From assembly GCF_014191545.1 (NCBI RefSeq), contig NZ_AP023361.1:1950501-2014500 (forward strand): a stretch of DNA of 64,000 nucleotides. The letters are read 5' to 3'. Below the pieces are notes generated by a model. The model saw only the letters and a program-made list of their open reading frames with translations, did no database searches and was not told the DNA's origin. Origin of the DNA: Terrihabitans soli. GTDB taxonomy: Bacteria; Pseudomonadota; Alphaproteobacteria; Rhizobiales; Methylopilaceae. Position numbers and translations under genes: made by a program. Positions 1 to 64,000 of this stretch are shown here, piece by piece; position 1 is the first letter of the stretch; every line of letters begins with the position of its first letter.

Positions 1-74
1 ACCAGGCGCCGGCCGGCATTTTCGGCCTGCTCCACGGATGGCCAAGTGGTATAGACGAGGACCGTTTCCTGCAT
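1..74 (-). CDS. cutA: CutA-like divalent cation tolerance protein (N-terminus only)
   Basis: The first 24 codons of a minus-strand gene run off the left edge. They read MQETVLVYTTWPSVEQAENA and continue GRRL, the typical opening of CutA1, a small trimeric cytoplasmic protein linked to copper tolerance in enterobacteria and of uncertain role elsewhere. The ATG lies at 74-72. The gene is divergent from the NAD kinase, with about 60 bp between the two starts. Only the first beta-strand and helix are visible, so the call rests on N-terminal similarity, and nothing can be said of the metal-binding region. Confidence 0.72.
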   Translation of the reverse strand, partial: MQETVLVYTTWPSVEQAENAGRRL

Positions 75-135
75 ATAAGGCTCCGTTAAGGCTGCCGTTA
101 CGCCTAGCGTATACGAGAGTGCGAATGAAATCCGG

Positions 136-999
136 GTGGACCCAGTGCCGATATCGACGTCTCTGGATGGATTGATCGTGGACGGGCTCCATCCTGAGGA
201 GGCCGAACCCCCGGCCACGCCGCGCTTCAACAAGATCGCCTTCGTCTCGTCCGGGGCGGACGAAGCCCGCACGGCCGCCCGCCGCCTCATCCATACCTAC
301 GGAACCGTAAAGCTCGACGAGGCCGATGTCGTCGTGGCGCTGGGCGGCGACGGGCTGATGCTCGAGACGCTCCACAACCGCATGGAAAAGGGCACGCCGA
401 TCTACGGCATGCACCGCGGCACGGTCGGCTTTCTGATGAACGACTTCCGCGAGGAAGGCCTGATCGAACGGCTGGAGAAAGCCGTGCCGACGCGCATCAA
501 GCCGCTCGTCATGCACGTCCTCGACACCGACGGAAACCGCCACTTCGCACGCGCCATCAACGAAGTCTCGCTCTACCGGCAGACCTATCAGGCAGCCAAG
601 CTCGAACTGTGGGTCGACGGCACGATCCGCATGAAGGAGCTGATCGGCGACGGTGCGCTCGTTGCAACGCCCGCCGGCTCGACCGCCTATAACCATTCGG
701 CCTATGGCCCGATCCTGCCGCTGAACGCCAATCTTCTGGCGCTGACGGCGCTCAATCCGTTCCGGCCCAAACGCTGGCGCGGCGCGCTCCTGCCCGACCG
801 TTCCGAAGTGCGCTTTGGCGTGCTCGACGCGATCAAGCGGCCGGTTTCGGCCGTCGCCGATCACACCGAATTCCGCAACGCTGTGGAAGTCGTCGTGCGC
901 CTCGACCGCGACCGCAGCATGGTCATGCTGCACGATCCCGATCACGGCATGGAAGAGCGGATTATCGCCGAGCAGTTTGCAGCGGCAGCTCTTGGATAG
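136..999 (+). CDS. nadK: NAD kinase
   Basis: ATP-dependent phosphorylation of NAD to NADP in the cytoplasm. The family signature GGDGLMLETLH is present at about residues 70-80, followed by the YGMHRGTVGFLMN segment and the ATPAGSTAYNHSAYGPILP substrate loop near residues 175-195. The length of 287 residues is about 30 more than the usual alphaproteobacterial enzyme. Recognisable homology begins near RFNKIAFVSSG (about residue 30), so the true start may be one of the in-frame TTG or GTG codons at 172 or 178 rather than the GTG at 136. No strong Shine-Dalgarno decides this. The gene is convergent with the LysE exporter, 24 bp away. Confidence 0.93.
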   Translation: MDPVPISTSLDGLIVDGLHPEEAEPPATPRFNKIAFVSSGADEARTAARRLIHTYGTVKLDEADVVVALGGDGLMLETLHNRMEKGTPIYGMHRGTVGFLMNDFREEGLIERLEKAVPTRIKPLVMHVLDTDGNRHFARAINEVSLYRQTYQAAKLELWVDGTIRMKELIGDGALVATPAGSTAYNHSAYGPILPLNANLLALTALNPFRPKRWRGALLPDRSEVRFGVLDAIKRPVSAVADHTEFRNAVEVVVRLDRDRSMVMLHDPDHGMEERIIAEQFAAAALG

Positions 1000-1023
1000 A
1001 GCGGCTGGGGCTAACGCCTTTCG

Positions 1024-1668
1024 TCAGACGCTCGTTGTTCCGAACAGTCCGATCTGTTCGGCAAGCCGCCAGGCGTCATGGACGATGGTTGCGGCCAGAA
1101 CCAGCATCAGAACGCCGATGATGATGTCGACCGCCTTCCAGGCCCGGTCGGTGAACCAGCCGCCGCAGAAATAGGCGATCGAGGCCAGCGCAAAGAACCA
1201 CAGGAAGGATGCGGCCGCCGCGCCGGCGGAAAAGGCGATGCGGTCGATGAGATGCTCGTACTGGCCGGCGAGCCCGCCGATAATGACGATGGTGTCGAAC
1301 AGGACGCCGGGATTTGCGATCGACAGCAGGATGGCCGTCGAATAGGCCGCCGCGCCGGGCACTTTGACCTTTTCGATCTTGCCCGCCTTCAACCCCTTGC
1401 GGATGCTGGCAATGCCGAACCCCAGGAAGAAGAGGACGGCGATGCAGGCGAAGATGAGCTTGAGGGCAGGATATTGCGCGATGATCGTGCCGACGCCGAT
1501 GGCGCCGAGCGTGATCAGCGCCACGTCGATGACGACGTAAATGGCCGCGATCGCGAACACGAAGTTCGCGCGCGAAAGCCCATATTTCAGCAGATAGGCA
1601 TTCTGCGGCCCGATCGCGACGATCAGGCTGGCGGTCATGCCCAGCCCCCTCAGAAACGGCACACGCAC
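1024..1668 (-). CDS. LysE/ArgO-family basic amino acid exporter
   Basis: This is an inner-membrane exporter of 214 residues with about six hydrophobic segments. The N-terminal motif IVAIGPQNAYLLKYGL is the ArgO/LysE hallmark, and SIANPGVLFDTIVIIGG is the second conserved loop. Family members export lysine or arginine and are induced by a divergently encoded LysR-type regulator (LysG or ArgP). Here that regulator lies at 2702-3607, but a desaturase gene separates the two. The GTG start at 1668 lies close behind the desaturase stop at 1686, so the exporter is probably co-transcribed with the desaturase from the divergent promoter region. Confidence 0.88.
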   Translation of the reverse strand: MRVPFLRGLGMTASLIVAIGPQNAYLLKYGLSRANFVFAIAAIYVVIDVALITLGAIGVGTIIAQYPALKLIFACIAVLFFLGFGIASIRKGLKAGKIEKVKVPGAAAYSTAILLSIANPGVLFDTIVIIGGLAGQYEHLIDRIAFSAGAAAASFLWFFALASIAYFCGGWFTDRAWKAVDIIIGVLMLVLAATIVHDAWRLAEQIGLFGTTSV

Positions 1669-1685
1669 CCCTCTAAAACCTTGCG

Positions 1686-2591
1686 TCAGGCTTGGCTCGG
1701 GGCGGCATGCCCGGAGCTGATGATCTGGCGCCCCGCTGCCTCTCGGTATTGGGGATCCTGCAACAGCTCCTCATGGACACGGTCGAAGTGATTGACCGGA
1801 ACGCCCGGGAACAGATGATGGATCAGATGATAGCAGTCGTTCCTGGGAAAGAGAAAGAAACGGAGGACCGGATTAACAATTACGTTACGAGATTGCTCGA
1901 GTTCGTGGCCGGATTCCAGGATCCCGCCATGATCAATACAATCCGTCCAATAGTTGAGTGCTGAATAAACCCACACAAACGGAAATACGATCAACAGCAA
2001 AGCTGAAACCGGGTCGATCAAGACATAGGCAGTTGTCGCGAGGAGAAGAACAATCTTCAACAGTCCGAATACTCGGCCATCCTTCCACGACATGTCGAAC
2101 CCGACATAGCTTGTGATGTGAAGACCTAGAAGCGGCGTGACTACATGCCGGGCGATAGTTTTCGGCGTCAACTCATCTTCCAGTTTAAACTTCTGCAACT
2201 TGTGGAAATCAAGATCGTGTTCGTAATCCCCAAGATGCACATGATGGCTCATATGCTCGACTTTGTAGGACTCGTAGGTCTTCAACAGGAGAGCTGCAGC
2301 GATACGCCCGAACAGGATGTTATCACCGCGATCTGCTGTAAAACTAAGATGACTTGTTTCGTGAAGAATATTGTTGATACCGCGAAATCTTGTTCCAATG
2401 AAAAGCGCCGCAAGAATCGCAACAATCCAGCTAAAATTTGAATCTAAGTGCAAAAAATAGCTTCCTAAAGCTACTGCAATTACTATTTGTAGCGGATATG
2501 ATGCTAATATAAAGGTTGACGCCGTGCGCGAATCTTTTGACAGTGCACGAAACGCATCCATGTAATATTTTTTACTCGGCATGTAGGACAT
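1686..2591 (-). CDS. Membrane fatty acid desaturase/hydroxylase family protein
   Basis: This is an integral-membrane di-iron enzyme of the PF00487 type. Three histidine clusters are visible: HETSH in the first third, HMSHH about 40 residues later, and HLIHH near the C-terminus, with hydrophobic segments between them. Such enzymes desaturate or hydroxylate acyl chains or related lipids, and the substrate cannot be read from sequence. I prefer the ATG at 2591 (MSYMPSK) over the TTG five codons upstream. Base composition is clearly more AT-rich than both neighbours, especially over 2250-2600, which suggests acquisition. It sits between lysE and its likely regulator, where those two genes are normally direct divergent neighbours. 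Confidence 0.85.
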   Translation of the reverse strand: MSYMPSKKYYMDAFRALSKDSRTASTFILASYPLQIVIAVALGSYFLHLDSNFSWIVAILAALFIGTRFRGINNILHETSHLSFTADRGDNILFGRIAAALLLKTYESYKVEHMSHHVHLGDYEHDLDFHKLQKFKLEDELTPKTIARHVVTPLLGLHITSYVGFDMSWKDGRVFGLLKIVLLLATTAYVLIDPVSALLLIVFPFVWVYSALNYWTDCIDHGGILESGHELEQSRNVIVNPVLRFFLFPRNDCYHLIHHLFPGVPVNHFDRVHEELLQDPQYREAAGRQIISSGHAAPSQA

Positions 2592-2701
2592 GACACGACG
2601 CCCCAAACTCTACTGTACGTAAACGAATTCTTAACTATTCTCAGTTGCATACGTAAGTAAAATTAATCATGCTTTCGCAAGATTAGAGGGGCTTAGCATC
2701 T

Positions 2702-3607
2702 GTGCTGGATTACGATCTGCTGAGAGCTCTCGCCGCCGTCATTCGGGAAGGGTCTTTTGAAGGGGCGGCCGAAGTATTGAGCATCACGCCCTCCGCCGTG
2801 TCGCAGCGGATTAAGCTTCTTGAAATGCGAGTCGGTGCAATTCTTGTTGTGCGCGGAAGGCCTTGTACGGCCACAGCAGCGGGCTTCCAGTTGTTCCGCC
2901 ATATCGAGCAGGTGCAGCTGCTCGAGCACGATCTGGTTGCAAACCTACAGGGCGAGGGCAGTCAATTGGCTGGACAACATGCAACCATAAGAATAGCGGT
3001 GAACGCCGACAGCCTCTCTACTTGGTTCCCCAAAGTAGTTTCGCGAGCGGCCAACGAACTCGGAATTCTGTTCGACATCGTTCACGACGACCAGGAGCAC
3101 ACTGCCGATTATTTGCGCAAAGGCGAGGCGCTGGCGGCGGTCACGGCCGATGCGGTTCCGGTGCATGGATTTCGCATTGTGACGATAGGTTCTTTAGCCT
3201 ATGTCGCTGTCGCTACACCGAAATTCATCGCGAAGTATTTCTCTGAGGGGATCAATGTAAAAGCCCTGAATACTTCGCCGTCGATTATCTTCGACCGCAA
3301 AGACCGTATTTCGGACAACTGGATAAGGGCTGTTTTCAACAGCACGGCGAAGCTGACGCCGCACTATATGTCGTCCTTCATCGGCTATCAGCAGGCCTGC
3401 ATCGACGGCGTCGGCTGGGGCCTCCTGCCCGATATCTCGGCCCGTCCCTATATCGATGACGGCACGCTGGTCGAGATGAAGCCCGGCAGCAATGTGAACG
3501 TCCCCCTGCACTGGCAGTACAGCGTCAATGCCGGCCAGACCATGCGCGCGCTGTCGGTCATTGTCCTGGACGTTGCCCGCGAGGAACTGATGGCCGATCC
3601 GGCTTAA
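2702..3607 (+). CDS. LysR-type regulator, ArgP/LysG (IciA) subfamily
   Basis: This is a cytoplasmic transcription factor of 301 residues. The N-terminal winged helix-turn-helix (LRALAAVIREGSFEGAAEVL, then SITPSAVSQRIKLLE) and the substrate-binding C-terminal half are typical. The ArgP/LysG subgroup senses lysine or arginine and activates the LysE/ArgO exporter, which is encoded nearby on the other strand. The start is the GTG at 2702. The 110 bp between this start and the desaturase start at 2591 is AT-rich and should contain both divergent promoters and the regulator's binding site. By position it may therefore also control the desaturase. Confidence 0.88.
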   Translation: MLDYDLLRALAAVIREGSFEGAAEVLSITPSAVSQRIKLLEMRVGAILVVRGRPCTATAAGFQLFRHIEQVQLLEHDLVANLQGEGSQLAGQHATIRIAVNADSLSTWFPKVVSRAANELGILFDIVHDDQEHTADYLRKGEALAAVTADAVPVHGFRIVTIGSLAYVAVATPKFIAKYFSEGINVKALNTSPSIIFDRKDRISDNWIRAVFNSTAKLTPHYMSSFIGYQQACIDGVGWGLLPDISARPYIDDGTLVEMKPGSNVNVPLHWQYSVNAGQTMRALSVIVLDVAREELMADPA

Positions 3608-3715
3608 GGGCCAAACCTCCGGAACAGCGGCTAAAACACGCCTCAAACCCGAGGCAACGAACCTTGCGTTAACCCCCTCATGTCAGGTTTTCCCCTAAGG
3701 GGCGCCGAGGAAGGC

Positions 3716-4261
3716 ATGATCCGGGTCGATTTCAACAAGTTGCGGTTTCTCGTCATCGACGACAACGCGCACATGCGGCGTATCCTGCGCACGCTGCTGC
3801 ACGGTTTCGGCGCCCGCGAAGTGTATGAAGCCGAAGACGGCGCCGCCGGCCTCGAGGCCTATACGACCTATCTGCCCGACATTGTGATCACCGACTGGGC
3901 CATGCCGATCTTCGACGGGCTCGAACTGACCGCGATGATCCGCAAACCCGGCGCCAATTCGAACCCCTACGCGCCCATCATCATGCTGACGGGCCATTCG
4001 GAAAAAAGCCGCGTCCTGCGTGCCCGCGACGCCGGCGTCACCGAATTCCTCTGCAAACCGATCTCGGCCAAAGCGCTCTACCAGCGCATCCTGAACGTCG
4101 TCGTCAATCCGCGGCCGTTCGTGCAGACAAAAGACTATTTCGGCCCCGATCGCCGCCGTACCCCGAGCGCGAATTATGTGGGCCCTGAACGCCGCACCGG
4201 CGGCGATGTCGAGGTTATCGAACAGCAGCCGCTCTACAACAAAGCGCGCGGAGCCATGTAA
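3716..4261 (+). CDS. CheY-like response regulator with GPDRRR/GPERR tail
   Basis: This single-domain response regulator has 181 residues. The receiver fold covers about residues 8-130: acidic pair VIDDN, phospho-acceptor Asp60 in ITDWAMP, and the Lys of CKPIS. The tail has two short basic motifs (GPDRRRTPS, GPERRTGG). The ATG at 3716 is chosen because a GAGGAAGG Shine-Dalgarno sits 4 nt upstream and because the paralogue at 44434 begins at the same residue (IRIDFAKLR). The stop overlaps the next gene's ATG by one base, so the Hpt protein downstream is probably its phosphotransfer partner. There is no DNA-binding domain, so it likely acts through protein contacts. Confidence 0.9.
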   Translation: MIRVDFNKLRFLVIDDNAHMRRILRTLLHGFGAREVYEAEDGAAGLEAYTTYLPDIVITDWAMPIFDGLELTAMIRKPGANSNPYAPIIMLTGHSEKSRVLRARDAGVTEFLCKPISAKALYQRILNVVVNPRPFVQTKDYFGPDRRRTPSANYVGPERRTGGDVEVIEQQPLYNKARGAM

Positions 4262-4824
4262 TGCCGCCGAAAAAAGAAAAAAAGCCGGAAACGATCGTCC
4301 ATAAGGACCACTCGGTCATCATCCCGCCGACCACTTTGCGCGACCGCGCAATGTCGATCGGCGGCAATGGCAGCAAAGACGGTTTCGACACATCCGCGCT
4401 CGAGAAGGCCGAAGAAGCGCTTGCCGCGCTCGCCGAAGATTTCTCCTCGTGGATGCACGAGGAAACGAACAAGCTCGAAGCGGCCCGCGAAAGCTTCCAT
4501 AAAGCGCCGCAGGCCGAAGACAACCAGCAGATCCTCTATCGCGCCTCGCATGATATCCGCGGCCAGGGCCGCACGTTCGGTTATCCGCTGGCCGGCGAAA
4601 TCGCCGACGGATTGTGCGATCTTCTCGACGGCGCCGAAGACATCAACGCCCAGGTCATCGAACTCGTCGACGCCCATATCGACGCCATCCGCGCCGTCGT
4701 CCGTGACGATGTCCGCGACGGCAGCGACAAGGTCGCCCGCAGCGTCGTCGCCGAACTGCGTTCGGCGCGCGAAGCCATTATCGGCGTCGACCGCTTCGTC
4801 AAAATCACCGCCGACGTCTACTGA
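4261..4824 (+). CDS. Hpt-domain histidine phosphotransfer protein
   Basis: The protein has 187 residues, with a charged N-terminal half and a C-terminal helical Hpt region. The signature ASHDIRGQGRTFGYP matches the phospho-accepting His motif of Hpt domains (HDIKGQG), placing the phosphorylatable histidine at residue 97. It is translationally coupled to the upstream response regulator, since the ATG shares its A with the TAA stop. The two most simply form the terminal steps of a phosphorelay. No histidine kinase is adjacent, so the upstream donor must be encoded elsewhere. The gene is convergent with the DUF2336 gene, with no spacer. Confidence 0.82.
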   Translation: MPPKKEKKPETIVHKDHSVIIPPTTLRDRAMSIGGNGSKDGFDTSALEKAEEALAALAEDFSSWMHEETNKLEAARESFHKAPQAEDNQQILYRASHDIRGQGRTFGYPLAGEIADGLCDLLDGAEDINAQVIELVDAHIDAIRAVVRDDVRDGSDKVARSVVAELRSAREAIIGVDRFVKITADVY

Positions 4825-5961
4825 TCAGGCTGCAACGAGGCGCCGCTGCGTTTCGGCGCGCAGCGTATCCATCGCAAGTTCGCGCGCCGCATCGGCCGCC
4901 ATGCGCTTCATCAGCTCGGCCGCGCCGCCAAGTTCCTCGATATCGGCCATGCTCAGCGCACGCTCCGCCACATGGCGGCGGGCCGCCGCTCCCGTGACGC
5001 CGCAATCCCTGAGATCGGCCCAGGCATCGAGCGCCTCGCGGAACGGCGCAAAGGCCGTTTGCGGGAAACCCGCACCGTTATAGAGCGCGCGGAAACCGGC
5101 CTGCCTTGGATCTTCCAGCATGCGGCGCACGCGCTCGAGCGGAACCTGAGTGAGTTCGCTGAATGCTGCTTCGACGAAATCGAGATCGCCGTTCAAAAGC
5201 GCGCGCAGGACGAGCGCGGTCGTCAGCTGGCCGGTACGCCTCAGATGCATGACAAGCGGCCTGACCGCCGAAGGCTCTTCGTCGATCAGCGCAAGCGTTG
5301 CGCGCTCGCACGCATCCTGCGTCATGCGGCGGACGCGCTCCTCATCGAGGCTGAAACTCATCACCGCCGTGTGGCCGAGCCGCTCGGCAAGCTTCAGAAG
5401 AAGCTTCTGCCTCTCGCCGATAGGCAGATCACTGCGGTCGAGCAGCGCATCGCGCACGATGGCTTCTCCGCCATGGCGCTCAACGAGACGCGCGCTGGTG
5501 CGAGGGGTAATCGCCGCTTGCGGATTGCGCGCCAGAACCGCACAGGCGAGCGGCGTGCCGATTTCGGCGATGGCGGCGGCAACCGCCGGCGACAGGCTCT
5601 CGCGCGCGGCAATGGCCGACTGCTCCTCCTCGCCGCGCACCGGCAGAATGTCGATGAGTTCGCTGTCGGTCAGCGCCGGCGACAGGATGAGAACCGGCAC
5701 CGCGATTTCCGGTGAATCATGCGCCAGTGCAAGAATGATGTGATGCGGCGCAAGCAGAGACGGCGCCAGAGCTTCTGCAATGCTGCGCCGGACATCGACG
5801 CAATTGTCGTCGAGCATCAGCGTCAGCGCCGCTTCCGCCGCCTGGCGGTTTGCCGTGTCGAGGCCCGAATAGAGAAAGGCGCGCGCCAGGGCGCCCGCGC
5901 CTTCGGCGCGCTGCGCGGCCGGAGCCGTCGCCGCCCATTCGAGAAAGCGCTGCACAATCAT
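4825..5961 (-). CDS. DUF2336 domain protein
   Basis: This is an alanine-rich, all-helical protein of 378 residues with HEAT-like repeats, for example DNCVDVRRSIAEALAPSLL and the next repeat about HDSPEIAVPVLILSP near residues 50-95. It matches DUF2336, a family largely confined to alphaproteobacteria and without an assigned biochemical function. There is no signal peptide or membrane segment. Placement beside an Hpt/response-regulator pair is suggestive of a signalling role but does not prove one. The ATG at 5961 follows the lytic transglycosylase stop at 5963 with one base between, so the two minus-strand genes are probably co-transcribed. Confidence 0.85.
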   Translation of the reverse strand: MIVQRFLEWAATAPAAQRAEGAGALARAFLYSGLDTANRQAAEAALTLMLDDNCVDVRRSIAEALAPSLLAPHHIILALAHDSPEIAVPVLILSPALTDSELIDILPVRGEEEQSAIAARESLSPAVAAAIAEIGTPLACAVLARNPQAAITPRTSARLVERHGGEAIVRDALLDRSDLPIGERQKLLLKLAERLGHTAVMSFSLDEERVRRMTQDACERATLALIDEEPSAVRPLVMHLRRTGQLTTALVLRALLNGDLDFVEAAFSELTQVPLERVRRMLEDPRQAGFRALYNGAGFPQTAFAPFREALDAWADLRDCGVTGAAARRHVAERALSMADIEELGGAAELMKRMAADAARELAMDTLRAETQRRLVAA

Positions 5962-5962
5962 C

Positions 5963-6940
5963 TCAGATATTCCCCGCTCCCCGGCCCTTCCCCTTCGCGC
6001 CGCCGAACGTCACGAACGAGGAAAGATCGAGCGGCGGCTTGACCGGCGCGGCATCCGATACGGAGGCTTTCTTCGGCTCAGTCGAAGCCGGCGCGCTCGG
6101 GGCCGGTACAGTCGATGCCGGTAAAGCCGATGCCGGAGTCAGATCGGACCAAAGCGCGCGTACGGACGAAGACACGGGCGGGCGCTGCGTCGTCGAAAAC
6201 ATCGAGTAAAAAACCGGGCTGTCGGCCCCGGGATTCTGAACGCGGGTCGGCGCGACATTGGTGAAGAAGCTCGCCGCCCCTTGCGCCACAAGCGGCGAAT
6301 AGGTTTCGGCCGGAACATCGGGCGTGGGCGCGCTGTCGTGCTTGTTGGTGATCTTGGCCAGCACCTCGGCGGCGCTGCGCGGCTTGCCGCGGCTGTAGAA
6401 GATAGAACGGTTGGCGGATGCCGCATCCGGAAACTGAGCGGCCGCATTCGCCTCGGGTTTTACCGAGGCCAGACGGATAAGATCGATCGCGCCTTGCGCG
6501 CCGAGGAAATGCGCGGCGTAGAGTTCGCCCTCGCTCGGCGGGCGGCGCAGCGCGGTGGTCAGCTGGCTCTTGTTGTTCTCGGTGAATTCGCCGGCCATCA
6601 GCGCGGAGGTTTCGGTGTCGTAGCGCAGCGCCAGAATCTTCTCGCGCATTTTCGGATCGGCGATGCTGTAGCGGCCGCTCGCGGATTTCGCGATCGCCGC
6701 CGCTTCGTTCTTCAGCCCGTATTTCGAGCCCGATTCCTTGACCGTCTGCAGCCAGGTCTGCTCGGTGAACTGGAACATGCCGGCGGCCGAAGACGTCTTC
6801 GCCTTCGCGCTCGGGTTCATGCTCGACTCGCGCTGCGCCGTTTTGACGAGGTAGTCGAAGCCCGCACCTGTGGCTTCAGCGGCCTTACGGAGCGTCCCCG
6901 TAATGCCCTGCGTCACATCGCTGACGGACCAGACGCTCAT
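5963..6940 (-). CDS. Lytic transglycosylase-like (SLT fold) protein
   Basis: The protein has 325 residues. Residues about 15-110 carry an SLT-like fold: GFDYLVKTAQRESSMNPSAK gives the catalytic Glu in RESSMNP, and the typical AAGMFQFTEQTWLQTVKE segment follows. Members cleave the glycan strand of peptidoglycan. The C-terminal half is Pro/Ala/Ser-rich and looks disordered. The ATG at 6940 (MSVWSVSDV) is preferred over the GTG at 6988 because family homology starts about ten residues after it. No classical signal peptide is seen, so export would need another route, as in flagellar or lysis-type members. It is the likely first gene of a two-gene operon with the DUF2336 gene. Confidence 0.85.
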   Translation of the reverse strand: MSVWSVSDVTQGITGTLRKAAEATGAGFDYLVKTAQRESSMNPSAKAKTSSAAGMFQFTEQTWLQTVKESGSKYGLKNEAAAIAKSASGRYSIADPKMREKILALRYDTETSALMAGEFTENNKSQLTTALRRPPSEGELYAAHFLGAQGAIDLIRLASVKPEANAAAQFPDAASANRSIFYSRGKPRSAAEVLAKITNKHDSAPTPDVPAETYSPLVAQGAASFFTNVAPTRVQNPGADSPVFYSMFSTTQRPPVSSSVRALWSDLTPASALPASTVPAPSAPASTEPKKASVSDAAPVKPPLDLSSFVTFGGAKGKGRGAGNI

Positions 6941-7033
6941 CGAGTCAAAACCGACCGGTTGGAATCGCCCTTTTCCGGGCAATCCCACCTTCGGCCCGTC
7001 ATGGTAAACCGATGGTTAATGGAGCTTTAGTGT

Positions 7034-7594
7034 TCAGCCCTGCCAGCGGCTTACTATCTCGTCGAGGGGCGGCCGCGGCCGGTCGGGCGGCGCCTGATCG
7101 GCCGTGCCGATAAAGATGAGCCCGGCGACCTTTTCGGAGTGCGCGAGCTCCAGAACATCGGCGCCAGCCCGGTCATAGATGGCCGCGCCCGTCAGCCAGT
7201 TGGCGGCAAAGCCAAGGGCATGGGCGGCGAGGATCAGGTTCATGCAGACGGCGCCGGCCGACAGCACCTGTTCCCATTCCGGAATTTTGACATGCGGCCC
7301 GGCCCGGCTGACCACGATCACGGTCAGCGGCGCATCGAACTTCTTCTTGTTGTCGGCAACCTTCTGAGGGTCGGTTCCCGCCGCAAGCTCGACCGCGGCC
7401 AGCTTTTCCGCGAGGTGCGCCCGGAACTCACCCTCGACCAGGATGAACCGCCACGGGACCAGCTTGCCGTGATCGGGCACGCGGCTTGCGGCCGTCAGCA
7501 GCGTCTCGATCTGGCCGGCATCGGGCCCCGGCGCGCGCAGCATAAAGGCCGGAACGGAGCGGCGGCGGAGGAGAAGATCGGCGGGTTCGGTCAT
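7034..7594 (-). CDS. Nitroreductase-family FMN oxidoreductase
   Basis: This is a 186-residue enzyme of the nitroreductase fold, YdjA-like short type. The FMN-contacting N-terminus LLLRRRSVPAF, the segment ASRVPDHGKLVPWRFILV, and the later GAVCMNLILAAHALGFAANW and GTADQAPPDRPRP are recognisable. It should bind FMN and use NAD(P)H to reduce an unknown substrate. The start is the ATG at 7594 (MTEPADLL). A longer reading begins 21 codons upstream without family homology. It stands alone, with about 130 bp to the divergent secreted protein. Confidence 0.88.
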   Translation of the reverse strand: MTEPADLLLRRRSVPAFMLRAPGPDAGQIETLLTAASRVPDHGKLVPWRFILVEGEFRAHLAEKLAAVELAAGTDPQKVADNKKKFDAPLTVIVVSRAGPHVKIPEWEQVLSAGAVCMNLILAAHALGFAANWLTGAAIYDRAGADVLELAHSEKVAGLIFIGTADQAPPDRPRPPLDEIVSRWQG

Positions 7595-7722
7595 GGGCTG
7601 AAAATCCTCAATCGGGCTGCCTGTTTGGCAAATGAAGGGGGCCACGGCAACGCCCACTATCGGACGCCCCCTTTATCCTGCTTGTCTTGCAAAAGCCGCG
7701 GTTTTCGGGAAAGCCATTGCCC

Positions 7723-8703
7723 ATGCCGATCCGCACCGCCCGCGCATTTGCCGCGGCCGTCCTTTTTCCGGTTCTTGTCTCGGGCGCTCTCGCCCAGGGG
7801 ATCGATGCGCCCGCGCTCGCCCCTCAGGGGCTGCCGATCGACATTCCCTCGCCGCTCGATATGCCCGATGCGCGGCGCGGCGGGCCGACCCTGTCGCCTG
7901 TCAGCCCGGGTTCGCTGACGAAAACGGTGCTCAGCCTCTCGGCGCTCTATTTCGAAAACTCCGCCGCCATCGAGACCGGCCTGCGCTGGCGCGTGTTTTC
8001 CGATCAGCCCGATCTCAACGGCAATCACGCGCTCGTTCTCGAATCGGTGGACGCCAAGCCCTTCGTCACGCTCGATCCGGGCGGCTATATCGTCCACGTC
8101 TCGTACGGCCTTGCCGCCGCAACGCGCCATGTCGTGCTCGGCACGCAATCGGTCAGCGAACAGGTGGTTCTGAATGCCGGTGCATTGCGCTTTTCCGGCG
8201 CGATCGGCGACAAGATCATCCCGCCCGGCGATCTGTCGTTCGAAATTCACGCACAGGACGGCGCCAAGGAAGAACTCGTAGGTTCCGTGAAGGCGGGACA
8301 AATCCTGCGCCTGAAATCGGGCTCCTATCAGGTCACCTCCACCTACGGCCAGGTCAACGCGAAGATCGTATCGGAAGTGCGCGTCGAGCCGGGCAAGCTG
8401 ACGGAAGCTTCCGTCATGCACAAAGCCGGCAAGGTTGATCTGCGCCTCGTCGCGCCGAACGGCGCCGAGATCCGCGACGCCAATTGGAGCCTTCTGACAC
8501 CGGCCGGCGACGTCGTCGCCGAAACCCTGACCGATCTGAAAAACGTCATCCTCAACGAAGGCGACTATGTCGCCATCGCCCGCTACGACGGAACGATCTT
8601 CAGTCAGGAATTCAAGGTTCAGTCCGGACGCGCCATCGGCGTCGATGTCGCTGCCGTCAAGCGCGCAGGTCCGGCGGGCGGGCCTCCAGTAATAGATCCG
8701 TAA
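7723..8703 (+). CDS. Exported beta-rich protein with three repeated modules
   Basis: The protein has 326 residues with an N-terminal signal peptide (basic MPIRTAR, hydrophobic core, cleavage near ALAQG). The mature part contains three related beta-sandwich-like units, each ending in a G-Y-x-V/A-x-x-Y-G/D motif: [26 protein letters not shown] and [13 protein letters not shown]. This resembles PEGA or carboxypeptidase-regulatory-like folds, but I cannot name the family. The likely location is the periplasm or envelope. The ATG at 7723 is chosen over an upstream TTG because it gives a clean signal peptide. Its last 47 bp overlap antisense with the end of thrS. Confidence 0.75.
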
Positions 8704-10612
8704 GCGCCGCCTCGAGCTTCACCGAGGTCTGATCCGGCGAGCCGAGCCTGCGGATCGACAGCATGCCCTCCGCCGCCTCCTTGCGGCCGACCACCGCCAG
8801 CACCGGAACCTTCGCCAGCGAATGTTCGCGGACCTTGTAGTTGATCTTCTCGTTGCGAAGATCGGCTTCGGCCCTGAGACCCGCTTTCGTCAGCATCGCC
8901 ACGACCTCCTGCGCATAGGAATCCGCATCCGAGGTGATCGTTGCGACGACAACCTGCGTCGGCGCCAGCCAGAGCGGGAACGCACCGGCATAGTTCTCGA
9001 TCAGAACGCCAAGGAAGCGCTCCATCGAGCCGCAGATCGCGCGGTGCACCATGACCGGCGCCTTCTTCTCGCCGTCGGCGCCGATATAGAACGCGCCGAA
9101 CCGTTCGGGCAGATTGAAATCGACCTGCGTCGTTCCGCACTGCCAGTCGCGGCCGATGGCATCGCGCAGCACATATTCGAATTTCGGGCCGTAGAACGCG
9201 CCCTCGCCCGGATTGACCATGGTCTTGATGCGATTGCCGCCGCGGCGCGAAATCTCGCGCAGGACTTCGGCCATCACCTGTTCCGCATGATCCCAGGCTT
9301 CATCGGTGCCGACGCGCTTGTCCGGACGCGTCGAGAGCTTCACGACGATTTCGTCGAAGCCGAAATGCTCATAGGTCGACAGAATGAGATCGTTGATCTT
9401 CAGGCACTCGTCGGCGAGCTGTTCTTCGGTGCAGAAGATATGCGCATCGTCCTGCGTGAAGGCGCGCACGCGCAGAAGCCCGTGCATCGCACCCGACGGC
9501 TCATATCGGTGCACCGAACCGAATTCGGCAAGGCGCAGCGGCAGATCGCGATAGCTCTTCAGCCCGTGCTTGAAAATCTGCACATGGCCCGGGCAGTTCA
9601 TCGGCTTGATGGCGAAGACGCGCTCGTCCTCGGTGTCATCGCCTGCCGATTGAGCCGCGAACATGTTCTCGCGGTACCAGCCCCAATGGCCCGAAGTTTC
9701 CCAGAGCGATTTGTCGAGAAGCTGCGGCGCGTTGACTTCCTGATAGCCGAGCGGACGCAGACGGCGCCGCATATAGGCGATCAGTTCCTGGAACAGCGTC
9801 CAGCCTTTCGGATGCCAGAACACCGTGCCCGGCCCCTCCTCCTGGAAATGGAAGAGATCCATCTCGCGGCCGAGGCGGCGGTGATCGCGCTTTTCAGCCT
9901 CTTCGAGCTGATGCAGATAAAGATCGAGCTCCTCCTGCTTTGCGAAAGCGGTGCCGTAAATACGCTGCAGCTGCGGATTGTTCGAATCGCCGCGCCAATA
10001 GGCGCCCGCGACCTTCATCAGCTTGAACGCATTGCCGACCTTGCCGGTCGAGGTCATATGCGGGCCGCGGCACAGATCGAGCCATTCGCCCTGCTTGTAG
10101 ATCTTCAGCGTCTCGCCGGCCGGAATGGCATCGACGAGTTCGATCTTGAAGGTCTCGCCCTTGCCGGCAAAAAACTTCTTCGCTTCGTCGCGCGACCATT
10201 CTTCCCGGGTGAACGGCGCGTCTTTGGCGATGATCTCGCGCATCTTCTTTTCGATGGCGGCAAGATCCTCCGTCGAGAACGGCTCTTCGCGATAGAAATC
10301 GTAATAGAAGCCGTTTTCGATGACGGGGCCGATCGTCACCTGCGTGCCGGGGAAAAGGCTCTGCACCGCCTCCGCCAGAACATGCGCCGCATCGTGGCGG
10401 ATCAGTTCGAGCGCGCGCGGCTCCTCGCGTCCGACAAATTCGATCTTCGCATCGGCGTTTATGGGATCGGACAGATCGTGGAGCTTGGCATCGAGCGCCA
10501 TTGCGACCGTGCGCTTGGCGAGAGAAGGCGAGATGGATTTGGCGATATCGAAGCCGGTGATGCCGGCCGGATATTCACGCGCGGCACCGTCGGGGAAGGT
10601 CAGAATGGGCAT
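8657..10612 (-). CDS. thrS: Threonine--tRNA ligase
   Basis: This 651-residue class II aminoacyl-tRNA synthetase charges tRNA-Thr and edits mischarged serine. Domains in order are TGS (about 1-60), the editing domain with the [11 protein letters not shown] zinc-like motif (about 70-220), the catalytic core with [11 protein letters not shown] and the class II motif 2 around [20 protein letters not shown], the Zn-ligand Cys in NCPGH, and an anticodon-binding domain from about residue 540. Length is normal. The 3' end overlaps the convergent exported-protein gene by 47 bp. The last seven or so codons are therefore read on both strands. Confidence 0.98.
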
Positions 10613-10690
10613 GGAAGAAAAACCTCAGGCTCACCCCTGCGAACCAAGCAGGTAAGCGGTTTCGATTTGATAAAATGCACGCCTCTCAGT

Positions 10691-10960
10691 TCAGTCGAAG
10701 CGATGCACCATGTGGCGGCCGGTCCACCGACCGTAGCGCCACGGCATATACCAGCGTCCTGAATCGGGCAATTTCTCCGGCACGGGATCGTAGCCGGCCG
10801 CGCCCAGCGGATGGCAGCGGCACAGACGCGCCGTCATCATCCAGCCGCCCGCCCAGGCGCCGTGCTGCTTCACCGCCTGTTCGGCATAGGCCGAGCATGA
10901 GGGCTCATAGCGGCAATTGACGCCAAGCAGCGGCGAGATGAACAGCCGGTAGAACCGCAC
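10691..10960 (-). CDS. yidD: Membrane protein insertion efficiency factor YidD
   Basis: This small (89-residue) inner-membrane-associated protein helps YidC-dependent insertion. The hallmark RFYRLFISPLLGVNCRYEPS, followed by CSAYAEQAV, is present, with the further conserved Cys in CRCHPLG. The first ATG/GTG in frame is the GTG at 10960. Conserved-looking residues (KAIILAPV) continue upstream to a CTG at 10984, just after the TAG of the preceding scaffold gene. The native start might therefore be that CTG, coupled to the upstream stop. It is in a likely operon with the Fe-S scaffold gene. Confidence 0.93.
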   Translation of the reverse strand: MRFYRLFISPLLGVNCRYEPSCSAYAEQAVKQHGAWAGGWMMTARLCRCHPLGAAGYDPVPEKLPDSGRWYMPWRYGRWTGRHMVHRFD

Positions 10961-10987
10961 CGGCGCGAGGATGATCGCCTTCAGGGC

Positions 10988-11431
10988 CTACTCCGCCGCC
11001 TTTTTGCGGGCCTCGATCTGATCAAGGGCATCCGTCACCGCATCGAAGGTCAGAAGCGTCGAGGCATGGCGCGCCTTGTAATCCTTCACGGGCTCGAGCA
11101 CCGCAAGATCGGCCCAGCGGCCGTCCGGCGGCGGGCCGCCTTCCTTCAGCATCTTGCGCATCTGTTCCCGCACCTTGCGCAGCTCGTCCGGGGTCGAACC
11201 CACGATAAGCGCCCCCATGATCGAGGACGAAGCCTGGCCGAGGGCGCAGGCCTTCACGTCATGGGCGAAATCCGTGACCTTGCCGCCCTCCAGTTTCAGG
11301 TCGACGGTCACGGTCGAGCCGCAGAGCTTGGAATGGGCGGTCGCCGAGGCGTCCGGATGGTCGAGCCGGCCCAGCCGGGGGATGCCGGCGGCCAGTTCGA
11401 GGATTCGACGGTTGTAGATGTCGTTAAGCAT
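10988..11431 (-). CDS. NifU/IscU-type Fe-S scaffold homologue lacking the third cysteine
   Basis: The protein has 147 residues with the IscU/NifU N-terminal fold (MLNDIYNRRILELAAGIP). Two of the three classical ligand cysteines are visible, in SKLCGSTVTVDLK and VKACALGQASSS. At the third site, where IscU has a His-Cys in its last helix, this protein reads ARHASTLLTFDAV, so the His is kept and the Cys is Ala. Such divergent alphaproteobacterial members sit beside yidD and folE. Function as an Fe-S scaffold is therefore inferred, not certain. The ATG at 11431 is chosen by homology. It is divergent from folE, with about 170 bp between the starts. Confidence 0.85.
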   Translation of the reverse strand: MLNDIYNRRILELAAGIPRLGRLDHPDASATAHSKLCGSTVTVDLKLEGGKVTDFAHDVKACALGQASSSIMGALIVGSTPDELRKVREQMRKMLKEGGPPPDGRWADLAVLEPVKDYKARHASTLLTFDAVTDALDQIEARKKAAE

Positions 11432-11600
11432 GGTCTTCCCGGCCGCATCCCCCATTTAGGGGTTTCTTCCGGCCGTAGCTGGCCGTAACCCTTTTTGCGG
11501 CTTTCGGGTTCATCACTATATAGGTGTGCGGCGCGCCGTGCGATATGCACCGCGTGGAGTTCGGACCGGCGGCCTGAGGGGGCCTCCCTGGGAAGGTTTT

Positions 11601-12227
11601 ATGGACGCGATTATTAAACAGCACCCGGCACTTAAAGCGGTCGACGCTGGCCGGAAAGTGAGCCGGGAAGAGGCCGAAGAGGCCGTGCGCACCCTGATTT
11701 CCTATCTGGGCGACTGCCCGAACCGCGAAGGCCTGAAAGACACCCCCAAACGCGTCGTGAACGCCTATGCCGAGCTTTTTGCCGGCTATAAGCAGGACCC
11801 GGGCGCGGTCCTTGAGCGGGTGTTCGAGGATGTCGGCGGCTACCAGGACATCGTCCTCGTCCAGGACATTCCCTTCTATTCGCACTGCGAACACCACATG
11901 GTGCCGTTCCACGGCAAGGTGCACGCCGCCTATTACCCGACGGACGGCGTTGTCGGCCTGTCGAAGATCGGCCGCGTGGTCGATGTCTTCGCCCGCCGCC
12001 TCCAGACCCAGGAAAATCTGACGACGCAGATCGCCGAAGCGATTGACGACGTGCTGAAGCCGCGCGGTGTCGCCGTTCTCGTCGAAGCCGAGCACATGTG
12101 CATGGCGATGCGCGGCATCAAGAAATCGGGCGTCCTTACGACGACAACGCGCTTCACCGGCCTCTTCGCGGAGGATCCGGCGGAACAGGTGCGCTTCATC
12201 TCCCTCGTCCGCGGCGGGCAGCGCTGA
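11601..12227 (+). CDS. folE: GTP cyclohydrolase I
   Basis: This enzyme converts GTP to 7,8-dihydroneopterin triphosphate, the first step of folate and pterin synthesis. The protein is 208 residues. The Zn and catalytic motifs are clear: [32 protein letters not shown] and [13 protein letters not shown]. The ATG at 11601 follows a GGGAAGG Shine-Dalgarno at 11590-11596. Longer readings upstream are not supported by homology. The hisI gene starts five bases after its stop, an arrangement also seen in other Rhizobiales, so the two are probably one transcript. Confidence 0.97.
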
Positions 12228-12231
12228 TCGC

Positions 12232-12687
12232 ATGAGCACGCCCTTCCCGGCTCCCGGCTCCAAAGCGGATGTCGAGGAGGGTCTCGTTCTTGCACCGCGT
12301 TTTGACGCTGACGGGCTCGTGACCTGCGTGGTCACCGACGCTACCTCAGGCGATGTCCTGATGGTGGCGCACATGAACGCCGAAGCCTTGTCGAAAACGA
12401 TCGCAACAGGCGAAGCGCACTACTATTCCCGCTCGCGCAAAAAGCTCTGGAAGAAGGGCGAAGAGTCCGGCCACGTTCAGACCGTGACGGAGCTGCGCGT
12501 CGACTGCGATCAGGACGCCATTCTGCTGAAGGTTCAGGTCGCGGCGAGCGGCGCCTCGTGCCATACGGGGCGCGTGTCGTGCTTTTATCGCAAGGCATCG
12601 GCGCTCGGCGGCAATTCCGGATCGGCGACGCTTGAGTTCGTCGATGCCGGACGCGCTTTCGATCCCGCGAAGGTCTACAAGTCTTAA
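12232..12687 (+). CDS. hisI: Phosphoribosyl-AMP cyclohydrolase
   Basis: This is a histidine biosynthesis enzyme that opens the purine ring of phosphoribosyl-AMP. The 151-residue monofunctional form lacks the HisE pyrophosphohydrolase domain. Conserved elements include [32 protein letters not shown], the metal-binding [12 protein letters not shown], and the Cys-containing [13 protein letters not shown]. It starts at 12232, right after folE, and ends overlapping the convergent CBS gene by 4 bp. Confidence 0.96.
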
Positions 12688-13115
12688 GCCGAGGCGATGT
12701 AATCGCGCATCGCGCTCGCTTCGGCCTCAAGCTCGCCGAGCCTGCTCTTCACGACGTCGCCGATCGAGATGATGCCGACAAGCCGGCCGCGTTCGATCAC
12801 CGGCATGTGGCGGAAGCGTCCTGCCGTCATCCGCTCCATGATCGAGCGCAGCGCATCCGGACCGGCGCAGGTTTTCACGGAACGGGTCATATGCGCCGAG
12901 ACCGGTGCTTCCAAGGCACCCGCGCCGAGCGTTGCCACCGCACGGACGATATCGCGCTCCGAAAGAATGCCGAGAATGATATCGTCTCCCGCGGTCACGA
13001 CTACGGTGCCGATCGAGCGCTTGGCGAGAAGCCTTGCCGCATCGGCTAAAGTTTTATCGGGGTCCAGCGTGACGACGTCACGTCCCTTGATGTCGAGTAT
13101 GGCTGCAACATGCAT
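12684..13115 (-). CDS. Tandem CBS-domain protein
   Basis: This 143-residue cytoplasmic protein is made of two CBS motifs that form one Bateman module. CBS1 includes [19 protein letters not shown] and [15 protein letters not shown]2 includes [18 protein letters not shown] and [15 protein letters not shown]. Such stand-alone modules bind adenosyl ligands such as AMP, ATP or NAD(H) and act as energy sensors, but no partner enzyme is adjacent. It is convergent with hisI and shares a 4-bp overlap. Confidence 0.9.
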
Positions 13116-13190
13116 TTGGGTTCTCCCGTATCCCTGTCTCGTTAAATATGGACAGGATCGGGCAAATGATCGCGCCGATTGGCGGCGCGA

Positions 13191-13952
13191 TCAAGCTCTG
13201 CGGCGAAGTTCGAAAACGCCGAAGGGAAGCCGCGGGTCAAACAGCCGGAAAAGCACGAGACCGGCGATGAATCCGCCAATATGCGCTTCCCACGCAACGG
13301 GCGATGCACCGCCGCCGATCCAGGCGGTGAGCGCATAAAGCAAATTGATTCCGAACCAGATCCCGACAAACACCATGATCTGCGGCGAGCGGAAGACATC
13401 GATGAGCGGCACCGCAGGCACGGCGAACGCCGCCCTTCCCCGCCGCCGGAAGGCTCCGAGCGGACCACCCGCTTCAAACACAAATCGCACCGCAGCCGCG
13501 GTGAGGCCCGAGATCGCGCCGGAGGCGCCGATCATCGGATTGGGCTCACCGAAATGCATGATGAGATGCGTCGCAGCGCCGGCGGCCGCTGTTGCCGCCA
13601 TGAAGGCGAGAAAGCGTTTGGCGCCGAAGCGCCACGCAACGGCGCTGCCGAAGGCCAGAAGCCAGATGCAGTTGACGCCGAGATGCATGTAATCGCCATG
13701 CAGGCCGGCATAGGTGACGAAGGTCCAGATATCGGCGGCAAGCCCGCCGCGAAACGCCTCGCTCACCGCCGGATCGTAGCGCGCCGGGATAAAGGCGAAG
13801 AGTTCGAGCAGACGATCGGTTTCGGCAGGGCCGAGAACCAGGCTTCGCGCAACATGAATCGCCACAAGCGCCGCAATCGTCCAGCCGACGACGGGCGGTG
13901 TGTTGAACAAAGGTTCGCGGGACGGTTCCAAAACCAAAAGCTCTCTCGTCAT
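13191..13952 (-). CDS. Rhomboid-family intramembrane serine protease
   Basis: The protein has 253 residues with six or seven hydrophobic segments. The catalytic Ser is residue 144 in GASGAISG, and the catalytic His is residue 224 in EAHIGGFIAG. The WTFVTYAGLHGDYMHLGVN motif earlier supplies the conserved HxxxN. It should cleave transmembrane substrates within the inner membrane, and its substrate is unknown. The gene is followed downstream by the CBS gene on the same strand (75 bp) and is divergent from the PilZ gene. Confidence 0.92.
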   Translation of the reverse strand: MTRELLVLEPSREPLFNTPPVVGWTIAALVAIHVARSLVLGPAETDRLLELFAFIPARYDPAVSEAFRGGLAADIWTFVTYAGLHGDYMHLGVNCIWLLAFGSAVAWRFGAKRFLAFMAATAAAGAATHLIMHFGEPNPMIGASGAISGLTAAAVRFVFEAGGPLGAFRRRGRAAFAVPAVPLIDVFRSPQIMVFVGIWFGINLLYALTAWIGGGASPVAWEAHIGGFIAGLVLFRLFDPRLPFGVFELRRRA

Positions 13953-14081
13953 GACTTGTAACGGTTGCGAACGAAAAGCAAGCGCGCGGCGCGTGCTGGC
14001 GCAACCTTAGCACCATCACAGATCGTTAACTGTGACTGCCTATGGTTCGAGAATCCCCCAACCCGGGCATGGGCGTTTGTC

Positions 14082-14690
14082 TTGCATCAGGCACAGTCGG
14101 CTCCAAAGCAACGTCCCGAAGAACGCCGCAGGCATGCCCGCGTAAAGGTGGCTCTCATCGGTCGTTATATGTTGAGCGATCGCTGCGAATATCCATGCCA
14201 GACACTCGATATTTCGCCCGGCGGCTTGTCGGTGATCGCACCGGTACTCGGCAAAGCGGGCGAGCGCGTCGTCGCTTATTTCGATCATATCGGCCGTGTT
14301 GAAGGCGTGCTCGTGCGCGTCTTCCAGAACGGTTTTGCGATGACGATTGCGGCAACACCGCGCAAGCGCGAAAAACTTGCGGACCAGCTGACCTGGCTGG
14401 CCAATCGCCAGATCCTCGGCCTGCCGGAAGACCGGCGCCATGAGCGTCTGGCCCCCAAACAGACTCGCTCCTTCCTCATCCTGCCCGACGGGCGGGAAAT
14501 CCCCTGCCGGGTCGTCGACGTCTCCTTGTCGGGCGCTGCCGTCCAGATCGAGGAAAAGCCGCCGGTCGGCACCGCCGTTACCCTCGGCCGCACCGCCGCC
14601 AAGATCGTGCGCCATCTTGAGACGGGTCTGGCGGTCGAGTTCACCAGGCCGCAGAACATCGACGTCCTGCGCGAGCAGTTCGGCGGCTAA
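14082..14690 (+). CDS. Double PilZ-domain protein
   Basis: The protein has about 202 residues and two PilZ-like halves. The first opens with ERRRHARVKV and has TLDISPGGLSVIAP. The second opens with RRHERLAPKQ and has VVDVSLSGAAVQI. The RxxxR plus D/NxSxxG pattern is the cyclic di-GMP binding signature and is present in both halves (DISPGG and DVSLSG). It is thus a probable c-di-GMP receptor, with the diguanylate cyclase at 35.3-36.9 kb as one possible source. The start is uncertain: a TTG at 14082 fits the usual short N-terminus, while an ATG at 13965 would add residues without homology. Confidence 0.8.
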   Translation: MHQAQSAPKQRPEERRRHARVKVALIGRYMLSDRCEYPCQTLDISPGGLSVIAPVLGKAGERVVAYFDHIGRVEGVLVRVFQNGFAMTIAATPRKREKLADQLTWLANRQILGLPEDRRHERLAPKQTRSFLILPDGREIPCRVVDVSLSGAAVQIEEKPPVGTAVTLGRTAAKIVRHLETGLAVEFTRPQNIDVLREQFGG

Positions 14691-14853
14691 GCCGCTCGGA
14701 AATCTTTCCTTTTTCGTCTGTTATGCCGTGCCGGAGCCAGGCTCCCGCATGCCTAATGAATACTTACCCCAATACATAGATTTCGCACGGGCGACTTAGA
14801 CCGGCCTCAAAGTATATCTGCCATATTCTCTCCCAACGACAGGGAGAGGACCA

Positions 14854-15492
14854 ATGTGTTCGGGTGCGTATACTTGGCCGCGAAAAGCAATAGCCGCGTT
14901 CAGCGGCGTCGGCCTTGCAATACTTGCTTGCGGGACGGCTGGAGCCGTTGAAGTATCCGCCCAAGCCTCGATGAAGGTCTTGGGATCGGCGCGCATGCCG
15001 ATCGGATATGCACTGTTCTGCTCCAACCAGCCGAGCGAGTGCGCGGGCAAAGGCTCGAAGAATGCGCGCGCGGCTCTCGACAGCGGCCGCTACACCGAGC
15101 TCGACCTCGTCAACCGCACCGTCAACGAGCGCATCGCGCCGGTGACGGATGAAGAACTCTACGGCGTTGCCGAACGCTGGTCTTATCCGGTCGATCGCGG
15201 CGATTGCGAAGACTATGTGCTCCTGAAGCGCCGCGTCCTGATGGATGCCGGCTGGGATCCGTCGACGCTGCTCATCACCGTGGTGCGCGATCTCAAGGGC
15301 GCGGGCCATGCCGTTCTGACAGTCGTCACAGATCGCGGCGACTATGTCCTCGACAACCAGCAGGACGGCGTCCTGCCTTGGACGCAGACGGGCTACGAGT
15401 TCGTCAAGCGCCAGTCGCAGGCCGATCCGAAGTCTTGGGTTTTTGTTGGCTCCGGCAATGCCGAAGGCGGCGTCGCCTCGACACGCCGATGA
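14854..15492 (+). CDS. Bacterial transglutaminase-like cysteine proteinase (BTLCP)
   Basis: The protein has 212 residues with an N-terminal signal peptide ending near GAVEVSA, so it is probably periplasmic. The papain-like triad of the PF06035 family is visible: Cys in DRGDCEDYVLLK, His in GAGHAVLTVV and Asp in YVLDNQQDGV. In other bacteria, members (LapG-type) process surface adhesins under c-di-GMP control. No adhesin or LapD homologue is present here, so that role is only a family possibility. The ATG at 14854 is preceded by a GGGAGAGGA ribosome-binding site. A strong terminator follows. Confidence 0.87.
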   Translation: MCSGAYTWPRKAIAAFSGVGLAILACGTAGAVEVSAQASMKVLGSARMPIGYALFCSNQPSECAGKGSKNARAALDSGRYTELDLVNRTVNERIAPVTDEELYGVAERWSYPVDRGDCEDYVLLKRRVLMDAGWDPSTLLITVVRDLKGAGHAVLTVVTDRGDYVLDNQQDGVLPWTQTGYEFVKRQSQADPKSWVFVGSGNAEGGVASTRR

Positions 15493-15547
15493 TCTAGAAA
15501 CGCGTCCAGGTCGCACCCCTCCCCGTCCCCACGACCAGGTCGCGCAG

Positions 15548-15585
15548 AGGGCCGGCTCCCACCCCGAGCCGGCCCTCGCCTTTTT
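15548..15585 (+). terminator. Rho-independent terminator after the BTLCP gene
   Basis: A perfect 11-bp stem, AGGGCCGGCTC pairing with GAGCCGGCCCT around a 7-base loop, is followed after four bases by five T residues. It lies 56 bp after the BTLCP stop. Confidence 0.85.
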
Positions 15586-15630
15586 CAACATCCGCGTTAT
15601 GAAGGCCTCTGGCCGAACACGGAGCGGAAT

Positions 15631-16284
15631 GTGCGGGGATTGATCGGCGCGGGCGCTCTTGTTGCGGCATTTGCCGCGATCGCCGTGGGAATTCACGCCG
15701 GAGCCTTCGACGGTTTCGACCGGGCGCTGCTTCTGTCGCTGCGCACCGGCGACACGCACGATCCGGCGGGCCCGCAATGGGTCGAAACCTTCTTCCTCGA
15801 TATCACCGGCCTTGGCAGCTGGACCATTGTGAGCATCGTCACTTTGGCGGCGACCGGCTTTCTGATCATGCAGAAGCGGCGCGGCACGGCATGGCTTCTC
15901 ATCGCCGCCGTTGCCGGCGGCACGCTGCTCAACAATCTTCTGAAGTTCTTCTTCGAACGCGCGCGCCCCGATCTCGTCGCCCATGCGGTCGAGACGCAGA
16001 CTTCGAGCTTTCCGAGCGGCCATGCGATGATGTCGGCCGTCGCGTACCTCACGCTCGGTGCGCTTCTGGCGCGCACACAGAAGCGATTGGCGGCGCGCCT
16101 CTACATTGTCGCGGCATCGGTTCTGGTGACGGTTCTGGTCGGCGTCAGCCGCGTCTATCTCGGCGTGCACTGGCCGAGCGATGTCCTGGCGGGATGGTGC
16201 ATGGGCGGCGCCTGGGCGCTGATCTGCTGGCACATCGCCGAGCGCCTGCAGCAAAGCGGCGATATCGAAAAACCGCGCGGCTAG
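15631..16284 (+). CDS. PAP2-superfamily membrane phosphatase
   Basis: This 217-residue inner-membrane protein has the three-part PAP2 signature: [17 protein letters not shown], and [19 protein letters not shown]. The His residues of the second and third motifs are the catalytic pair. Members dephosphorylate phosphatidic acid, phosphatidylglycerophosphate or undecaprenyl pyrophosphate at the periplasmic face. The substrate cannot be chosen from sequence alone. A GTG start at 15631 is assumed. The stop overlaps the convergent carbonic anhydrase stop by 4 bp. Confidence 0.9.
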
Positions 16285-16811
16285 CCGATCTTTTTCAGGC
16301 CTTTTGCGAAGCGCCTGTAATTGCCGTCGTAGAAATCGGCAGGCCGCTGCATGTTTTTCACCGCATCCTCGTCAAGGGTGCGGATGGCTTTGCCGGGCAT
16401 GCCGACGATCAGCGAATTGTCCGGGAATTCGCGGCCTTCCGGAATGAAGGCGCCGGCGCCGACAAGGCAGTTCTTTCCGATCTTCGCGCCGTTCAGAACG
16501 ATCGCACCCATGCCGATCAGCGAGTTCGCGCCGACCGTGCAGCCATGCAAAACGGCTCTATGGCCGACCGTGACATTGGCCTCGAGGGTCAGCGGAAAGC
16601 CGGGATCTGTGTGCATCACGGCGCCGTCCTGCACATTGCAGCGCGGACCGATATGGATGAGTTCGGTATCGCCGCGCAGCACCGCGCAGAACCAGATCGA
16701 GGCATCGTCGTCGAGCCGCACGCGGCCGATGACCTCGGCGCTCGGCGCAATGAAATAGCGCCCGCTGGCCGGCAGTTCCGGCGCGATGCCGTCGAGCTCG
16801 TAGAGGGCCAA
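16281..16811 (-). CDS. Gamma carbonic anhydrase family protein
   Basis: This 176-residue left-handed beta-helix protein is built from hexapeptide repeats and should trimerise. Zn-ligand histidines are in GAVMHTDPG and in [15 protein letters not shown], the pattern of the gamma-CA/PaaY/YrdA group. Hydration of CO2 or acyl-group binding is possible, and many bacterial members have weak or unknown activity. The next minus-strand gene upstream is DUF3126, 3 bp away, so the two are probably co-transcribed, perhaps together with cysE. Confidence 0.93.
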
Positions 16812-16814
16812 GAT

Positions 16815-17027
16815 TTAGCCCGCCAGATCCTCAGCGAGGATCGCCATTTGGAAATTGTAGGAGAGTTCGCCGTCTTCCTCGTCGCGGAAGAGAACGCCGA
16901 TGAATTCCTCACCGAGATACACCTCGGCCGAATCCATTTTCTTCGGGCGCGCTACGGTGCGCAGGGCCTGATTGCCGAAGGTGCGGCGCAGATAGGCCTG
17001 AACCTGTTCGAGTTCTTTCTTGTCCAA
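16815..17027 (-). CDS. DUF3126 family protein
   Basis: This 70-residue soluble protein is recognised as DUF3126 (MDKKELEQVQAYLRRTFGN; EVYLGEEFIGVLFRDEEDGE). The family is restricted to alphaproteobacteria, has no known activity, and often lies next to cysE, as here. It has no signal peptide or membrane segment. The start is the ATG at 17027, preceded by GGAGGATGCG. Confidence 0.9.
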   Translation of the reverse strand: MDKKELEQVQAYLRRTFGNQALRTVARPKKMDSAEVYLGEEFIGVLFRDEEDGELSYNFQMAILAEDLAG

Positions 17028-17091
17028 CGCATCCTCCGGGAATTTTTTAGTGAGCTGCGGTGTGGCACGCGATGGCCACGCCGTGCAAGCG

Positions 17092-17934
17092 TCAGATGAC
17101 GGGATCGAAAATCTCGGCCTCGCTCAGCATGTGGTCCATGCTGCGCGAAGGATCGGCGCAAGGCGCGCGGCCGACGACGCGGGCGGGAACGCCGGCGACC
17201 GTGGTGCAGGCCGGCACCGATTTGAGAACAACCGAACCTGCGGCGACGCGCGAGCCGGCGCCGATTTCGATATTGCCGAGAATTTTGGCACCCGCACCGA
17301 TGAGAACACCGTGACGGATCTTCGGATGGCGGTCGCCCTGCTCCTTGCCGGTGCCGCCGAGCGTCACATTCTGCAGAATCGAGACATCGTCTTCGATCAC
17401 CGCGGTCGCGCCGATGATGACGCCCGTGCCGTGATCGATGAACACGCCCTTGCCGATCGGCACCGCCGGATGGATGTCGACCTGAAGCGCCGCTGACACT
17501 GCGCTCTGCAGATAAAGCGCGATGTCCTTACGCCCCGACTTCCAAAGACGGTTGGCGAAACGCTGCGCTTCGAGCGCATGGAAACCTTTGAAATAAAGAA
17601 CCGGCTCGAGATAGCGCTCGGCGACCGGATCGCGGTCGAGCACGGCGGCAAGATCGGCGCGGATCGACAGGCCGATCTCCGGATCGCTGGCGATGGCGTC
17701 CTCAAAAGCCTGGCGGATCGCACCATCGCCGAGTTCGGCGTGTTCGAGGCGCGAGGCGATGCGATGCGCGACCGAGGATTCCAGCGTCTCGTGATGCAGG
17801 ATCGCGGCATGCAGGAAACCGGCGAGCTGCGGCTCGCGCTGGGCCGCCTCTTCCGCTTCCGAGCGGAGGCGATCCCAGATCGGGTCGACTGTCTTGAGCA
17901 CGGCCGCGCCGCGCGGCTGGGACGAATGAGGCAT
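17092..17934 (-). CDS. cysE: Serine O-acetyltransferase
   Basis: This enzyme transfers acetyl from acetyl-CoA to L-serine for cysteine synthesis. The 280-residue protein has an N-terminal helical half (to about 150) and a C-terminal left-handed beta-helix: VDIHPAVPIGKGVFIDHGTG contains the active-site His, followed by GATAVIEDDVSILQNVTLGG. The C-terminal tail (PSRSMDHML) extends past the helix, where CysE typically binds cysteine synthase, though it does not end in the classical Ile. It is probably the first gene of a cysE-DUF3126-carbonic anhydrase group. Confidence 0.96.
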   Translation of the reverse strand: MPHSSQPRGAAVLKTVDPIWDRLRSEAEEAAQREPQLAGFLHAAILHHETLESSVAHRIASRLEHAELGDGAIRQAFEDAIASDPEIGLSIRADLAAVLDRDPVAERYLEPVLYFKGFHALEAQRFANRLWKSGRKDIALYLQSAVSAALQVDIHPAVPIGKGVFIDHGTGVIIGATAVIEDDVSILQNVTLGGTGKEQGDRHPKIRHGVLIGAGAKILGNIEIGAGSRVAAGSVVLKSVPACTTVAGVPARVVGRAPCADPSRSMDHMLSEAEIFDPVI

Positions 17935-18061
17935 TACAGGTTTCCTGAGCGAGAGCGGACTATAGCACAGGGTGCTGAACAGGTCTTAAACCCGTATCTA
18001 GGTATCTGGGGCGGCAGGTGGTAGCCCCGTCTGCCACCAACAACATAGGAATACTATCTTA

Positions 18062-18652
18062 TCAACGGTATGGCTTACCGGATAAGATGTTCCGAGCGAG
18101 GGCGTTCGCGGATTGGGCGAGGCTCTGGTTCGAACCATCGATAAAAATTGCATCGGGCTTCTGAACGCGGATTTCGGCGATGATGGCGGCATAGGCGTCT
18201 TGGGCCCGCTTCCAAGCCTCTCCCGATAGGGGCTCCGCGCAAAGCTCTCGATTGATCGGGCCTTTTCTCAGTTTGGATAGAATGCGGCGGCGTGCACAAT
18301 CGGGGGCAACGTCAAGAACAATCAGCCGTATGCTTCCTTGGCCGATGAACCACTTCCACCAATCTTGGCCAATGAATTCAGGGTTCTGATACAGCATGCG
18401 CCAGACTTCATGAGTCACGCCCTCGTCCAGGAGCACGGCCCCGCGTCCCCGCGAAAAAACAGCGGCTTGCCGATTTATACATCGCTCAAGGATGCCTATA
18501 TGCGCGTCCACTCGTAAGACACCGCCTTTGAGCGGCGGTTCAAACCGAAGCCGCCGAAAATCAATTGGAGCCATCTGGCTTAACTGCAAGGCGAGAGTCG
18601 TTTTCCCCGCGCCGGGGTAGCCCCAAAGTTCGTAATATCGTGTCGTAGTCAT
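18062..18652 (-). CDS. P-loop nucleotide-binding protein of unknown function
   Basis: The protein has 196 residues, with a Walker A motif near the N-terminus (ELWGYPGAGKTTLALQL) and a later LIVLDVAPDCARRRIL segment like the lid region of small-molecule or nucleotide kinases. VLLDEGVTHEVWRML could supply the Walker B or catalytic acid. It resembles orphan kinase-like proteins found in variable gene clusters. No substrate can be named. Codon use and base composition are less GC-rich than the flanking cysE and hydrolase genes, which suggests recent acquisition. It is alone on its strand, with about 30 bp to the hydrolase gene upstream. Confidence 0.7.
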   Translation of the reverse strand: MTTTRYYELWGYPGAGKTTLALQLSQMAPIDFRRLRFEPPLKGGVLRVDAHIGILERCINRQAAVFSRGRGAVLLDEGVTHEVWRMLYQNPEFIGQDWWKWFIGQGSIRLIVLDVAPDCARRRILSKLRKGPINRELCAEPLSGEAWKRAQDAYAAIIAEIRVQKPDAIFIDGSNQSLAQSANALARNILSGKPYR

Positions 18653-18682
18653 AAAGCTCAGGATGCGCGGGAAACTAGCGCA

Positions 18683-19435
18683 TTACGCGCGCTCCTTCAG
18701 AAATGCAATCACCCCGTCCTTGAAGGCCTGATCGGCGACGGACTTATTATGGTCCTTGCCGGGGATCGGCAGGACCTGCGACCCCGGAATGGCATCCGCC
18801 AGCTCCTGCGGATCGCCGGCCACCACATCCTCCGTCCCGACCGCGATCAGGACCGGGATTTTAAGGCCGCCGACCATCTCGCGGGTGAGCGGAAGGCGCG
18901 GCGAGCGGATAACCGCCGACAGCGCTTTCAAATCCGATTTGGTGTTTTCGGCAAAGACCCGGAAGACGCGGGCATAGGGGTCGGTCACATCGTCCCGTGT
19001 CGGCGCTTCGAGAGCTTTGGCAATCTCGTCGGTTTTCGAGGCACCGCCGAACAGGCGTGCGCCCATGCCGCCAATGGTGAGACTGCGCGCCCGCTCGGGC
19101 GCGGTGATCGCGAGATAGGCCGCAACCCGCGCCCCCATGGAAAAGCCGATGAAATCGGCCTTGGCGATCTTGAGGTGATCGAGCAGCGCCACCGTGTCTT
19201 TTGCCATGTCGCCGATCGTGTAGCGGTCCGGGTCGTAGAGCTTGTCGCTGTCGCCATGGCCGCGATGATCAAAAGCGATCACCCGGAAGCCGGCGTTCAC
19301 AAGCGAGTCGACCCATTTTGTGCCGAGCCAGTTCACATTGAGATTGGAGGCAAAGCCGTGCACGAGGACGACAGGCTCGCCCTCGCCCTGGTCGATATAA
19401 TTGAGGCTGAGGCCATCGGACGAAAAACGGGGCAT
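18683..19435 (-). CDS. Alpha/beta hydrolase
   Basis: This 250-residue cytoplasmic hydrolase has the full alpha/beta fold: oxyanion motif VVLVHGFASN, nucleophile Ser in DFIGFSMGARVA, acid in GTEDVVAGDP, and His in GKDHNKSV. It lacks a signal peptide. The family covers esterases, lactonases and dehalogenase-like enzymes, and the substrate is not evident from context. It is divergent from the zf-CHCC gene, with about 140 bp between the starts. Confidence 0.92.
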   Translation of the reverse strand: MPRFSSDGLSLNYIDQGEGEPVVLVHGFASNLNVNWLGTKWVDSLVNAGFRVIAFDHRGHGDSDKLYDPDRYTIGDMAKDTVALLDHLKIAKADFIGFSMGARVAAYLAITAPERARSLTIGGMGARLFGGASKTDEIAKALEAPTRDDVTDPYARVFRVFAENTKSDLKALSAVIRSPRLPLTREMVGGLKIPVLIAVGTEDVVAGDPQELADAIPGSQVLPIPGKDHNKSVADQAFKDGVIAFLKERA

Positions 19436-19576
19436 TGGCGAAACCGGTTAAACTGTTGGTCCAAAAACCGGCAACACCCGGTTTCCAATTGAATGCCGGG
19501 ACGAATAGCCGCTCGCCTTCCGGGGGTGAAGCAGGTAATTTGCCGCCCATCACTTAAGTATTCGAGGACGCTTCCC

Positions 19577-19831
19577 GTGGCCGATACCCGCACGCCGCAT
19601 TTTCACAACACCGAGGGCCACCGCGCCATCACGATCGGCGTTCACGAATTTATGTGCATCGGTGCGCGGCCGCCTTACGACCATCCGCATGTCTTCCTCG
19701 ATATGGGCGATGACCACGAAATCGTCTGCCCCTATTGCTCGACGCTCTACCGCTACAGCGACAAGCTGAGCGCCGGCGCGACCGAACCGCCGGATGCGCT
19801 CTGGCACGCGGATCCTGCTGTCGCCCTCTGA
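19577..19831 (+). CDS. zf-CHCC zinc-binding protein (NDUFS6-like)
   Basis: The protein has 84 residues. The motif GVHEFMCIGARPPYDHPHVF, followed by EIVCPYCSTLYRY, matches the zf-CHCC family, whose mitochondrial member NDUFS6 is a zinc-binding accessory subunit needed for complex I assembly. Potential Zn ligands are Cys and His in MCIGARPPYDHPH and the CPYC pair. Bacterial homologues occur in alphaproteobacteria and are thought to do the same job, which is inference here. A GTG start at 19577 is chosen, with GAGG ten bases upstream. The FAD monooxygenase starts 3 bp after its stop. Confidence 0.85.
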   Translation: MADTRTPHFHNTEGHRAITIGVHEFMCIGARPPYDHPHVFLDMGDDHEIVCPYCSTLYRYSDKLSAGATEPPDALWHADPAVAL

Positions 19832-19834
19832 CCC

Positions 19835-20989
19835 ATGCCTGCCAAGCGCCCGATCCTCATTGCGGGCGCCGGAATCGGCGGCCTGACGCTGGCCATCGCT
19901 CTGGCGCGCAAGCGCCTGCCCGCGATCGTGTTCGAGCGCGCCCCCGTTCTTGAAGAGATCGGCGCCGGTCTGCAGATCCCGCCCAATGCCTCGCGCCTTC
20001 TCGATGGTTTCGGCCTTGGCCCGGCGCTGGATGAGGCCGGCATGCGGCCCGGCGAGGCGCGCATGCTCGATGGCCGCGCCGACCGCCTGATCGCCCAGAT
20101 GCCGCTCGGCCGCGACGCCGAAGAGCGATGGAGCGCGCCCTATCGCATGATCCATCGCGCCGCCCTGCAGAAGATCCTTGTGGAGGCCGCCCAGAAGGCC
20201 GGTGTCGAGATCCGGCTCGGCGCCGAATTTTCCGATGTTGCGGAGACGGACAAAGGCGTCACCGCTTCCTTCCGCACGGCCTCCGGAAACGAGACGGTTG
20301 ACGCTTGCGCACTGGTCGGCTCCGACGGCGCACGCTCTGCGGTACGCACAAAGCTCGGCGGCGGCGATCTTGTCTTTTCGGGACATCTTGCCTGGCGCGC
20401 AGTGACGAAATTCTCCGCCCGCAACGAAGTCTCGATCTGGCTCGGCCCGCGCGCCCATCTCGTCACCTACCCGCTCGACAAATCCGGCATGCTCAATGTC
20501 GTTGTCTGCACGCCGGGCTCCGAGCGCCCGGAAGACGAACACGAAAACGCAGCAAAGATGCGCGCGCTGTTCCGCGACTGGTGCTCGCCGGTGCGCACGC
20601 TGATCGATGCGTCCGAATTCGGCGCGCCCTGGCCGCTTTACGACGGTATTCCGAAACACATGGGAAAAGGCGCGATTACGCTGATCGGCGATGCGGCTCA
20701 CCCCATCCAGCCGCATATGGCGCAAGGCGCTGCGCTCGCCATCGAAGACGCCGTCGTCCTCAGCGCACGGCTTGCGAAAATGCCAAGCGATCCGGCGCGC
20801 GCCTTCAGATCCTACGAAACCGATCGCGCCGAGCGTGTGCGCGCCGTACAGGCGACTTCGCGCCGCAATGGCGAGCTTTTCCGCATGTCGGGCCTCGGCG
20901 CCATGGCGCGCAACGGCATGCTGCGGGCGCTCGGCCCCAAAGCCATGATGACCCAGATGGACTGGGTCTATGGTTACCGGGCGGGGTAA
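19835..20989 (+). CDS. FAD-dependent aromatic-ring monooxygenase
   Basis: This 384-residue flavoprotein is of the salicylate/3-hydroxybenzoate hydroxylase (PHBH) type. The dinucleotide motif LIAGAGIGGLTLAIALARK is at the N-terminus, the IGAGLQIPPNASRLLDGFGL segment follows, and the FAD-ribityl motif GDAAHPIQPHMAQGAALAIE lies near residue 285. NAD(P)H-dependent hydroxylation of a phenolic substrate is expected, and no ring-cleavage genes are adjacent. It is probably co-transcribed with the zf-CHCC gene. Confidence 0.9.
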   Translation: MPAKRPILIAGAGIGGLTLAIALARKRLPAIVFERAPVLEEIGAGLQIPPNASRLLDGFGLGPALDEAGMRPGEARMLDGRADRLIAQMPLGRDAEERWSAPYRMIHRAALQKILVEAAQKAGVEIRLGAEFSDVAETDKGVTASFRTASGNETVDACALVGSDGARSAVRTKLGGGDLVFSGHLAWRAVTKFSARNEVSIWLGPRAHLVTYPLDKSGMLNVVVCTPGSERPEDEHENAAKMRALFRDWCSPVRTLIDASEFGAPWPLYDGIPKHMGKGAITLIGDAAHPIQPHMAQGAALAIEDAVVLSARLAKMPSDPARAFRSYETDRAERVRAVQATSRRNGELFRMSGLGAMARNGMLRALGPKAMMTQMDWVYGYRAG

Positions 20990-21168
20990 CGCCGCATCTA
21001 GGGTGCGTCACCCGAAGTCATTGACTTTTAAGACCTTGGGGCGCACATAGCCTCCATCGCTCGCAGACATTTGCGATTCCAGCGATCTTTGGCGATCAGG
21101 CCGCGTGAACGGGACTTCTACAGTCGCCGTCCGCCAGACGCCCCCGGAACATCCGACAGCCCAGACAC

Positions 21169-21195
21169 GCGGGGCTTTCTCTAGAAAACCCCCGC
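21169..21195 (+). promoter_or_regulatory. Leader hairpin upstream of the DEAD-box helicase
   Basis: The 270 bp between 20989 and 21262 contains no gene. Within it, GCGGGG pairs with CCCCGC around an inner TTTCT/AGAAA stem, forming a strong nested hairpin followed by TTATT. A possible promoter with TTGACT at about 21020 and ACATAG 18 bases later would give a leader of about 200 nt. It may be an attenuator or a stability element. Long structured leaders are usual for cold-inducible helicases. Confidence 0.4.
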
Positions 21196-21261
21196 TTATT
21201 CGCGACCGGCACGAGGCCGGATTCGCGCCGCTGCGGCATACATGAAACGAGAACCTTACAC

Positions 21262-22785
21262 GTGACCACTTTTTCCGATCTCGGACTGCATCCTTCGATT
21301 CAGAAGGCGCTCGCCGCCGAGAACTATACGAATCCGACGCCGATCCAGGCGCAGGCCATTCCGCATCTGATGCAGGGCCGCGATCTCCTCGGCATCGCCC
21401 AGACGGGCACCGGCAAGACCGCTGCTTTTGCGCTGCCGATCCTGCATCGCCTTGCTGAAACCCGTAAGCCCGCGCCGCGCAAATCCTGCCGCGCGCTGAT
21501 CCTGTCGCCGACGCGCGAACTCGCGAGCCAGATCGCCGACAGCTTCCGTACCTACGGCAAGCATATGGGCCTCAGCGTCGCCGTGATTTTCGGCGGCGTT
21601 TCGGCCGGCCCGCAGATCCGCGCGCTGTCCAACGGCGTCGACATCGTCGTCGCAACGCCCGGCCGTCTGCTCGACCATTTGCGCGGCAATGCGCTGCGCC
21701 TCGATCCGGTCGAAGTCTTCGTCCTCGACGAAGCCGATCAGATGCTCGACATGGGCTTTATCCGCGACATCCGCAAAATCGTCGCCGCTCTGCCGAAGCA
21801 GCGCCAGAACCTCTTCTTCTCGGCCACCATGCCGAAGGAAATCGGCGCGCTGGCCGGCGAACTTCTGAAAGACCCGGTTGAAGTTGCGGTGACCCCGGTG
21901 GCGAAGACCGCCGACCGCGTCACCCAGCAGGTCGCGTTCGTCGACACCGGCATGAAGCGCGAGCTTCTGGTGAAGCTGCTGAGCAACAAGGACATGAACC
22001 GCGTTCTCATCTTTGCCCGCACCAAACACGGCGCCGACAAGATCGCCCGCAATCTGGAAATCGCCGGCATCGCGGCTCAGGCCATCCACGGCAACAAATC
22101 GCAGAACCAGCGCGAGCGCGCACTGAAGAGCTTCAAGGCGGGCCAGACACGCGCCCTCGTCGCCACCGATATCGCTGCGCGCGGCATCGATATCGACGCG
22201 GTGTCGCATGTCATCAACTACGAACTGCCGAACGTTCCGGAAAGCTATGTGCACCGCATCGGCCGCACGGCACGCGCCGGCAATGACGGCTCGGCCATTT
22301 CGTTCTGCGCACCGGACGAACGCTCGTTCCTCCGCGACATCGAACGGCTGATCCAGCAGACGGTGCCGTTCCTCGAAGGTTATGAAGGTTCGCGCGAAAC
22401 GCCGCGCGGCGTGAAGCCGGCGACGGCGCATCGCCGCGGCAATCCGAACCAGAATCATCATCAGGCCAATGGCCAGAACAAGAAGCCGCATCGCGGCCGC
22501 CCCGCCTACAACGGCCAGGGCGCGCAGCAGGCAAACGGCGGCAATGGTGCTCAGCACGCCAATGGCGAGCCGCGCACCGGCGAACGCAATGCCCAGAACG
22601 CGAACGGCCAGAACGGCAATCGCCACAACGCTCAGAACCGCAATGGCCAGAAGCCGAGCGGTCATCGCAAGGGCCAGAACGGTCAGCGTCAAGATCGTCC
22701 GCAGGGCGAGCGCGCCAATGGCGACATCAACCGGATGAGCTTCATGAAGCCGACCGGCCGCCGCCCGGAAGGCGCCCGCACGTAA
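21262..22785 (+). CDS. DEAD-box ATP-dependent RNA helicase with Asn/Gln-rich tail
   Basis: The protein has 507 residues. The Q motif is [14 protein letters not shown], motif I AQTGTGKT, Ia [14 protein letters not shown] in [40 protein letters not shown] and [12 protein letters not shown]. The core ends near residue 370. The last 130 residues are low-complexity, rich in Asn, Gln, Gly and Arg with repeated NGQN/NGxN units, which suggests an RNA-binding or phase-separating tail as in RhlE-like helicases. The role is RNA remodelling in the cold or in ribosome assembly and decay. The GTG start at 21262 is followed by the Q motif at the expected distance. Confidence 0.95.
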
Positions 22786-22805
22786 AACAATCGCTCACAG
22801 CCAAT

Positions 22806-22837
22806 AAAAAGGGGCGCCCTCACCGGCGCCCCTTTTT
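22806..22837. terminator. Bidirectional Rho-independent terminator
   Basis: AAAAAGGGGCGCC and GGCGCCCCTTTTT form a perfect stem around a six-base loop, so it works in both directions. It ends the helicase gene on the plus strand and the 24-residue peptide gene on the minus strand. Confidence 0.9.
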
Positions 22838-22853
22838 AATTGCCTCGTGCGGT

Positions 22854-22928
22854 TCAGCGCAGGCCGAGAAAGCTCAGCACTGCGAGAATGACGACGACGA
22901 GACCGACGAGATAGATGATGCCGTTCAT
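22854..22928 (-). CDS. 24-residue single-span membrane peptide
   Basis: A short frame reads MNGIIYLVGLVVVIL and then AVLSFLGLR before a TGA. It is one hydrophobic segment with a basic C-terminus. A strong ribosome-binding site, GGAGGTTGGACA, sits directly before the ATG at 22928, and the frame is followed by a bidirectional terminator. These features make it a real gene despite its length. Similar tiny peptides of the form MNGIIYLVGLVVV occur, to my recollection, in other Rhizobiales annotations. Function is unknown. A small regulatory subunit of a membrane complex is one possibility. Confidence 0.75.
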   Translation of the reverse strand: MNGIIYLVGLVVVILAVLSFLGLR

Positions 22929-22998
22929 TGTCCAACCTCCGTCCCCGAGTGTGGAACGTTGAGCGGCGGGTGAGGTTCCGGAAAAAGCGAAGTGACTT

Positions 22999-23085
22999 TG
23001 GTGCGGTCGGTGGGAATCGAACCCACACTCCCTTTCGGGCGAGGGATTTTAAGTCCCTTGCGTCTACCAGTTCCGCCACGACCGC
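22999..23085 (-). tRNA. tRNA-Leu (anticodon UAA)
   Basis: The minus strand folds as a class II tRNA. The acceptor GCGGTCG pairs with CGACCGC, a long variable arm is present, and the T arm contains GGTTCGATTCC. The anticodon stem AGGGA/TCCCT encloses loop CTTAAAA, giving anticodon TAA. The CCA end is encoded at 23001-22999. The call is complete and unambiguous. Confidence 0.97.
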
Positions 23086-23158
23086 GCGGACTGCTTGTCC
23101 CCTGCTTTGCCGGGCAAGGTCAAGATTTTGAAAGAGCCGGGCGGCTCAGGACAGAACC

Positions 23159-23196
23159 AAAGCCGGCCCGGCCCCGAAAGGACCGGACCGGCTTTT
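23159..23196 (-). terminator. Hairpin terminator after the DUF3828 gene
   Basis: AAAGCCGGCCCGGCCCC and GGACCGGACCGGCTTT form a long GC-rich stem (with G-T pairs) around GAAA. It lies 24 bp after the stop of the minus-strand DUF3828 gene. Only a short T run follows, so termination strength is uncertain. Confidence 0.6.
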
Positions 23197-23219
23197 AAAG
23201 CATACGCCCGTGCGTGACC

Positions 23220-23729
23220 TTAGTTCGTCGCCGGCGTGGCGGGCGTGCCCGCATCGGCGCCGCTGATCGGCGCTTCCGGAACAGGATCCGGGCCCTCGAA
23301 CAGCTGCCGGAGCCGGCCATCCGGAACCTGGATGTCGTCCACGCGCCAGCCGGCTTTGGTTTTCACGAGGTCGATATTCACCATGCGCGTTTCGCCGGAA
23401 TCGAGAAACGAGACATTGCCGATCGCCGTCGTCGGGTTGACCGGACGCACGACCACCCGCAGATCGGTGATTTCCCACATCTCCGCATCGGCGAACGGAT
23501 CGTAATCCATCCGCTTCGCTGCGCCCTTTTTGTCATCGGCATCGATCAGAGCAGCGAGCGAGTCCGTGAACACGTTACGCGCGGGGGCACCGGTCAATGG
23601 CACGCCATCGCCGTCTCCTTCCATATAGGTCAGATAGATATCGCGCAGAAACAGCCGCGCATCCTCCTGGGCGTAGGCCGGCGCGGTGTAGAACGCCAGC
23701 AACGACGCGAAAATCAAAATCGCTTTCAT
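23220..23729 (-). CDS. Exported DUF3828-like protein
   Basis: The protein has 169 residues with a signal peptide (MKAILIFASLLAFYTAPAYA, cleavage before QED). The mature domain DARLFLRDIYLTYM... and KTKAGWRVDDIQVPDG matches the DUF3828 pattern of small periplasmic proteins with an NTF2-like fold. A second copy is encoded at 59422-59868. The C-terminal 25 residues are Pro/Ala/Thr-rich. Function is unknown. It lies 13 bp after the PPTase stop on the same strand, so it may be read through from the polymer cluster, though nothing else ties it to that pathway. Confidence 0.78.
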   Translation of the reverse strand: MKAILIFASLLAFYTAPAYAQEDARLFLRDIYLTYMEGDGDGVPLTGAPARNVFTDSLAALIDADDKKGAAKRMDYDPFADAEMWEITDLRVVVRPVNPTTAIGNVSFLDSGETRMVNIDLVKTKAGWRVDDIQVPDGRLRQLFEGPDPVPEAPISGADAGTPATPATN

Positions 23730-23741
23730 TGCCTTCCTCCT

Positions 23742-24479
23742 TCAATTGAAATTGTACATGCAGGAAGCCTCGCCTGCGAATAAACGGCTGGCTTCGAGGT
23801 TCCTGAAACGGATAAGCGGCGGACACGAGTCTCCCGAGGCGAGAGCGACGGAGAACTCCTTATTGAAACACATCGAATACTGATGAATGCGAACCGGACC
23901 GTGCATCAGAGATTGTCTTGCCATCCTCGGCACCCAATCGAAATCGAGAGCGCCAAAGTCGAGGCCGACGCCCTCTCCGGCCCATTTCGCGTAAGCTTCC
24001 TTCATCGTCCAGAGCTTGACGAATTCACGCGTGCGGTGTTCCGGGGCGCATGTCTTGAGTTTTCTCTGGTCGGCCGACGACAGCGCCTCGAGCACGGGCT
24101 CGCCGTTTTCTCCATCGTTCAGGCATTCGAGATCGAGCCCGACATCCCCATTGGCGCAGACCGCCACACCGACGACATCTTCGGTATGGGCGATGCTGAT
24201 GCCGACATCCGGCAAAGGCCCTGTGATGCGCGGCTTGCCTTTCGCGTCGGGCAGTATGTGCCAAGCCGATCCGTCGATCTCGTATCCCGTCGCTTCCGAA
24301 AGAGTGATGCGGGCCAGAACGCGCCCGGTCAGAAAACGCGCGCGCGCCATCGGATGGTTGATCGCCGCGTAACGGCTGCGATCGTAGTCATCGAGCTGTG
24401 CGACAGCTCCGCCGCCAATGTCGGCGTTCAACACCCGGGCCAGGGAAATCAGCGTGATTGTGTTCGCAGCCAAATGCAT
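23742..24479 (-). CDS. Sfp-type 4'-phosphopantetheinyl transferase
   Basis: This 245-residue enzyme moves the 4'-phosphopantetheine arm of CoA onto a serine of a carrier domain. Motifs include GISIAHTEDVVGVAV, then DVGLDLE with the Mg ligands Asp116 and Glu118, then KLWTMKEAYAKWAGEG with Glu161 and the adjacent Lys. The N-terminal RARFLTGRVLARITLSEATG is also typical. It ends three bases before the aminotransferase's stop-proximal boundary on the same strand, so the two form an operon. Its most obvious client is Ser574 of the carrier domain of the divergent synthetase. Having a dedicated PPTase makes the locus self-contained. Confidence 0.93.
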   Translation of the reverse strand: MHLAANTITLISLARVLNADIGGGAVAQLDDYDRSRYAAINHPMARARFLTGRVLARITLSEATGYEIDGSAWHILPDAKGKPRITGPLPDVGISIAHTEDVVGVAVCANGDVGLDLECLNDGENGEPVLEALSSADQRKLKTCAPEHRTREFVKLWTMKEAYAKWAGEGVGLDFGALDFDWVPRMARQSLMHGPVRIHQYSMCFNKEFSVALASGDSCPPLIRFRNLEASRLFAGEASCMYNFN

Positions 24480-24482
24480 GGC

Positions 24483-25934
24483 TCAAGCGCTCAGTTGACC
24501 GTTTTGCCCGCGGCTCTTTTTGCCGGAAGCGCGCGTAACCGCCGCCTTCCCGGGCTTTACAATGCCGGTGCTCTTGCTGGCGCTTGCGCCAGTGCTGCGT
24601 GCGATGACGGCGATGCGTGCCGGCGCCGGATTGGCGGAAATCCCTTTCGGCGAACGCGCCTCGAAAGCCTTGGACACCCGGAAGACCGTCTCCGCGGCCT
24701 GCTCCAGAATATCGAGGCCTTCGTCCAGCTCCGCCTCGGGCGTCGTCAGCGGCATGAGGCACTTCAGAACTTCGTCATGCGGGCCGCAACGCTCGATGAT
24801 GAGGCCGTCGGCGAAGGCGCGCGCACCGATCTCGTCGGCTTTCGCAGGATCGACGCAGGTAATACCCCGCATCATCCCCCTGCCGCGCGTATCGCGGATA
24901 TGCGGGCCGAACCGTCCCTCCATCCTCTGAAGGCGGCGGCGCAGATGCTCTCCCTTGGCGGCGATCTCATCGGTGAATTTCGAGGTCTGCCAATAATGCT
25001 CGAGCGCGGCAGCGGCCGTGACGAAAGCGTGATTGTTGCCGCGGAACGTGCCGTTGTGCTCGCCCGGCTTCCACACGTCGAACTCACGCTTGATCAAGAC
25101 GACCGCCATCGGCAGGCCGTAGCCCGACAGGGATTTCGAGAGCGTCACGATATCGGGATGGATCCCCGCTTCTTCGAAGCTGAAGAAGGTGCCGGTGCGG
25201 CCGCACCCGGCCTGGATGTCATCGACGATGAAAAGAATGTCGCGGGCTTCGCACATCGCTTTCAGGCGCCGCAGCCACGGGGCGCGCGCAACGTTCAGCC
25301 CGCCTTCGCCCTGTACGCATTCGAGGATGACGGCCGCCGGAAGATCGACGCCGCTCGACGGATCGTCGAGCAGGCGCTCGATATACTGAACGGTATCGAT
25401 ATTGGCGCCCAGATAACCGTCATAGGGCATGACGGTCGTGCCCTGCAGCGGCACGCCGGAAGCTTTGCGATGATGCTTATTTCCGGTGGCGGCAAGCGCT
25501 CCGAGCGACACGCCGTGAAACCCGTTTGTGAAGGTGATGATGTTGGTGCGGCCGGTGATCTTGCGCGCCAGCTTCATCGCGGCCTCGACCGCATTCGTGC
25601 CGGTCGGCCCCGTGAACTGGATGACATAATCGAGTTTGCGCGGTTTCAGGATCGCGCACCACATCGCCTCAATAAACCGCTCTTTGGCGGCCGTATGCAG
25701 ATCAAGGCTGTGCGTGATGCCATCGCGCTCGATATACTTAATGAGCGCCGATTTCAGAACGGGATTGTTGTGCCCGTAATTGAGAGAGCCGGCCCCGGCG
25801 AGGAAGTCGAGATAGCGCCGCCCGTTGACGTCGACGAGTTCTGTGCCGCGGGCACGATCCAGCATGCAGGGAAAGTTGCGCGGATAAGACCGGACCTCCG
25901 ACTCGAGGAGGCTGAATGTGTTCTTCCTGAGCAT
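24483..25934 (-). CDS. L-2,4-diaminobutyrate:2-oxoglutarate aminotransferase (EctB/Dat type)
   Basis: This 483-residue PLP enzyme makes L-2,4-diaminobutyrate from aspartate semialdehyde and glutamate. The EctB-like opening SLLESEVRSYPRNFP, the substrate loop FTGPTGTNAVEAAMKLAR, the acid in FIVDDIQAGCGRTG and the Schiff-base Lys267 in VTLSKSLSGYG are all present. No ectA or ectC lies nearby, so ectoine is not the product. Residues from about 425 on form an unusual Ala/Ser/Lys/Arg-rich tail of about 55 residues, beyond the usual end of the family. Its divergent neighbour is a Pls-type synthetase, and together with the PPTase they imply diaminobutyrate as the monomer supplied. Confidence 0.93.
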   Translation of the reverse strand: MLRKNTFSLLESEVRSYPRNFPCMLDRARGTELVDVNGRRYLDFLAGAGSLNYGHNNPVLKSALIKYIERDGITHSLDLHTAAKERFIEAMWCAILKPRKLDYVIQFTGPTGTNAVEAAMKLARKITGRTNIITFTNGFHGVSLGALAATGNKHHRKASGVPLQGTTVMPYDGYLGANIDTVQYIERLLDDPSSGVDLPAAVILECVQGEGGLNVARAPWLRRLKAMCEARDILFIVDDIQAGCGRTGTFFSFEEAGIHPDIVTLSKSLSGYGLPMAVVLIKREFDVWKPGEHNGTFRGNNHAFVTAAAALEHYWQTSKFTDEIAAKGEHLRRRLQRMEGRFGPHIRDTRGRGMMRGITCVDPAKADEIGARAFADGLIIERCGPHDEVLKCLMPLTTPEAELDEGLDILEQAAETVFRVSKAFEARSPKGISANPAPARIAVIARSTGASASKSTGIVKPGKAAVTRASGKKSRGQNGQLSA

Positions 25935-26150
25935 GTGTGCCTACTCCGCAGACATTTCCTCATCCAAAGCGCCGAATCCCTATTATTTGCAGGGCTTTCT
26001 GCCGCCTCGTATCTGCCGCACCGAATGCTCTCGATTGCCGTTAACTAACAACAACCGCCTCAACTTGACTAAAGCTATACTTACGCCGCTACTCGCTTCA
26101 ACTAACAAGTTACCGATTAGTTAATACAGCTATCCCGGATTGAGGAACGT
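25935..26150. promoter_or_regulatory. Divergent control region of the polymer cluster
   Basis: These 216 bp separate the aminotransferase and synthetase starts and are AT-rich from about 26030. The nonamer AACTAACAA occurs at 26043-26051 and 26100-26108. TTAACTAA at 26041-26048 recurs inverted as TTAGTTAA at 26117-26124. Such repeats look like operator sites for a shared regulator. No regulator gene is in the cluster. The synthetase has a GAGGAA ribosome-binding site just before its GTG. Confidence 0.5.
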
Positions 26151-29100
26151 GTGAGCGATATTGGCGGCGTACTTACGTGCGACACGTACGACAATCGGAT
26201 TCGCTGGAAAAAGGGCGAAAGGCTGGACCGCGTCTTCGAGCAGAAATGCGACGAACTCACGGAAAAGCACGGCAAAAGCTTCCCTGCGGTTCTGCTTGAG
26301 AGTGGGCCGATTTCCTATGAAGAACTCGATGCGCGAGCCAACAGGCTAGCCCGCTACCTACGGAAACGCGGCCTCAAATCCGGCGCCCGTGTCGGCATCA
26401 TGCTCAAGCAGAGCGCCGAAACGTACATATCCATGCTGGCGGTCATGAAGCTGAACGCGGCCTATGTGCCGCTGGATGTCAGCTTCCCGCGCGATCGCAT
26501 CGCGATCATCACCGAAGACGCCGGTGTACGATTCATTATTTCTCTGGCGGAGAACAGCGGATCGTTTGAAGGCATCGGCCTTGAGACCGTGTATGTCGAT
26601 GAGGAGGCCGCGACAATCGCCCGGTGCTCGCCAAGGCGGCTGAGTACTGCGGAAAAGGGCCCGCCGCGCGAACAGCTCTGCTATGTCATCTATACCTCCG
26701 GCTCGACCGGCAAGCCGAAGGGCGTTGCCGTCGATCACCCGAGCATCTGCAACTTCGTCAAGGTCGCTGCTGAAGTTTATGGATATTGCGAAGGCGACCG
26801 CGTCTATCAGGGCATGACGATCGCTTTCGACTTCTCGGTCGAAGAGATCTGGGTGCCGCTTCTGGCAGGCGCGACGCTTGTTCCGGGCATCTCCAAAACG
26901 GCGCTTGCCGGCTGCGATCTCGCCGATTTTCTGGAAAAGAACCGCATCACCGCCATGTGCTGCGTACCGACGCTGCTGGCGACCATCAACCGCGATCTGC
27001 CCGATCTGAAACTGCTGCTTCTCAGCGGCGAGGCCTGTCCGCAGGATCTCGTTTCCCGCTGGTATAGACCCGGCCGAAAATTGCTGAATGTGTACGGACC
27101 GACGGAAGCGACCGTCACGGCCACCTGGACGGAGGTGCGCCCGGAAAAGCCGGTCACGATCGGCGTCCCGCTGCCGACCTATCAGATCCTTATTCTGGAA
27201 GAGAATGAGGAAAAGCTCGTGCCGCCGGGCGGAACCGGCGAGATCTGCATTGCCGGCATCGGCCTTGCGCGCGGCTATCTCAACCGCGAGGATCTGACCA
27301 CCAAGGCCTTCATTCCGGATTTTCTGAAACTCGAGAACAATCCCTCGAAACGTCTTTACCGCACAGGCGATCTTGGCCGCATTACCGATGACGGGGAGAT
27401 CGAATATTTCGGCCGCATCGACACCCAGGTTAAAATTCGCGGCTACCGGATCGAGCTGACGGAAATCGAGTCGGCCCTGATGGAAGTGCCCGAGATCGCA
27501 CAGGCCGTCGTCAATCCCTGGTCGGAAGATGGCGGTCCTCTCGAACTCGTCGCCTATTGCACGCTGCAGCCGGGCCATGCGCGCCTCGACAATGAGCGCG
27601 TCAGCGCACAGCTCAAGGCTCGCCTGCCCCGCTACATGATTCCGGCCTATATCGAAATCCTGCCGGAGATCCCGCTGCTGCCGAGCCACAAGGCCGACCG
27701 CAAAAAGCTGCCGCCGCCGTGCGGCCCGCGCTTTACCGCAACAAGCGCCGGGGATCATGTCGCCGCCGAGGGCGCAACCGAAACCCTGATTTCGGACGCG
27801 CTCGCCGGCCTGCTCGGCGTCGACAAAGTCTCGGTCGAAGACCACTTCTTCGACACGCTCGGCGCGCACTCTCTTCTGATGGCGCGCCTGTCGTCGGACA
27901 TCCGCACGCATCTTCCGGGCGCGACCGTCTCGATGCGCGATCTTTACCAGAACCCGACAGTCCGCCAGATCGCCGCGCTGATCGACGGGCAATCCTCGGC
28001 GCGCGTTCAGGCGCCGGCGGAAAACTTCGTGCACGCCAACGTGCCATCCGCGACGAATTATTATCTGTGCGGCGCGTTCCAACTCATTTTCTTCCTTGGC
28101 TTTATCTGGGCCAATCTCGAAATCGTCGTCTGGTCGTTCGATTTCATGCTGCAGTCCACCGACATCGTGGACATGTATCTGCGCGCCGTCGCTCTGAATG
28201 TCATGCTGTTCTTCGGTTATTCGGCGCTTCCGGTTGTGGCGAAATGGGTCGTCGTCGGAACCTGGAAGGAAGACACATTCCCGATCTGGGGCGCGAAATA
28301 TTTTCGCTTCTGGGTCGTCAAGACCCTGATGTCCTTCAATCCGATCCTGCTGTTCCGCTCGACGCCGCTCTTTAATCTTTACCTCCGGCTGCTCGGCGCC
28401 CGCATCGGCAAGAACGTCGTCATCCTGTCGCAGTCCTTCCCGCTCTGTACGGACCTGATCGATATCGGCGACGATACGGTTCTGCGCAATTATTCGATCC
28501 TCACCGGCTACCGCGCCCAGGCCGGCTATATCGATACCGGCCCGGTCACCATCGGCAAAGGCGCGGTCGTCGGCGAACACAGCATGGTCGATATCGGCGC
28601 AAGCCTGGGCGATGGCGGCCGCCTTGCCCATGCCTCGCTCCTGCCCGCCGGCGCCAGCATTCCCGAGGGCGCGACATTTCAGGGCTCGCCGGCCCGCCAG
28701 TGCCAGTCCCGGCCGGCCGAGGCCGAACCGCGCAAAATGACGGCGGTCCGCAAGACGCTCTATGTCGGCTTTCATCTCGGCTCGACGCTGTTCTGGGTGT
28801 TCCCGGTTCTGCCGCTCACCATCTATTTCTTCTTCCCCGAACTCTTCGGACAGAGCCTTGCGACGGTCGCTTCGCGGCTTCCGCAATTCTCGCCCGTGAT
28901 TTTCGGCATCATTCTCGCGGCAACTGCCGGCCTCATGGTGGCGCTTCTGATCGTTGCGCTCGTGCGCGTCTGGGCCATTCCGCGGCTTCTCAATCTTCTG
29001 CTGCGCGAGGGCGTCACCTACCCGCTTTACGGCCTGCGCTATTTCGCCTTCCGGATGATGACGGCGGCGAGCAATCTCGATTATTTCAACACGCTGTTCG

Positions 29101-30191
29101 GCGACAGCTCCTACATCGTTCATTATCTCAGGCTGATCGGCGTCGATCTGTCGACGGTCATTCAGACGGGCTCGAATTTCGGCTCGTTCCAGCGCTTCGA
29201 TTCGCCATTCCTCTGCAAAGTCGGCAGCGGCACCATGGTGTCGAGCACACTCCTGATGGTGAACGCGCAGTTCTCCTCGACCTCGTTCCGCCTCGAACGG
29301 TCGGCGATCGCGGAAAACAACTTCCTCGGCAATGTGATCCTCGTGCCGCCCGGCTCGCGCGCCGGTGACAACTGCCTGCTCGCAACCAAGCTCATGCTGC
29401 CGGTCGATGGCGGCGTGCGGGAGAACACCGGCCTTCTCGGCTCGCCGGTGTTTGAGATTCCGCGCAGCGTCGGGACGGATAAGAACTTTTCCGAAGAATT
29501 CACGCCGCAGGAGCGCGCGGCCCTGCTGAGGAAGAAAAACCGCAACAATATCGCCAGCATGGCACTTTTTCTGATGTCACACTGGATATTCGGCCTTGCC
29601 GCAATGGCCTCGCTCTACTGGACGCTGAAGCTGTTTCCCATTTACGGCATTGCGGCTTTGGCCGGCGCCACGCTGTGCCTTCTTGTTTTCTCTATCTTTT
29701 TCTTTGCGCTGATGGAGTGGTCGAGCCTCGGCTTCCGCAAACTGCGCCCCAATCGCTGCACGATCCTGCACAAAGATTACTGGCAGATCGAGCATCACTG
29801 GAAGATGTCGGAAAACTTCCTAACCTTCCTGTTCCGCGGCACACCGTTCAAAAATCTCATCAGCCGCCTGCTCGGCACAAAGACCGGCCGCATGGTTTAT
29901 GACGATGGTTGTGTGATGACGGAGCGAACTCTGGTCGAAGTCGGGGATTACTGCACCCTCAGTGAGTTCTCCATCGTCCAGGCGCATTCGATGGAAGACG
30001 GCATTTTCAAATCCGACATGATCCGCCTCGGCGCCGGGACGACGATCGGCACGAATTCGCTCGTCCATTACGGCGTGGCCACCGGCGAACAGGCGATTGT
30101 CGATTCCGACTGCTTCGTCATGAAGGGCGAGACGCTCGGTGAAAAGACGATCTGGCGCGGCAACCCCGCCATGCAGGTCTATCCGTCGTAA
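26151..30191 (+). CDS. Pls/PosA-family nonribosomal peptide synthetase (isopeptide polymer synthetase)
   Basis: This is a membrane-bound enzyme of 1346 residues. An adenylation domain covers about 40-520 (A3 YTSGSTGKPKG at 181-191; Asp227, Phe228 and Glu231 in the A4 pocket; A10 Lys514). A carrier domain with Ser574 in LGAHSLL follows. From about 640, pairs of membrane segments (640-700, 868-942, 1133-1190) alternate with three left-handed beta-helix-like domains (about 748-850, 990-1085, 1243-1343). There is no standard condensation (HHxxxDG) or thioesterase domain. This is the plan of epsilon-poly-lysine synthetase Pls, whose three C-terminal domains join a basic amino acid through its side-chain amine. 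The neighbouring aminotransferase suggests diaminobutyrate as monomer. Start GTG 26151. Confidence 0.92.
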   Translation: MSDIGGVLTCDTYDNRIRWKKGERLDRVFEQKCDELTEKHGKSFPAVLLESGPISYEELDARANRLARYLRKRGLKSGARVGIMLKQSAETYISMLAVMKLNAAYVPLDVSFPRDRIAIITEDAGVRFIISLAENSGSFEGIGLETVYVDEEAATIARCSPRRLSTAEKGPPREQLCYVIYTSGSTGKPKGVAVDHPSICNFVKVAAEVYGYCEGDRVYQGMTIAFDFSVEEIWVPLLAGATLVPGISKTALAGCDLADFLEKNRITAMCCVPTLLATINRDLPDLKLLLLSGEACPQDLVSRWYRPGRKLLNVYGPTEATVTATWTEVRPEKPVTIGVPLPTYQILILEENEEKLVPPGGTGEICIAGIGLARGYLNREDLTTKAFIPDFLKLENNPSKRLYRTGDLGRITDDGEIEYFGRIDTQVKIRGYRIELTEIESALMEVPEIAQAVVNPWSEDGGPLELVAYCTLQPGHARLDNERVSAQLKARLPRYMIPAYIEILPEIPLLPSHKADRKKLPPPCGPRFTATSAGDHVAAEGATETLISDALAGLLGVDKVSVEDHFFDTLGAHSLLMARLSSDIRTHLPGATVSMRDLYQNPTVRQIAALIDGQSSARVQAPAENFVHANVPSATNYYLCGAFQLIFFLGFIWANLEIVVWSFDFMLQSTDIVDMYLRAVALNVMLFFGYSALPVVAKWVVVGTWKEDTFPIWGAKYFRFWVVKTLMSFNPILLFRSTPLFNLYLRLLGARIGKNVVILSQSFPLCTDLIDIGDDTVLRNYSILTGYRAQAGYIDTGPVTIGKGAVVGEHSMVDIGASLGDGGRLAHASLLPAGASIPEGATFQGSPARQCQSRPAEAEPRKMTAVRKTLYVGFHLGSTLFWVFPVLPLTIYFFFPELFGQSLATVASRLPQFSPVIFGIILAATAGLMVALLIVALVRVWAIPRLLNLLLREGVTYPLYGLRYFAFRMMTAASNLDYFNTLFGDSSYIVHYLRLIGVDLSTVIQTGSNFGSFQRFDSPFLCKVGSGTMVSSTLLMVNAQFSSTSFRLERSAIAENNFLGNVILVPPGSRAGDNCLLATKLMLPVDGGVRENTGLLGSPVFEIPRSVGTDKNFSEEFTPQERAALLRKKNRNNIASMALFLMSHWIFGLAAMASLYWTLKLFPIYGIAALAGATLCLLVFSIFFFALMEWSSLGFRKLRPNRCTILHKDYWQIEHHWKMSENFLTFLFRGTPFKNLISRLLGTKTGRMVYDDGCVMTERTLVEVGDYCTLSEFSIVQAHSMEDGIFKSDMIRLGAGTTIGTNSLVHYGVATGEQAIVDSDCFVMKGETLGEKTIWRGNPAMQVYPS

Positions 30192-30210
30192 GCTCCTGCG
30201 AGGTTTTGGA

Positions 30211-30306
30211 CCTCATGGTTCGAGACGCCGCTGCGCGGCTCCTCAGGATGAGGGACTGGCCCATCCTTCGAGACGGCCCGCTAAAGCGGACCTCCTCAGG
30301 ATGAGG
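30211..30306. repeat. Family A palindromic repeat pair
   Basis: Two adjacent copies of an imperfect palindrome that starts CCTCATGGTTCGAGACG or CCATCCTTCGAGACGG and ends CTCCTCAGGATGAGG. The units are at 30211-30253 and 30260-30306. The same family recurs at 30922, 37387, 39420 and 40093. It lies just after the synthetase stop. Confidence 0.85.
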
Positions 30307-30319
30307 CGGTAAGGCAGGC

Positions 30320-30359
30320 GCCGCCCCGGCCTGGCCTCAACCGGCCGGGGCGGCTTTTT
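30320..30359 (+). terminator. Rho-independent terminator of the synthetase gene
   Basis: GCCGCCCCGGCC pairs perfectly with GGCCGGGGCGGC around an 11-base loop and is followed by five T residues. It lies 130 bp after the synthetase stop, beyond the family A repeats, and 11 bp from the end of the convergent small gene. Confidence 0.85.
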
Positions 30360-30369
30360 GGGTCCGCCG

Positions 30370-30597
30370 CTAGTGATGCAGGACGGCATTGACGGCCTTG
30401 CTGCGCCTGATCCCCAGCTCGTCCATTTCATGCCGGGTTAAAGACGGATGGCCGATTTCGGAGTCCGATGTACCTACCGCGGCGCCATAGACCGCGATAT
30501 AGGTTTTGACCTTGCCGAGGACGCCGCCCAAAGGCGGGCCCCCATTGACGCGCCCGGCCTTGTGGCCGGCTTTGCCGATCGTCATTGCCTGAGCCAT
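30370..30597 (-). CDS. Small conserved-looking hypothetical protein
   Basis: The protein has 75 residues, Gly/Ala-rich in its first two thirds (VNGGPPLGGVLGKVKTYIA), and ends in HPSLTRHEMDELGIRRSKA. The C-terminal stretch resembles the short arginine-rich DUF1127 motif (LTDRELADIGLSR), but the match is partial. The ATG at 30597 follows an AGGGAG ribosome-binding site. There is no signal peptide. Function is unknown. The gene stands alone between two family A repeat loci. Confidence 0.6.
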   Translation of the reverse strand: MAQAMTIGKAGHKAGRVNGGPPLGGVLGKVKTYIAVYGAAVGTSDSEIGHPSLTRHEMDELGIRRSKAVNAVLHH

Positions 30598-30921
30598 GAG
30601 ATGCTCCCTGTTTCCGCATCCCCCACGCACACGATGCTCACGCCACAGTGAGTCGGCAGCAAGGCACGGGTGCGGGATGCCGCCATGACGTATGTGCAGG
30701 CATAAAAGAAGCGCAACGTGAGAAGATTCTTAAAGCGGAGCATTGAAGTCTTCGCACTCCGTTTCGATGCGCGTTGTTTCTGAGGCGGATAGAGCGCGAC
30801 GGGGGAAAGACTAATCAAAATGAACTCAAAGCCCGCAGCGCTCACTTACGTGCAAGTGCGAAGGCACATCTGAATTCAGTTCAGGGGTGATTAGGGGAAA
30901 TCAGGGCGATGGGCTTTGATG

Positions 30922-31018
30922 CCTCATCCTGAGGAGCCGCGCAGCGGCGTCTCGAAGGATGAGCGATGTGGCCCATCCTTCGAGACGGCCCGCTAAAGCA
31001 GGCCTCCTCAGGATGAGG
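30922..31018. repeat. Family A palindromic repeat pair (inverted arrangement)
   Basis: Units at 30922-30963 and 30969-31018 face each other: the first reads CCTCATCCTGAGGAG...CGAAGGATGAG and the second CCATCCTTCGAGACGG...CTCAGGATGAGG. They lie in a gene-free stretch, 30598-31154, in which I see nothing else except the double-hairpin module listed next. Confidence 0.85.
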
Positions 31019-31050
31019 CGGAGTTTGGCAGGTCCCCCTCACCTCGCTCG

Positions 31051-31111
31051 CTGAACTCGGATGTTTCCGAGTTCAGACTTTGAATGGCCAAATCGGGCAG
31101 GCCCGACTTGG
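31051..31111. repeat. Double-hairpin module (solo copy)
   Basis: Two hairpins side by side: CTGAACTCGG/CCGAGTTCAG around ATGTTT at 31051-31076, and CCAAATCGGG/CCCGACTTGG around CAGG at 31088-31111. Related two-hairpin modules lie inside repeat elements at 38449, 39500, 40172 and 48398. This one sits in a background of neither family A nor B and ends 43 bp before the stop of the minus-strand CinA-like gene. Confidence 0.7.
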
Positions 31112-31154
31112 CTCGGGAGAGGGAGAACGCACGTTTCCGCGCTGCGTCAGAAAC

Positions 31155-31895
31155 TCACACCGGCACTTCGGCGTGCACCTGATCGAGCATTGCGAGAACC
31201 TCGGCCTTCACGCGGGCGAGCTCATCCGGATCGCGGGCGCGGATGACGAGATTGGTGTTGTGGCCGCGCTCATCCTGGAAGGGATAGGAGCCGATCGAGG
31301 TTTCGGGATGCCGCTTCTGGATTTCGCCGAGCGGCGTTCCGACATCGCCCTCCTTGGCATTGGCAAGGATCGTCTCGGACAGAACCTTCGGTCCCGTCTT
31401 CAGGCCGGGAGCGATCGCCGCGAACATGGACTGCATGATCTTCGGCACGCCGGCCATCACGAAGACATTGCCGATGCGAAAGCCCGGCGCGATGATGCCT
31501 TCGGCATAAAACAGCTCGCCGCCTTCGGGCACGCGCGCCATGCGCAGCCGCGCCTCATTCAGCCGGTCGGCGAAATGGATGCGCATATCGGCTTCGACCT
31601 TGGGGTGGATCGGCAGCTTGACGCCGAAGGCATTGGCCACGGCATCGGCGGTGATGTCGTCATGGGTCGGGCCGATGCCGCCGGTCGTGAACACATAGGT
31701 GTAGCGGGCGCGCAGCGCGTTCAGCGCCTCGATGATGGCGGGCTCCTCGTCGGCGACGACACGGATCTCTTTCAGATCGATGCCGAGCTCGGTCAGCCGC
31801 TCGGCGATGAAGCCGGCATTGATGTCCTTGGTGCGTCCGGAAAGGATTTCGTCGCCGATGAGAAGGACGGCGGCGGTGACAATGTCTGAAGCCAT
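31155..31895 (-). CDS. Molybdopterin-binding (MoCF) domain protein, CinA N-terminal type
   Basis: This 246-residue protein resembles the N-terminal domain of CinA/competence-damage proteins. AAVLLIGDEILSGRTKDIN and TTGGIGPTHDDITADAVA are the conserved MoaB/MogA-like motifs. The C-terminal nicotinamide-nucleotide amidase domain of full CinA is absent. Family members have been linked to pyrophosphatase activity on ADP-ribose or FAD-like compounds and to molybdopterin binding. The exact substrate is unknown. The ATG at 31895 (MASDIVTA) is chosen over upstream codons lacking homology. Confidence 0.9.
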   Translation of the reverse strand: MASDIVTAAVLLIGDEILSGRTKDINAGFIAERLTELGIDLKEIRVVADEEPAIIEALNALRARYTYVFTTGGIGPTHDDITADAVANAFGVKLPIHPKVEADMRIHFADRLNEARLRMARVPEGGELFYAEGIIAPGFRIGNVFVMAGVPKIMQSMFAAIAPGLKTGPKVLSETILANAKEGDVGTPLGEIQKRHPETSIGSYPFQDERGHNTNLVIRARDPDELARVKAEVLAMLDQVHAEVPV

Positions 31896-32017
31896 GGTGT
31901 TGATTTTGATCCTGTCCTTCCGGCGAGGCAAGCGGCGTTCCCTCGCCCGGAACCCTTGAGGGCCCAACCGGGTTTTACTCTAACCATCAGTAGTTTTCTC
32001 CGGGGAGGTCACCACAC

Positions 32018-32455
32018 ATGCCGGCAAAATCTGGCGCTCAACAAAAGGCTGCAGGCGCGGCGCTCGCCGCCAAACGCGGCAAGACGCCGAAATCCAAACT
32101 CAAGGGCGCTTCGAAGAGCATGGCGGCGTCCATGTCCGAAAAGCAGCTCGACGAACTGGCCTCGACCAAGCGCAAGGGCAAGCCCGAGCGCATCGGCGCC
32201 AAGTCGAAAGCCAAATCGACAGCCCGCCGCAAAGCGGGCCGCAAACCGGCGGCGCGGAAGTCGACGGCACGGAAGACAACTGCAAAGTCCGGCGCGGCCA
32301 AGAGCCGGACGGCATCAAAGACGACGCGCGCGGCGGCCAAGTCGCGGACCAAGACCCGCGCCAAGACGCCGAAGTCGAAGAGCACGTCCTCGCGCTCATC
32401 AGGCTCGAAGAAGAAAGGCCTCATCTCGCGGGTAAAGGGGATGTTCGGGTCATGA
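32018..32455 (+). CDS. DUF3008 protein with histone H1-like Lys/Ala/Arg-rich tail
   Basis: The protein has 145 residues. The N-terminal 60 (AKSGAQQKAAGAALAAKRGK; KGASKSMAASMSEKQLDELA; STKRKGKPE) match the small DUF3008 family. From about residue 62 the chain is almost only Lys, Arg, Ala, Ser and Thr in KxAxK/RKxxAR repeats, like eukaryotic histone H1 tails or bacterial Hc1/AlgP-type proteins, so DNA or RNA binding is likely. The ATG at 32018 has a GGGGAGG ribosome-binding site. Its stop overlaps the next gene by ATGA, so the two are coupled. Confidence 0.85.
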   Translation: MPAKSGAQQKAAGAALAAKRGKTPKSKLKGASKSMAASMSEKQLDELASTKRKGKPERIGAKSKAKSTARRKAGRKPAARKSTARKTTAKSGAAKSRTASKTTRAAAKSRTKTRAKTPKSKSTSSRSSGSKKKGLISRVKGMFGS

Positions 32456-32712
32456 ACGACAACGAACTGATCCGCCTGCGCGCCTATGAGATCTGGGCGC
32501 GCGAGGGCCAGCCTGAAGGCCGCGAGCTGGAGCACTGGCTCCAGGCGCGCCAGCAAATCCTCGGCACGCCGGCCGAACGGCGCGACGAAAACCGGCCGCC
32601 TGCCTCTAAGTCTCAGCAGACCGAGGAGCAGTCGAACGATGCCCCGCCGAGCGAAACCCCACCCGACCAGCCGAAAGGCGACGAGCTAAAAGAGAGCACG
32701 GAGCTGGGTTAG
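32452..32712 (+). CDS. DUF2934 domain protein
   Basis: The protein has 86 residues. The N-terminal RLRAYEIWAREGQPEGRELE, then HWLQAR, is the DUF2934 signature, a short helical motif common in rhizobia and of unknown function. The rest is acidic, Pro/Gln/Glu-rich and probably disordered. It overlaps the basic DUF3008 protein gene by 4 bp, and the opposite charges of the two products suggest they could interact. A terminator follows. Confidence 0.87.
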   Translation: MNDNELIRLRAYEIWAREGQPEGRELEHWLQARQQILGTPAERRDENRPPASKSQQTEEQSNDAPPSETPPDQPKGDELKESTELG

Positions 32713-32744
32713 CAGCCACTCACCTTCAAAAGCTCTGAAAATGC

Positions 32745-32773
32745 AAAAGCCGGGATGAAACTCCCGGCTTTTT
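32745..32773. terminator. Bidirectional terminator
   Basis: AAAAGCCGGGA and TCCCGGCTTTTT pair around a six-base loop. It ends both the DUF3008-DUF2934 pair on the plus strand and the HEAT-like gene on the minus strand, whose stop begins at the next base. Confidence 0.85.
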
Positions 32774-34243
32774 CTATGTCGTGAACTTTGAAACTAGATC
32801 TAGAATTTGGCCGCCGTACGTACCAATTTTATGAATCGCTTCTGCCGTATCCGCAGTACGTATCAAGTTGTTACTCAGAGCCTCCAACGCCTTACCTACT
32901 CCTTGGAGCTTCGTTGGACTCGGATCTTGAGTAGCCCCCTCAATTTCATCGATAACCCTACTTCTTGCTTCAGGGCTGCTTTCCAAAGCTTGCAGGGCAT
33001 CACGGGCTGCTGCGAGTACTTCTTTAGCCACTCCGATCTGTGCGGCAGACAAAACGTTTCCGGTATTACCGTAGCTGACGGCCGAGCCACCAAAGGCCAC
33101 CGCACTCGCTTGCAGCGTTCCTATTTGCAACGTCCCGATATGAACATCTTTGGTCATTGTGAAGAGGTCTCTTGCCAATACTTCTGCCTTACGCAGCTCC
33201 GGATAGAACTTGGTCCGAGCCGCCATCGCCAAAATCCTCCCGCGCGCGGGTGAATCTACCCCTGCGGCTTCGAAGATCTGACGGACAAGATTTTCATAAT
33301 CCTTAGAGTGGTCGATCTGGCGCACCATATGATCCACCGTAAGAGCGGACACTTCGGCGTTGGCCTCTTTCAAATGCCATTCTGTTACGACCTTATCCAG
33401 GTTGGCATAATAAGTATCTCGAAGCCCCGTCGCTAAGCCTATCCGGGCTTCATCCGAGTGATCTGCGGACCCTCTAAGCACCATTTCATGCCGACGTTTA
33501 CGGGGGCCGTTTTCGGAACCGAACAGCTGATAAACCCAAGCCCTAACGTTGGCCGGGCGTTCGTCCAGTCTTCTCAAATCGATCCCAATGTCTCTTGTAG
33601 AAAGCTTGGCATTCTCCACCACAGCCCAAACAGAGTATTGTGCAACGATGGAATCGTCGTGCTTCCCTAATGCTTTAACAATCGCGGAATTGCTATGCTT
33701 TGGGTGGAAGATGTTCTCCGGAGCTTTATCGAGCCCGACAGTTATCAAGGCAAGCTTGAGGATATCCGGAGAGGCGACATCAATATCGATCTTCGTACGT
33801 TTTAGATCGAGACTACTAGCCGAGGTATTTTGCAGCGCCGACAAAAGGATAAGATCCTGAGAGAACCTGTCCTTGTCGGTCAGGAGCTTGTAAGCACCTG
33901 GATTGTCCAGCTTAAAAAGCGCGGCGATCGCGGCACCGACTACATCGGCGTTATCAGAATAATTTTCCAACGCATCGAGAACGGCTCGTAAGCAGACATC
34001 CCGTCGCCCTATCCGAGCTATTGTGTTTAACGCCCAACGTTTAACCTTGTTATCGGCCGACGTTTGGATCAGTCCAACAACTGTATTTTCTATTCCAAAA
34101 AGGTCGGCGGCACTGAATCTTCCATCCCGCCGGTATAGTTCGCAAATGTACTGTAGCGCTCGTTTTGTTTGAAATGAGTCGCGGCTTTCAAGTTGATGCT
34201 TGAAGTACGAAACCTCAATATCTTCGATCACCCGAATAGCCAT
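32774..34243 (-). CDS. HEAT-like repeat protein of unknown function (second gene of a low-GC pair)
   Basis: The protein has 489 residues. I do not recognise a named family. Residues about 20-250 read as helical HEAT-like repeats (KVKRWALNTIARIGRRDVCL; DNADVVGAAIAALFKLDNPG; HDDSIVAQYSVWAVVENAKL). A Gly/Ala/Thr-rich stretch follows near 370-400 (IGTLQIGTLQASAVAFGGSA). The C-terminal end (VGKALEALSNNLIRTADTAE and GGQILDLVSKF) is amphipathic, like the C-termini of some membrane-acting or effector-associated bacterial immune proteins. Composition is far less GC-rich than its surroundings. It overlaps the upstream HARE-HTH gene by 29 bp, so the two are tightly coupled. Confidence 0.7.
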   Translation of the reverse strand: MAIRVIEDIEVSYFKHQLESRDSFQTKRALQYICELYRRDGRFSAADLFGIENTVVGLIQTSADNKVKRWALNTIARIGRRDVCLRAVLDALENYSDNADVVGAAIAALFKLDNPGAYKLLTDKDRFSQDLILLSALQNTSASSLDLKRTKIDIDVASPDILKLALITVGLDKAPENIFHPKHSNSAIVKALGKHDDSIVAQYSVWAVVENAKLSTRDIGIDLRRLDERPANVRAWVYQLFGSENGPRKRRHEMVLRGSADHSDEARIGLATGLRDTYYANLDKVVTEWHLKEANAEVSALTVDHMVRQIDHSKDYENLVRQIFEAAGVDSPARGRILAMAARTKFYPELRKAEVLARDLFTMTKDVHIGTLQIGTLQASAVAFGGSAVSYGNTGNVLSAAQIGVAKEVLAAARDALQALESSPEARSRVIDEIEGATQDPSPTKLQGVGKALEALSNNLIRTADTAEAIHKIGTYGGQILDLVSKFTT

Positions 34244-35159
34244 CAGAAATCAGCGGCACTCCCGCGCGCCGCAATTCGTAGTGAGATTGAAGAATCTTCT
34301 GCGACCACGGGTCGAAGTCGTCCAAGTCGTTGGGAACGGATGACAAATCCAGCCACTGCAGATTATTAAGAGACAACCGATGCTTGGTCGGCTCGTACCA
34401 ATCGGGGCAATCAAATAGCACAACTGCAAGAAGAGTGTCATGGGAGTATTTTCCAGACACCCAAAGAAAAAACTTCAAAACAGCGCGCCGAAGACCGCGT
34501 TCGTTGTCTTCAGGAAAATCGAGATCGATCACGGCAGCCTCAATTCCACTTTCGAGAATACCCGAGCTGCCGCCGTCGAATAACGTTCTGTGGTGTTGCT
34601 GCACTAAATTTATGAAGCCTATAGTTCTCTTGTTTGTGAACTCATCTCGGTCATCTCGATACCGTCCACTTCTATACGAGAGCACGCAGTTGTCTCGACG
34701 AACAACGGTGAAAGACCATATGGGAGCAGAATCTTCTTCCAGTTCTCTTTGATTCTCGTAACTGAATTTCGCTGAGTGCTTGAGCACGTCATGGATCTGA
34801 ATCGGTTCATTGTTACGAGCGAAAATTCTCTTAGAAGCCGTAAGCACTTTGCCCTTGAGTAAATCTCGGGTCCGCCGACGAGCGATCATCGGTGTCCGAT
34901 GCCTGATCGGGATATCCTTGTTGTCAAGAAAACGGCGAAGGAAAAACTGACCGGGCGCGGTACGAAAAAATAGGCTCTTCTCGCGACGTTCAAGGATGTC
35001 TTCGCTTAGACGCGCTTGAAGCGTCTTATGCTGAGTTTGGCCATGTAAATGATGAGGAACTATACCTGTAGCGTAAGCTTGGCGAAGAATCGCGCGCGCG
35101 CTCATAGGGCGACGCTCGTCAGAAAGTATCTTCTCCGCAATCTCTAGATACTGGTTCAT
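34215..35159 (-). CDS. HARE-HTH-like protein of unknown function (first gene of a low-GC pair)
   Basis: The protein has 314 residues. The N-terminal 80 (ILSDERRPMSARAILRQAYA; LHGQTQHKTLQARLSEDILE; FFRTAPGQFFLR) fit the HARE-HTH winged helix found in restriction endonucleases, RNA polymerase delta and chromatin proteins, which is thought to recognise modified or particular DNA. The remainder (about 120-314) has a NUDIX-like or unassigned alpha/beta appearance and is not recognised. Composition is AT-rich relative to the chromosome, indicating transfer. The likely promoter is the AT-rich stretch just upstream (TTTTATAAC near 35172-35180). Confidence 0.7.
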   Translation of the reverse strand: MNQYLEIAEKILSDERRPMSARAILRQAYATGIVPHHLHGQTQHKTLQARLSEDILERREKSLFFRTAPGQFFLRRFLDNKDIPIRHRTPMIARRRTRDLLKGKVLTASKRIFARNNEPIQIHDVLKHSAKFSYENQRELEEDSAPIWSFTVVRRDNCVLSYRSGRYRDDRDEFTNKRTIGFINLVQQHHRTLFDGGSSGILESGIEAAVIDLDFPEDNERGLRRAVLKFFLWVSGKYSHDTLLAVVLFDCPDWYEPTKHRLSLNNLQWLDLSSVPNDLDDFDPWSQKILQSHYELRRAGVPLISDGYSGDRRY

Positions 35160-35269
35160 GCTCTACCCGTTATAAAACAAATAGAGATTGCATGAACGCC
35201 TGTCGACATGGCCGGCTGATTTAGCGAACGCCGTGTGAGCAAATCAATTAAGTCAATGAGTTCCGCCCC

Positions 35270-36919
35270 CTAAGCCGCCCGCTCCGTCCCGGCCACACAC
35301 ACCCTATTCCGGCCCGTTTCCTTGGCGCGGTAGAGTTCGATGTCCGCACGGCCGAGCGCGATGTCGAGAGGCTCGTTTTCCTGCCAGGCGGCAACGCCCA
35401 GCGAGACGGTGACGGATCTTCCGTCCGGCAGTTTGACCGCCCGTTCGATGTCGACGCGCATGCGGTTGGCCAGCATGCGGGCGCGCTGCGGGCCGACGCC
35501 GCGCAGCAGCACCACGAACTCTTCGCCGCCGAAGCGCGCCGCCAGATCCGTTGCGCGCGTGCCGAGCGCGACAATGGCCGCGACCTGTTTCAGCACCTCA
35601 TCGCCGACGAGATGGCCGAAGCGGTCATTGACCGATTTGAAGTGATCGATGTCGAGCGCGAGGATGGCCGCGCCCTTCTGATAGTGCGCAGCCTCCTCGA
35701 AGAAGCGGCGGTTTCTGAGGCCGGTCAGCGCATCGGTATCGGCAAGGTCTTTCAGGCTGCGCAGCTGGGAGGCGAACTGCGTCGTCGTGCGGTTCAGCTC
35801 TTCGGCCGTTTCCATGCGGAGCTTTTCTTCATGGCCGAGGCGCGCCAGCAGCGCGCGCAGCGCAAAAGACAGGCGGGCGATTTCCTCCGAGCCCTTATGC
35901 AGGCCGAGCGTTGCGCCGCGATCGGTGCCGATGCGGTCGGCCTCGGCGGTCAGCGCGCGCAGCGGCCGGGCCAGGCGATTGGCCAAGGCGCCGGCGGCGA
36001 GAAGCGCAACGATCGCCATGACGCAGCCGATAAGGACGATGACGAATGTCATCTGGTTGACCTGCGCCAGCGCAATGGCGCGCGGCTGCGTCGTGACGAT
36101 GATCCAGCCGAGCGAGGCGCCTTCACGCCCGCGCATGACCGAGAAGGCTTTCAGAAGATCGCCCTCCTCCGTCGTGCCGCGGCCTTTGCTATAGGCCTGC
36201 TCGGCGGCCTCGCGGGAAATGATCTGCGTGTCGAGCAGCGCGCCGAGCAGCGCCGTGCCGTCGCGGCGCGTGATGTAGATGCTGGTGGAGGCGTGAAGAT
36301 CGGTTGCGAGCGCCGCATCGCGCAGGCCCGCAAACCACGACCAGTTGACCTGCGCGCCGAGCACGCCGAGAAGCTCGCCCTCCGCATCCAAGACCGGCAC
36401 CGCGACATCGAAAACCTGCGGAACGGCGACCTGATTGTTGCCGACCAGAGAGCGCGCTTCATAGACATCGCCGACATAGGAGCCGGCAAGACCGCGCTCG
36501 AACCAGGCCGTGCTGCGCATGGGCATGCCTTCGAGCACGGCATCCGTCGCCGCGAGCACTTTTCCGCTGCGGTCGGCAAAGCCGATCCAGGCATAGATAT
36601 GCGTGCCGTCCTGCAACAGATCGAGCACGCGGCGGATGGTTGCGGGCGATCTCTCCCAATTGCCGCGAATGGGTTCGAGCTCGGACAGGAAGGTCATCTC
36701 GCGCAGGCGCTGTTCGACGCCGCGGCCGACACGATCGGCCATGACGCCGGCCACCGCCGTGAGATCGGCGCGCACAAGATTGATGGAATGGGCGCGCGAG
36801 GTGATGACCGCGCCCGCGCCGATGGCGAGCGCAACAGCCAGGCCCACAAGGCTGGTCATAAGCGCAATCTGGCCGCGGAGCGGCCAGGAGGAAAAAGGAC
36901 GTGTCAGGGTTTTCGGCAT
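35270..36919 (-). CDS. Membrane diguanylate cyclase with dCache sensor
   Basis: The protein has 549 residues. A first membrane segment (about 17-40) and a second (about 290-315) bracket a periplasmic dCache-like sensor (FADRSGKVLAATDAVLEGMP; DVAVPVLDAEGELLGVLGAQ). A HAMP-like linker follows, then a GGDEF domain with the active-site GGEEF at residues 464-468 and DADALTGLRNRRFF-type opening (reads LADTDALTGLRNRRF). The inhibitory RxxD site (RATD) lies five residues before GGEEF, so product inhibition is expected. It makes cyclic di-GMP in response to an unknown ligand. The PilZ protein at 14.1 kb is a possible receptor. Confidence 0.95.
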   Translation of the reverse strand: MPKTLTRPFSSWPLRGQIALMTSLVGLAVALAIGAGAVITSRAHSINLVRADLTAVAGVMADRVGRGVEQRLREMTFLSELEPIRGNWERSPATIRRVLDLLQDGTHIYAWIGFADRSGKVLAATDAVLEGMPMRSTAWFERGLAGSYVGDVYEARSLVGNNQVAVPQVFDVAVPVLDAEGELLGVLGAQVNWSWFAGLRDAALATDLHASTSIYITRRDGTALLGALLDTQIISREAAEQAYSKGRGTTEEGDLLKAFSVMRGREGASLGWIIVTTQPRAIALAQVNQMTFVIVLIGCVMAIVALLAAGALANRLARPLRALTAEADRIGTDRGATLGLHKGSEEIARLSFALRALLARLGHEEKLRMETAEELNRTTTQFASQLRSLKDLADTDALTGLRNRRFFEEAAHYQKGAAILALDIDHFKSVNDRFGHLVGDEVLKQVAAIVALGTRATDLAARFGGEEFVVLLRGVGPQRARMLANRMRVDIERAVKLPDGRSVTVSLGVAAWQENEPLDIALGRADIELYRAKETGRNRVCVAGTERAA

Positions 36920-37113
36920 CGTCGCGGAGAACGATGCCCGAACAGACTTACAGCCGCCTTCACAAACAGCGTTAATCGAGCGTTGTCAGAAGCTTACAGA
37001 TAGGGAAAACCACTTATTTGCGGTGCCCGCGCATCCGTGCCGCCGCCCGCTCCGTACATCTCCACAGAGCCGCCGCTTTCGTGCGGTTCGCGAAATCAAA
37101 CTGGAGAGATGAC

Positions 37114-37332
37114 ATGTACAAGAAGGCAATCTTTATCACCGTCGCAGCCGTTGCCGCTCTTTCGGCGACCTCGTCCTTTGCCGGCATGAACGACGAGCGC
37201 GTTCAGAAGCGCGACGAAATCTGGAACACCGAAGCGCTCGACACGAACGCCTGGGAGCAGAAGGCTCCGGACGCCTACAAGAGCCAGGACGTTCTTCCGC
37301 AGCGCCAGAACACCAAGCGCGTGATGGGCTGA
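37114..37332 (+). CDS. Small exported protein of unknown function
   Basis: The protein has 72 residues with a clear signal peptide (MYKKAIFITVAAVAALSATS, cleavage after SFA). The mature 48 residues are charged (GMNDERVQKRDEIWNTEALD and SQDVLPQRQNTKRVMG), without cysteines, and probably unfolded alone. The ATG at 37114 has a GGAGAG ribosome-binding site. The gene is transcribed alone and followed by a hairpin terminator. I do not recognise the family. Confidence 0.75.
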   Translation: MYKKAIFITVAAVAALSATSSFAGMNDERVQKRDEIWNTEALDTNAWEQKAPDAYKSQDVLPQRQNTKRVMG

Positions 37333-37339
37333 TGCTTCT

Positions 37340-37374
37340 CGGCCGGGCTCAGCGATGAGCCCGGCCGGTATTTT
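37340..37374 (+). terminator. Rho-independent terminator
   Basis: CGGCCGGGCTC and GAGCCCGGCCG form an 11-bp stem around AGCGAT, followed by GTATTTTG. It lies 8 bp after the small exported protein gene. Confidence 0.75.
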
Positions 37375-37386
37375 GTGTGGACCCAG

Positions 37387-37488
37387 CCTCATCCTGAGGA
37401 GCGAGGCAGAGCCTCGCGTCTCGAAGGATGGGCAGCGGAGTGTGGCCCATGGTTCGAGACGCGCCTTACGGCGCTCCTCACCATGAGG
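37387..37488. repeat. Family A palindromic repeat pair
   Basis: Units at 37387-37432 (CCTCATCCTGAGGAGCG to CTCGAAGGATGGG) and 37446-37488 (CCCATGGTTCGAGACGC to CTCACCATGAGG). The two central loops have different short palindromes (GCGAGGCAGAGCCTCGC and GCGCCTTACGGCGC). The pair lies between the 3' ends of the convergent exported-protein and phosphoesterase genes. Confidence 0.85.
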
Positions 37489-37516
37489 CTGTAGCTCAAT
37501 AACCCGACGGGGATTC

Positions 37517-38320
37517 TTAAATCTCAAGCAGCGCGTAAGTGCGGCCTTCTTCTTTGGCGATTCCCGCCGCGACATTGAAGACGGGCACGCCTTTCGGCGT
37601 CTTTCCCTTATATGTGCCGCGATGCGCATGGCCGTGGACGACGGCCGTGATGTCGAACCGGTCGATGGTTTCAGCGAGGCGCGAACAGCCGAGATAGGCA
37701 TAAATCTGTTCCGGCTCGCCGACGACGGTTTCCTCGATCGGCGAATAATGCAGCACGACGATCTTTTTTTCGGTGCGCAGCGAGCGCAGCGCGATCTCGA
37801 GCTTGTGGCACTCCTCGATCGTTTCCTGCACGAAGGCCTTCACCGCAGGCTCGCCGAAGGCGCCGAGCATGCGCCGCCCGAAGCCGCCGCCGAACCCCTT
37901 CACGCCGGCAAAGCCGACGCCTTTATGCACATGGGCGTTTTCGCCGAGCATGCACAGACCCGCCTGACGCAGAATGCGCGTCACCTCTTCCGGCTGGCCG
38001 CATTCGTAATCATGATTGCCGAGCACGCCGACGGCGGGGATTTTCAGATGGCGCAGATCTTCCGCAAGATTTTCCGCCTCGCGCGTTTTTCCGAAATCCG
38101 TGAGATCTCCGGCAAGGCACAGAATATCGGCGGTGTCGTTCAATTCCAGAAACAGATCTTTGTAATAGCCGCCCGCATCTTCCTTCATATGCAGATCGCC
38201 CAGCGCCGCGACACGCACCGTCTCGTTCTGCTGCGCCGGCTCATCGTTTGCGGCGGCCTGCGGCTGCGCGGCGGGCTTTGGCGCGGCGCGGCGGGTTTCG
38301 GTTTTCACATGTTCCTGCAT
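37517..38320 (-). CDS. Calcineurin-like metallophosphoesterase
   Basis: The protein has 267 residues. The dinuclear-metal motifs are in order: DLHMKED (VAALGDLHMKE), LAGDLTDFGKT, VLGNHDYECG, VVLHYSPIEE and VVHGHAHRGTYKG. It should hydrolyse a phosphomono- or diester in the cytoplasm. The first 40 residues are Pro/Ala/Gln-rich linker. The ATG at 38320 is chosen because the reading frame upstream runs into the family B repeat and has no homology. A nucleotidyltransferase gene on the same strand lies upstream beyond the repeat. Confidence 0.92.
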   Translation of the reverse strand: MQEHVKTETRRAAPKPAAQPQAAANDEPAQQNETVRVAALGDLHMKEDAGGYYKDLFLELNDTADILCLAGDLTDFGKTREAENLAEDLRHLKIPAVGVLGNHDYECGQPEEVTRILRQAGLCMLGENAHVHKGVGFAGVKGFGGGFGRRMLGAFGEPAVKAFVQETIEECHKLEIALRSLRTEKKIVVLHYSPIEETVVGEPEQIYAYLGCSRLAETIDRFDITAVVHGHAHRGTYKGKTPKGVPVFNVAAGIAKEEGRTYALLEI

Positions 38321-38388
38321 GGGCGCGTCCTGACCGGCACTGTGCTGAGTGTGCCTGTAAGGGGAATGGTTGGGGACGCCCCAGGGTT

Positions 38389-38586
38389 CCCCGGACCGCG
38401 CCGGGCAAAGCCCGGTCGCGTGATCCGGGGTCCAGATATGAGAGCGTTCGAACTCGGATGTTTCCGAGTTCGTTTCTTTTAATCTCAAGTCGGAAACACC
38501 CGATTTGAGCGCCGTTCAATATGCGCTTCGCGCTTACTCCTGGGTCCCGGATCGGCGCTGTGCTCCGCACAGCTGGTCCGGGACAC
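38389..38586. repeat. Family B REPIN-like element carrying a double-hairpin insertion
   Basis: The left arm CCCCGGACCGCG...GATCCGGGG spans 38389-38430. The right arm GTCCCGGATCGGCGC...GGTCCGGGACAC ends at 38586. Each arm is an imperfect palindrome and the arms are inverted to each other. Between them lies a double-hairpin module at 38449-38509 (CGAACTCGG/CCGAGTTCG and CTCAAGTCGG/CCGATTTGAG). The end coincides with the stop codon of the nucleotidyltransferase gene. Confidence 0.85.
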
Positions 38587-39335
38587 TACCCCACGATATC
38601 CGCAAAGCCCCATTCGGCGATGTCGATGAAATAATCCGGCGGCGAAAACAGGCGGCCGCGGCAGACGCGGGTTTTGCCCTCCGGCATGGCGCGCTGGTTC
38701 TGCAGCCGCGCCATCAGTTCGTCGAACAGCCAATCGGGCACGCAATGACGCTCGGTCGGATAAATGAAGCGAAAATTGAGAATGTGGATGAGCAGCACTT
38801 CCCAATACTGCTCGCCATAATCGAGCAGGCGCTTCCAGTTGATTTCGGCGTGCTGTTTCAAAATCACATGGGCGATGTCGGCGCCGTCATAGCGCTCGCG
38901 GTTCTGGACGAAGATTTTCGACCAGACCAGTTCCGTCGGCGCGATGAGCTGAACTTCGATGCCGTAGATTTTCGCCGTGTGCTTTTCGGCAAACCAGGCA
39001 TCGGTGATGGGCGTGGCCGCCGTGCGCGAATTGAAGATGACGTCGAAGACATAACGCCCCTTCTTCACCTTCGCGATCCAGCGCTCGTCCTCGATCTCCG
39101 TCTTGTGGCCGAGATCCTGGAAATAGCGCAGCACGCGCGGATAGTCCCCGGCCCGGCAGAAAATATCGAGATCCTTGGTCGGCCTGCGGATGCCCGTATA
39201 GGAGCCCACGGCATAGGTGCCGGCGACCATGAACGGGATGCCGGACTTCTTCAGATATTTCAGGCTCTCGGCATAAAACAGCTCGGCCTTGGGCGGCACG
39301 GGCATGCTTTTCACCGCGACATGATGTGAGGGCAT
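38586..39335 (-). CDS. Nucleotidyltransferase-fold protein
   Basis: The protein has 249 residues. The pol-beta-like motif is present in FMVAGTYAVGSYTGIRRPTK followed by DLDIF, giving the G-S and D-x-D metal-binding pair. Such proteins transfer nucleotides to small molecules or proteins, or act as toxins or antitoxin-like modifiers. The substrate is unknown. Its TAG stop lies exactly at the end of a family B element. The metallophosphoesterase gene downstream on the same strand could be a functional partner (one adding, one removing a nucleotide), which is inference. Confidence 0.85.
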   Translation of the reverse strand: MPSHHVAVKSMPVPPKAELFYAESLKYLKKSGIPFMVAGTYAVGSYTGIRRPTKDLDIFCRAGDYPRVLRYFQDLGHKTEIEDERWIAKVKKGRYVFDVIFNSRTAATPITDAWFAEKHTAKIYGIEVQLIAPTELVWSKIFVQNRERYDGADIAHVILKQHAEINWKRLLDYGEQYWEVLLIHILNFRFIYPTERHCVPDWLFDELMARLQNQRAMPEGKTRVCRGRLFSPPDYFIDIAEWGFADIVG

Positions 39336-39419
39336 CGCCTCTTAGGTCTCCGTCCCCACTCTCCATTGTGGGAGAAAACGAAACACGGAAGCGAAGAGGA
39401 ATGTTCCGCTCTTCCTCTC

Positions 39420-39582
39420 CCTCATGGTGAGGAGCGGAGCGCAGCTCCGCGTCTTGAACCATGGGCCACACATTGTCGCCCATCCTTCGAGACGGCCCAC
39501 TCAAGTCGGCTTTGCCGACTTGAGCCATAAGGATTGCCGAAGTCGGGTAGACCCGACTTCGGTGCGCCTCCTCAGGATGAGG
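39420..39582. repeat. Family A repeat pair carrying a double-hairpin insertion
   Basis: The first unit 39420-39465 is ordinary. The second, CCATCCTTCGAGACGG...CTCCTCAGGATGAGG at 39479-39582, is interrupted in its central loop by a module at 39500-39562: CTCAAGTCGGC/GCCGACTTGAG then CCGAAGTCGGG/CCCGACTTCGG. The inserted block is bounded by CACTCAAG and CTTCGGTG. Confidence 0.85.
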
Positions 39583-39649
39583 CCCTTACAGCCCGCTTCG
39601 CTGACCGATTTTCGCCCGCAAATCACCCTGCAATCACACATTTCGTAAA

Positions 39650-39674
39650 GGAACGGCCCGCTCTCACAGGGGTT
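39650..39674 (+). promoter_or_regulatory. Probable EcfG (general stress sigma factor) promoter
   Basis: GGAAC is followed 16-17 bases later by GGTT/GTT, matching the alphaproteobacterial EcfG consensus GGAAC-N16/17-CGTT in all but the first -10 base. It lies 51 bp upstream of the start of a KGG-type stress protein gene, the kind of gene EcfG usually controls. Confidence 0.6.
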
Positions 39675-39724
39675 GGTCTTGGTGGCGGTTGAGGCCACCG
39701 AACCCCGACATGGAGAACTCAAAA

Positions 39725-40003
39725 ATGAGCCAGACGTCGAACCGTGGCTTTGCCTCAATGGACGAAGCCAAGCAGCGGGAAATCGCCTCCAAAGGCGGGC
39801 GCGAAAGCCCCGGCAATTTTGCAAAGGACCGCGCACGCGCGGTCGAAGCCGGGCGCAAAGGCGGGCAAATGAGCGGCGGCAATTTTGCCCATGATCCGCA
39901 GCGCGCCTCCGAGGCCGGCCGAAAAGGCGGCCAGCAAAGCGGCAGCAATTTCCCCGACGGCAGCGACCGATCCCCCGATCGCAGCCGGCACAGCGATATC
40001 TGA
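39725..40003 (+). CDS. KGG-repeat general stress protein
   Basis: This 92-residue, very hydrophilic protein has three KGG motifs: IASKGGRESPGNFAKDR, AGRKGGQMSGGNFAHD and AGRKGGQQSGSNFPDG. It belongs to the stress-induced KGG family (con-10/GsiB-like), thought to protect cells during desiccation or osmotic stress as a disordered hydrophilin. The ATG at 39725 has a GGAGAAC ribosome-binding site. A likely EcfG promoter is just upstream, and a hairpin terminator follows. Confidence 0.92.
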   Translation: MSQTSNRGFASMDEAKQREIASKGGRESPGNFAKDRARAVEAGRKGGQMSGGNFAHDPQRASEAGRKGGQQSGSNFPDGSDRSPDRSRHSDI

Positions 40004-40039
40004 CGCGTAGAAGAAACCCCCTCCAGATCGGACACAGAA

Positions 40040-40077
40040 CCGGCCGGGCTCTTAACTGAGTCCGGCCGGTGATGTTT
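40040..40077 (+). terminator. Hairpin terminator of the KGG gene
   Basis: CCGGCCGGGCT and AGTCCGGCCGG pair around CTTAACTG, followed by TGATGTTTT. The stem is strong and the T run short. Confidence 0.6.
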
Positions 40078-40092
40078 TGTGTGTACATGAAG

Positions 40093-40250
40093 CCTCATGG
40101 TGAGGAGCGCAGCAAAGCTGCGCGTCTCGAACCATGGGCCAAAGATGCTGCCCATCCTTCGAGACGGCGCACTCAAGTCGGCTGTTGCCGACTTGAGCTC
40201 AAAGTGCCGAAGTCGGGTAGACCCGACTTCGGTGCCTCCTCAGGATGAGG
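40093..40250. repeat. Family A repeat pair carrying a double-hairpin insertion
   Basis: An ordinary unit at 40093-40139 is followed by a second unit at 40151-40250 interrupted by a double-hairpin module: CTCAAGTCGGC/GCCGACTTGAG at 40172-40197 and CCGAAGTCGGG/CCCGACTTCGG at 40207-40232. The module boundaries are the same as at 39500. The repeat ends 3 bp before the slyX stop. Confidence 0.85.
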
Positions 40251-40253
40251 TCG

Positions 40254-40466
40254 TTAATAATGCGGCGGCGGCGGCTCATCGGCGGGATCGGTCCCCGGCC
40301 CCTCCTCCGCCCGCGCCACGCGCTCGCCGAGAGACGCGACTTCGCGCGCCAGCCGATCGATCTCTTTCCATTGCGCCGTGATCGTCTTGTTCAGATCCTC
40401 GATCACCTCGTCCTGATAGGCGATGCGGGTTTCGAGCGCTTCGAGGCGGGCGGTATCGGTCGGCAT
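40254..40466 (-). CDS. slyX: SlyX family protein
   Basis: This 70-residue coiled-coil protein matches SlyX (RLEALETRIAYQDEVIEDLN, KTITAQWKEIDRLAREVASL, ending in PPPPHY). Function is unknown despite wide conservation. The PPPPHY end is a family hallmark. The ATG at 40466 lies 2 bp from the ABC permease stop, so it may be the last gene of the efflux operon by read-through. Confidence 0.92.
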   Translation of the reverse strand: MPTDTARLEALETRIAYQDEVIEDLNKTITAQWKEIDRLAREVASLGERVARAEEGPGTDPADEPPPPHY

Positions 40467-40468
40467 GA

Positions 40469-41617
40469 TCAATCCAGAGTCTGGCGGAAGCGGAAGACGG
40501 CAATCGTCATCGCAACGAGCATGAAGGCGGCAAGCGCCCCGACTTCGGGCGCAAGATCGAAGAACCCCGCCCCCTTCAGCATGATGCCGCGCACGATGCG
40601 CAGATAATGCGTCAACGGTAAAATCTCGCCAATGGTCTGCGCCCAATCCGGCATGCCGCGGAACGGGAACATGAAGCCGGAGAGCAGCATGGACGGCAGG
40701 AAGAAGAAGAAGCTCATCTGCATGGCCTGCAGCTGGCTTTTGGCGAGAGTCGAGAAGGTGTAGCCGACGGCAAGATTTGCGACGATGAACAAAGTCGTCA
40801 GCGCGAGAAGCAGCGGCAGCGAGCCCGCCAGCGGCACGCTGAACAGAAGAAAAGCGCAGGACAGGATGAGCGTCATCTGCATCGCGCCGACAACGACATA
40901 GGGCGCGATCTTGCCGAGCATGATCTCGACCGGGCGGATCGGCAGCGACAGCAAGGTCTCCATCGTGCCGCGTTCGACCTCGCGCGTCACCGACAGGCCG
41001 GTGAACAGCAGCATAGTGAGCGTCAGGATCGTGCCCATCAGGCCGGGCACGATGTTGAACGTCGTCTCGCCGGCGGGATTGTAGCGGCGGTGCAGACGCA
41101 ATTCGAAGGCGGGCTTGGCGCCGTCGAGCCGCGCCCCCGCCCCCTGCAGATCGCGCTGGAAGACGCGCGCCGGAAGCTGCTGCAGAGCCGAGATGGCATT
41201 GCCCGAGGCGGACGGATCGGTCGCGTCCGCAATGACCAGCAGCGCCGGCTTTTCGCCGCGCATGATGTCGCGGCCGAAATTGGGAGGGATCTGCACCGCA
41301 AACTGGATCTTGCCGGCGAGGAACAGATCGTCGAGTTCCTTTTCGCTGCGGACATTCTGCTGAATGTCGAAATATTCCGTCGCCTTCATCGCCGAGACGA
41401 AACTGCGCGCGAACGGGCTGTCGTCCAATTGCACAAGCGCGGTCGGCAGCGATTTCGGATCGGTGTTGATGGCGTAGCCGAACAGCAAAAGCTGCATCAG
41501 CGGGATCATCACCATCATGGCAAAGGTCAGCCGCTCGCGCTTCAGCTGCACGACTTCCTTGATGAAGACCGCGAGGAAGCGGTCGAAGGCGCCGAAATTT
41601 TTCGCCTTTTGCGTCAT
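40469..41617 (-). CDS. ABC-2 type efflux permease
   Basis: This 382-residue inner-membrane subunit (YbhS/YhhJ type) has one N-terminal membrane segment (about 30-50), a long periplasmic domain to about 175, then five segments. Conserved features include MVMIPLMQLLLFGYAINTDP and the LTRE-like SVTREVERGTMETLLSLPI coupling region. It overlaps the ATPase gene by 4 bp (ATGA). One membrane subunit is seen, where some relatives have two, so it presumably works as a homodimer. The substrate is unknown. Confidence 0.93.
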   Translation of the reverse strand: MTQKAKNFGAFDRFLAVFIKEVVQLKRERLTFAMMVMIPLMQLLLFGYAINTDPKSLPTALVQLDDSPFARSFVSAMKATEYFDIQQNVRSEKELDDLFLAGKIQFAVQIPPNFGRDIMRGEKPALLVIADATDPSASGNAISALQQLPARVFQRDLQGAGARLDGAKPAFELRLHRRYNPAGETTFNIVPGLMGTILTLTMLLFTGLSVTREVERGTMETLLSLPIRPVEIMLGKIAPYVVVGAMQMTLILSCAFLLFSVPLAGSLPLLLALTTLFIVANLAVGYTFSTLAKSQLQAMQMSFFFFLPSMLLSGFMFPFRGMPDWAQTIGEILPLTHYLRIVRGIMLKGAGFFDLAPEVGALAAFMLVAMTIAVFRFRQTLD

Positions 41618-42567
41618 TGGAAATTGTCCCGGCTGCGGCTCATCAGTTCGATGAACACGTCTTCCAGCGTAGGCTCCGTCTCGCGCCAGGCGCCGGGATG
41701 GGTTTTGCGATGCGGCGCGATGGCGGCTTCCAGCGCTGTGCGGTCGCGGCCCGACACATGCAGCGCCGCGCCGAAGGGCGCGACCTGATCGACGCCCGGC
41801 GTCTTTGCAAGCTCATCGGCCAGCGCCGTCAGATCGCCGCCGGAGACGGTGAAGGTCGCAAGGCCCGATTGCGAAACGACCTCATCGACCGTGCCATGGG
41901 TCAGAAGTTCGCCATAGGCGATATACGCGATCTCATGGCAGCGCTCGGCCTCATCCATGTAATGGGTCGAGACAAGAACGGTCATGCCGTCATGCGCGAG
42001 ATGATGGATCTCGTCCCAGAATTCGCGCCGCGCTTTCGGATCGACGCCCGCCGTCGGCTCGTCGAGCAGGAGAAGATCGGGCTTGGGCAGAATGCAGGCG
42101 CCGAGGGCCAGGCGCTGTTTCCAGCCGCCGGACAGCTCGCCCGCAAGCTGCGAGGCGCGGTTTTCGAGGCCGAGCCGCTCGATCGCTTCCTGTGCGGCGA
42201 GGCGCGGCGATGAGAGCCCGTGAACGCGGGCGACGAATTCGAGGTTCTCGCGTATGGACAGATCGGTGTAGAGCGAGAATTTCTGCGTCATATAGCCGAC
42301 ATGACGCTTGATCTCTTCGGACTCTCTCAGGATGTCATAGCCGAGGCAGGTGCCGCGTCCGCTATCAGGCGTGAGGAGCCCCGTCAGCATGCGGATCGTC
42401 GTCGTCTTGCCCGAGCCGTTCGGACCCAAAAAGCCGTAGATCAGCCCGCGCTTGACCTGCATGGTCAGATCCTTGACCACGGTGCGGCCGTTAAAGCTCT
42501 TGATCAGCCCTTCGACATCGATCACGATCTCGGGCGTCTGAAGCTTGCGGGCCAAAGCGGCGCTCAT
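41614..42567 (-). CDS. ABC transporter ATPase (drug-efflux type)
   Basis: The protein has 317 residues. Walker A is FLGPNGSGKTTTIRML, the signature is ELSGGWKQRLALGACI, Walker B is LLLDEPTAGVD, and the switch His is in LVSTHYMDEAERC. The C-terminal extension (about 230-317) is typical for the DrrA/YbhF class. It overlaps both neighbours by 4 bp in a TetR-HlyD-ATPase-permease operon, so it powers a tripartite-like efflux pump. Confidence 0.95.
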   Translation of the reverse strand: MSAALARKLQTPEIVIDVEGLIKSFNGRTVVKDLTMQVKRGLIYGFLGPNGSGKTTTIRMLTGLLTPDSGRGTCLGYDILRESEEIKRHVGYMTQKFSLYTDLSIRENLEFVARVHGLSSPRLAAQEAIERLGLENRASQLAGELSGGWKQRLALGACILPKPDLLLLDEPTAGVDPKARREFWDEIHHLAHDGMTVLVSTHYMDEAERCHEIAYIAYGELLTHGTVDEVVSQSGLATFTVSGGDLTALADELAKTPGVDQVAPFGAALHVSGRDRTALEAAIAPHRKTHPGAWRETEPTLEDVFIELMSRSRDNFQ

Positions 42568-43490
42568 GGCGCGGCCTCGAAATGCACATCGACCGGAAGG
42601 CCGAGCGGCAGAGCCTCGCCTTTCGTCAGGCGCGCTTCGGCGCGGAAGACGAGCTTGGAGCGTTCCTCCTGCGAGAAGATGACCGGCGGGGTGAATTCCG
42701 CTTCGCTGGCGATGAAGGTCAGTTTCGCCTGCATCTCCTCGCAGCCATCGCAGGAGACGGTGATGTCCTGGCCGACGCGCAAGCCCGAAAGCCGCGGTTC
42801 GGGCACGTAAAAGCGGACCTTGCGATTGCCGGGCGGCAGGAGCGCCAGAACCGGCTGGCCGGCCGCGACGACTTCGCCGGCGCGGAAATAGACATCCTCG
42901 ATGACGGCGGCGACGGGCGCCGACACGCGGCGCTTGGCCAGCGCTTTTTCCGCGCCGTCGAGCGCAGCTTCCAGCGCCGTGATCATGGCGCTGCGGCCGG
43001 CAAGCTCCGCCGCCTTGATCTGGCGGCGGGCTTCCTGCAGCGCCGCTTCATCGCGCTCGAAGGTCGACTGCGCCTGCTGCAGCCGCGCTTCGGCCGACAC
43101 GCCACGCTTGAAGAGTTCGCGCTGGCGGTCGAGATCGGTCCGGGAGAGTTCGAGCGCCGCCGCCGCACGCCGTTCGGCGGCTTCCAGCACGGCAATCTGT
43201 TCGGGCCGCTGGCCGGCCGATTTCAGATCCTCGAGCTCGGCCGCGGCCTTGTTGCGCGCGGCGGTCTGTTCTTCGGCATCGAGCGCGAAAAGATGCGCGC
43301 CCGCCTCAACCCTGTTGCCGGAATCGACGCTGAGTTCGGTGATGCGCCCGGCGCTTTCGGCGCCGACCAGAACAAGATCGCCCTCGATATAGCCCTGCAG
43401 CCCATCGCCGCCGGGGCCGCGCGGCCACAGCCAAAAGACGGCGAGGAGAACAAGAAGAGCGGCAACAGCAAGCGGCATGCGGCGGTTCAT
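42564..43490 (-). CDS. HlyD/YbhG-type periplasmic adaptor
   Basis: This 308-residue membrane-fusion protein has an N-terminal membrane anchor (PLAVAALLVLLAVFWLW) followed by a biotinyl-lipoyl-like half motif (GYIEGDLVLVGAESAGRITE), a long alpha-hairpin coiled coil (about 70-200), and the second half (RVSAPVAAVIEDVYFRAGE). It links the inner-membrane ABC pump to the periplasm or an outer-membrane channel. The ATG at 43490 overlaps the TetR stop (ATGA). Longer readings upstream lie inside the TetR gene. Confidence 0.93.
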   Translation of the reverse strand: MNRRMPLAVAALLVLLAVFWLWPRGPGGDGLQGYIEGDLVLVGAESAGRITELSVDSGNRVEAGAHLFALDAEEQTAARNKAAAELEDLKSAGQRPEQIAVLEAAERRAAAALELSRTDLDRQRELFKRGVSAEARLQQAQSTFERDEAALQEARRQIKAAELAGRSAMITALEAALDGAEKALAKRRVSAPVAAVIEDVYFRAGEVVAAGQPVLALLPPGNRKVRFYVPEPRLSGLRVGQDITVSCDGCEEMQAKLTFIASEAEFTPPVIFSQEERSKLVFRAEARLTKGEALPLGLPVDVHFEAAP

Positions 43491-44176
43491 TGTGTGCCTC
43501 CTTTGAGGCCGGCGATCAGAAGGTCGGCATGGGCATCGAGCAGGCCGGACGTGTCGAGCTTTTGCACGCGGTCGAACAGGCCCGTCCATACAATAGCGAC
43601 AAGGATCGGCGCGACGACGAGCTGCGGAAAGCGCGCGGCGGCATCGGAGCGGAACTCGCCGCTTTTGACGCCGCGCTCGATGATGGAGCGCACGATCCCC
43701 ATGCCGCGGCCGATGACTTCGCGGTGATAGAAGGCGGCAAGCTCGGGAAAGCGCCCGGCTTCGGAAATGATGAGGCGCGCGACATCCTTGCGGCGCGTTG
43801 CCAGAATCTCGGTCTTGGCGAAATGCAAGAGGCCGCGCAGCATCGTCTCGGCCGGCACATCCTGCTTCAGCAGGACCTCGCCCGCCGCCTGGAAGGGCGA
43901 TGCGATGAGCGAGCCGATCAAGGCTTCGAACAGCGCCTCCTTGGACGGGAAATAGAGATAGAGCGTGCCCTTGGCGACGCCGGCGCGCTGGGCAACCTCA
44001 TCGAGCCGCGCCGATTCGAAGCCGCGTTCGAGGAAAACATCGAGCGCTGCGGCGAGGAGGGCGTTGGTCCGCGCTTCGCGCTCGTCCGGGGTGAGGGCGG
44101 GCGTTGCGCGCTTGCGCACCGGACGCGCGGCGCCGCGCGTGGAGGCGCTTTTCCGGACCTGTTTTCCCTTGGCCAT
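43487..44176 (-). CDS. TetR-family repressor of the efflux operon
   Basis: The protein has 229 residues. A basic N-terminal leader is followed by the TetR helix-turn-helix (NALLAAALDVFLERGFESAR, LDEVAQRAGVAKGTLYLYF) and a ligand-binding C-terminal half. It is the first gene of the operon with HlyD, ATPase and permease, and a perfect inverted repeat lies 15 bp upstream of its ATG, so autoregulation of the whole operon is likely. The ATG at 44176 is chosen over a TTG at 44191, which would lie within the operator. Confidence 0.93.
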   Translation of the reverse strand: MAKGKQVRKSASTRGAARPVRKRATPALTPDEREARTNALLAAALDVFLERGFESARLDEVAQRAGVAKGTLYLYFPSKEALFEALIGSLIASPFQAAGEVLLKQDVPAETMLRGLLHFAKTEILATRRKDVARLIISEAGRFPELAAFYHREVIGRGMGIVRSIIERGVKSGEFRSDAAARFPQLVVAPILVAIVWTGLFDRVQKLDTSGLLDAHADLLIAGLKGGTQ

Positions 44177-44190
44177 GGTCTGCCCTATCA

Positions 44191-44210
44191 ATGACTGACT
44201 GGTCAGTCAT
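44191..44210. promoter_or_regulatory. TetR operator palindrome
   Basis: ATGACTGAC-TG-GTCAGTCAT is a perfect 9-bp inverted repeat with a 2-bp spacer. It lies immediately upstream of the tetR start. The TGACTGAC core is typical of operators bound by efflux-associated TetR repressors. Confidence 0.8.
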
Positions 44211-44433
44211 ATACCATGCAGGGCGGCTTTGCGCAATTGTACCGGGGGCGAGAACGCCCTGGGCCTTCCGGCAGGTTGCGGCGTGCATGCAATCGCTTTG
44301 CCGAAAACGCATGCCAAATCCTCGAAATTTGATGTAGCGAAAGGGTTTAGCGCATGCACTCATCCGCACCGCAAAAAGCCGGGCGAAAAGATTCGGCAGC
44401 GTTTGAAGCGTCCTCCGCGAATGGAAATTGACG

Positions 44434-44952
44434 TTGATCCGGATTGATTTTGCCAAGCTGCGTATTCTCGTCGTCGACGACAGTCAGAATATGCGGCGTC
44501 TGTTGCGCACGCTTCTGATGGGCCTCGGCTGCCGCGACATTCTCGAAGCCGAAGACGGCGCGGCGGGCCTCGAACTCTTCCACTATCATTCGCCGGACAT
44601 CGTCATCTGCGACTGGGTGATGCCGATCATGGACGGGCTCGATCTGACGCGCGCCATCCGGACTTCCGGCCAGTCCGCCAATCCTTATGTGCCGATCATC
44701 GTTCTGTCGGGCTATTCGGAGCGCAGCCAGGTCACGCGGGCGCGCGATGCCGGCGTCACCGAATTCATCGTCAAGCCGATTTCGCCCAAAAGCCTTTATC
44801 TGCGTCTTGTCAGCGTCATCGCCAATCCCCGCCCCTTCGTCGAAACGGGCGATTTCTTCGGCCCCGACCGCAGGCGCACCCGCAGCGGCAACTATCCGGG
44901 GCCGGAGCGGCGCGGCAACGAGCCGGCCAGTGCCGAGCGCATGGAAATCTGA
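44434..44952 (+). CDS. CheY-like response regulator (paralogue of the 3.7-kb gene)
   Basis: This single receiver domain has 172 residues. The acid pocket is VVDDSQN, the phospho-acceptor is Asp60 in ICDWVMP, and the Lys is in VKPIS. The tail repeats the GPDRRRTRSGN and GPERR motifs of the regulator at 3716-4261, which it resembles along its whole length. The TTG at 44434 matches the paralogue's start and has GGAA seven bases upstream. An alternative TTG at 44428 adds two residues. No Hpt or kinase gene is next to this copy, so it may share the other copy's phosphorelay. Confidence 0.88.
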   Translation: MIRIDFAKLRILVVDDSQNMRRLLRTLLMGLGCRDILEAEDGAAGLELFHYHSPDIVICDWVMPIMDGLDLTRAIRTSGQSANPYVPIIVLSGYSERSQVTRARDAGVTEFIVKPISPKSLYLRLVSVIANPRPFVETGDFFGPDRRRTRSGNYPGPERRGNEPASAERMEI

Positions 44953-45108
44953 AGGCGCCGCAAGCCCCCAGGCCGTATTCGATTGTCCTGCTGAACCCCC
45001 TGTTTAGGACTTTGGTCGTGGCGGGGTGGCGAAGCAGCCGCTAAAGGCCTATCTCCGGCTCAGGCGCCGCGTCGCGGGGCACCCCCGACCAGACCCCGAA
45101 AAGTGGCG

Positions 45109-46374
45109 ATGAAACCCCTTTCCTATTCCGAAACACCGGACGCTTCACGCCATCCCGGCATGACGTTCCGCATGTTCGTTTTGTTCGTCGCCGCCATCAT
45201 GGCGATGAACGCGGTGTCGATCGACTCGATGCTGCCGGCGCTGCCCGAGATCGGCCGCACGCTCGGCATTACTGAGGCGAACGAGGCGCAATGGGTCATC
45301 ACCGCCTATCTCCTCGGCTTTGGCGGCGCGCAGATCATTTACGGCCCCCTCGCCGACCGGTTCGGCCGCAAGCCCGTCCTTCTCTTCGGCATCGCGGTCT
45401 ATGCCGCGGCCTCGCTGTGGGCCGGACTCTCAACCTCGCTCGAAACCATGATGGCGGCGCGCGTCGTGCAGGGCATCGGCGCCGCGGCCACGCGCGTTCT
45501 CGCCGTCACCATCGTCCGCGACTGCTATTCCGGCGCCACCATGGCGCGGGTGATGTCGCTGACCTTCATCGTCTTCCTCGCCGCGCCGATTATCGCGCCG
45601 TCGATCGGCCAGGCGATCATGCTGTTCGTCTCCTGGCACTGGATCTTCGGCCTTCTTGCCATTTACGGCGTGTGGACGCTGATCTGGGGCTGGCGGAAAC
45701 TACCCGAAACGCTGCACCCGCAAGACAGGATGCCGCTGTCGCCGCGCGCCATCGGCCATGCACTCTGGCTCGTTGTGACGACGCGCATGTCGATCTTCTA
45801 CATCCTCGCCGTGACGCTGATTTTCGGCGCGCTGTTCGGCTTCATCAATTCGATTCAGCAGGTCTTCGACCAGACCTTCCAGGCGGCGAACATCTTCCCG
45901 GCGATCTTTGCGGCCATTGCCGCCTTCATGGCGGTGTCGAGCTTCGTCAATTCGCGCGTCGTCGAAAAGCTCGGCACACGGCTCGTCTCGCACACCGCGC
46001 TTATCGGCTTCACTTTCTTTGCCGCGCTGCACATGATCTCGGCCTATTTCGGCCATGAGAATATCTGGTCGTTCTCGCTCGTTCAGGGCGGGCAGATGTT
46101 CTGCTTCGGCCTCATCGTCTCGAACTTCAATTCCATGGCCATGGAGCCGATGGGCCATATCGCCGGCACCGCCTCGTCGGTACAGGGTTTCCTGTCGACA
46201 ACCGGCGGCGCCCTGCTCGGCTTTTTCGTCGGCCAGCAATTCGACGGCACGACCTTCCCGCTCGGCCTCGGCTTCTTCACCTTCGCCGCACTCGCCATTG
46301 TCTGCGTGCTCGTCGCTGAGAAGGGCCGGATGTTTCAGCGCGCTCCCGTCCGCGTGCGCGACGTGAAGGTTTAG
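45109..46374 (+). CDS. MFS multidrug transporter, Bcr/CflA type
   Basis: The protein has 421 residues and twelve predicted membrane segments. The loop 2-3 motif is GPLADRFGRKPVLLFGIAVY, the segment-5 motif is AAPIIAPSIGQAIM, and SIDSMLPALPEIGRTLGI is the usual Bcr/CflA opening. It is a proton-coupled drug exporter by family. The ATG at 45109 is chosen. A GTG two codons earlier (45103) is equally possible. It is monocistronic, followed by a family B repeat. Confidence 0.92.
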   Translation: MKPLSYSETPDASRHPGMTFRMFVLFVAAIMAMNAVSIDSMLPALPEIGRTLGITEANEAQWVITAYLLGFGGAQIIYGPLADRFGRKPVLLFGIAVYAAASLWAGLSTSLETMMAARVVQGIGAAATRVLAVTIVRDCYSGATMARVMSLTFIVFLAAPIIAPSIGQAIMLFVSWHWIFGLLAIYGVWTLIWGWRKLPETLHPQDRMPLSPRAIGHALWLVVTTRMSIFYILAVTLIFGALFGFINSIQQVFDQTFQAANIFPAIFAAIAAFMAVSSFVNSRVVEKLGTRLVSHTALIGFTFFAALHMISAYFGHENIWSFSLVQGGQMFCFGLIVSNFNSMAMEPMGHIAGTASSVQGFLSTTGGALLGFFVGQQFDGTTFPLGLGFFTFAALAIVCVLVAEKGRMFQRAPVRVRDVKV

Positions 46375-46380
46375 TCCGTT

Positions 46381-46512
46381 CCCCGGACCGCGCATGGCGC
46401 AGCCATGTCGCGTGATCCGGGGTCCAGACATGAGTGCCGTTCATAGAGCGCTACGCACTTTACTCCTGGGTCCCGGATCGGCGCTGCACTGCGTGCAGCT
46501 TGTCCGGGACAC
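46381..46512. repeat. Family B REPIN-like element (without insertion)
   Basis: The left arm CCCCGGACCGCG...GTGATCCGGGG is followed by TCCAGACATGAGTGCCGTTCA, the short central spacer, and then the right arm TCCTGGGTCCCGGATCGGCG...TGTCCGGGACAC. This copy gives the uninterrupted spacer (ATGAG directly joined to TGCCGTTCA) against which the insertions at 38.4 and 48.4 kb can be seen. Confidence 0.85.
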
Positions 46513-46668
46513 GCCTCACCGGCTCACAAACACCCGAACTCCTGCCCAAATCCGCCGTAGCGCCGCCGCAAATTCGCGCCGGATTCCCGAAAGGTTGAAC
46601 CCTGTTCAAGCGTGCCGCGACAACAGACGGGGATCATTCTGTCCCGCGGCCCTAATGGGGAGATTTCC

Positions 46669-48324
46669 ATGCGCCTTGCTGCAGCCACCCTTCTTGCTGT
46701 GTCTTTTGCCGCGCCGGCCTTTGCTGCCGAGATCGCGGTGCCGTCGAAGATCGACACCGTCGCCGTGCATCCGCGTGCCGCGACCATCACCCGCACGCTC
46801 GATGCCGAACTGAAAGCCGGCGCTTCGACGCTTGTGCTGAAAAACATCCCGGCCGGCGTCGATGTCTCGAGCATCCGCGTTGAAGGCACGGGCGAGAATG
46901 TGAAGGTGCTGAGCTCGGATTTCCGCACCGTCCCCAGCGAAGACCGCCCTCTCAATCCCGAACAGGCAAAGCAGATCGAGGCTCTGCAAAGGGAGATCGC
47001 CCGCATCGAGGGCGAGATCGAACAGGCGACGACGCTCAAAACCATGGTCGGCCGCTATGCGGAAGCAAAGCCCGGCGACATGAAATCCGAACAGCAGAGC
47101 TTTGACGTCACCCAATGGCGCGCCGCCTGGGATGCGGTGGATGAGCGCCTGAAGAGCATCGACCAGCGCCTCAGAGCCTCCGAAGCCGAGCTTGAGCAGA
47201 AGCAGGAGGAATTGGCGCGGCTGGAAGACGCGGCGCCCGGCGGCGTGCCGGAAGGCCCGCAGCACGAAATCCTGGTCGAGCTCGAAGCGGCGTCCGCGGC
47301 GCGCGCCTATCTGCGCGTCTCCTATCAGGTTCAGGGCGCAAGCTGGCGCCCCGCCTATGAAGCGCGCCTTTCGACCGGCAAACAGCCGAAGCTCGTTCTG
47401 GAACGCCGCGCGATTGTGACCCAGACGACGGGCGAAGACTGGTCGGGCGTCAGCCTCTCCGTGCATACAGCGGATACCTATGGACGCACCTCGGCGCCTG
47501 ATATTCTGGCCTGGCGCGCGGGCATTCTCGATGAAAGCGACAGGTATCGCGCCAAGGTCTCTGCACGCGATCAGGCCTTTGGCGGGTCGCTCGGCGAGAT
47601 GCAAAGAGCGGCACCGATGGCCGCGCCTGCCGAGCCCGAACAGGCAGACAAGCCCATCACCGCCGTCTCGGCCGAAATCCTCAACACCGGCTATACGACA
47701 AGCTTCGTCATTCCCGGCCGAGTCTCCGTCACCGCCGACGGCACGCAGAAGACGCTTCTGATCTCAAAACAGGACGAGACGCCGAAACTGCAGATTGAGA
47801 CCGCGCCGGCGATTGCGCCCACAGCCTATGTGCAGGCGGCGTTCAACCTCACCGGCGAAACACCGCTCTTCCCCGGCCAGGTCGCGCTCTACCGAGACGG
47901 CACGCTGATGGGCCGCGAAAAGATCGGCCTTACCGCACCGGGCGATGAAGTCGAACTCGGCTTCGGCCAGGACGATCGAGTTCGTGTCGAGCATGTGCCG
48001 GTGAAAACGCTCGAAGAAGGCCCGCGGCTTCTCAGCGATCGCCGCACCGAAACGCGCAGCTTCAAGACGATCGTGACGAACTTCCACGACACACCGGTCA
48101 GCGTCCGCGTCATGAACCGCATTCCCTTCTCCGAACAGGACAAGGTGGAGGTGACGGAAATCGAAGCGACGCCGAAGCCGACAGCGCGCAATTTCAAGGA
48201 TGTGCGCGGGGCGCTGGCCTGGGATTTCGATCTTCAGCCGAACGGCAAGCAGGACCTGACCTTGGCCTACAGCGTGTCCTGGCCGGATGATGCGCGGGTG
48301 AACTATCAGGACGTGACGAACTGA
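46669..48324 (+). CDS. DUF4139 (mucoidy inhibitor MuiA-like) exported protein
   Basis: The protein has 551 residues with a signal peptide (MRLAAATLLAVSFAAPAFA, cleavage before AEIAV). A DUF4140 N-terminal beta domain (about 25-115) is followed by a coiled coil (about 120-215: LQREIARIEGEIEQATTLK) and a DUF4139 C-terminal beta domain with YQVQGASWRPAYEARL. Family members occur in Gram-negative bacteria and animals, and one was named for effects on mucoidy. Biochemistry is unknown. The ATG at 46669 has a GGGGAG ribosome-binding site. Confidence 0.9.
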   Translation: MRLAAATLLAVSFAAPAFAAEIAVPSKIDTVAVHPRAATITRTLDAELKAGASTLVLKNIPAGVDVSSIRVEGTGENVKVLSSDFRTVPSEDRPLNPEQAKQIEALQREIARIEGEIEQATTLKTMVGRYAEAKPGDMKSEQQSFDVTQWRAAWDAVDERLKSIDQRLRASEAELEQKQEELARLEDAAPGGVPEGPQHEILVELEAASAARAYLRVSYQVQGASWRPAYEARLSTGKQPKLVLERRAIVTQTTGEDWSGVSLSVHTADTYGRTSAPDILAWRAGILDESDRYRAKVSARDQAFGGSLGEMQRAAPMAAPAEPEQADKPITAVSAEILNTGYTTSFVIPGRVSVTADGTQKTLLISKQDETPKLQIETAPAIAPTAYVQAAFNLTGETPLFPGQVALYRDGTLMGREKIGLTAPGDEVELGFGQDDRVRVEHVPVKTLEEGPRLLSDRRTETRSFKTIVTNFHDTPVSVRVMNRIPFSEQDKVEVTEIEATPKPTARNFKDVRGALAWDFDLQPNGKQDLTLAYSVSWPDDARVNYQDVTN

Positions 48325-48337
48325 GTTGAGAACTGTG

Positions 48338-48541
48338 CCCCGGACCGCGCCGGGCAAAGCCCGGTCGCGCGATCCGGGGTCCAGATATGAGAGCGTTCGA
48401 ACTCGGATGTTTCCGAGTTCGCTTCTTTTAATCTCAAGTCGGGAACACCCGACTTGAGTGGAGTGCCGCTCATTCTGCGCTGTGCGCTTTAATCCTGGGT
48501 CCCGGATCGGCGCTGCGCTTCGCGCAGCTGGTCCGGGACAC
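48338..48541. repeat. Family B REPIN-like element carrying a double-hairpin insertion
   Basis: The left arm CCCCGGACCGCG...GATCCGGGG starts at 48338, and the right arm TCCCGGATCGGCGC...GTCCGGGACAC ends at 48541. The module at 48398-48458 (CGAACTCGG/CCGAGTTCG then CTCAAGTCGGG/CCCGACTTGAG) is inserted at the same point of the spacer as in the 38.4-kb copy. Its last base is the first base of the phytochrome gene's stop codon complement. Confidence 0.85.
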
Positions 48542-50700
48542 TAGTTCTCCCGCCCGACCCGCGGCATTTCGATGGGCGCGACGAGCACGGCCAGAGTGCC
48601 GGGCTTGTTGTCTTCATAGTCGAGCGAGCCGCCGAGCTGGCCGACCAGAGCGTCCATCATGCGCGTGCCGAAACCTTTGCGGTTTCCGGTGCGTCCGCCG
48701 CCCTGGTCCGCGACCATCAGGCGGAAGGTGTTGCGGTCTTCGATGAGCGTCACGCGCAGCGGTCCGGCCGCGCCGCCATAGGCATATTTATTGGCGTTGA
48801 TGACGAGTTCGGTCAGAACGAGCCCCAAACCAACCGCGCGATCGGTCGGCAGCATCACCGGCTGGAGATCGCGCGTGACGGTGCGCTCCCATTCCGCGCC
48901 CATGGACGAGACAAGATCGGTGAGAAGCTCATCCGCATAACGCGCGGCATCGACGGCTTCCAGCTGATCGGCGCGGTACAGACGTCGATGCACGAGCGAG
49001 ACAGCAGAAAGCCGGCGCCGCGCTTCATCGATCGCGGCATTCAGCTTCGGATCGTCGGAGGCGCGGCCCTGCAATGCGAGAAAGCTCGACACGAGCTGAA
49101 GGCTGTTCTGAACGCGGTGGTTCACCTCGCCGATCAGAAACTCCTTCTGCTGCAGGAGGAGATCTTTTTCATCGAGCGTGTTGAGAAGCTGGCGATTGAG
49201 ATCGCGCATGCGGCGCGTCTGCCAGACATTCATGACGGAGACGCGGAGACGTCCAGCCGCTTCCGCTTCCGGCAGAGTCCAGCGCCGAGCGCGGCCGCGC
49301 ACGGTCTCCGTCCAGGCTTCGAAACTGGCGCGCGGATTGAGCGTGCCTTCCGGCCCCGGCGTCATGTTCTTGTGCGGATTGCCCGCCCAGTTGACGACCT
49401 CGACTTCCTCGGCGCGGAACCATAAGACAATCCACGGCTCGGACGCCGACAGAGTGATGGCGAGAAGGCCCGCCGCTACCGCGCGGTCAGCCTCCGGAAG
49501 CTGGTAATGCTCGGCCAGACGATCGGTCGCAAAAACAGTATCGCTCGAATGTTCGACCGCCCAGACGGCGAGCTTGCGCACTTCCTTTTCGGCCGGGCAA
49601 CGCCCGCCGACGACAAGATCCTGGCCGCGCAGAACGGCAACGCCGTCCGACCCCAGCATGCGCATCAATTCGCCGATATGATTTGAGATGGCCGTGTCGA
49701 GCGAACCCTCGCGCGACAGCAGCGCAACGATATCGTCTTCGAAGCTGCGCAAGCGCACGCGCTCGCGATAGGCATCCGTTTCCTCACGCGCCTTGATCTG
49801 GCGGGCGAGGCCGCCGGCCAGCGCACGGCAGGCGGCGCGCACATCGGCATGAATATTCAGCGGCGTTGCGTTGTGGCAGGCGATGAGGCCCCAGAGGACG
49901 CCATCTTTCACGATCGACACGGAGGCCGAGGCGCCGACCTGCATATTGCGCAGATAGTGCAGATGCACCGGCGAGACCGAGCGCAGAATGCAATCGCTCA
50001 TATCGAATTCATGCGCCGGAAGATCGGGCCGGAGCGGTGCGGCCTCATAGTGCACATCCGGAATGACGCGCACGAGATTGCGCACATACAATCCGCGCGC
50101 CTGTTTCGGAATGTCGGACGCCGGAAAATGATGGTTGAGGAAGGAGTGCTCGCCTGCGGCAAGGCTCTCGGCGACGACGACGCCGGCATCGTCATCGAGG
50201 AAACGGTAGATCATGATCCGGCCATAGCCGGTGAGGCGGCGATATTCCTGCGCCGCCATATGGCAGAGCGCGACAAGATCGGGCGCCTTCTCGAAGGCGG
50301 CGGCCGCGGCCTCGATTTGCGGCAGCAGCGCCGCCGACAGGCCCTCATCGGAGGTCGGCTCAAGCTCGATGACGAGACGGCCGCTTGAGGTATGGATCAG
50401 CGCATCGAAGCTCTCGGCCGCGAAGGGCGGCGCAAGCCGCGCGATGAAGCCGCGCGTTCTGTCGCGCACGCAACGTTCGGCCTCTGTCGCGGCGCGCGCG
50501 CCAAGCAGAGTCGACAGCGTCTGGCCCAGCCAATCGCTGCGCCCGAGCCGGCCTTCCACATCGCTGGCGGCATGGGTGATGGTCAGCGTCGCCGGATCGG
50601 CGAGCAGCATGACGCCATGCGGCTGGATCGATCCCGGAATATGGATCGGCTCGCGGTCGCAGATCGTCAGGTCGATTTCGGGTGCCTTATGCTCGTTCAT
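48541..50700 (-). CDS. Bacteriophytochrome sensor histidine kinase (HWE/HisKA_2 type)
   Basis: The protein has 719 residues. The photosensory core is PAS (to about 120) with chromophore-ligating Cys14 in DLTICDREPIHIPGSIQPHG, GAF (about 135-310) with PASDIPKQARGLY and SPVHLHYLRNM, then PHY (about 320-500). The output is a HisKA_2/HWE kinase with phospho-acceptor His528 in EVNHRVQNSL and an N-box in LVINANKYA. It should bind biliverdin and sense red/far-red light. No haem oxygenase or response regulator gene is adjacent. Any regulator link, for example to the regulators at 3.7 or 44.4 kb, is speculative. The stop coincides with a repeat boundary. Confidence 0.93.
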   Translation of the reverse strand: MNEHKAPEIDLTICDREPIHIPGSIQPHGVMLLADPATLTITHAASDVEGRLGRSDWLGQTLSTLLGARAATEAERCVRDRTRGFIARLAPPFAAESFDALIHTSSGRLVIELEPTSDEGLSAALLPQIEAAAAAFEKAPDLVALCHMAAQEYRRLTGYGRIMIYRFLDDDAGVVVAESLAAGEHSFLNHHFPASDIPKQARGLYVRNLVRVIPDVHYEAAPLRPDLPAHEFDMSDCILRSVSPVHLHYLRNMQVGASASVSIVKDGVLWGLIACHNATPLNIHADVRAACRALAGGLARQIKAREETDAYRERVRLRSFEDDIVALLSREGSLDTAISNHIGELMRMLGSDGVAVLRGQDLVVGGRCPAEKEVRKLAVWAVEHSSDTVFATDRLAEHYQLPEADRAVAAGLLAITLSASEPWIVLWFRAEEVEVVNWAGNPHKNMTPGPEGTLNPRASFEAWTETVRGRARRWTLPEAEAAGRLRVSVMNVWQTRRMRDLNRQLLNTLDEKDLLLQQKEFLIGEVNHRVQNSLQLVSSFLALQGRASDDPKLNAAIDEARRRLSAVSLVHRRLYRADQLEAVDAARYADELLTDLVSSMGAEWERTVTRDLQPVMLPTDRAVGLGLVLTELVINANKYAYGGAAGPLRVTLIEDRNTFRLMVADQGGGRTGNRKGFGTRMMDALVGQLGGSLDYEDNKPGTLAVLVAPIEMPRVGREN

Positions 50701-51049
50701 CCGCGCTCCCCGCGCCGCGCCGGCCCGGCTGGGCGGTGCGCCCGGCCATAACGCCACCCCGCCCCTAACAAGGTCGAAGAGGCGGCGCTATTACCTAAGA
50801 GGTGCTGCAACCCCGGGCGCAGACCGGTTGCTCCGGCGCGTGAGGCAGAGTGCCAGGCAGGCAATAGCCCAGCCCGTTCAGGCCTTTCCGCTGCGCCGTC
50901 AATGTTCAATGAGAGGTCCCCCAAAACGACAGACAACGCGGTCAATCGCCTATTGGTTTCACAGCGGATACCAAGAAAAGCTTCCCTTTCATGGCATGCC
51001 TGCGATTGTAGCGCTCATACCGAAGGTTGCGAAACACAGGGTTATTCCG
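50701..51049. other. Gene-free intergenic stretch
   Basis: This is the divergent region between the phytochrome kinase and the metallophosphoesterase. I see no convincing coding frame, repeat or RNA in it. Promoters of both genes must lie here, but none matches a consensus well. Confidence 0.5.
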
Positions 51050-51922
51050 ATGGTCTTCAAGATTGCCCATCTCTCTGATCTTCACCTGACCGCGACCGAC
51101 ACAGAAAAGCGCTTTGAGCCGAAGCTGAGCGGCCAGCTCACCGGCATGAACCAGGCGTTCCGGCAGATCGCCAAACACAAGCGCATCCAGGCCGCCGATC
51201 TCGTGCTGATCACCGGCGACATCACCGATCAGGGCGATATGGAATCCTGGAGCGTGTTCAACGACACGCTGAAAGCATCCAGCCTGCGCGACAAAACGCT
51301 GGCCATCCCCGGCAATCACGATGTCTGCGAACTCATGGTCCGCTTCGGCAACAAGACGAAACTTGCGAAAGCCGATCTTGAGAAGGTGAAGAAGGGTTTA
51401 GAGCTCGCCGGCCAGCCCTCGAAATTCCCGTGGGCGAAGATCATCGCGCCCGGTGTCGTCATCTTCGGGCTCGACACCAATATGAGCGGCAATCTCACCG
51501 CGCTCGAAAACGCCATCGGCCAGATCGGCGATTTTCAGATGCAGAAATTCGCCGAGCTTCTCGCCAAGCATGACGATGTGCCGACAAAGATCGTCGCGGT
51601 GCATCACAGCCCGAACATTCCGGAAGCCTCAACCGCGCTGAAGCGCGGGCGCTCGGAGCCGACCATGATCTATCGCTGGTCGCATCAGATCCCCCGCCCC
51701 GACCGTTTCACCTTCCGCATGCTCTGCCGCGCCGCGAAAGTGCGGCTCATCGTGCACGGCCATCTGCACGAAGCGGAAGACAGACGGGTGAATGGCATCC
51801 GCATCATCGGCGCCCCGGCAACGACCGAGCCGAAAGACTTCGCCGCAAAGAAGAAGACGTATCGCTTTTATGAATATGCGGTGGAAGAGCGGAAGATCGG
51901 GGTGGAGCTGGTGGAGGTGTGA
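51050..51922 (+). CDS. Calcineurin-like metallophosphoesterase (CpdA-like)
   Basis: The protein has 290 residues. Motifs in order are HLSDLHLTATD, LITGDITDQGD, IPGNHDVCELM, VVAVHHSPNIPE-type (reads VAVHHSPNIP) and VHGHLHEAEDRR. The SDLH/GDITDQG arrangement is closest to class III cyclic-nucleotide phosphodiesterases, but substrate is unproven. The ATG at 51050 begins directly with the conserved fold. The coding frame upstream of it is not homologous to anything I recognise. It is unrelated in detail to the other phosphoesterase at 37.5 kb. Confidence 0.92.
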   Translation: MVFKIAHLSDLHLTATDTEKRFEPKLSGQLTGMNQAFRQIAKHKRIQAADLVLITGDITDQGDMESWSVFNDTLKASSLRDKTLAIPGNHDVCELMVRFGNKTKLAKADLEKVKKGLELAGQPSKFPWAKIIAPGVVIFGLDTNMSGNLTALENAIGQIGDFQMQKFAELLAKHDDVPTKIVAVHHSPNIPEASTALKRGRSEPTMIYRWSHQIPRPDRFTFRMLCRAAKVRLIVHGHLHEAEDRRVNGIRIIGAPATTEPKDFAAKKKTYRFYEYAVEERKIGVELVEV

Positions 51923-52039
51923 GGCACGGGCTTCGATCCGTTCAGCAAGGGTTCATCAAAGACGGTACAACCTTAAGCCGAAGACGACGGGCCTGCGCGC
52001 CAATCGCGCAGCGCGATGTCTGCCTGGGGGAGAGTGGCC

Positions 52040-53017
52040 ATGCCGCATTTAATATCGGCGCGGCGCGTGTTCTGCGCTGTGTTCCTGCTGTTTGTCTGCA
52101 CACTCGATACATCCCCTGCCCTCGCGCGCGAACGTCTCGCGCCGCAGGAGCGGCAATGCATGCGAAAGGGCTGGGAGCCGGCGAGACTTGAGGCGGCGGG
52201 GCTCACGCGCGAGATTCTATGGAAAGCGCCGCGCGGCGCGTGGACTAAGGGCGCCATTCTCATCCTGCATGGCGGCGGCGGTGCACATTTTCAGTGGTGC
52301 GTCGCGAACAGCCAATTGGTCGCCTCGCAGGTGCGCTTTGCGGAAATGGCGGTCGATGCGGGATTTGCGGTTTATCTTTTGAATTCGTCCGATCAGGTCA
52401 CGGACAATGAAGGGCGGATCTGCGGCAAGCTCTGGGACGATGAGGTGCGCAGCCGCCCGAACCTCGATCTGCCTTTCATCGAGAAGATCATTCGCGAGAT
52501 TATTCCACAGCAGCGCCCTCCCCGCAGCCGTCCGGACATTTTTCTGACGGGTCTTTCTTCCGGCGGCTTTATGACAACACGCGCCGCGACGCATTTCGAC
52601 ACTCTCATCACTGCTTTCGCACCGGTCTCGAGCGGCGATCCCTATGGCTGGCACCGCATCTGCGAAAAAGGAACGACCGAGCGCAGCACGGTGCACGGGA
52701 AGGGTTTTGACAACGAGACCGGCAAACAGATCGTCGAGCCTTTCGCCTGCCGCGCCGCAAGCTATCCGAACGAAAAGCCCTGGGACGGCACGAACACGAA
52801 GCAAAAGCCCGTCTTCCGCGTCTTCGGCCATCTCGAAGACGGCATCGCAGACCATTCGTGCCGGGAGAAATTGGTGAGGCTTTTACGCGAGCACGGCTAT
52901 CGCGGCGACCAGTTCGTCCTGCGCGGCGGGCAGCGCAGCCTGGAAAACCATTTATGGCAGGACGAGTATAACCGGCCGGTCCTGGACTTCTTCACCGCAG
53001 CATCGGTGCGGCGGTGA
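52040..53017 (+). CDS. Exported alpha/beta hydrolase (PHB depolymerase/esterase-like)
   Basis: The protein has 325 residues with a signal peptide (FCAVFLLFVCTLDTSPALA, cleavage before RER). The fold shows ILILHGGGGAHFQW, the nucleophile elbow FLTGLSSGGFMTTRAA and the late His in SLENHLWQDE. Six or more cysteines suggest disulphides in the periplasm. It resembles poly(3-hydroxybutyrate) depolymerase and feruloyl-esterase-like proteins. The substrate is not established. The ATG at 52040 has a GGGGGAGAG ribosome-binding site, better than that of the ATG at 52016. Confidence 0.85.
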   Translation: MPHLISARRVFCAVFLLFVCTLDTSPALARERLAPQERQCMRKGWEPARLEAAGLTREILWKAPRGAWTKGAILILHGGGGAHFQWCVANSQLVASQVRFAEMAVDAGFAVYLLNSSDQVTDNEGRICGKLWDDEVRSRPNLDLPFIEKIIREIIPQQRPPRSRPDIFLTGLSSGGFMTTRAATHFDTLITAFAPVSSGDPYGWHRICEKGTTERSTVHGKGFDNETGKQIVEPFACRAASYPNEKPWDGTNTKQKPVFRVFGHLEDGIADHSCREKLVRLLREHGYRGDQFVLRGGQRSLENHLWQDEYNRPVLDFFTAASVRR

Positions 53018-53018
53018 A

Positions 53019-53765
53019 TCAAGCTGCCCGCAGCGTCTGGATAAACCGCGCGGTCCGCGCCTGCTGGGGATTGGCAAAGATCTCGGCCGGGGTTCCGGTT
53101 TCGACCACGGCGCCGGCATCGATGAAGACGACCTGCTGGGCGGTGTTCTGGGCAAGACGCAGATCGTGGGTCGCCAGAACCATGGTCGTGCCCTCGCGGG
53201 CGAGCGCCGAGAGCACGTCGACCACTTCTTCAGCAAGTTCCGGATCGAGCGCCGAGGTGGGCTCATCGCACAGAAGAACTTTCGGCGACGGCGCGAGCGC
53301 GCGGGCAATGGCGACGCGCTGCTGCTGGCCGCCCGAAAGCTCCGACGGCCAGGCATCCGCCCGGTCGGCAAGGTCGACTTTGTCGAGAAGTTCGAGGGCG
53401 CGGATGCGCGCTCTCTCTTTCGACCAGCCGAGCACCGTGACGAGACCTTCCATGACGTTTTCCGCCGCGGTGCGGTGCGGGAACAGCTGGAAGCTCTGAA
53501 AGACCATGCCGGTCTGGCGGCGAAGGCCGAGCACCGCTGTGCGGTCGGGCTTGCTCGTCGGCGTAAAGACGAGTTTTGAATCGCCGATCTCGACCGTGCC
53601 GGAGGTCGGCGTCTCAAGCAGGTTGATGGTGCGGAGCAGCGTCGATTTTCCCGACCCTGAAGGCCCGATCAAAGCCGTGACCGAGCCTTCGGGAAAATTC
53701 AGGCTGACATCGTGCAGGACTTCGACGGCGCCGAAGCGCTTGTGAATGTGTTTCAGCGCGATCAC
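53019..53765 (-). CDS. Polar amino acid ABC transporter ATPase
   Basis: The protein has 248 residues. Walker A is LIGPSGSGKSTLLRTI, the signature is ELSGGQQQRVAIARAL, Walker B is VLLCDEPTSALDPE, and the switch is LATHDLRLA. The PF00005 HisP/GlnQ class energises amino-acid import. It overlaps the permease by 4 bp. A solute-binding protein gene lies upstream beyond a family B repeat, completing a cystine-type uptake system. Confidence 0.95.
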   Translation of the reverse strand: MIALKHIHKRFGAVEVLHDVSLNFPEGSVTALIGPSGSGKSTLLRTINLLETPTSGTVEIGDSKLVFTPTSKPDRTAVLGLRRQTGMVFQSFQLFPHRTAAENVMEGLVTVLGWSKERARIRALELLDKVDLADRADAWPSELSGGQQQRVAIARALAPSPKVLLCDEPTSALDPELAEEVVDVLSALAREGTTMVLATHDLRLAQNTAQQVVFIDAGAVVETGTPAEIFANPQQARTARFIQTLRAA

Positions 53766-54442
53766 GAGCGCGCCTCCGCAAAGCCGCCCGACCGCGCAAA
53801 ATGCTCTTCCAGCCAGGCCTGCACCTGCGACAGGACGGAGCTCATCAGGAGATAGAAGATCGCGACCTCGACATAGAGGATCAGCGGCTCATAGGTCACA
53901 GCGACGATGCGCTGCGTCGCCTGGAACATTTCCGGCACGGTGATGACGGCGGCGAGCGATGTGTCCTTCACCAATGCAATGAACGTGTTCGACAGCGGCG
54001 GCACGGCGATGCGTGTTGCTTGAGGAAGTACGGTGCGGCGCATGGCCTGACCGAAGGTCATGCCGATGGAATAGGACGCCTCCCACTGGCCTTTCGGCAC
54101 GGCGGCGATAACGGCGCGGATGATCTCGGAACTGTAAGCGCCGACATTGAGCGTGAAGCCGATGAGCGCGGCGATGAACGCATCGAGCGTGATGCCGATG
54201 CTCGGCAGGCCGTAGAAGATGAGAAAGAGCTGCACGAGGAGCGGCGTGCCGCGGAAGATCCAGACATAAAAACGCGCCGCTGCGCGGAAGGGGCCCGGCG
54301 CGAACATGCGCACCAGAGCCGTCAGAAGGCCGGTGGCGATGCCGAAGATGAAGGAGAGGATCGCAAGCGGAATGGTGAAAACCAAAGCGGCCCACAAAAG
54401 CGGGCCGGCGGAGGCGATCATCAGCTCAAGCCAGGCAGGCAC
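53762..54442 (-). CDS. Polar amino acid ABC transporter permease (HisM/TcyL type)
   Basis: The protein has 226 residues and about five membrane segments. The EAA motif of the His/Glu/Gln/Arg permease family is present (IPKGQWEASYSIGMTFGQAM variant, reads VPKGQWEASYSIGMTFGQ), and the opening ALVFTIPLAILSFIFGIATG is typical. A single permease gene implies a homodimer. It is translationally coupled to the ATPase. Confidence 0.94.
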   Translation of the reverse strand: MPAWLELMIASAGPLLWAALVFTIPLAILSFIFGIATGLLTALVRMFAPGPFRAAARFYVWIFRGTPLLVQLFLIFYGLPSIGITLDAFIAALIGFTLNVGAYSSEIIRAVIAAVPKGQWEASYSIGMTFGQAMRRTVLPQATRIAVPPLSNTFIALVKDTSLAAVITVPEMFQATQRIVAVTYEPLILYVEVAIFYLLMSSVLSQVQAWLEEHFARSGGFAEARS

Positions 54443-54496
54443 GGAGGGTCCTTAAAGAAAGAGGCGGCTTCGCCGCCTCGATAATGCTGGACCCCG

Positions 54497-54622
54497 GTGT
54501 CCCGGACAAGCTGCACGCAGTGCAGCGCCGATCCGGGATCCAGGATTAAAGTGCGGCGGAGCCGCGCTTATGTCTGGACCCCGGCTCTCGCGACCGGGCT
54601 TCGCCCGGCGCGGGCCGGGGAA
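54497..54622. repeat. Family B REPIN-like element within the transporter operon
   Basis: The element is in the reverse orientation: GTGTCCCGGACAAGCTGC...GCGCCGATCCGGGATCCAG, then the spacer, then GTCTGGACCCCGG...CGGGCCGGGG. It has no double-hairpin insertion. It lies between the binding-protein gene and the permease gene and may act as an intercistronic mRNA structure that raises binding-protein output, as REP elements do elsewhere. Confidence 0.85.
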
Positions 54623-54625
54623 CAC

Positions 54626-55399
54626 TCAATTCGAGACGTTCGCGCCGAAATAAGTCTGCGAGATCTTCTCATAAGTGCCGTCGGCCTTGATATCGACCAG
54701 GGCCTTGTCGATCGCAGCTTTCAGCTCCGGATTGCCCTTGCGGAAGATGACGCCCGACACATCCGCATTGTCGGAGGTCGCAACGATCTTCACCGGTGCA
54801 TCGGGTTTCTTCTTCTTGAAATCGAGGAAAGAGAGATTGTCGTTCAGCGTCGCATCCGCCCTGCCCTGCAGCACGAGCTGGATCGACTGATCGAACCCGT
54901 CCGTACCGACGAGCTCGGCGCCGTTATCGGTCGCGAGCTTGGCGAAGTTCGAAGTCAGCGACTGGGCGGATTTCTTGCCCTTCAGATCGGCAAAACTTTT
55001 GATGTCGGCATTGCCGTCCTTGACGATCAGCACGGCTTTCGAGGCGATATAGGGTTCGGAGAAATCGTATTTCGCCTTGCGCGCATCGGTGATGCCGACC
55101 TGATTGATCACGGCGTCATAGCGGTTGGCGTCGAGGCCGGCGATGAGGCCGTCCCATTTGCCTTCAAAGAATTCGGCCTTCACGCCGAGCTTGGCGGCCA
55201 CCGCCTTGCCGATCTCGACATCGAAGCCGACGAGTTCGTTCTTGCCGTCATGATAGGTGAAAGGCGGATAGGTGCCCTCGGTGCCGATGCGCAGCGTGCC
55301 TGCCGATTTGATCTTGGACAGCTCATCCTCGGCGAGCGCGCCGCTCGCAGCCGAAAGGCCGAACACGGCCGCAAAGGCCAGGGCCAAAAAATTCTTCAT
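54626..55399 (-). CDS. Periplasmic amino acid (cystine-type) binding protein
   Basis: The protein has 257 residues with a signal peptide (MKNFLALAFAAVFGLSAASG, then ALA). The PF00497 fold shows LRIGTEGTYPPFTYHDGKNE, LVGFDVEIGKAVAAKLGV, the AGLDANRYDAVINQVGITD segment, and YDFSEPYIASKAVLIV. This series is closest to FliY/TcyJ-type cystine-binding proteins, though ligand specificity is only suggested. The ATG at 55399 defines the signal peptide. Longer frames upstream are antisense to the glycosyltransferase. It is the first gene of the transporter operon. Confidence 0.93.
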   Translation of the reverse strand: MKNFLALAFAAVFGLSAASGALAEDELSKIKSAGTLRIGTEGTYPPFTYHDGKNELVGFDVEIGKAVAAKLGVKAEFFEGKWDGLIAGLDANRYDAVINQVGITDARKAKYDFSEPYIASKAVLIVKDGNADIKSFADLKGKKSAQSLTSNFAKLATDNGAELVGTDGFDQSIQLVLQGRADATLNDNLSFLDFKKKKPDAPVKIVATSDNADVSGVIFRKGNPELKAAIDKALVDIKADGTYEKISQTYFGANVSN

Positions 55400-55618
55400 C
55401 TCATTCGCTCCCGGGGCGCTCGCCCCCTCTGCAAATTTCATATGGCCCGGAAGGACCCGTCTGACAGATGGGAGCCTCTGCCGATAATTTACAGATATCC
55501 AGTATGCTATTTTTTGTATCACATTTGAAATTTGTGTTTCTGTGGGTAACGGCCGCTCCGCTTGAAGAGCATCGGCCGTTTGGAGGAAATAGGAGGCGTA
55601 TTTTGTCCCCCGTGTCCC

Positions 55619-56374
55619 ATGAAGATCAGCGTCATCATTCCGGCGTTCAACCGCGAACGCTTCATCGTCCCGGCCCTGCGCTCTCTCGCCCGCCAGCGGA
55701 CGGACAAGATCGATCTCGACATCATCGTCGTCGATGACGGCTCGACCGACGGCACGGCACATGCCGTGACCGCATTCGCAGAAGACGCGCCCTTTGTGCG
55801 GCTTGTCCGCAAGGAGAATGGCGGCCCCTCCTCCGCCCGCAATGCCGGCCTGAAAAACCTCCTGCCCGGCACCGAACTCATCGCCTTTCTCGATTCCGAC
55901 GACATCTGCGTCGACGGGCGCTTTGCAAAGGAAGTTCCGCTGTTCGAGACAGACCCGGCGCTCGGCCTCACTTACGCCAAGCTGACGATCTGCAGCGCAC
56001 TCGACGATGAGCGGCTCGAACCGGCAGAGGGCGCGAAAAGGGAAACCCTGCGCAGCGTCAGTGTAACGACATGCCTGTTCCGGCGCGCGGTTCTCGAGCG
56101 CGCGGGCGGTTTCGACGAGACGCTGATCCATGCCGAGGACTGGGATTTTCTCATCCGCCTGTTCGAGCAGGATGTCCGCTACGAACTCATGGATCATGTT
56201 GCGATCCTCTATCGCCGCCATCCCGGCAATATGACCAAGCTCGTCCAGAAGGGGCGCGAATACTTAAAGAAAGTCGCGCTCAAATCGGCCTTCCGCCGCA
56301 GCCGGACCCATGAAAAAAAGCCGCTGCCGGTGTTTTTCGACGGTTCGGATTTGCGCGACTGGGACAATAAGTGA
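55619..56374 (+). CDS. Family 2 glycosyltransferase (first of a pair)
   Basis: This 251-residue GT-A enzyme has the N-terminal MKISVIIPAFNRERFI and IIVVDDGSTDGTAHAV nucleotide-binding motifs, ENGGPSSARNAGL, and the metal-binding FLDSDDIC. AEDWDFLIRLFEQ is the catalytic-base region. It transfers a sugar from a nucleotide donor, and the acceptor is unknown. There is no membrane anchor. It overlaps the next glycosyltransferase by 4 bp (GTGA), and the two are paralogues. The AT-rich 220 bp upstream is the likely promoter. Confidence 0.92.
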   Translation: MKISVIIPAFNRERFIVPALRSLARQRTDKIDLDIIVVDDGSTDGTAHAVTAFAEDAPFVRLVRKENGGPSSARNAGLKNLLPGTELIAFLDSDDICVDGRFAKEVPLFETDPALGLTYAKLTICSALDDERLEPAEGAKRETLRSVSVTTCLFRRAVLERAGGFDETLIHAEDWDFLIRLFEQDVRYELMDHVAILYRRHPGNMTKLVQKGREYLKKVALKSAFRRSRTHEKKPLPVFFDGSDLRDWDNK

Positions 56375-57132
56375 AGACCACCGTGACCATGCCGGTGAGA
56401 AACGGCGAGCGCTATATCGAAGCCGCGCTCCGTTCTCTCACCGCGCAGATCGCGGATGCCGATCTCGATATTCTCGTTATCGATGACGGCTCGACGGATG
56501 GATCGGCTGCGATCGTTCAACGCATCGCAGCGCAGGTGCCCGGCAAAATCCGTCTCGTGCCGGGCGAGGCGAAGGGCTTATCCGCTGCGCGCAACATGGC
56601 GCTCAAAAATCTTCTGCCGGAAACCGAGCTGATCTCATTTCTCGATTCCGACGATCTGTCGCCGGCCGGCCGCTTCGCGTCCGATGCGGCGCATTTCAGC
56701 AAGGATGCGGGGCTCGATCTCGTCTATCGCCTGACCGCGCATTTTTACGGCGAGGCGGCGGATGGCATGCCGCAAGACCCAAAGGTCCAGCGGTCGGTCT
56801 CGCTCAGCGCCATGACGCTGCGCCGCAACCGGGCGGAAAAGACCGGCCTGTTTGATGAGGATTTCGAGATGGGCGGCGACGGCGATTTCCTCTTCCGCGT
56901 GCTGGAGACGCGGCCGCACTGCCTGTTTCTGGACGATATCGGCTTCTATTACCGCCAGCATGCGGGGGCGATGAGCCGCGTTGCCCATGGCAATGACGAA
57001 ACAAGGGTCCGGGAGGGCGAGCGGAAGGGCTGGTTTTTGGCCTTCCACAAGGCCGCCCAGCGCCGCAGGCGGGACCCCGGCCTTGCCGATATCGGCGACT
57101 ATCTCAGGCAGTTCAAAATGGACGTGAAGTAG
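56371..57132 (+). CDS. Family 2 glycosyltransferase (second of a pair)
   Basis: The protein has 253 residues with VTMPVRNGERYIEAALRSLT, ILVIDDGSTDGSAAIV, KGLSAARNMALKNL and ISFLDSDDLSP, then EMGGDGDFLFRVLE for the base. It is about as similar to its upstream partner as tandem duplicates that have diverged. The start is a GTG inside the upstream gene's stop overlap. Together they could add two sugars to one surface glycan. No wzx/wzy or sugar-nucleotide genes are near. Confidence 0.91.
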   Translation: MKTTVTMPVRNGERYIEAALRSLTAQIADADLDILVIDDGSTDGSAAIVQRIAAQVPGKIRLVPGEAKGLSAARNMALKNLLPETELISFLDSDDLSPAGRFASDAAHFSKDAGLDLVYRLTAHFYGEAADGMPQDPKVQRSVSLSAMTLRRNRAEKTGLFDEDFEMGGDGDFLFRVLETRPHCLFLDDIGFYYRQHAGAMSRVAHGNDETRVREGERKGWFLAFHKAAQRRRRDPGLADIGDYLRQFKMDVK

Positions 57133-57217
57133 GCCCGCTTTAAGCCTTGGCGGTATATCTTAACTCGATCCGCCGCCCCGCCTTGCCCCACCCCTTCGAG
57201 CCTCGTAAACCCTCACA

Positions 57218-58300
57218 ATGTCTCACAACACGTTCGGCCATCTTTTCCGCGTCACGACCTTTGGCGAAAGCCACGGGCCGGCGCTCGGCTGCGTGGTCGA
57301 TGGCTGCCCGCCGCTGATCGAGATCAGCCCGGCGGAGATTCAAGGATTTCTCGACAAGAGGAAGCCCGGCCAGAGCCGCTTCACGACGCAGCGGCGCGAA
57401 GACGATGCGGTCAAAATCCTCTCCGGCACGATGGAGAAGGATGGCAAGCTTCTGACTACCGGCACGCCGATTGCCATGCTCATCGAGAACACCGATCAGC
57501 GCTCGAAAGATTATTCGGAGATCGAGGCCAAGTTCCGCCCCGGCCATGCCGACTACACATACGAAGCCAAATACGGCATTCGCGATCATCGCGGCGGCGG
57601 ACGCTCCTCCGCCCGCGAGACGGCGGCGCGCGTGGCCGCCGGCGCGATTGCGCGCAAGATCATCCCCGGCGTTTCGATCCGCGGCGCTCTGGTGCGCATG
57701 GGCGAGATCGAGATCGACCGTTCGCGCTGGGATTGGGCGGAGATCGACAAGAACCCGTTCTTCTGTCCGGACGCGAAAGCGGCGGACGCGATGGAGCCCT
57801 ATCTCGACGGCATCCGCAAAAACGGATCCTCCATCGGCGCCGTCATCGAGATCGTCGCCGAAGGCGTGCCCGCCGGCTGGGGCGCGCCGATCTACGGCAA
57901 GCTCGATGCCGATCTTGCGGCCGCGCTGATGAGCATCAATGCGGTCAAAGGCGTTGAGATCGGCGATGGCATGGGCGTGGCGCAGCTCACCGGCGAACAG
58001 AACGCCGACGAGATGCGCAAAGGCAATGACGGGCGTCCCGTCTTCCTCGCCAATCATGCGGGCGGCATTCTCGGCGGCATTTCCAACGGCGCGCCGGTTG
58101 TCGCGCGCTTTGCCGTGAAGCCCACCTCATCCATTCTCACGCCGCGCAAATCGATCGACCGCGCCGGCAATGAGGTCGACGTCTCGACCAAAGGCCGCCA
58201 CGACCCGTGCGTCGGCATCCGTGCGGTGCCGATCGGCGAGGCCATGGTTGCATGCGTCCTGGCCGATCACTATCTCCGCCATCGCGGCCAAGTGGGCTAG
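57218..58300 (+). CDS. aroC: Chorismate synthase
   Basis: This enzyme makes chorismate from 5-enolpyruvylshikimate-3-phosphate using reduced FMN, the last shikimate step. The 360-residue protein has the three signatures [37 protein letters not shown] and the C-terminal [17 protein letters not shown]. Length and motifs are normal. The ribB gene follows after 29 bp on the same strand. Confidence 0.98.
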
Positions 58301-58329
58301 GCGTTCGGCTGAAAGCGTAAAGAACAGAC

Positions 58330-59415
58330 ATGACCCAGGATCCCCTCGCCCGCGTCCGGCAGGCCATCGACGCATTCGCCCAAGGCGCCATCCTCGTCGT
58401 CACCGACGATGACGACCGCGAGAATGAAGGCGATCTGATTTTTGCGGCTTCGCTCGCAACGCCTGACAAGCTGGCCTTCACCATCCGCCACACCTCCGGC
58501 ATCGTCTGTACGCCGCTGACCTCCGAAGAAGCGCGGCGCCTTCACCTGACGCCTATGGTGTCGAACAATGACGCGCCGATGCAGACCGCCTTCACCGTCT
58601 CGGTCGACGTCAAGCACGGCACGACGACCGGCATTTCGGCCGAAGAGCGCACCGCGACCGTGCGCGCGCTCGCCAATCACAATATGGGCGCCGGCGATTT
58701 CGTCCGCCCCGGCCACGTCTTTCCGCTGATCGCCAAGGATGGCGGCGTTCTCATGCGCTCGGGCCACACCGAGGCCGCCGTCGATCTCTGCAAACTCGCC
58801 AATCTTCCGCCGGTCGGCGTCATTGCCGAACTCGTCAATGATGACGGCACGGTGATGCGCGGGCCGCAGGTCATGGCCTTTGCCGCCAACCATAAGCTTC
58901 CGCAAATCTCCGTCGCCGAGCTCATCGCCTATCGCCAGTCGCGCGAAAAGCTCGTGACGCGCGTCTCGGAATTCCCGGTGCCGACCGAGATCGGCACGCT
59001 GAAGGGCTATGCCTATGTGACGCCCTTCGACGAGGTGCATCACATTGCGCTCGTGCACGGGAATATCGGCGACGGGCGCGGGCTGCTGGCGCGCCTGCAC
59101 CGCGCGGACGCCATCACCGACGTGTTCGGCGGCGGCAAGACGATCCGCGCTTCGCTTCAGGCGATGCATAAAGCAGGACGCGGCGTCATTGTTTATCTCC
59201 GCGACGGCACCGCGGGCGTTCCGGTCAATCCGCCGGGCGAGGATTCATCGGAAGCCAAGCGCGTCGCGCAATGGCGCGAAGTCGGCCTCGGCGCGCAGAT
59301 CCTGAAGGATCTCGGCGTGTCCTCGATCCGCCTCATCGCCTCGAAAGAGCGCCGCTATATCGGCCTCACCGGCTTCGGCATCGAGATCGACGGCACGGAG
59401 ATCGTGGAGGGCTGA
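58330..59415 (+). CDS. ribB: 3,4-dihydroxy-2-butanone 4-phosphate synthase with degenerate GTP cyclohydrolase II domain
   Basis: The protein has 361 residues. The N-terminal 205 are a complete RibB domain: VVTDDDDRENEGDLIFAA, TTTGISAEERTATVRALAN and RSGHTEAAVDLCKLA. The C-terminal part keeps the GCH2 outline (IALVHGNIGDGRGLLARLHR; LTGFGIEI), but where active RibA has the three Zn cysteines this one reads AITDVFGGGKTIRAS with none. That half is therefore probably not a GTP cyclohydrolase, as in RibBX proteins of other proteobacteria. It supplies the four-carbon unit of riboflavin. It is downstream of aroC. Confidence 0.95.
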   Translation: MTQDPLARVRQAIDAFAQGAILVVTDDDDRENEGDLIFAASLATPDKLAFTIRHTSGIVCTPLTSEEARRLHLTPMVSNNDAPMQTAFTVSVDVKHGTTTGISAEERTATVRALANHNMGAGDFVRPGHVFPLIAKDGGVLMRSGHTEAAVDLCKLANLPPVGVIAELVNDDGTVMRGPQVMAFAANHKLPQISVAELIAYRQSREKLVTRVSEFPVPTEIGTLKGYAYVTPFDEVHHIALVHGNIGDGRGLLARLHRADAITDVFGGGKTIRASLQAMHKAGRGVIVYLRDGTAGVPVNPPGEDSSEAKRVAQWREVGLGAQILKDLGVSSIRLIASKERRYIGLTGFGIEIDGTEIVEG

Positions 59416-59421
59416 CGCCCT

Positions 59422-59868
59422 CTACTTCTTGTACAGCTCTTTCAGCGAACCGCTCGGTGCATAGATTTCAGCGATGCGCCAGCCCTTCGGCGTCCTCAAT
59501 AGATCGAGCTTGATCTCGAACAGTTCGCCGAAATTCTGGAAGGTGACGATGCCCGTCGCCGCGCCCGGCTTCGGCTCTTCGACCGCGATCTTCAACTGAT
59601 CGATCTTCCAGTCCTGCGCATCGATGAAGGGATCGCCGGCCAGAAGCGGCACTTCGTTCTTTTTCGCCGCGGCGTCCGAATCCGCCTTGATCAGTTTGTA
59701 GACATCCGGCGTGAAATAATTGGCCATGGCCGCATCGTCGAGCGGCGGCCCTTCGGTGCCCTTATACTGATCGTAGATCGCGTGCAGGAACTGTTCGGCG
59801 CTCTGCTCCTGCGCGACTGCAGGCACGGTGATAAGCGCAAGGAAAGCAGCAACAAGAATGCGGATCAT
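59422..59868 (-). CDS. Exported DUF3828-like protein (second copy)
   Basis: The protein has 148 residues with a signal peptide (MIRILVAAFLALITVPAVA, cleavage before QEQ). The mature domain SAEQFLHAIYDQYK, YFTPDVYKLIKADSDAAAKK and RTPKGWRIAEIYAPSGSLKE matches that of the protein at 23220-23729, so the two are paralogues. Function is unknown. It overlaps the upstream small membrane protein gene by 4 bp. Confidence 0.8.
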   Translation of the reverse strand: MIRILVAAFLALITVPAVAQEQSAEQFLHAIYDQYKGTEGPPLDDAAMANYFTPDVYKLIKADSDAAAKKNEVPLLAGDPFIDAQDWKIDQLKIAVEEPKPGAATGIVTFQNFGELFEIKLDLLRTPKGWRIAEIYAPSGSLKELYKK

Positions 59869-60092
59869 GAAGGTCGGCCCTTTTTGTGCGCCAGTCTCTG
59901 CACGAACCAGCCTGTGGCGACAAGACCGGCGGTGACTGCAATCAGCGGTGCGTAGAGGAAAGCAACGGCCAGCGCGGTATAGGTGTCGGGCCAGCCCATC
60001 AGCCGCTCGACGCCGAGATAGCCGAAAGCGATGACCGCCCAGACGGTGACGGTCACAAAGATCAGAACGGCAAAGCCAGCAAAAACCTGCAT
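59865..60092 (-). CDS. Small two-span membrane protein
   Basis: The protein has 75 residues and two hydrophobic segments (VFAGFAVLIFVTVTVWAVIA and TALAVAFLYAPLIAVTAGLV) with a basic C-terminus (RLAHKKGRPS). The ATG at 60092 follows GGAGCTTCC and is coupled to the downstream DUF3828 gene by ATGA. I do not recognise a family. It lies 46 bp downstream of the ycjF-like gene, probably in the same operon. Confidence 0.72.
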   Translation of the reverse strand: MQVFAGFAVLIFVTVTVWAVIAFGYLGVERLMGWPDTYTALAVAFLYAPLIAVTAGLVATGWFVQRLAHKKGRPS

Positions 60093-60138
60093 GGAAGCTC
60101 CGGAGGTCCGGATTGGTCGCGCGGAAGGCTTCGAAGGT

Positions 60139-60993
60139 TCAGTCCTTGTTTTTGTCGAACAGGCCGCCCGCGACTTCGCGCAAGGTAGGCGCCGGGCGAG
60201 CTGCGAAGGGCAGCGGCCGGCAGACGGCGATGGTGGCAAGCCCGATCCGCGCCGTCAGTATGCCATTGATGATGCCCTCGCCGAGCCGCGCCGAAAGTTT
60301 TGCGGCAACGCCATGGCCGACAATCTGATCGATAAAGCCCTCGCCCGCCGCCATGCCGCCGGTGACGGCAAGATGGGTCAGCACATGGCGCAGCAGACGG
60401 AAGAAACCGAGCGTGCCGGGACGGCCGCCGTAAAGATCGGCGATCTTGCGGATCAAAGCGATCGAGGTCGCGGCGACCATGGCGATGTCGATGATGGCGC
60501 GCGGCGCAATCGCGGTGACGACGGAGACGCGCTTCGACGCATTCGCGACGAGACGGCGCGCTTCGAGATCGAGCCCGGTCATCAATTCGCGCTCGGCAAG
60601 CTGGATGAGATCGGAGCCGTCGATGATCGACTGGCGCTCGCGCGCAAGATTGGCGCGGCCGCGCGCCGTCCGCGCGTTCGACGCATAGAGCGCTTCAAGA
60701 TCGGAGACGACGCTGCGCGCGAGATGGCGGTCGTCCTGCACCAGCGCGTCTTCGGCACGGGCGCGCAGGCCGTCGATCTTCGACAGCCGCCGCAGCGCGG
60801 AGAGCTCGCGGATGAGAATGACGAGCAGGGTCAGAACAAAGAGCGCGGCAAGGCCCGCGCCGAACCAGCCGAGCCAGACATTACGCGCGAACAGATCCTC
60901 GACGACATTCGTGACGCCGAGGCCGAAACCGAGCGAAATCAGACCGCCGAGCGATGACCAGAACAGCGCGGCGAGTTTGGAGCGCTTCGGCAC
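60139..60993 (-). CDS. ycjF: YcjF-like (TIGR01620/DUF697) membrane protein, start disputed
   Basis: The in-frame protein from the GTG at 60993 has 284 residues, with a double membrane segment near the N-terminus (LISLGFGLGVTNVVEDLF; LAALFVLTLLVILIRELSAL) and the DUF697 C-terminal part (MVAATSIALIRKIADLYGG; GMAAGEGFIDQIVGHGVAAK). The frame continues upstream with plausible sequence (RKPETFELNSPELVFPEPEA) but hits a TAA without a start. An ATG at 61136 with a GGGAG site is out of frame by one base across a run of five G at 61122-61126. One more G would give MVQSPRKPETFEL. YcjF partners YcjX, whose gene lies upstream beyond a repeat. Confidence 0.85.
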   Translation of the reverse strand: MPKRSKLAALFWSSLGGLISLGFGLGVTNVVEDLFARNVWLGWFGAGLAALFVLTLLVILIRELSALRRLSKIDGLRARAEDALVQDDRHLARSVVSDLEALYASNARTARGRANLARERQSIIDGSDLIQLAERELMTGLDLEARRLVANASKRVSVVTAIAPRAIIDIAMVAATSIALIRKIADLYGGRPGTLGFFRLLRHVLTHLAVTGGMAAGEGFIDQIVGHGVAAKLSARLGEGIINGILTARIGLATIAVCRPLPFAARPAPTLREVAGGLFDKNKD

Positions 60994-61146
60994 GGTGGCG
61001 GTCGCGGTCGTTGCGATCGCACCGGCCGATGTCGGCGGCTCGACCAGAAGATCGGCGATATCCGCCTCCGGCTCGGGGAAGACGAGCTCCGGCGAATTGA
61101 GCTCGAAGGTTTCGGGTTTGCGGGGGACTGAACCATTTTACTCCCA

Positions 61147-61200
61147 GTTCCCCGGACAAGCTGCACGCAGTGCAGCGCCGATCCGGGGTCCAGATATAAG
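61147..61200. repeat. Family B arm, left of the GIY-YIG gene
   Basis: TTCCCCGGACAAGCTGCACG...GCGCCGATCCGGGGTCCAGATATAAG is a complete palindromic arm of family B. A further small inverted repeat (ATAAGT...ACTTAT flanking GGCGGC/GCCGCC) at 61196-61227 separates it from the GIY-YIG start. The matching arm of opposite orientation follows the gene. Confidence 0.85.
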
Positions 61201-61228
61201 TGGCGGCGACGCCGCCGCCATACTTATC

Positions 61229-61537
61229 ATGCCCTATCCGGGGGCGCAGGTGGGGCGATACTGGGTCTACATACTGGCCAGCAAACGTTTGGGAACCCTC
61301 TATGTCGGGGCGACCAACAATCTCGCTCGACGGGTTTACGAGCATCGAGAGGGCCTCGTTCCCGGATTTACAAAAGCTTATGACGTCAAACTACTGGTCT
61401 ATGCCGAAGAGTTTGCGTCCATCGCCGATGCCCGAGAGGCCGAGGCCCGTATCAAGAAATGGCGGCGTGCCTGGAAGATCGAATTGATCGAGCGCAGCAA
61501 CGCAAATTGGGACGATCTATATCCAAGTCTGATTTGA
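61229..61537 (+). CDS. GIY-YIG nuclease-superfamily protein inside a REPIN-like element
   Basis: This 102-residue single-domain protein has the GIY-YIG core: YWVYILASKRLGTLYVG, the catalytic Arg in NNLARRVYEHRE, and the late REAEARIKKWRRAWKIELIE with the metal-binding Glu, ending in WDDLYP. It is of the short YhbQ/UPF0213 type, which is often multi-copy in Rhizobiales. It is flanked exactly by the two inverted arms of a family B element (61147-61200 and 61568-61614), so it occupies the place of the spacer. The insertion also separates ycjX from ycjF. A role in moving the repeats is my inference. DNA repair or another nuclease role is the alternative. Confidence 0.85.
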   Translation: MPYPGAQVGRYWVYILASKRLGTLYVGATNNLARRVYEHREGLVPGFTKAYDVKLLVYAEEFASIADAREAEARIKKWRRAWKIELIERSNANWDDLYPSLI

Positions 61538-61567
61538 ATTTGAGTGCGCCTTCGGCGCTAGAATATC

Positions 61568-61614
61568 TGGGTCCCGGATCACGCGATGCGCTGCGCGCAC
61601 GCGGTCCGGGACAC
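61568..61614. repeat. Family B arm, right of the GIY-YIG gene
   Basis: CTGGGTCCCGGATCACGCGATG...GCGGTCCGGGACAC is the right arm of the family B element. It ends 6 bp before the stop of the small gene at 61620. The preceding short palindrome GCGCCTTCGGCGC lies at 61546-61558. Confidence 0.85.
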
Positions 61615-61619
61615 AGAAA

Positions 61620-61892
61620 TCAAACTCCGAACCCTGGGATAATTTCAGCCTGCACATAGCGCTGGAATTCAGGCCAGGTGATGAGGCCGAGCTCGCGGTC
61701 TTCGCCGCCGAGCGCGCCGTTCACCGTCATGATGAACTGGTCCTTCACATCGTCGAGCAGAGAGAGCTCGGGTTTCGAGAACTCGCTCTCGTCGAGGCTG
61801 ACGAGCAGCATGTCATGCAGATCCTCGAACTCGGCATAGCTCAGCGTGCCGATCTGCTTCAGGCGTCCAAGATAGTGCGTGCGAAAGCTCAT
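61620..61892 (-). CDS. Small protein of unknown function in the ycjX operon
   Basis: The protein has 90 residues, acidic and helical (FEDLHDMLLVSLDESEFSKP; LSLLDDVKDQFIMTVNGALG), ending EIIPGFGV. It has no membrane segment or signal peptide. It does not match SdhE or another small family that I can name. The ATG at 61892 follows the ycjX stop by four bases, so it is co-transcribed with it. A function linked to YcjX is plausible by position only. Confidence 0.65.
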   Translation of the reverse strand: MSFRTHYLGRLKQIGTLSYAEFEDLHDMLLVSLDESEFSKPELSLLDDVKDQFIMTVNGALGGEDRELGLITWPEFQRYVQAEIIPGFGV

Positions 61893-61896
61893 CGTC

Positions 61897-63366
61897 TCAA
61901 ACCAGTTTGTCGCCGATCAGAAATTCAATCACCCGGTCCATACGGATATGGGGAAGAACGGGCTTTTCCCAAGGTCCGGTTTCGAGCCTGGGCGGCCGGA
62001 ATTTGAGAATGCCCACATCCCCCTCGCCGCCATCGGCGCGGCCTTTATAGCCGCCGGGCAAGAGCGCCTTTTCCGGATCGGCCGGCAGATCGCCGGGAAA
62101 TACGCCGATCTCCTCCTCGCCCGTAAATACTTTGTCTCCGGATTGCTCGCCCGCCTCAGGCGTGCCGGCGATGACGGGAAGCTCACTCTTGCCGCGGCGT
62201 GCCAACGCCTCGCGCGTTGCGCGCACGGCGGAGATGGCGAGCACATCGACGCGCGCACCGGCAAATTGCGCCCGCTCGCGCGCCCGTTGCACCAGACGTC
62301 CGAGAATGGCTTCCAGCCTATCGTGGCTCGAATGGTGGAGATGATCGGCTTTCGTCGCCGCGAAGAGAATACGGTCGACCTTCGGCCGGAACAGCGAAGT
62401 GATCCAACTATTCGTGCCGTGGCGGAAGGCTTCGAGCACATCGGTCAAAGCCGTCTCAAGATCGGCGACGGCATCGGGCCCCGCATCGAGCGCCGCCAGC
62501 ACATCGACCAGAACGATCTGGCGGTCGAGCCGGGCAAAATGATCGCGGAAGAACGGGCGCACGATCTCGCGCACATAGGCGTCGTAGCGGCGCGCCATCA
62601 TCGCCTGCAGCGTGCCGGGACGCGGCTCGCTATCGGCCGCAATATCAAGCGGCGCAAAGGTCAGCATGGGCGAGCCTTCGAGATCGCCCGGCATGAGAAA
62701 ACGCCCCGGCGGCAGCGCCGACAGCGTATCGCGCGCCTGCCGCGCCGCTCTGAGATAGGCGGTAAAAATATCGGCCGAAGCCTTTGCCTTTGCTTCACTT
62801 TCCGGCTCGTTCGGATCAAGCCCGGCAAGCTGCTTGTGCCAGTCGGAGGCAAGCCTTTTGCGCGCGCCGGTACGGCTCTGCGCAAGCGTTGCCGCCGACC
62901 ATTGTGCATACGTCTTGCCCATCAGACCGAGATCGAGAAGCCATTCGCCGGGATAGTCGACGATATCGAGCGTCAGGAATGTCGAGCCGCGGCGCTTGCC
63001 GAAAAACGTCTCGGAGGCGAATTCGAGCACAAGCCGGAGTTCGGAAATCCGCCGCGTCGAGTCCGGCCAGCGACGCTCGTCGAGCAAAGCCTTCAGATGC
63101 TCCTCGATGGAAAAGCGCGGCACCGCATCGTCGGGCTGCGGCGCAAGATGTGCGCCGATCAGGCGCCCATCGGCATAGGCACGAAACAGCGGCAGGCGCC
63201 CGCCATTCGTCAGCGTATTGACAAGTGCGGTGATGAACACCGTCTTGCCGGCGCGCGACAGGCCGGTCACGCCGAGGCGCACGCTCGGATGCAGCGCATG
63301 CGCCGCAAGATCGAAAACGTTTGCCGCGGAAATCTTCGCTTCGTGCGTAAGGTCGGACAGCTTCAT
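61897..63366 (-). CDS. ycjX: YcjX-like GTP-binding protein (DUF463)
   Basis: The protein has 489 residues. The P-loop is VRLGVTGLSRAGKTVFITAL, followed by DIVDYPGEWLLDLGLMGKTY as the switch/Walker B-like segment and FAATKADHLHHSS as the specificity region. It matches the YcjX family of stress-induced (phage-shock-linked) GTPases. The usual partner, YcjF, is encoded 0.9 kb downstream on the same strand, separated by the small gene and by the GIY-YIG element. The ATG at 63366 is the only start consistent with homology. Confidence 0.95.
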   Translation of the reverse strand: MKLSDLTHEAKISAANVFDLAAHALHPSVRLGVTGLSRAGKTVFITALVNTLTNGGRLPLFRAYADGRLIGAHLAPQPDDAVPRFSIEEHLKALLDERRWPDSTRRISELRLVLEFASETFFGKRRGSTFLTLDIVDYPGEWLLDLGLMGKTYAQWSAATLAQSRTGARKRLASDWHKQLAGLDPNEPESEAKAKASADIFTAYLRAARQARDTLSALPPGRFLMPGDLEGSPMLTFAPLDIAADSEPRPGTLQAMMARRYDAYVREIVRPFFRDHFARLDRQIVLVDVLAALDAGPDAVADLETALTDVLEAFRHGTNSWITSLFRPKVDRILFAATKADHLHHSSHDRLEAILGRLVQRARERAQFAGARVDVLAISAVRATREALARRGKSELPVIAGTPEAGEQSGDKVFTGEEEIGVFPGDLPADPEKALLPGGYKGRADGGEGDVGILKFRPPRLETGPWEKPVLPHIRMDRVIEFLIGDKLV

Positions 63367-63403
63367 CGAGGCCCTGTGATCCCGGAACGGGACCTACACA
63401 TAG

Positions 63404-63931
63404 TCATTCGTCCTTCAGGCCAAGATGTTTGGGCGTTTCGAAGGCGAACAGCCAGGCCTGCTTCTCCTCGATCGCCGCCCAGGGCGTATCCTCGAAATCG
63501 AGGACGGCGATGGCCGCCGTCGGGAATTTCCGCTCGAAGCGCTCGGCGACCTCGGGCTCGGCGCTTTCGGCCAGCATGCCGGTCAGGCTCTCCATGCCGG
63601 GATTGTGGCCGACAATCATGAGGGTCTGGACGTCCCCATCGGCGCTGCGGACGATCTCCAGCAGCATGTCCGGCGAGGCGTCGTAGATCATGTCCTCGAA
63701 AATGGCCTCCGGCACCGGGTCGAAGGCCTTTTTGGCCTCCTGCCAGGTCTGGCGGGTGCGGGCCGAGGTCGAGCAGACAACGAGATCGGGGACGATCCCC
63801 TCCGCCTCCAGCCAGGCGCCCATGCCGCGGGCAGCCTCCCGCCCTTCGGCGGTCAAAACCCGGTCGTGATCATGGTCTTGGGCGCCATGGGGTTCTGCCT
63901 TGGCGTGGCGGAAAAGGACGAGGCGGCGCAT
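63404..63931 (-). CDS. Histidine phosphatase (SixA-like)
   Basis: The protein has 175 residues. The RHG motif is RHAKAEPHG at the N-terminus, with the second catalytic His in IVGHNPGMESL and an Arg in STSARTRQTW. SixA dephosphorylates phosphohistidine on Hpt-type proteins such as ArcB or PtsO. An Hpt protein is encoded at 4.3 kb, but there is no positional link. It is 37 bp upstream of ycjX on the same strand and may be part of that operon. Confidence 0.92.
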   Translation of the reverse strand: MRRLVLFRHAKAEPHGAQDHDHDRVLTAEGREAARGMGAWLEAEGIVPDLVVCSTSARTRQTWQEAKKAFDPVPEAIFEDMIYDASPDMLLEIVRSADGDVQTLMIVGHNPGMESLTGMLAESAEPEVAERFERKFPTAAIAVLDFEDTPWAAIEEKQAWLFAFETPKHLGLKDE

Positions 63932-63954
63932 CGGTCAGGTGTGGCTTTCTGGCA

Positions 63955-64000
63955 ATGGAGTCATCGAAAAAGAACCCTATCACGGCGTCCGCCCGGCGAA
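63955..64000 (+). CDS. Possible start of a plus-strand gene cut by the edge
   Basis: An open frame begins MESSKKNPITASARR and runs off the right edge. It is divergent from the phosphatase gene. Only 15 codons are visible, there is no strong ribosome-binding site, and I recognise no family, so this is a weak call. Confidence 0.25.
   Translation, partial: MESSKKNPITASARR

Follow-up and report, generated by a model that had tools for sequence, protein, structure and literature searches.

What product is specified by a three-gene locus in the alphaproteobacterium Terrihabitans soli, in which a large synthetase gene lies beside genes for a diaminobutyrate transaminase (DAT) and a phosphopantetheinyl transferase (PPTase)? 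We analysed the locus within a 64,000-nucleotide stretch of contig NZ_AP023361.1, hereafter the window. Our reading, to which we give a probability of roughly 0.78, is that the three genes direct the assembly of L-2,4-diaminobutyrate (Dab) into a gamma-linked homopolymer or oligomer, which would be small and positively charged. Three intact open reading frames in the window's ORF list span 23742-30191, and they lie exactly as the original prediction described, with the DAT and PPTase genes in one operon divergent from the gene for a 1346-residue synthetase. The features are as follows.

23742..24479, minus strand: 4'-phosphopantetheinyl transferase (PPTase), predicted to prime the carrier domain (PF01648, motifs).
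24483..25934, minus strand: EctB-type L-2,4-diaminobutyrate:2-oxoglutarate transaminase (DAT), predicted monomer supply (TIGR02407, PRK09264, Lys267 motif).
25935..26150, no strand: divergent intergenic region of 216 nt between DAT and synthetase.
26151..30191, plus strand: Pls/PosA-family single-module synthetase, A-T-[TM hairpin/beta-helix]x3, predicted poly-gamma-L-Dab synthetase (TIGR02353, TIGR01733, PF00550; motifs intact).
26277..27710, plus strand: adenylation (A) domain, residues 43-520, pocket DFECLSVVTK in GrsA numbering.
27789..27983, plus strand: peptidyl carrier domain, residues 547-611, phosphopantetheine site Ser574 (PF00550; LGAHSL).
28023..30188, plus strand: membrane polymerisation domain of three TM hairpins, each with a left-handed beta-helix (AlphaFold2 model, PDB matches, internal repeats).

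The DAT and PPTase genes share a strand and are separated by 3 nt, with the divergent synthetase gene 216 nt away. GC and GC3 of the three genes are close to those of neighbouring genes, somewhat lower for the PPTase, and so do not indicate recent foreign origin. The intergenic region is 49% GC, versus 62% for the window, and contains inverted boxes, TTAACTAA / TTAGTTAA, that could be a regulator site; no sigma-70-like promoter site was scored in it. The same-genus locus L037 keeps the divergent layout and lacks the boxes. Its divergent promoter region has no 9-mer in common with that of the window, and we therefore rejected a regulatory motif shared by the two. Elsewhere in the window, an interspersed palindromic repeat with core CATCCTTCGAGACG occurs at 30212-30309, 30922-31021, 37417-37461, 39481-39494 and 40123-40166 (10 matches versus about 1 expected). 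At 32774-35159, a HEAT-repeat gene and a HARE-HTH domain gene are adjacent with overlapping ends, and are possibly a two-gene system.

The synthetase gene starts with GTG. Residues 640-1340 of its product match TIGR02353, the Pls/PosA terminal domain, at 617.6 bits (cut-off 423.1), and the A domain matches TIGR01733 at 421 bits. Motifs A3, A5, A7, A8 and A10 are all present, and Ser574, the predicted carrier site, does sit in the motif LGAHSL. A TIGR02353 score 190 bits over the curated cut-off, together with intact motifs, excludes a chance match; by these profiles the enzyme belongs to the Pls/PosA family, as had been proposed. Pfam reports only AMP-binding, AMP-binding_C and PP-binding in the protein, in agreement with the expectation that standard condensation and thioesterase domains would be lacking.

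The anticipated three membrane/beta-helix units are also borne out. Hydropathy reveals six hydrophobic regions paired into three, and an AlphaFold2 model of residues 625-1346, built from 37 sequences, has a mean pLDDT of 89.2 and a pTM of 0.89; in it, a pair of TM helices followed by a left-handed beta-helix is repeated three times. The published PosA model agrees with this three-repeat fold (PMC10522769). At the DNA level, internal repeats D1 and D3 in this region have copies about 740 nt apart. Among solved structures in the PDB, the domain comes closest to hexapeptide acetyltransferases, for example the maltose/galactoside O-acetyltransferases and Vat enzymes (best match Z 7.8 over about 150 residues), and a viral-structure search with the domain returned generic acetyltransferase folds only. 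Such matches to a predicted model point to a common fold, not to function. His827, His1279 and His1306 are invariant in the 37 sequences, and we infer that they are candidates for catalysis.

We propose that the transaminase would convert aspartate-4-semialdehyde, drawn from the lysine pathway, and glutamate to L-Dab, and that the PPTase would load phosphopantetheine on Ser574. The A domain would activate Dab and transfer it to the carrier. The membrane domain, modelled as one chain forming a pseudo-trimer of beta-helix acyltransferase folds next to six membrane helices, would then condense carrier-bound Dab and the growing chain through the side-chain amine. Synthesis would take place at the inner membrane, across which the same domain probably moves the product. 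The original prediction called the cluster self-contained. This goes too far: the precursor would be a lysine-pathway intermediate, the PPTase may be shared, and at the cluster we see no gene for an exporter, an outer-membrane route or immunity.

Alternatively, the Dab product may not be a free homopolymer, and may instead stop at a short oligomer, be capped or of mixed composition, or remain in the envelope as a surface polycation. PosA yields only 7-12-mers in vitro (PMC10522769), Pls enzymes can use alcohols, glycerol among them, as chain ends (PMC9606270), some relatives have S41 peptidase and porin genes nearby, and no exporter is visible at the window cluster. Set against this, the cluster is free of tailoring enzymes and the characterised relatives in the cited papers yield homopolymers. 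We consider such a product unlikely, and favour a gamma-linked Dab homopolymer.

Identification of the monomer begins with the binding pocket, whose code we read by alignment to GrsA. The code, DFECLSVVTK, has D and E at positions 1 and 3 and F at position 2, the combination that we took from a published study as the mark of poly-Dab enzymes; in that study, position 2 is Phe in synthetases of poly-Dab and of poly-L-2,3-diaminopropionate (poly-Dap), Met in the ornithine enzyme PosA and Ala in lysine enzymes (PMC10522769). All ten pocket residues are identical in a synthetase from Amycolatopsis (L101). The window synthetase falls inside a fully supported clade of DFE/DYE enzymes; outside it are two relatives with the ornithine-type pocket DMEHNGTVTK (L039, L040) and a beta-lysine-like enzyme with DGESVSVVNK. 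The pocket differs from the DMEHNG type and does not have the Ala found in lysine enzymes; on this ground we rejected lysine or ornithine as the substrate. By its residues it is of the Dab/Dap type. A literature search returned no match to the string DFECLSVVTK, and the accessible literature contained no assayed enzyme with exactly this pocket.

The A domain of the poly-Dap enzyme also acts, more weakly, on Dab (PMC4668381), so the code alone cannot separate Dab from Dap. Gene context, unlike the code, does separate them. If the synthetase made poly-Dap, the neighbouring transaminase would need another purpose, and we regard this as quite improbable. Dap supply takes a cysteine-synthase/ornithine-cyclodeaminase pair (PMC4668381), and the T. 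soli genome has no TIGR03944 match, that is, no SbnB-like diaminopropionate enzyme (SbnB being the half of the SbnA/SbnB pair that the search covered). Moreover, the window synthetase is one of 14 with this pocket type that have a DAT next to them. Diaminopropionate is thus disfavoured, and Dab remains the preferred monomer. Its configuration is probably L: the genome's one dapF, at 0.18 Mb, is remote from the cluster at 1.98 Mb, and no second DapF-type gene that might encode a Dab racemase was found. We rejected a D-polymer since the genome has no dedicated racemase.

The transaminase itself is well defined. It is 483 residues long, exceeds the cut-offs of both TIGR02407 (640.9 bits; cut-off 552) and PRK09264 (658.8 bits; cut-off 438), retains the catalytic Lys267 motif and is the sole gene above the EctB cut-off in the genome, confirming its assignment as a diaminobutyrate aminotransferase. 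No ectA or ectC scored over cut-off anywhere in the genome, and the same searches were positive in four relatives from the same order in which both genes stand next to ectB; we therefore rejected an ectoine role for the window DAT. That it serves ectoine or another osmolyte, lies by accident beside the synthetase and leaves the latter to use lysine or ornithine is very improbable, because the score above the EctB equivalog cut-off is outweighed by the missing ectA and ectC, by the pocket, and by DAT-synthetase adjacency that recurs over many families and phyla.

The history of these transaminases also bears on the monomer. In a tree of 20 DAT proteins, the window DAT groups in a clade purely of synthetase-linked DATs from several families plus a planctomycete (support 99/98), apart from ectoine EctBs. 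AU tests reject a single clade for all synthetase-linked DATs (p = 0.001) and for the non-actinobacterial ones (p = 8e-5). The actinobacterial locus has a transaminase of the TIGR00709/PRK06938 type, whereas that of the window is EctB-type (TIGR02407). Judging from these trees, DATs have joined such synthetases more than once. That distinct enzymes catalysing one reaction were repeatedly recruited argues strongly, though circumstantially, for Dab as the substrate. It is tempting to extend this to poly-Dab synthesis as a widespread bacterial trait, assembled repeatedly by independent recruitment of EctB-type and TIGR00709-type transaminases beside Ser301-pocket synthetases in alphaproteobacteria, gammaproteobacteria, a planctomycete and actinobacteria, with a Gram-negative role other than streptomycete antibiosis. 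We hold that broader view only tentatively, and think it somewhat more likely to be wrong than right.

The synthetase family itself is patchily distributed, with members over the TIGR02353 cut-off in 15 of 101 genomes searched as relatives and 10 of 385 class-level genomes. We read the gene surroundings of 77 full-length synthetases within the available flanks. A DAT lies beside 14 of them (window included), all with Ser301 and with Phe or Tyr at 236, and beside none of the 59 without Ser301. Four synthetases have Ser301 and no DAT within the flanks, one of them beta-lysine-like; no DAT lies within the flanks of the actinobacterial L097 and L152, whose code is identical to that of the window. 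The Ser301-DAT link is a correlation over related sequences, in which a Fisher test does not count independent events, and an independent-pairs test had low power (3 pairs, p = 0.5).

Three alphaproteobacterial loci (L042, L043 and L096) have a co-directional DAT-synthetase-PPTase operon, with gaps of 108/0, -7/-4 and 147/15 nt; the L043 genes overlap. In Amycolatopsis L101, the order is aspartate kinase, synthetase and transaminase. Gene order in homologous loci had been put forward as a check on the prediction. The DAT is indeed conserved beside relatives with the Ser301 pocket, yet this is not universal, as a large rhizobial sister clade lacks it. Overall, the proposed substrate, Dab, is supported by a Dab/Dap-type pocket, by DAT adjacency that recurs with that pocket type, and by the absence of ectA, ectC and an SbnB-like gene.

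Several relatives have unusual surroundings or architectures. On Skermanella plasmids (L150:10095-13640, L151:10018-14154), the DAT-synthetase pair is followed by the gene for a small unknown protein and then by S41 peptidase and porin genes; these are possible outer-membrane exit or processing genes. In a Thiotrichaceae locus (L118:1354-2436), DAT and synthetase flank a 360-residue ORF that has an apparent signal peptide and a barrel-like sequence but no match in Pfam. Streptomyces and other actinomycetes encode Pls terminal halves of about 800-950 residues with no A domain (L085, L087, L090, L100, L106-L110, L112, L115 and others). In two further loci (L041:9102-12452 and L162:6090-16001), the Pls terminal domain follows several tandem carriers, with a separate A-domain ORF nearby, or lies inside an ORF of more than 3300 residues.

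The cluster PPTase (245 residues; PF01648, 42.6 bits) contains the motifs GLDLE and KLWTMKEAYAKW. Besides this gene, the genome contains one more PPTase locus, of a size compatible with AcpS. Three carrier domains in the genome exceed the cut-off: those of the synthetase, of an AcpP-like protein encoded in a cluster of fatty-acid genes, and of a large fused protein (L173; 868 residues) with a ligase-like N-terminal part, the carrier and a membrane part. From this inventory, the neighbouring PPTase is the probable activator of Ser574. The L173 carrier may also need it, so the PPTase may not serve the synthetase alone.

If our reading is correct, T. soli would be an alphaproteobacterial poly-Dab maker that supplies its own monomer and activates its own carrier, and a compact, testable Gram-negative example. 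A Ser301 pocket with a neighbouring DAT could then serve as a genomic rule for predicting Dab polymers, and the DAT-less rhizobial clade would offer a clean contrast, useful toward learning that clade's product. This type of system is better documented than the original prediction supposed. The synthetase family, its pairing with dat and poly-Dab are already known in actinobacteria (PMC8117764, PMC8225329, PMC10522769), with pldA/pddA-dat clusters published. The Pls family has been found widely by sequence (PMC10522769), predicted non-alpha poly-amino acid clusters are reported from nearly all Methylobacterium genomes (PMC8561711), and NCBI already labels an ectB and a neighbouring Pls/PosA synthetase on the Skermanella plasmids. 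According to the PosA study, actinomycetes were the only source from which such cationic isopeptide polymers were known until poly-ornithine was identified in Acinetobacter (PMC10522769). The literature we searched, which left most subscription papers outside, held no report of chemically shown poly-Dab from a proteobacterium.

Among known systems, the founding member of this architecture is the epsilon-poly-L-lysine synthetase Pls of Streptomyces albulus, whose pocket is of the lysine type, with Ala at position 2, and whose neighbour is the peptidase gene pldII, where the window has a DAT and a PPTase. PosA of Acinetobacter baumannii, which makes delta-poly-L-ornithine, is like the window enzyme a Gram-negative Pls-family protein of A-T-membrane/beta-helix architecture, but its pocket is DMEHNGTVSK and posA is a single-gene operon. 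The rhizobial clade with pocket DFEALGTVTK (Mesorhizobium, Rhizobium, Phyllobacterium, Shinella, Ochrobactrum) is at most 48% identical to the window synthetase. It resembles the window cluster in having a PPTase downstream in several loci checked, and differs in having no DAT nearby, Gly rather than Ser at 301 and, in several loci, a downstream GNAT acetyltransferase. Across the DFEALGTVTK loci checked (L059, L061, L089, L054, L153 and others), an Sfp-type PPTase and/or a GNAT acetyltransferase lies directly downstream, with no transaminase.

Closest in content are PldA (Streptomyces) and PddA (Streptoalloteichus hindustanus), which, as here, combine Pls architecture with a diaminobutyrate transaminase in the cluster. 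Gamma-poly-Dab has been described in pldA/pddA, dat and ask contexts (PMC8117764), and the ask-pls-dat layout of Amycolatopsis L101, whose pocket is that of the window, matches this gene set. In the poly-D-Dab system, PddA/PddB, a DapF-like Dab racemase is translationally coupled to the synthetase. Compared with PldA/PddA, the window cluster has neither an aspartate kinase nor a PddB-type racemase, and has a PPTase of its own.
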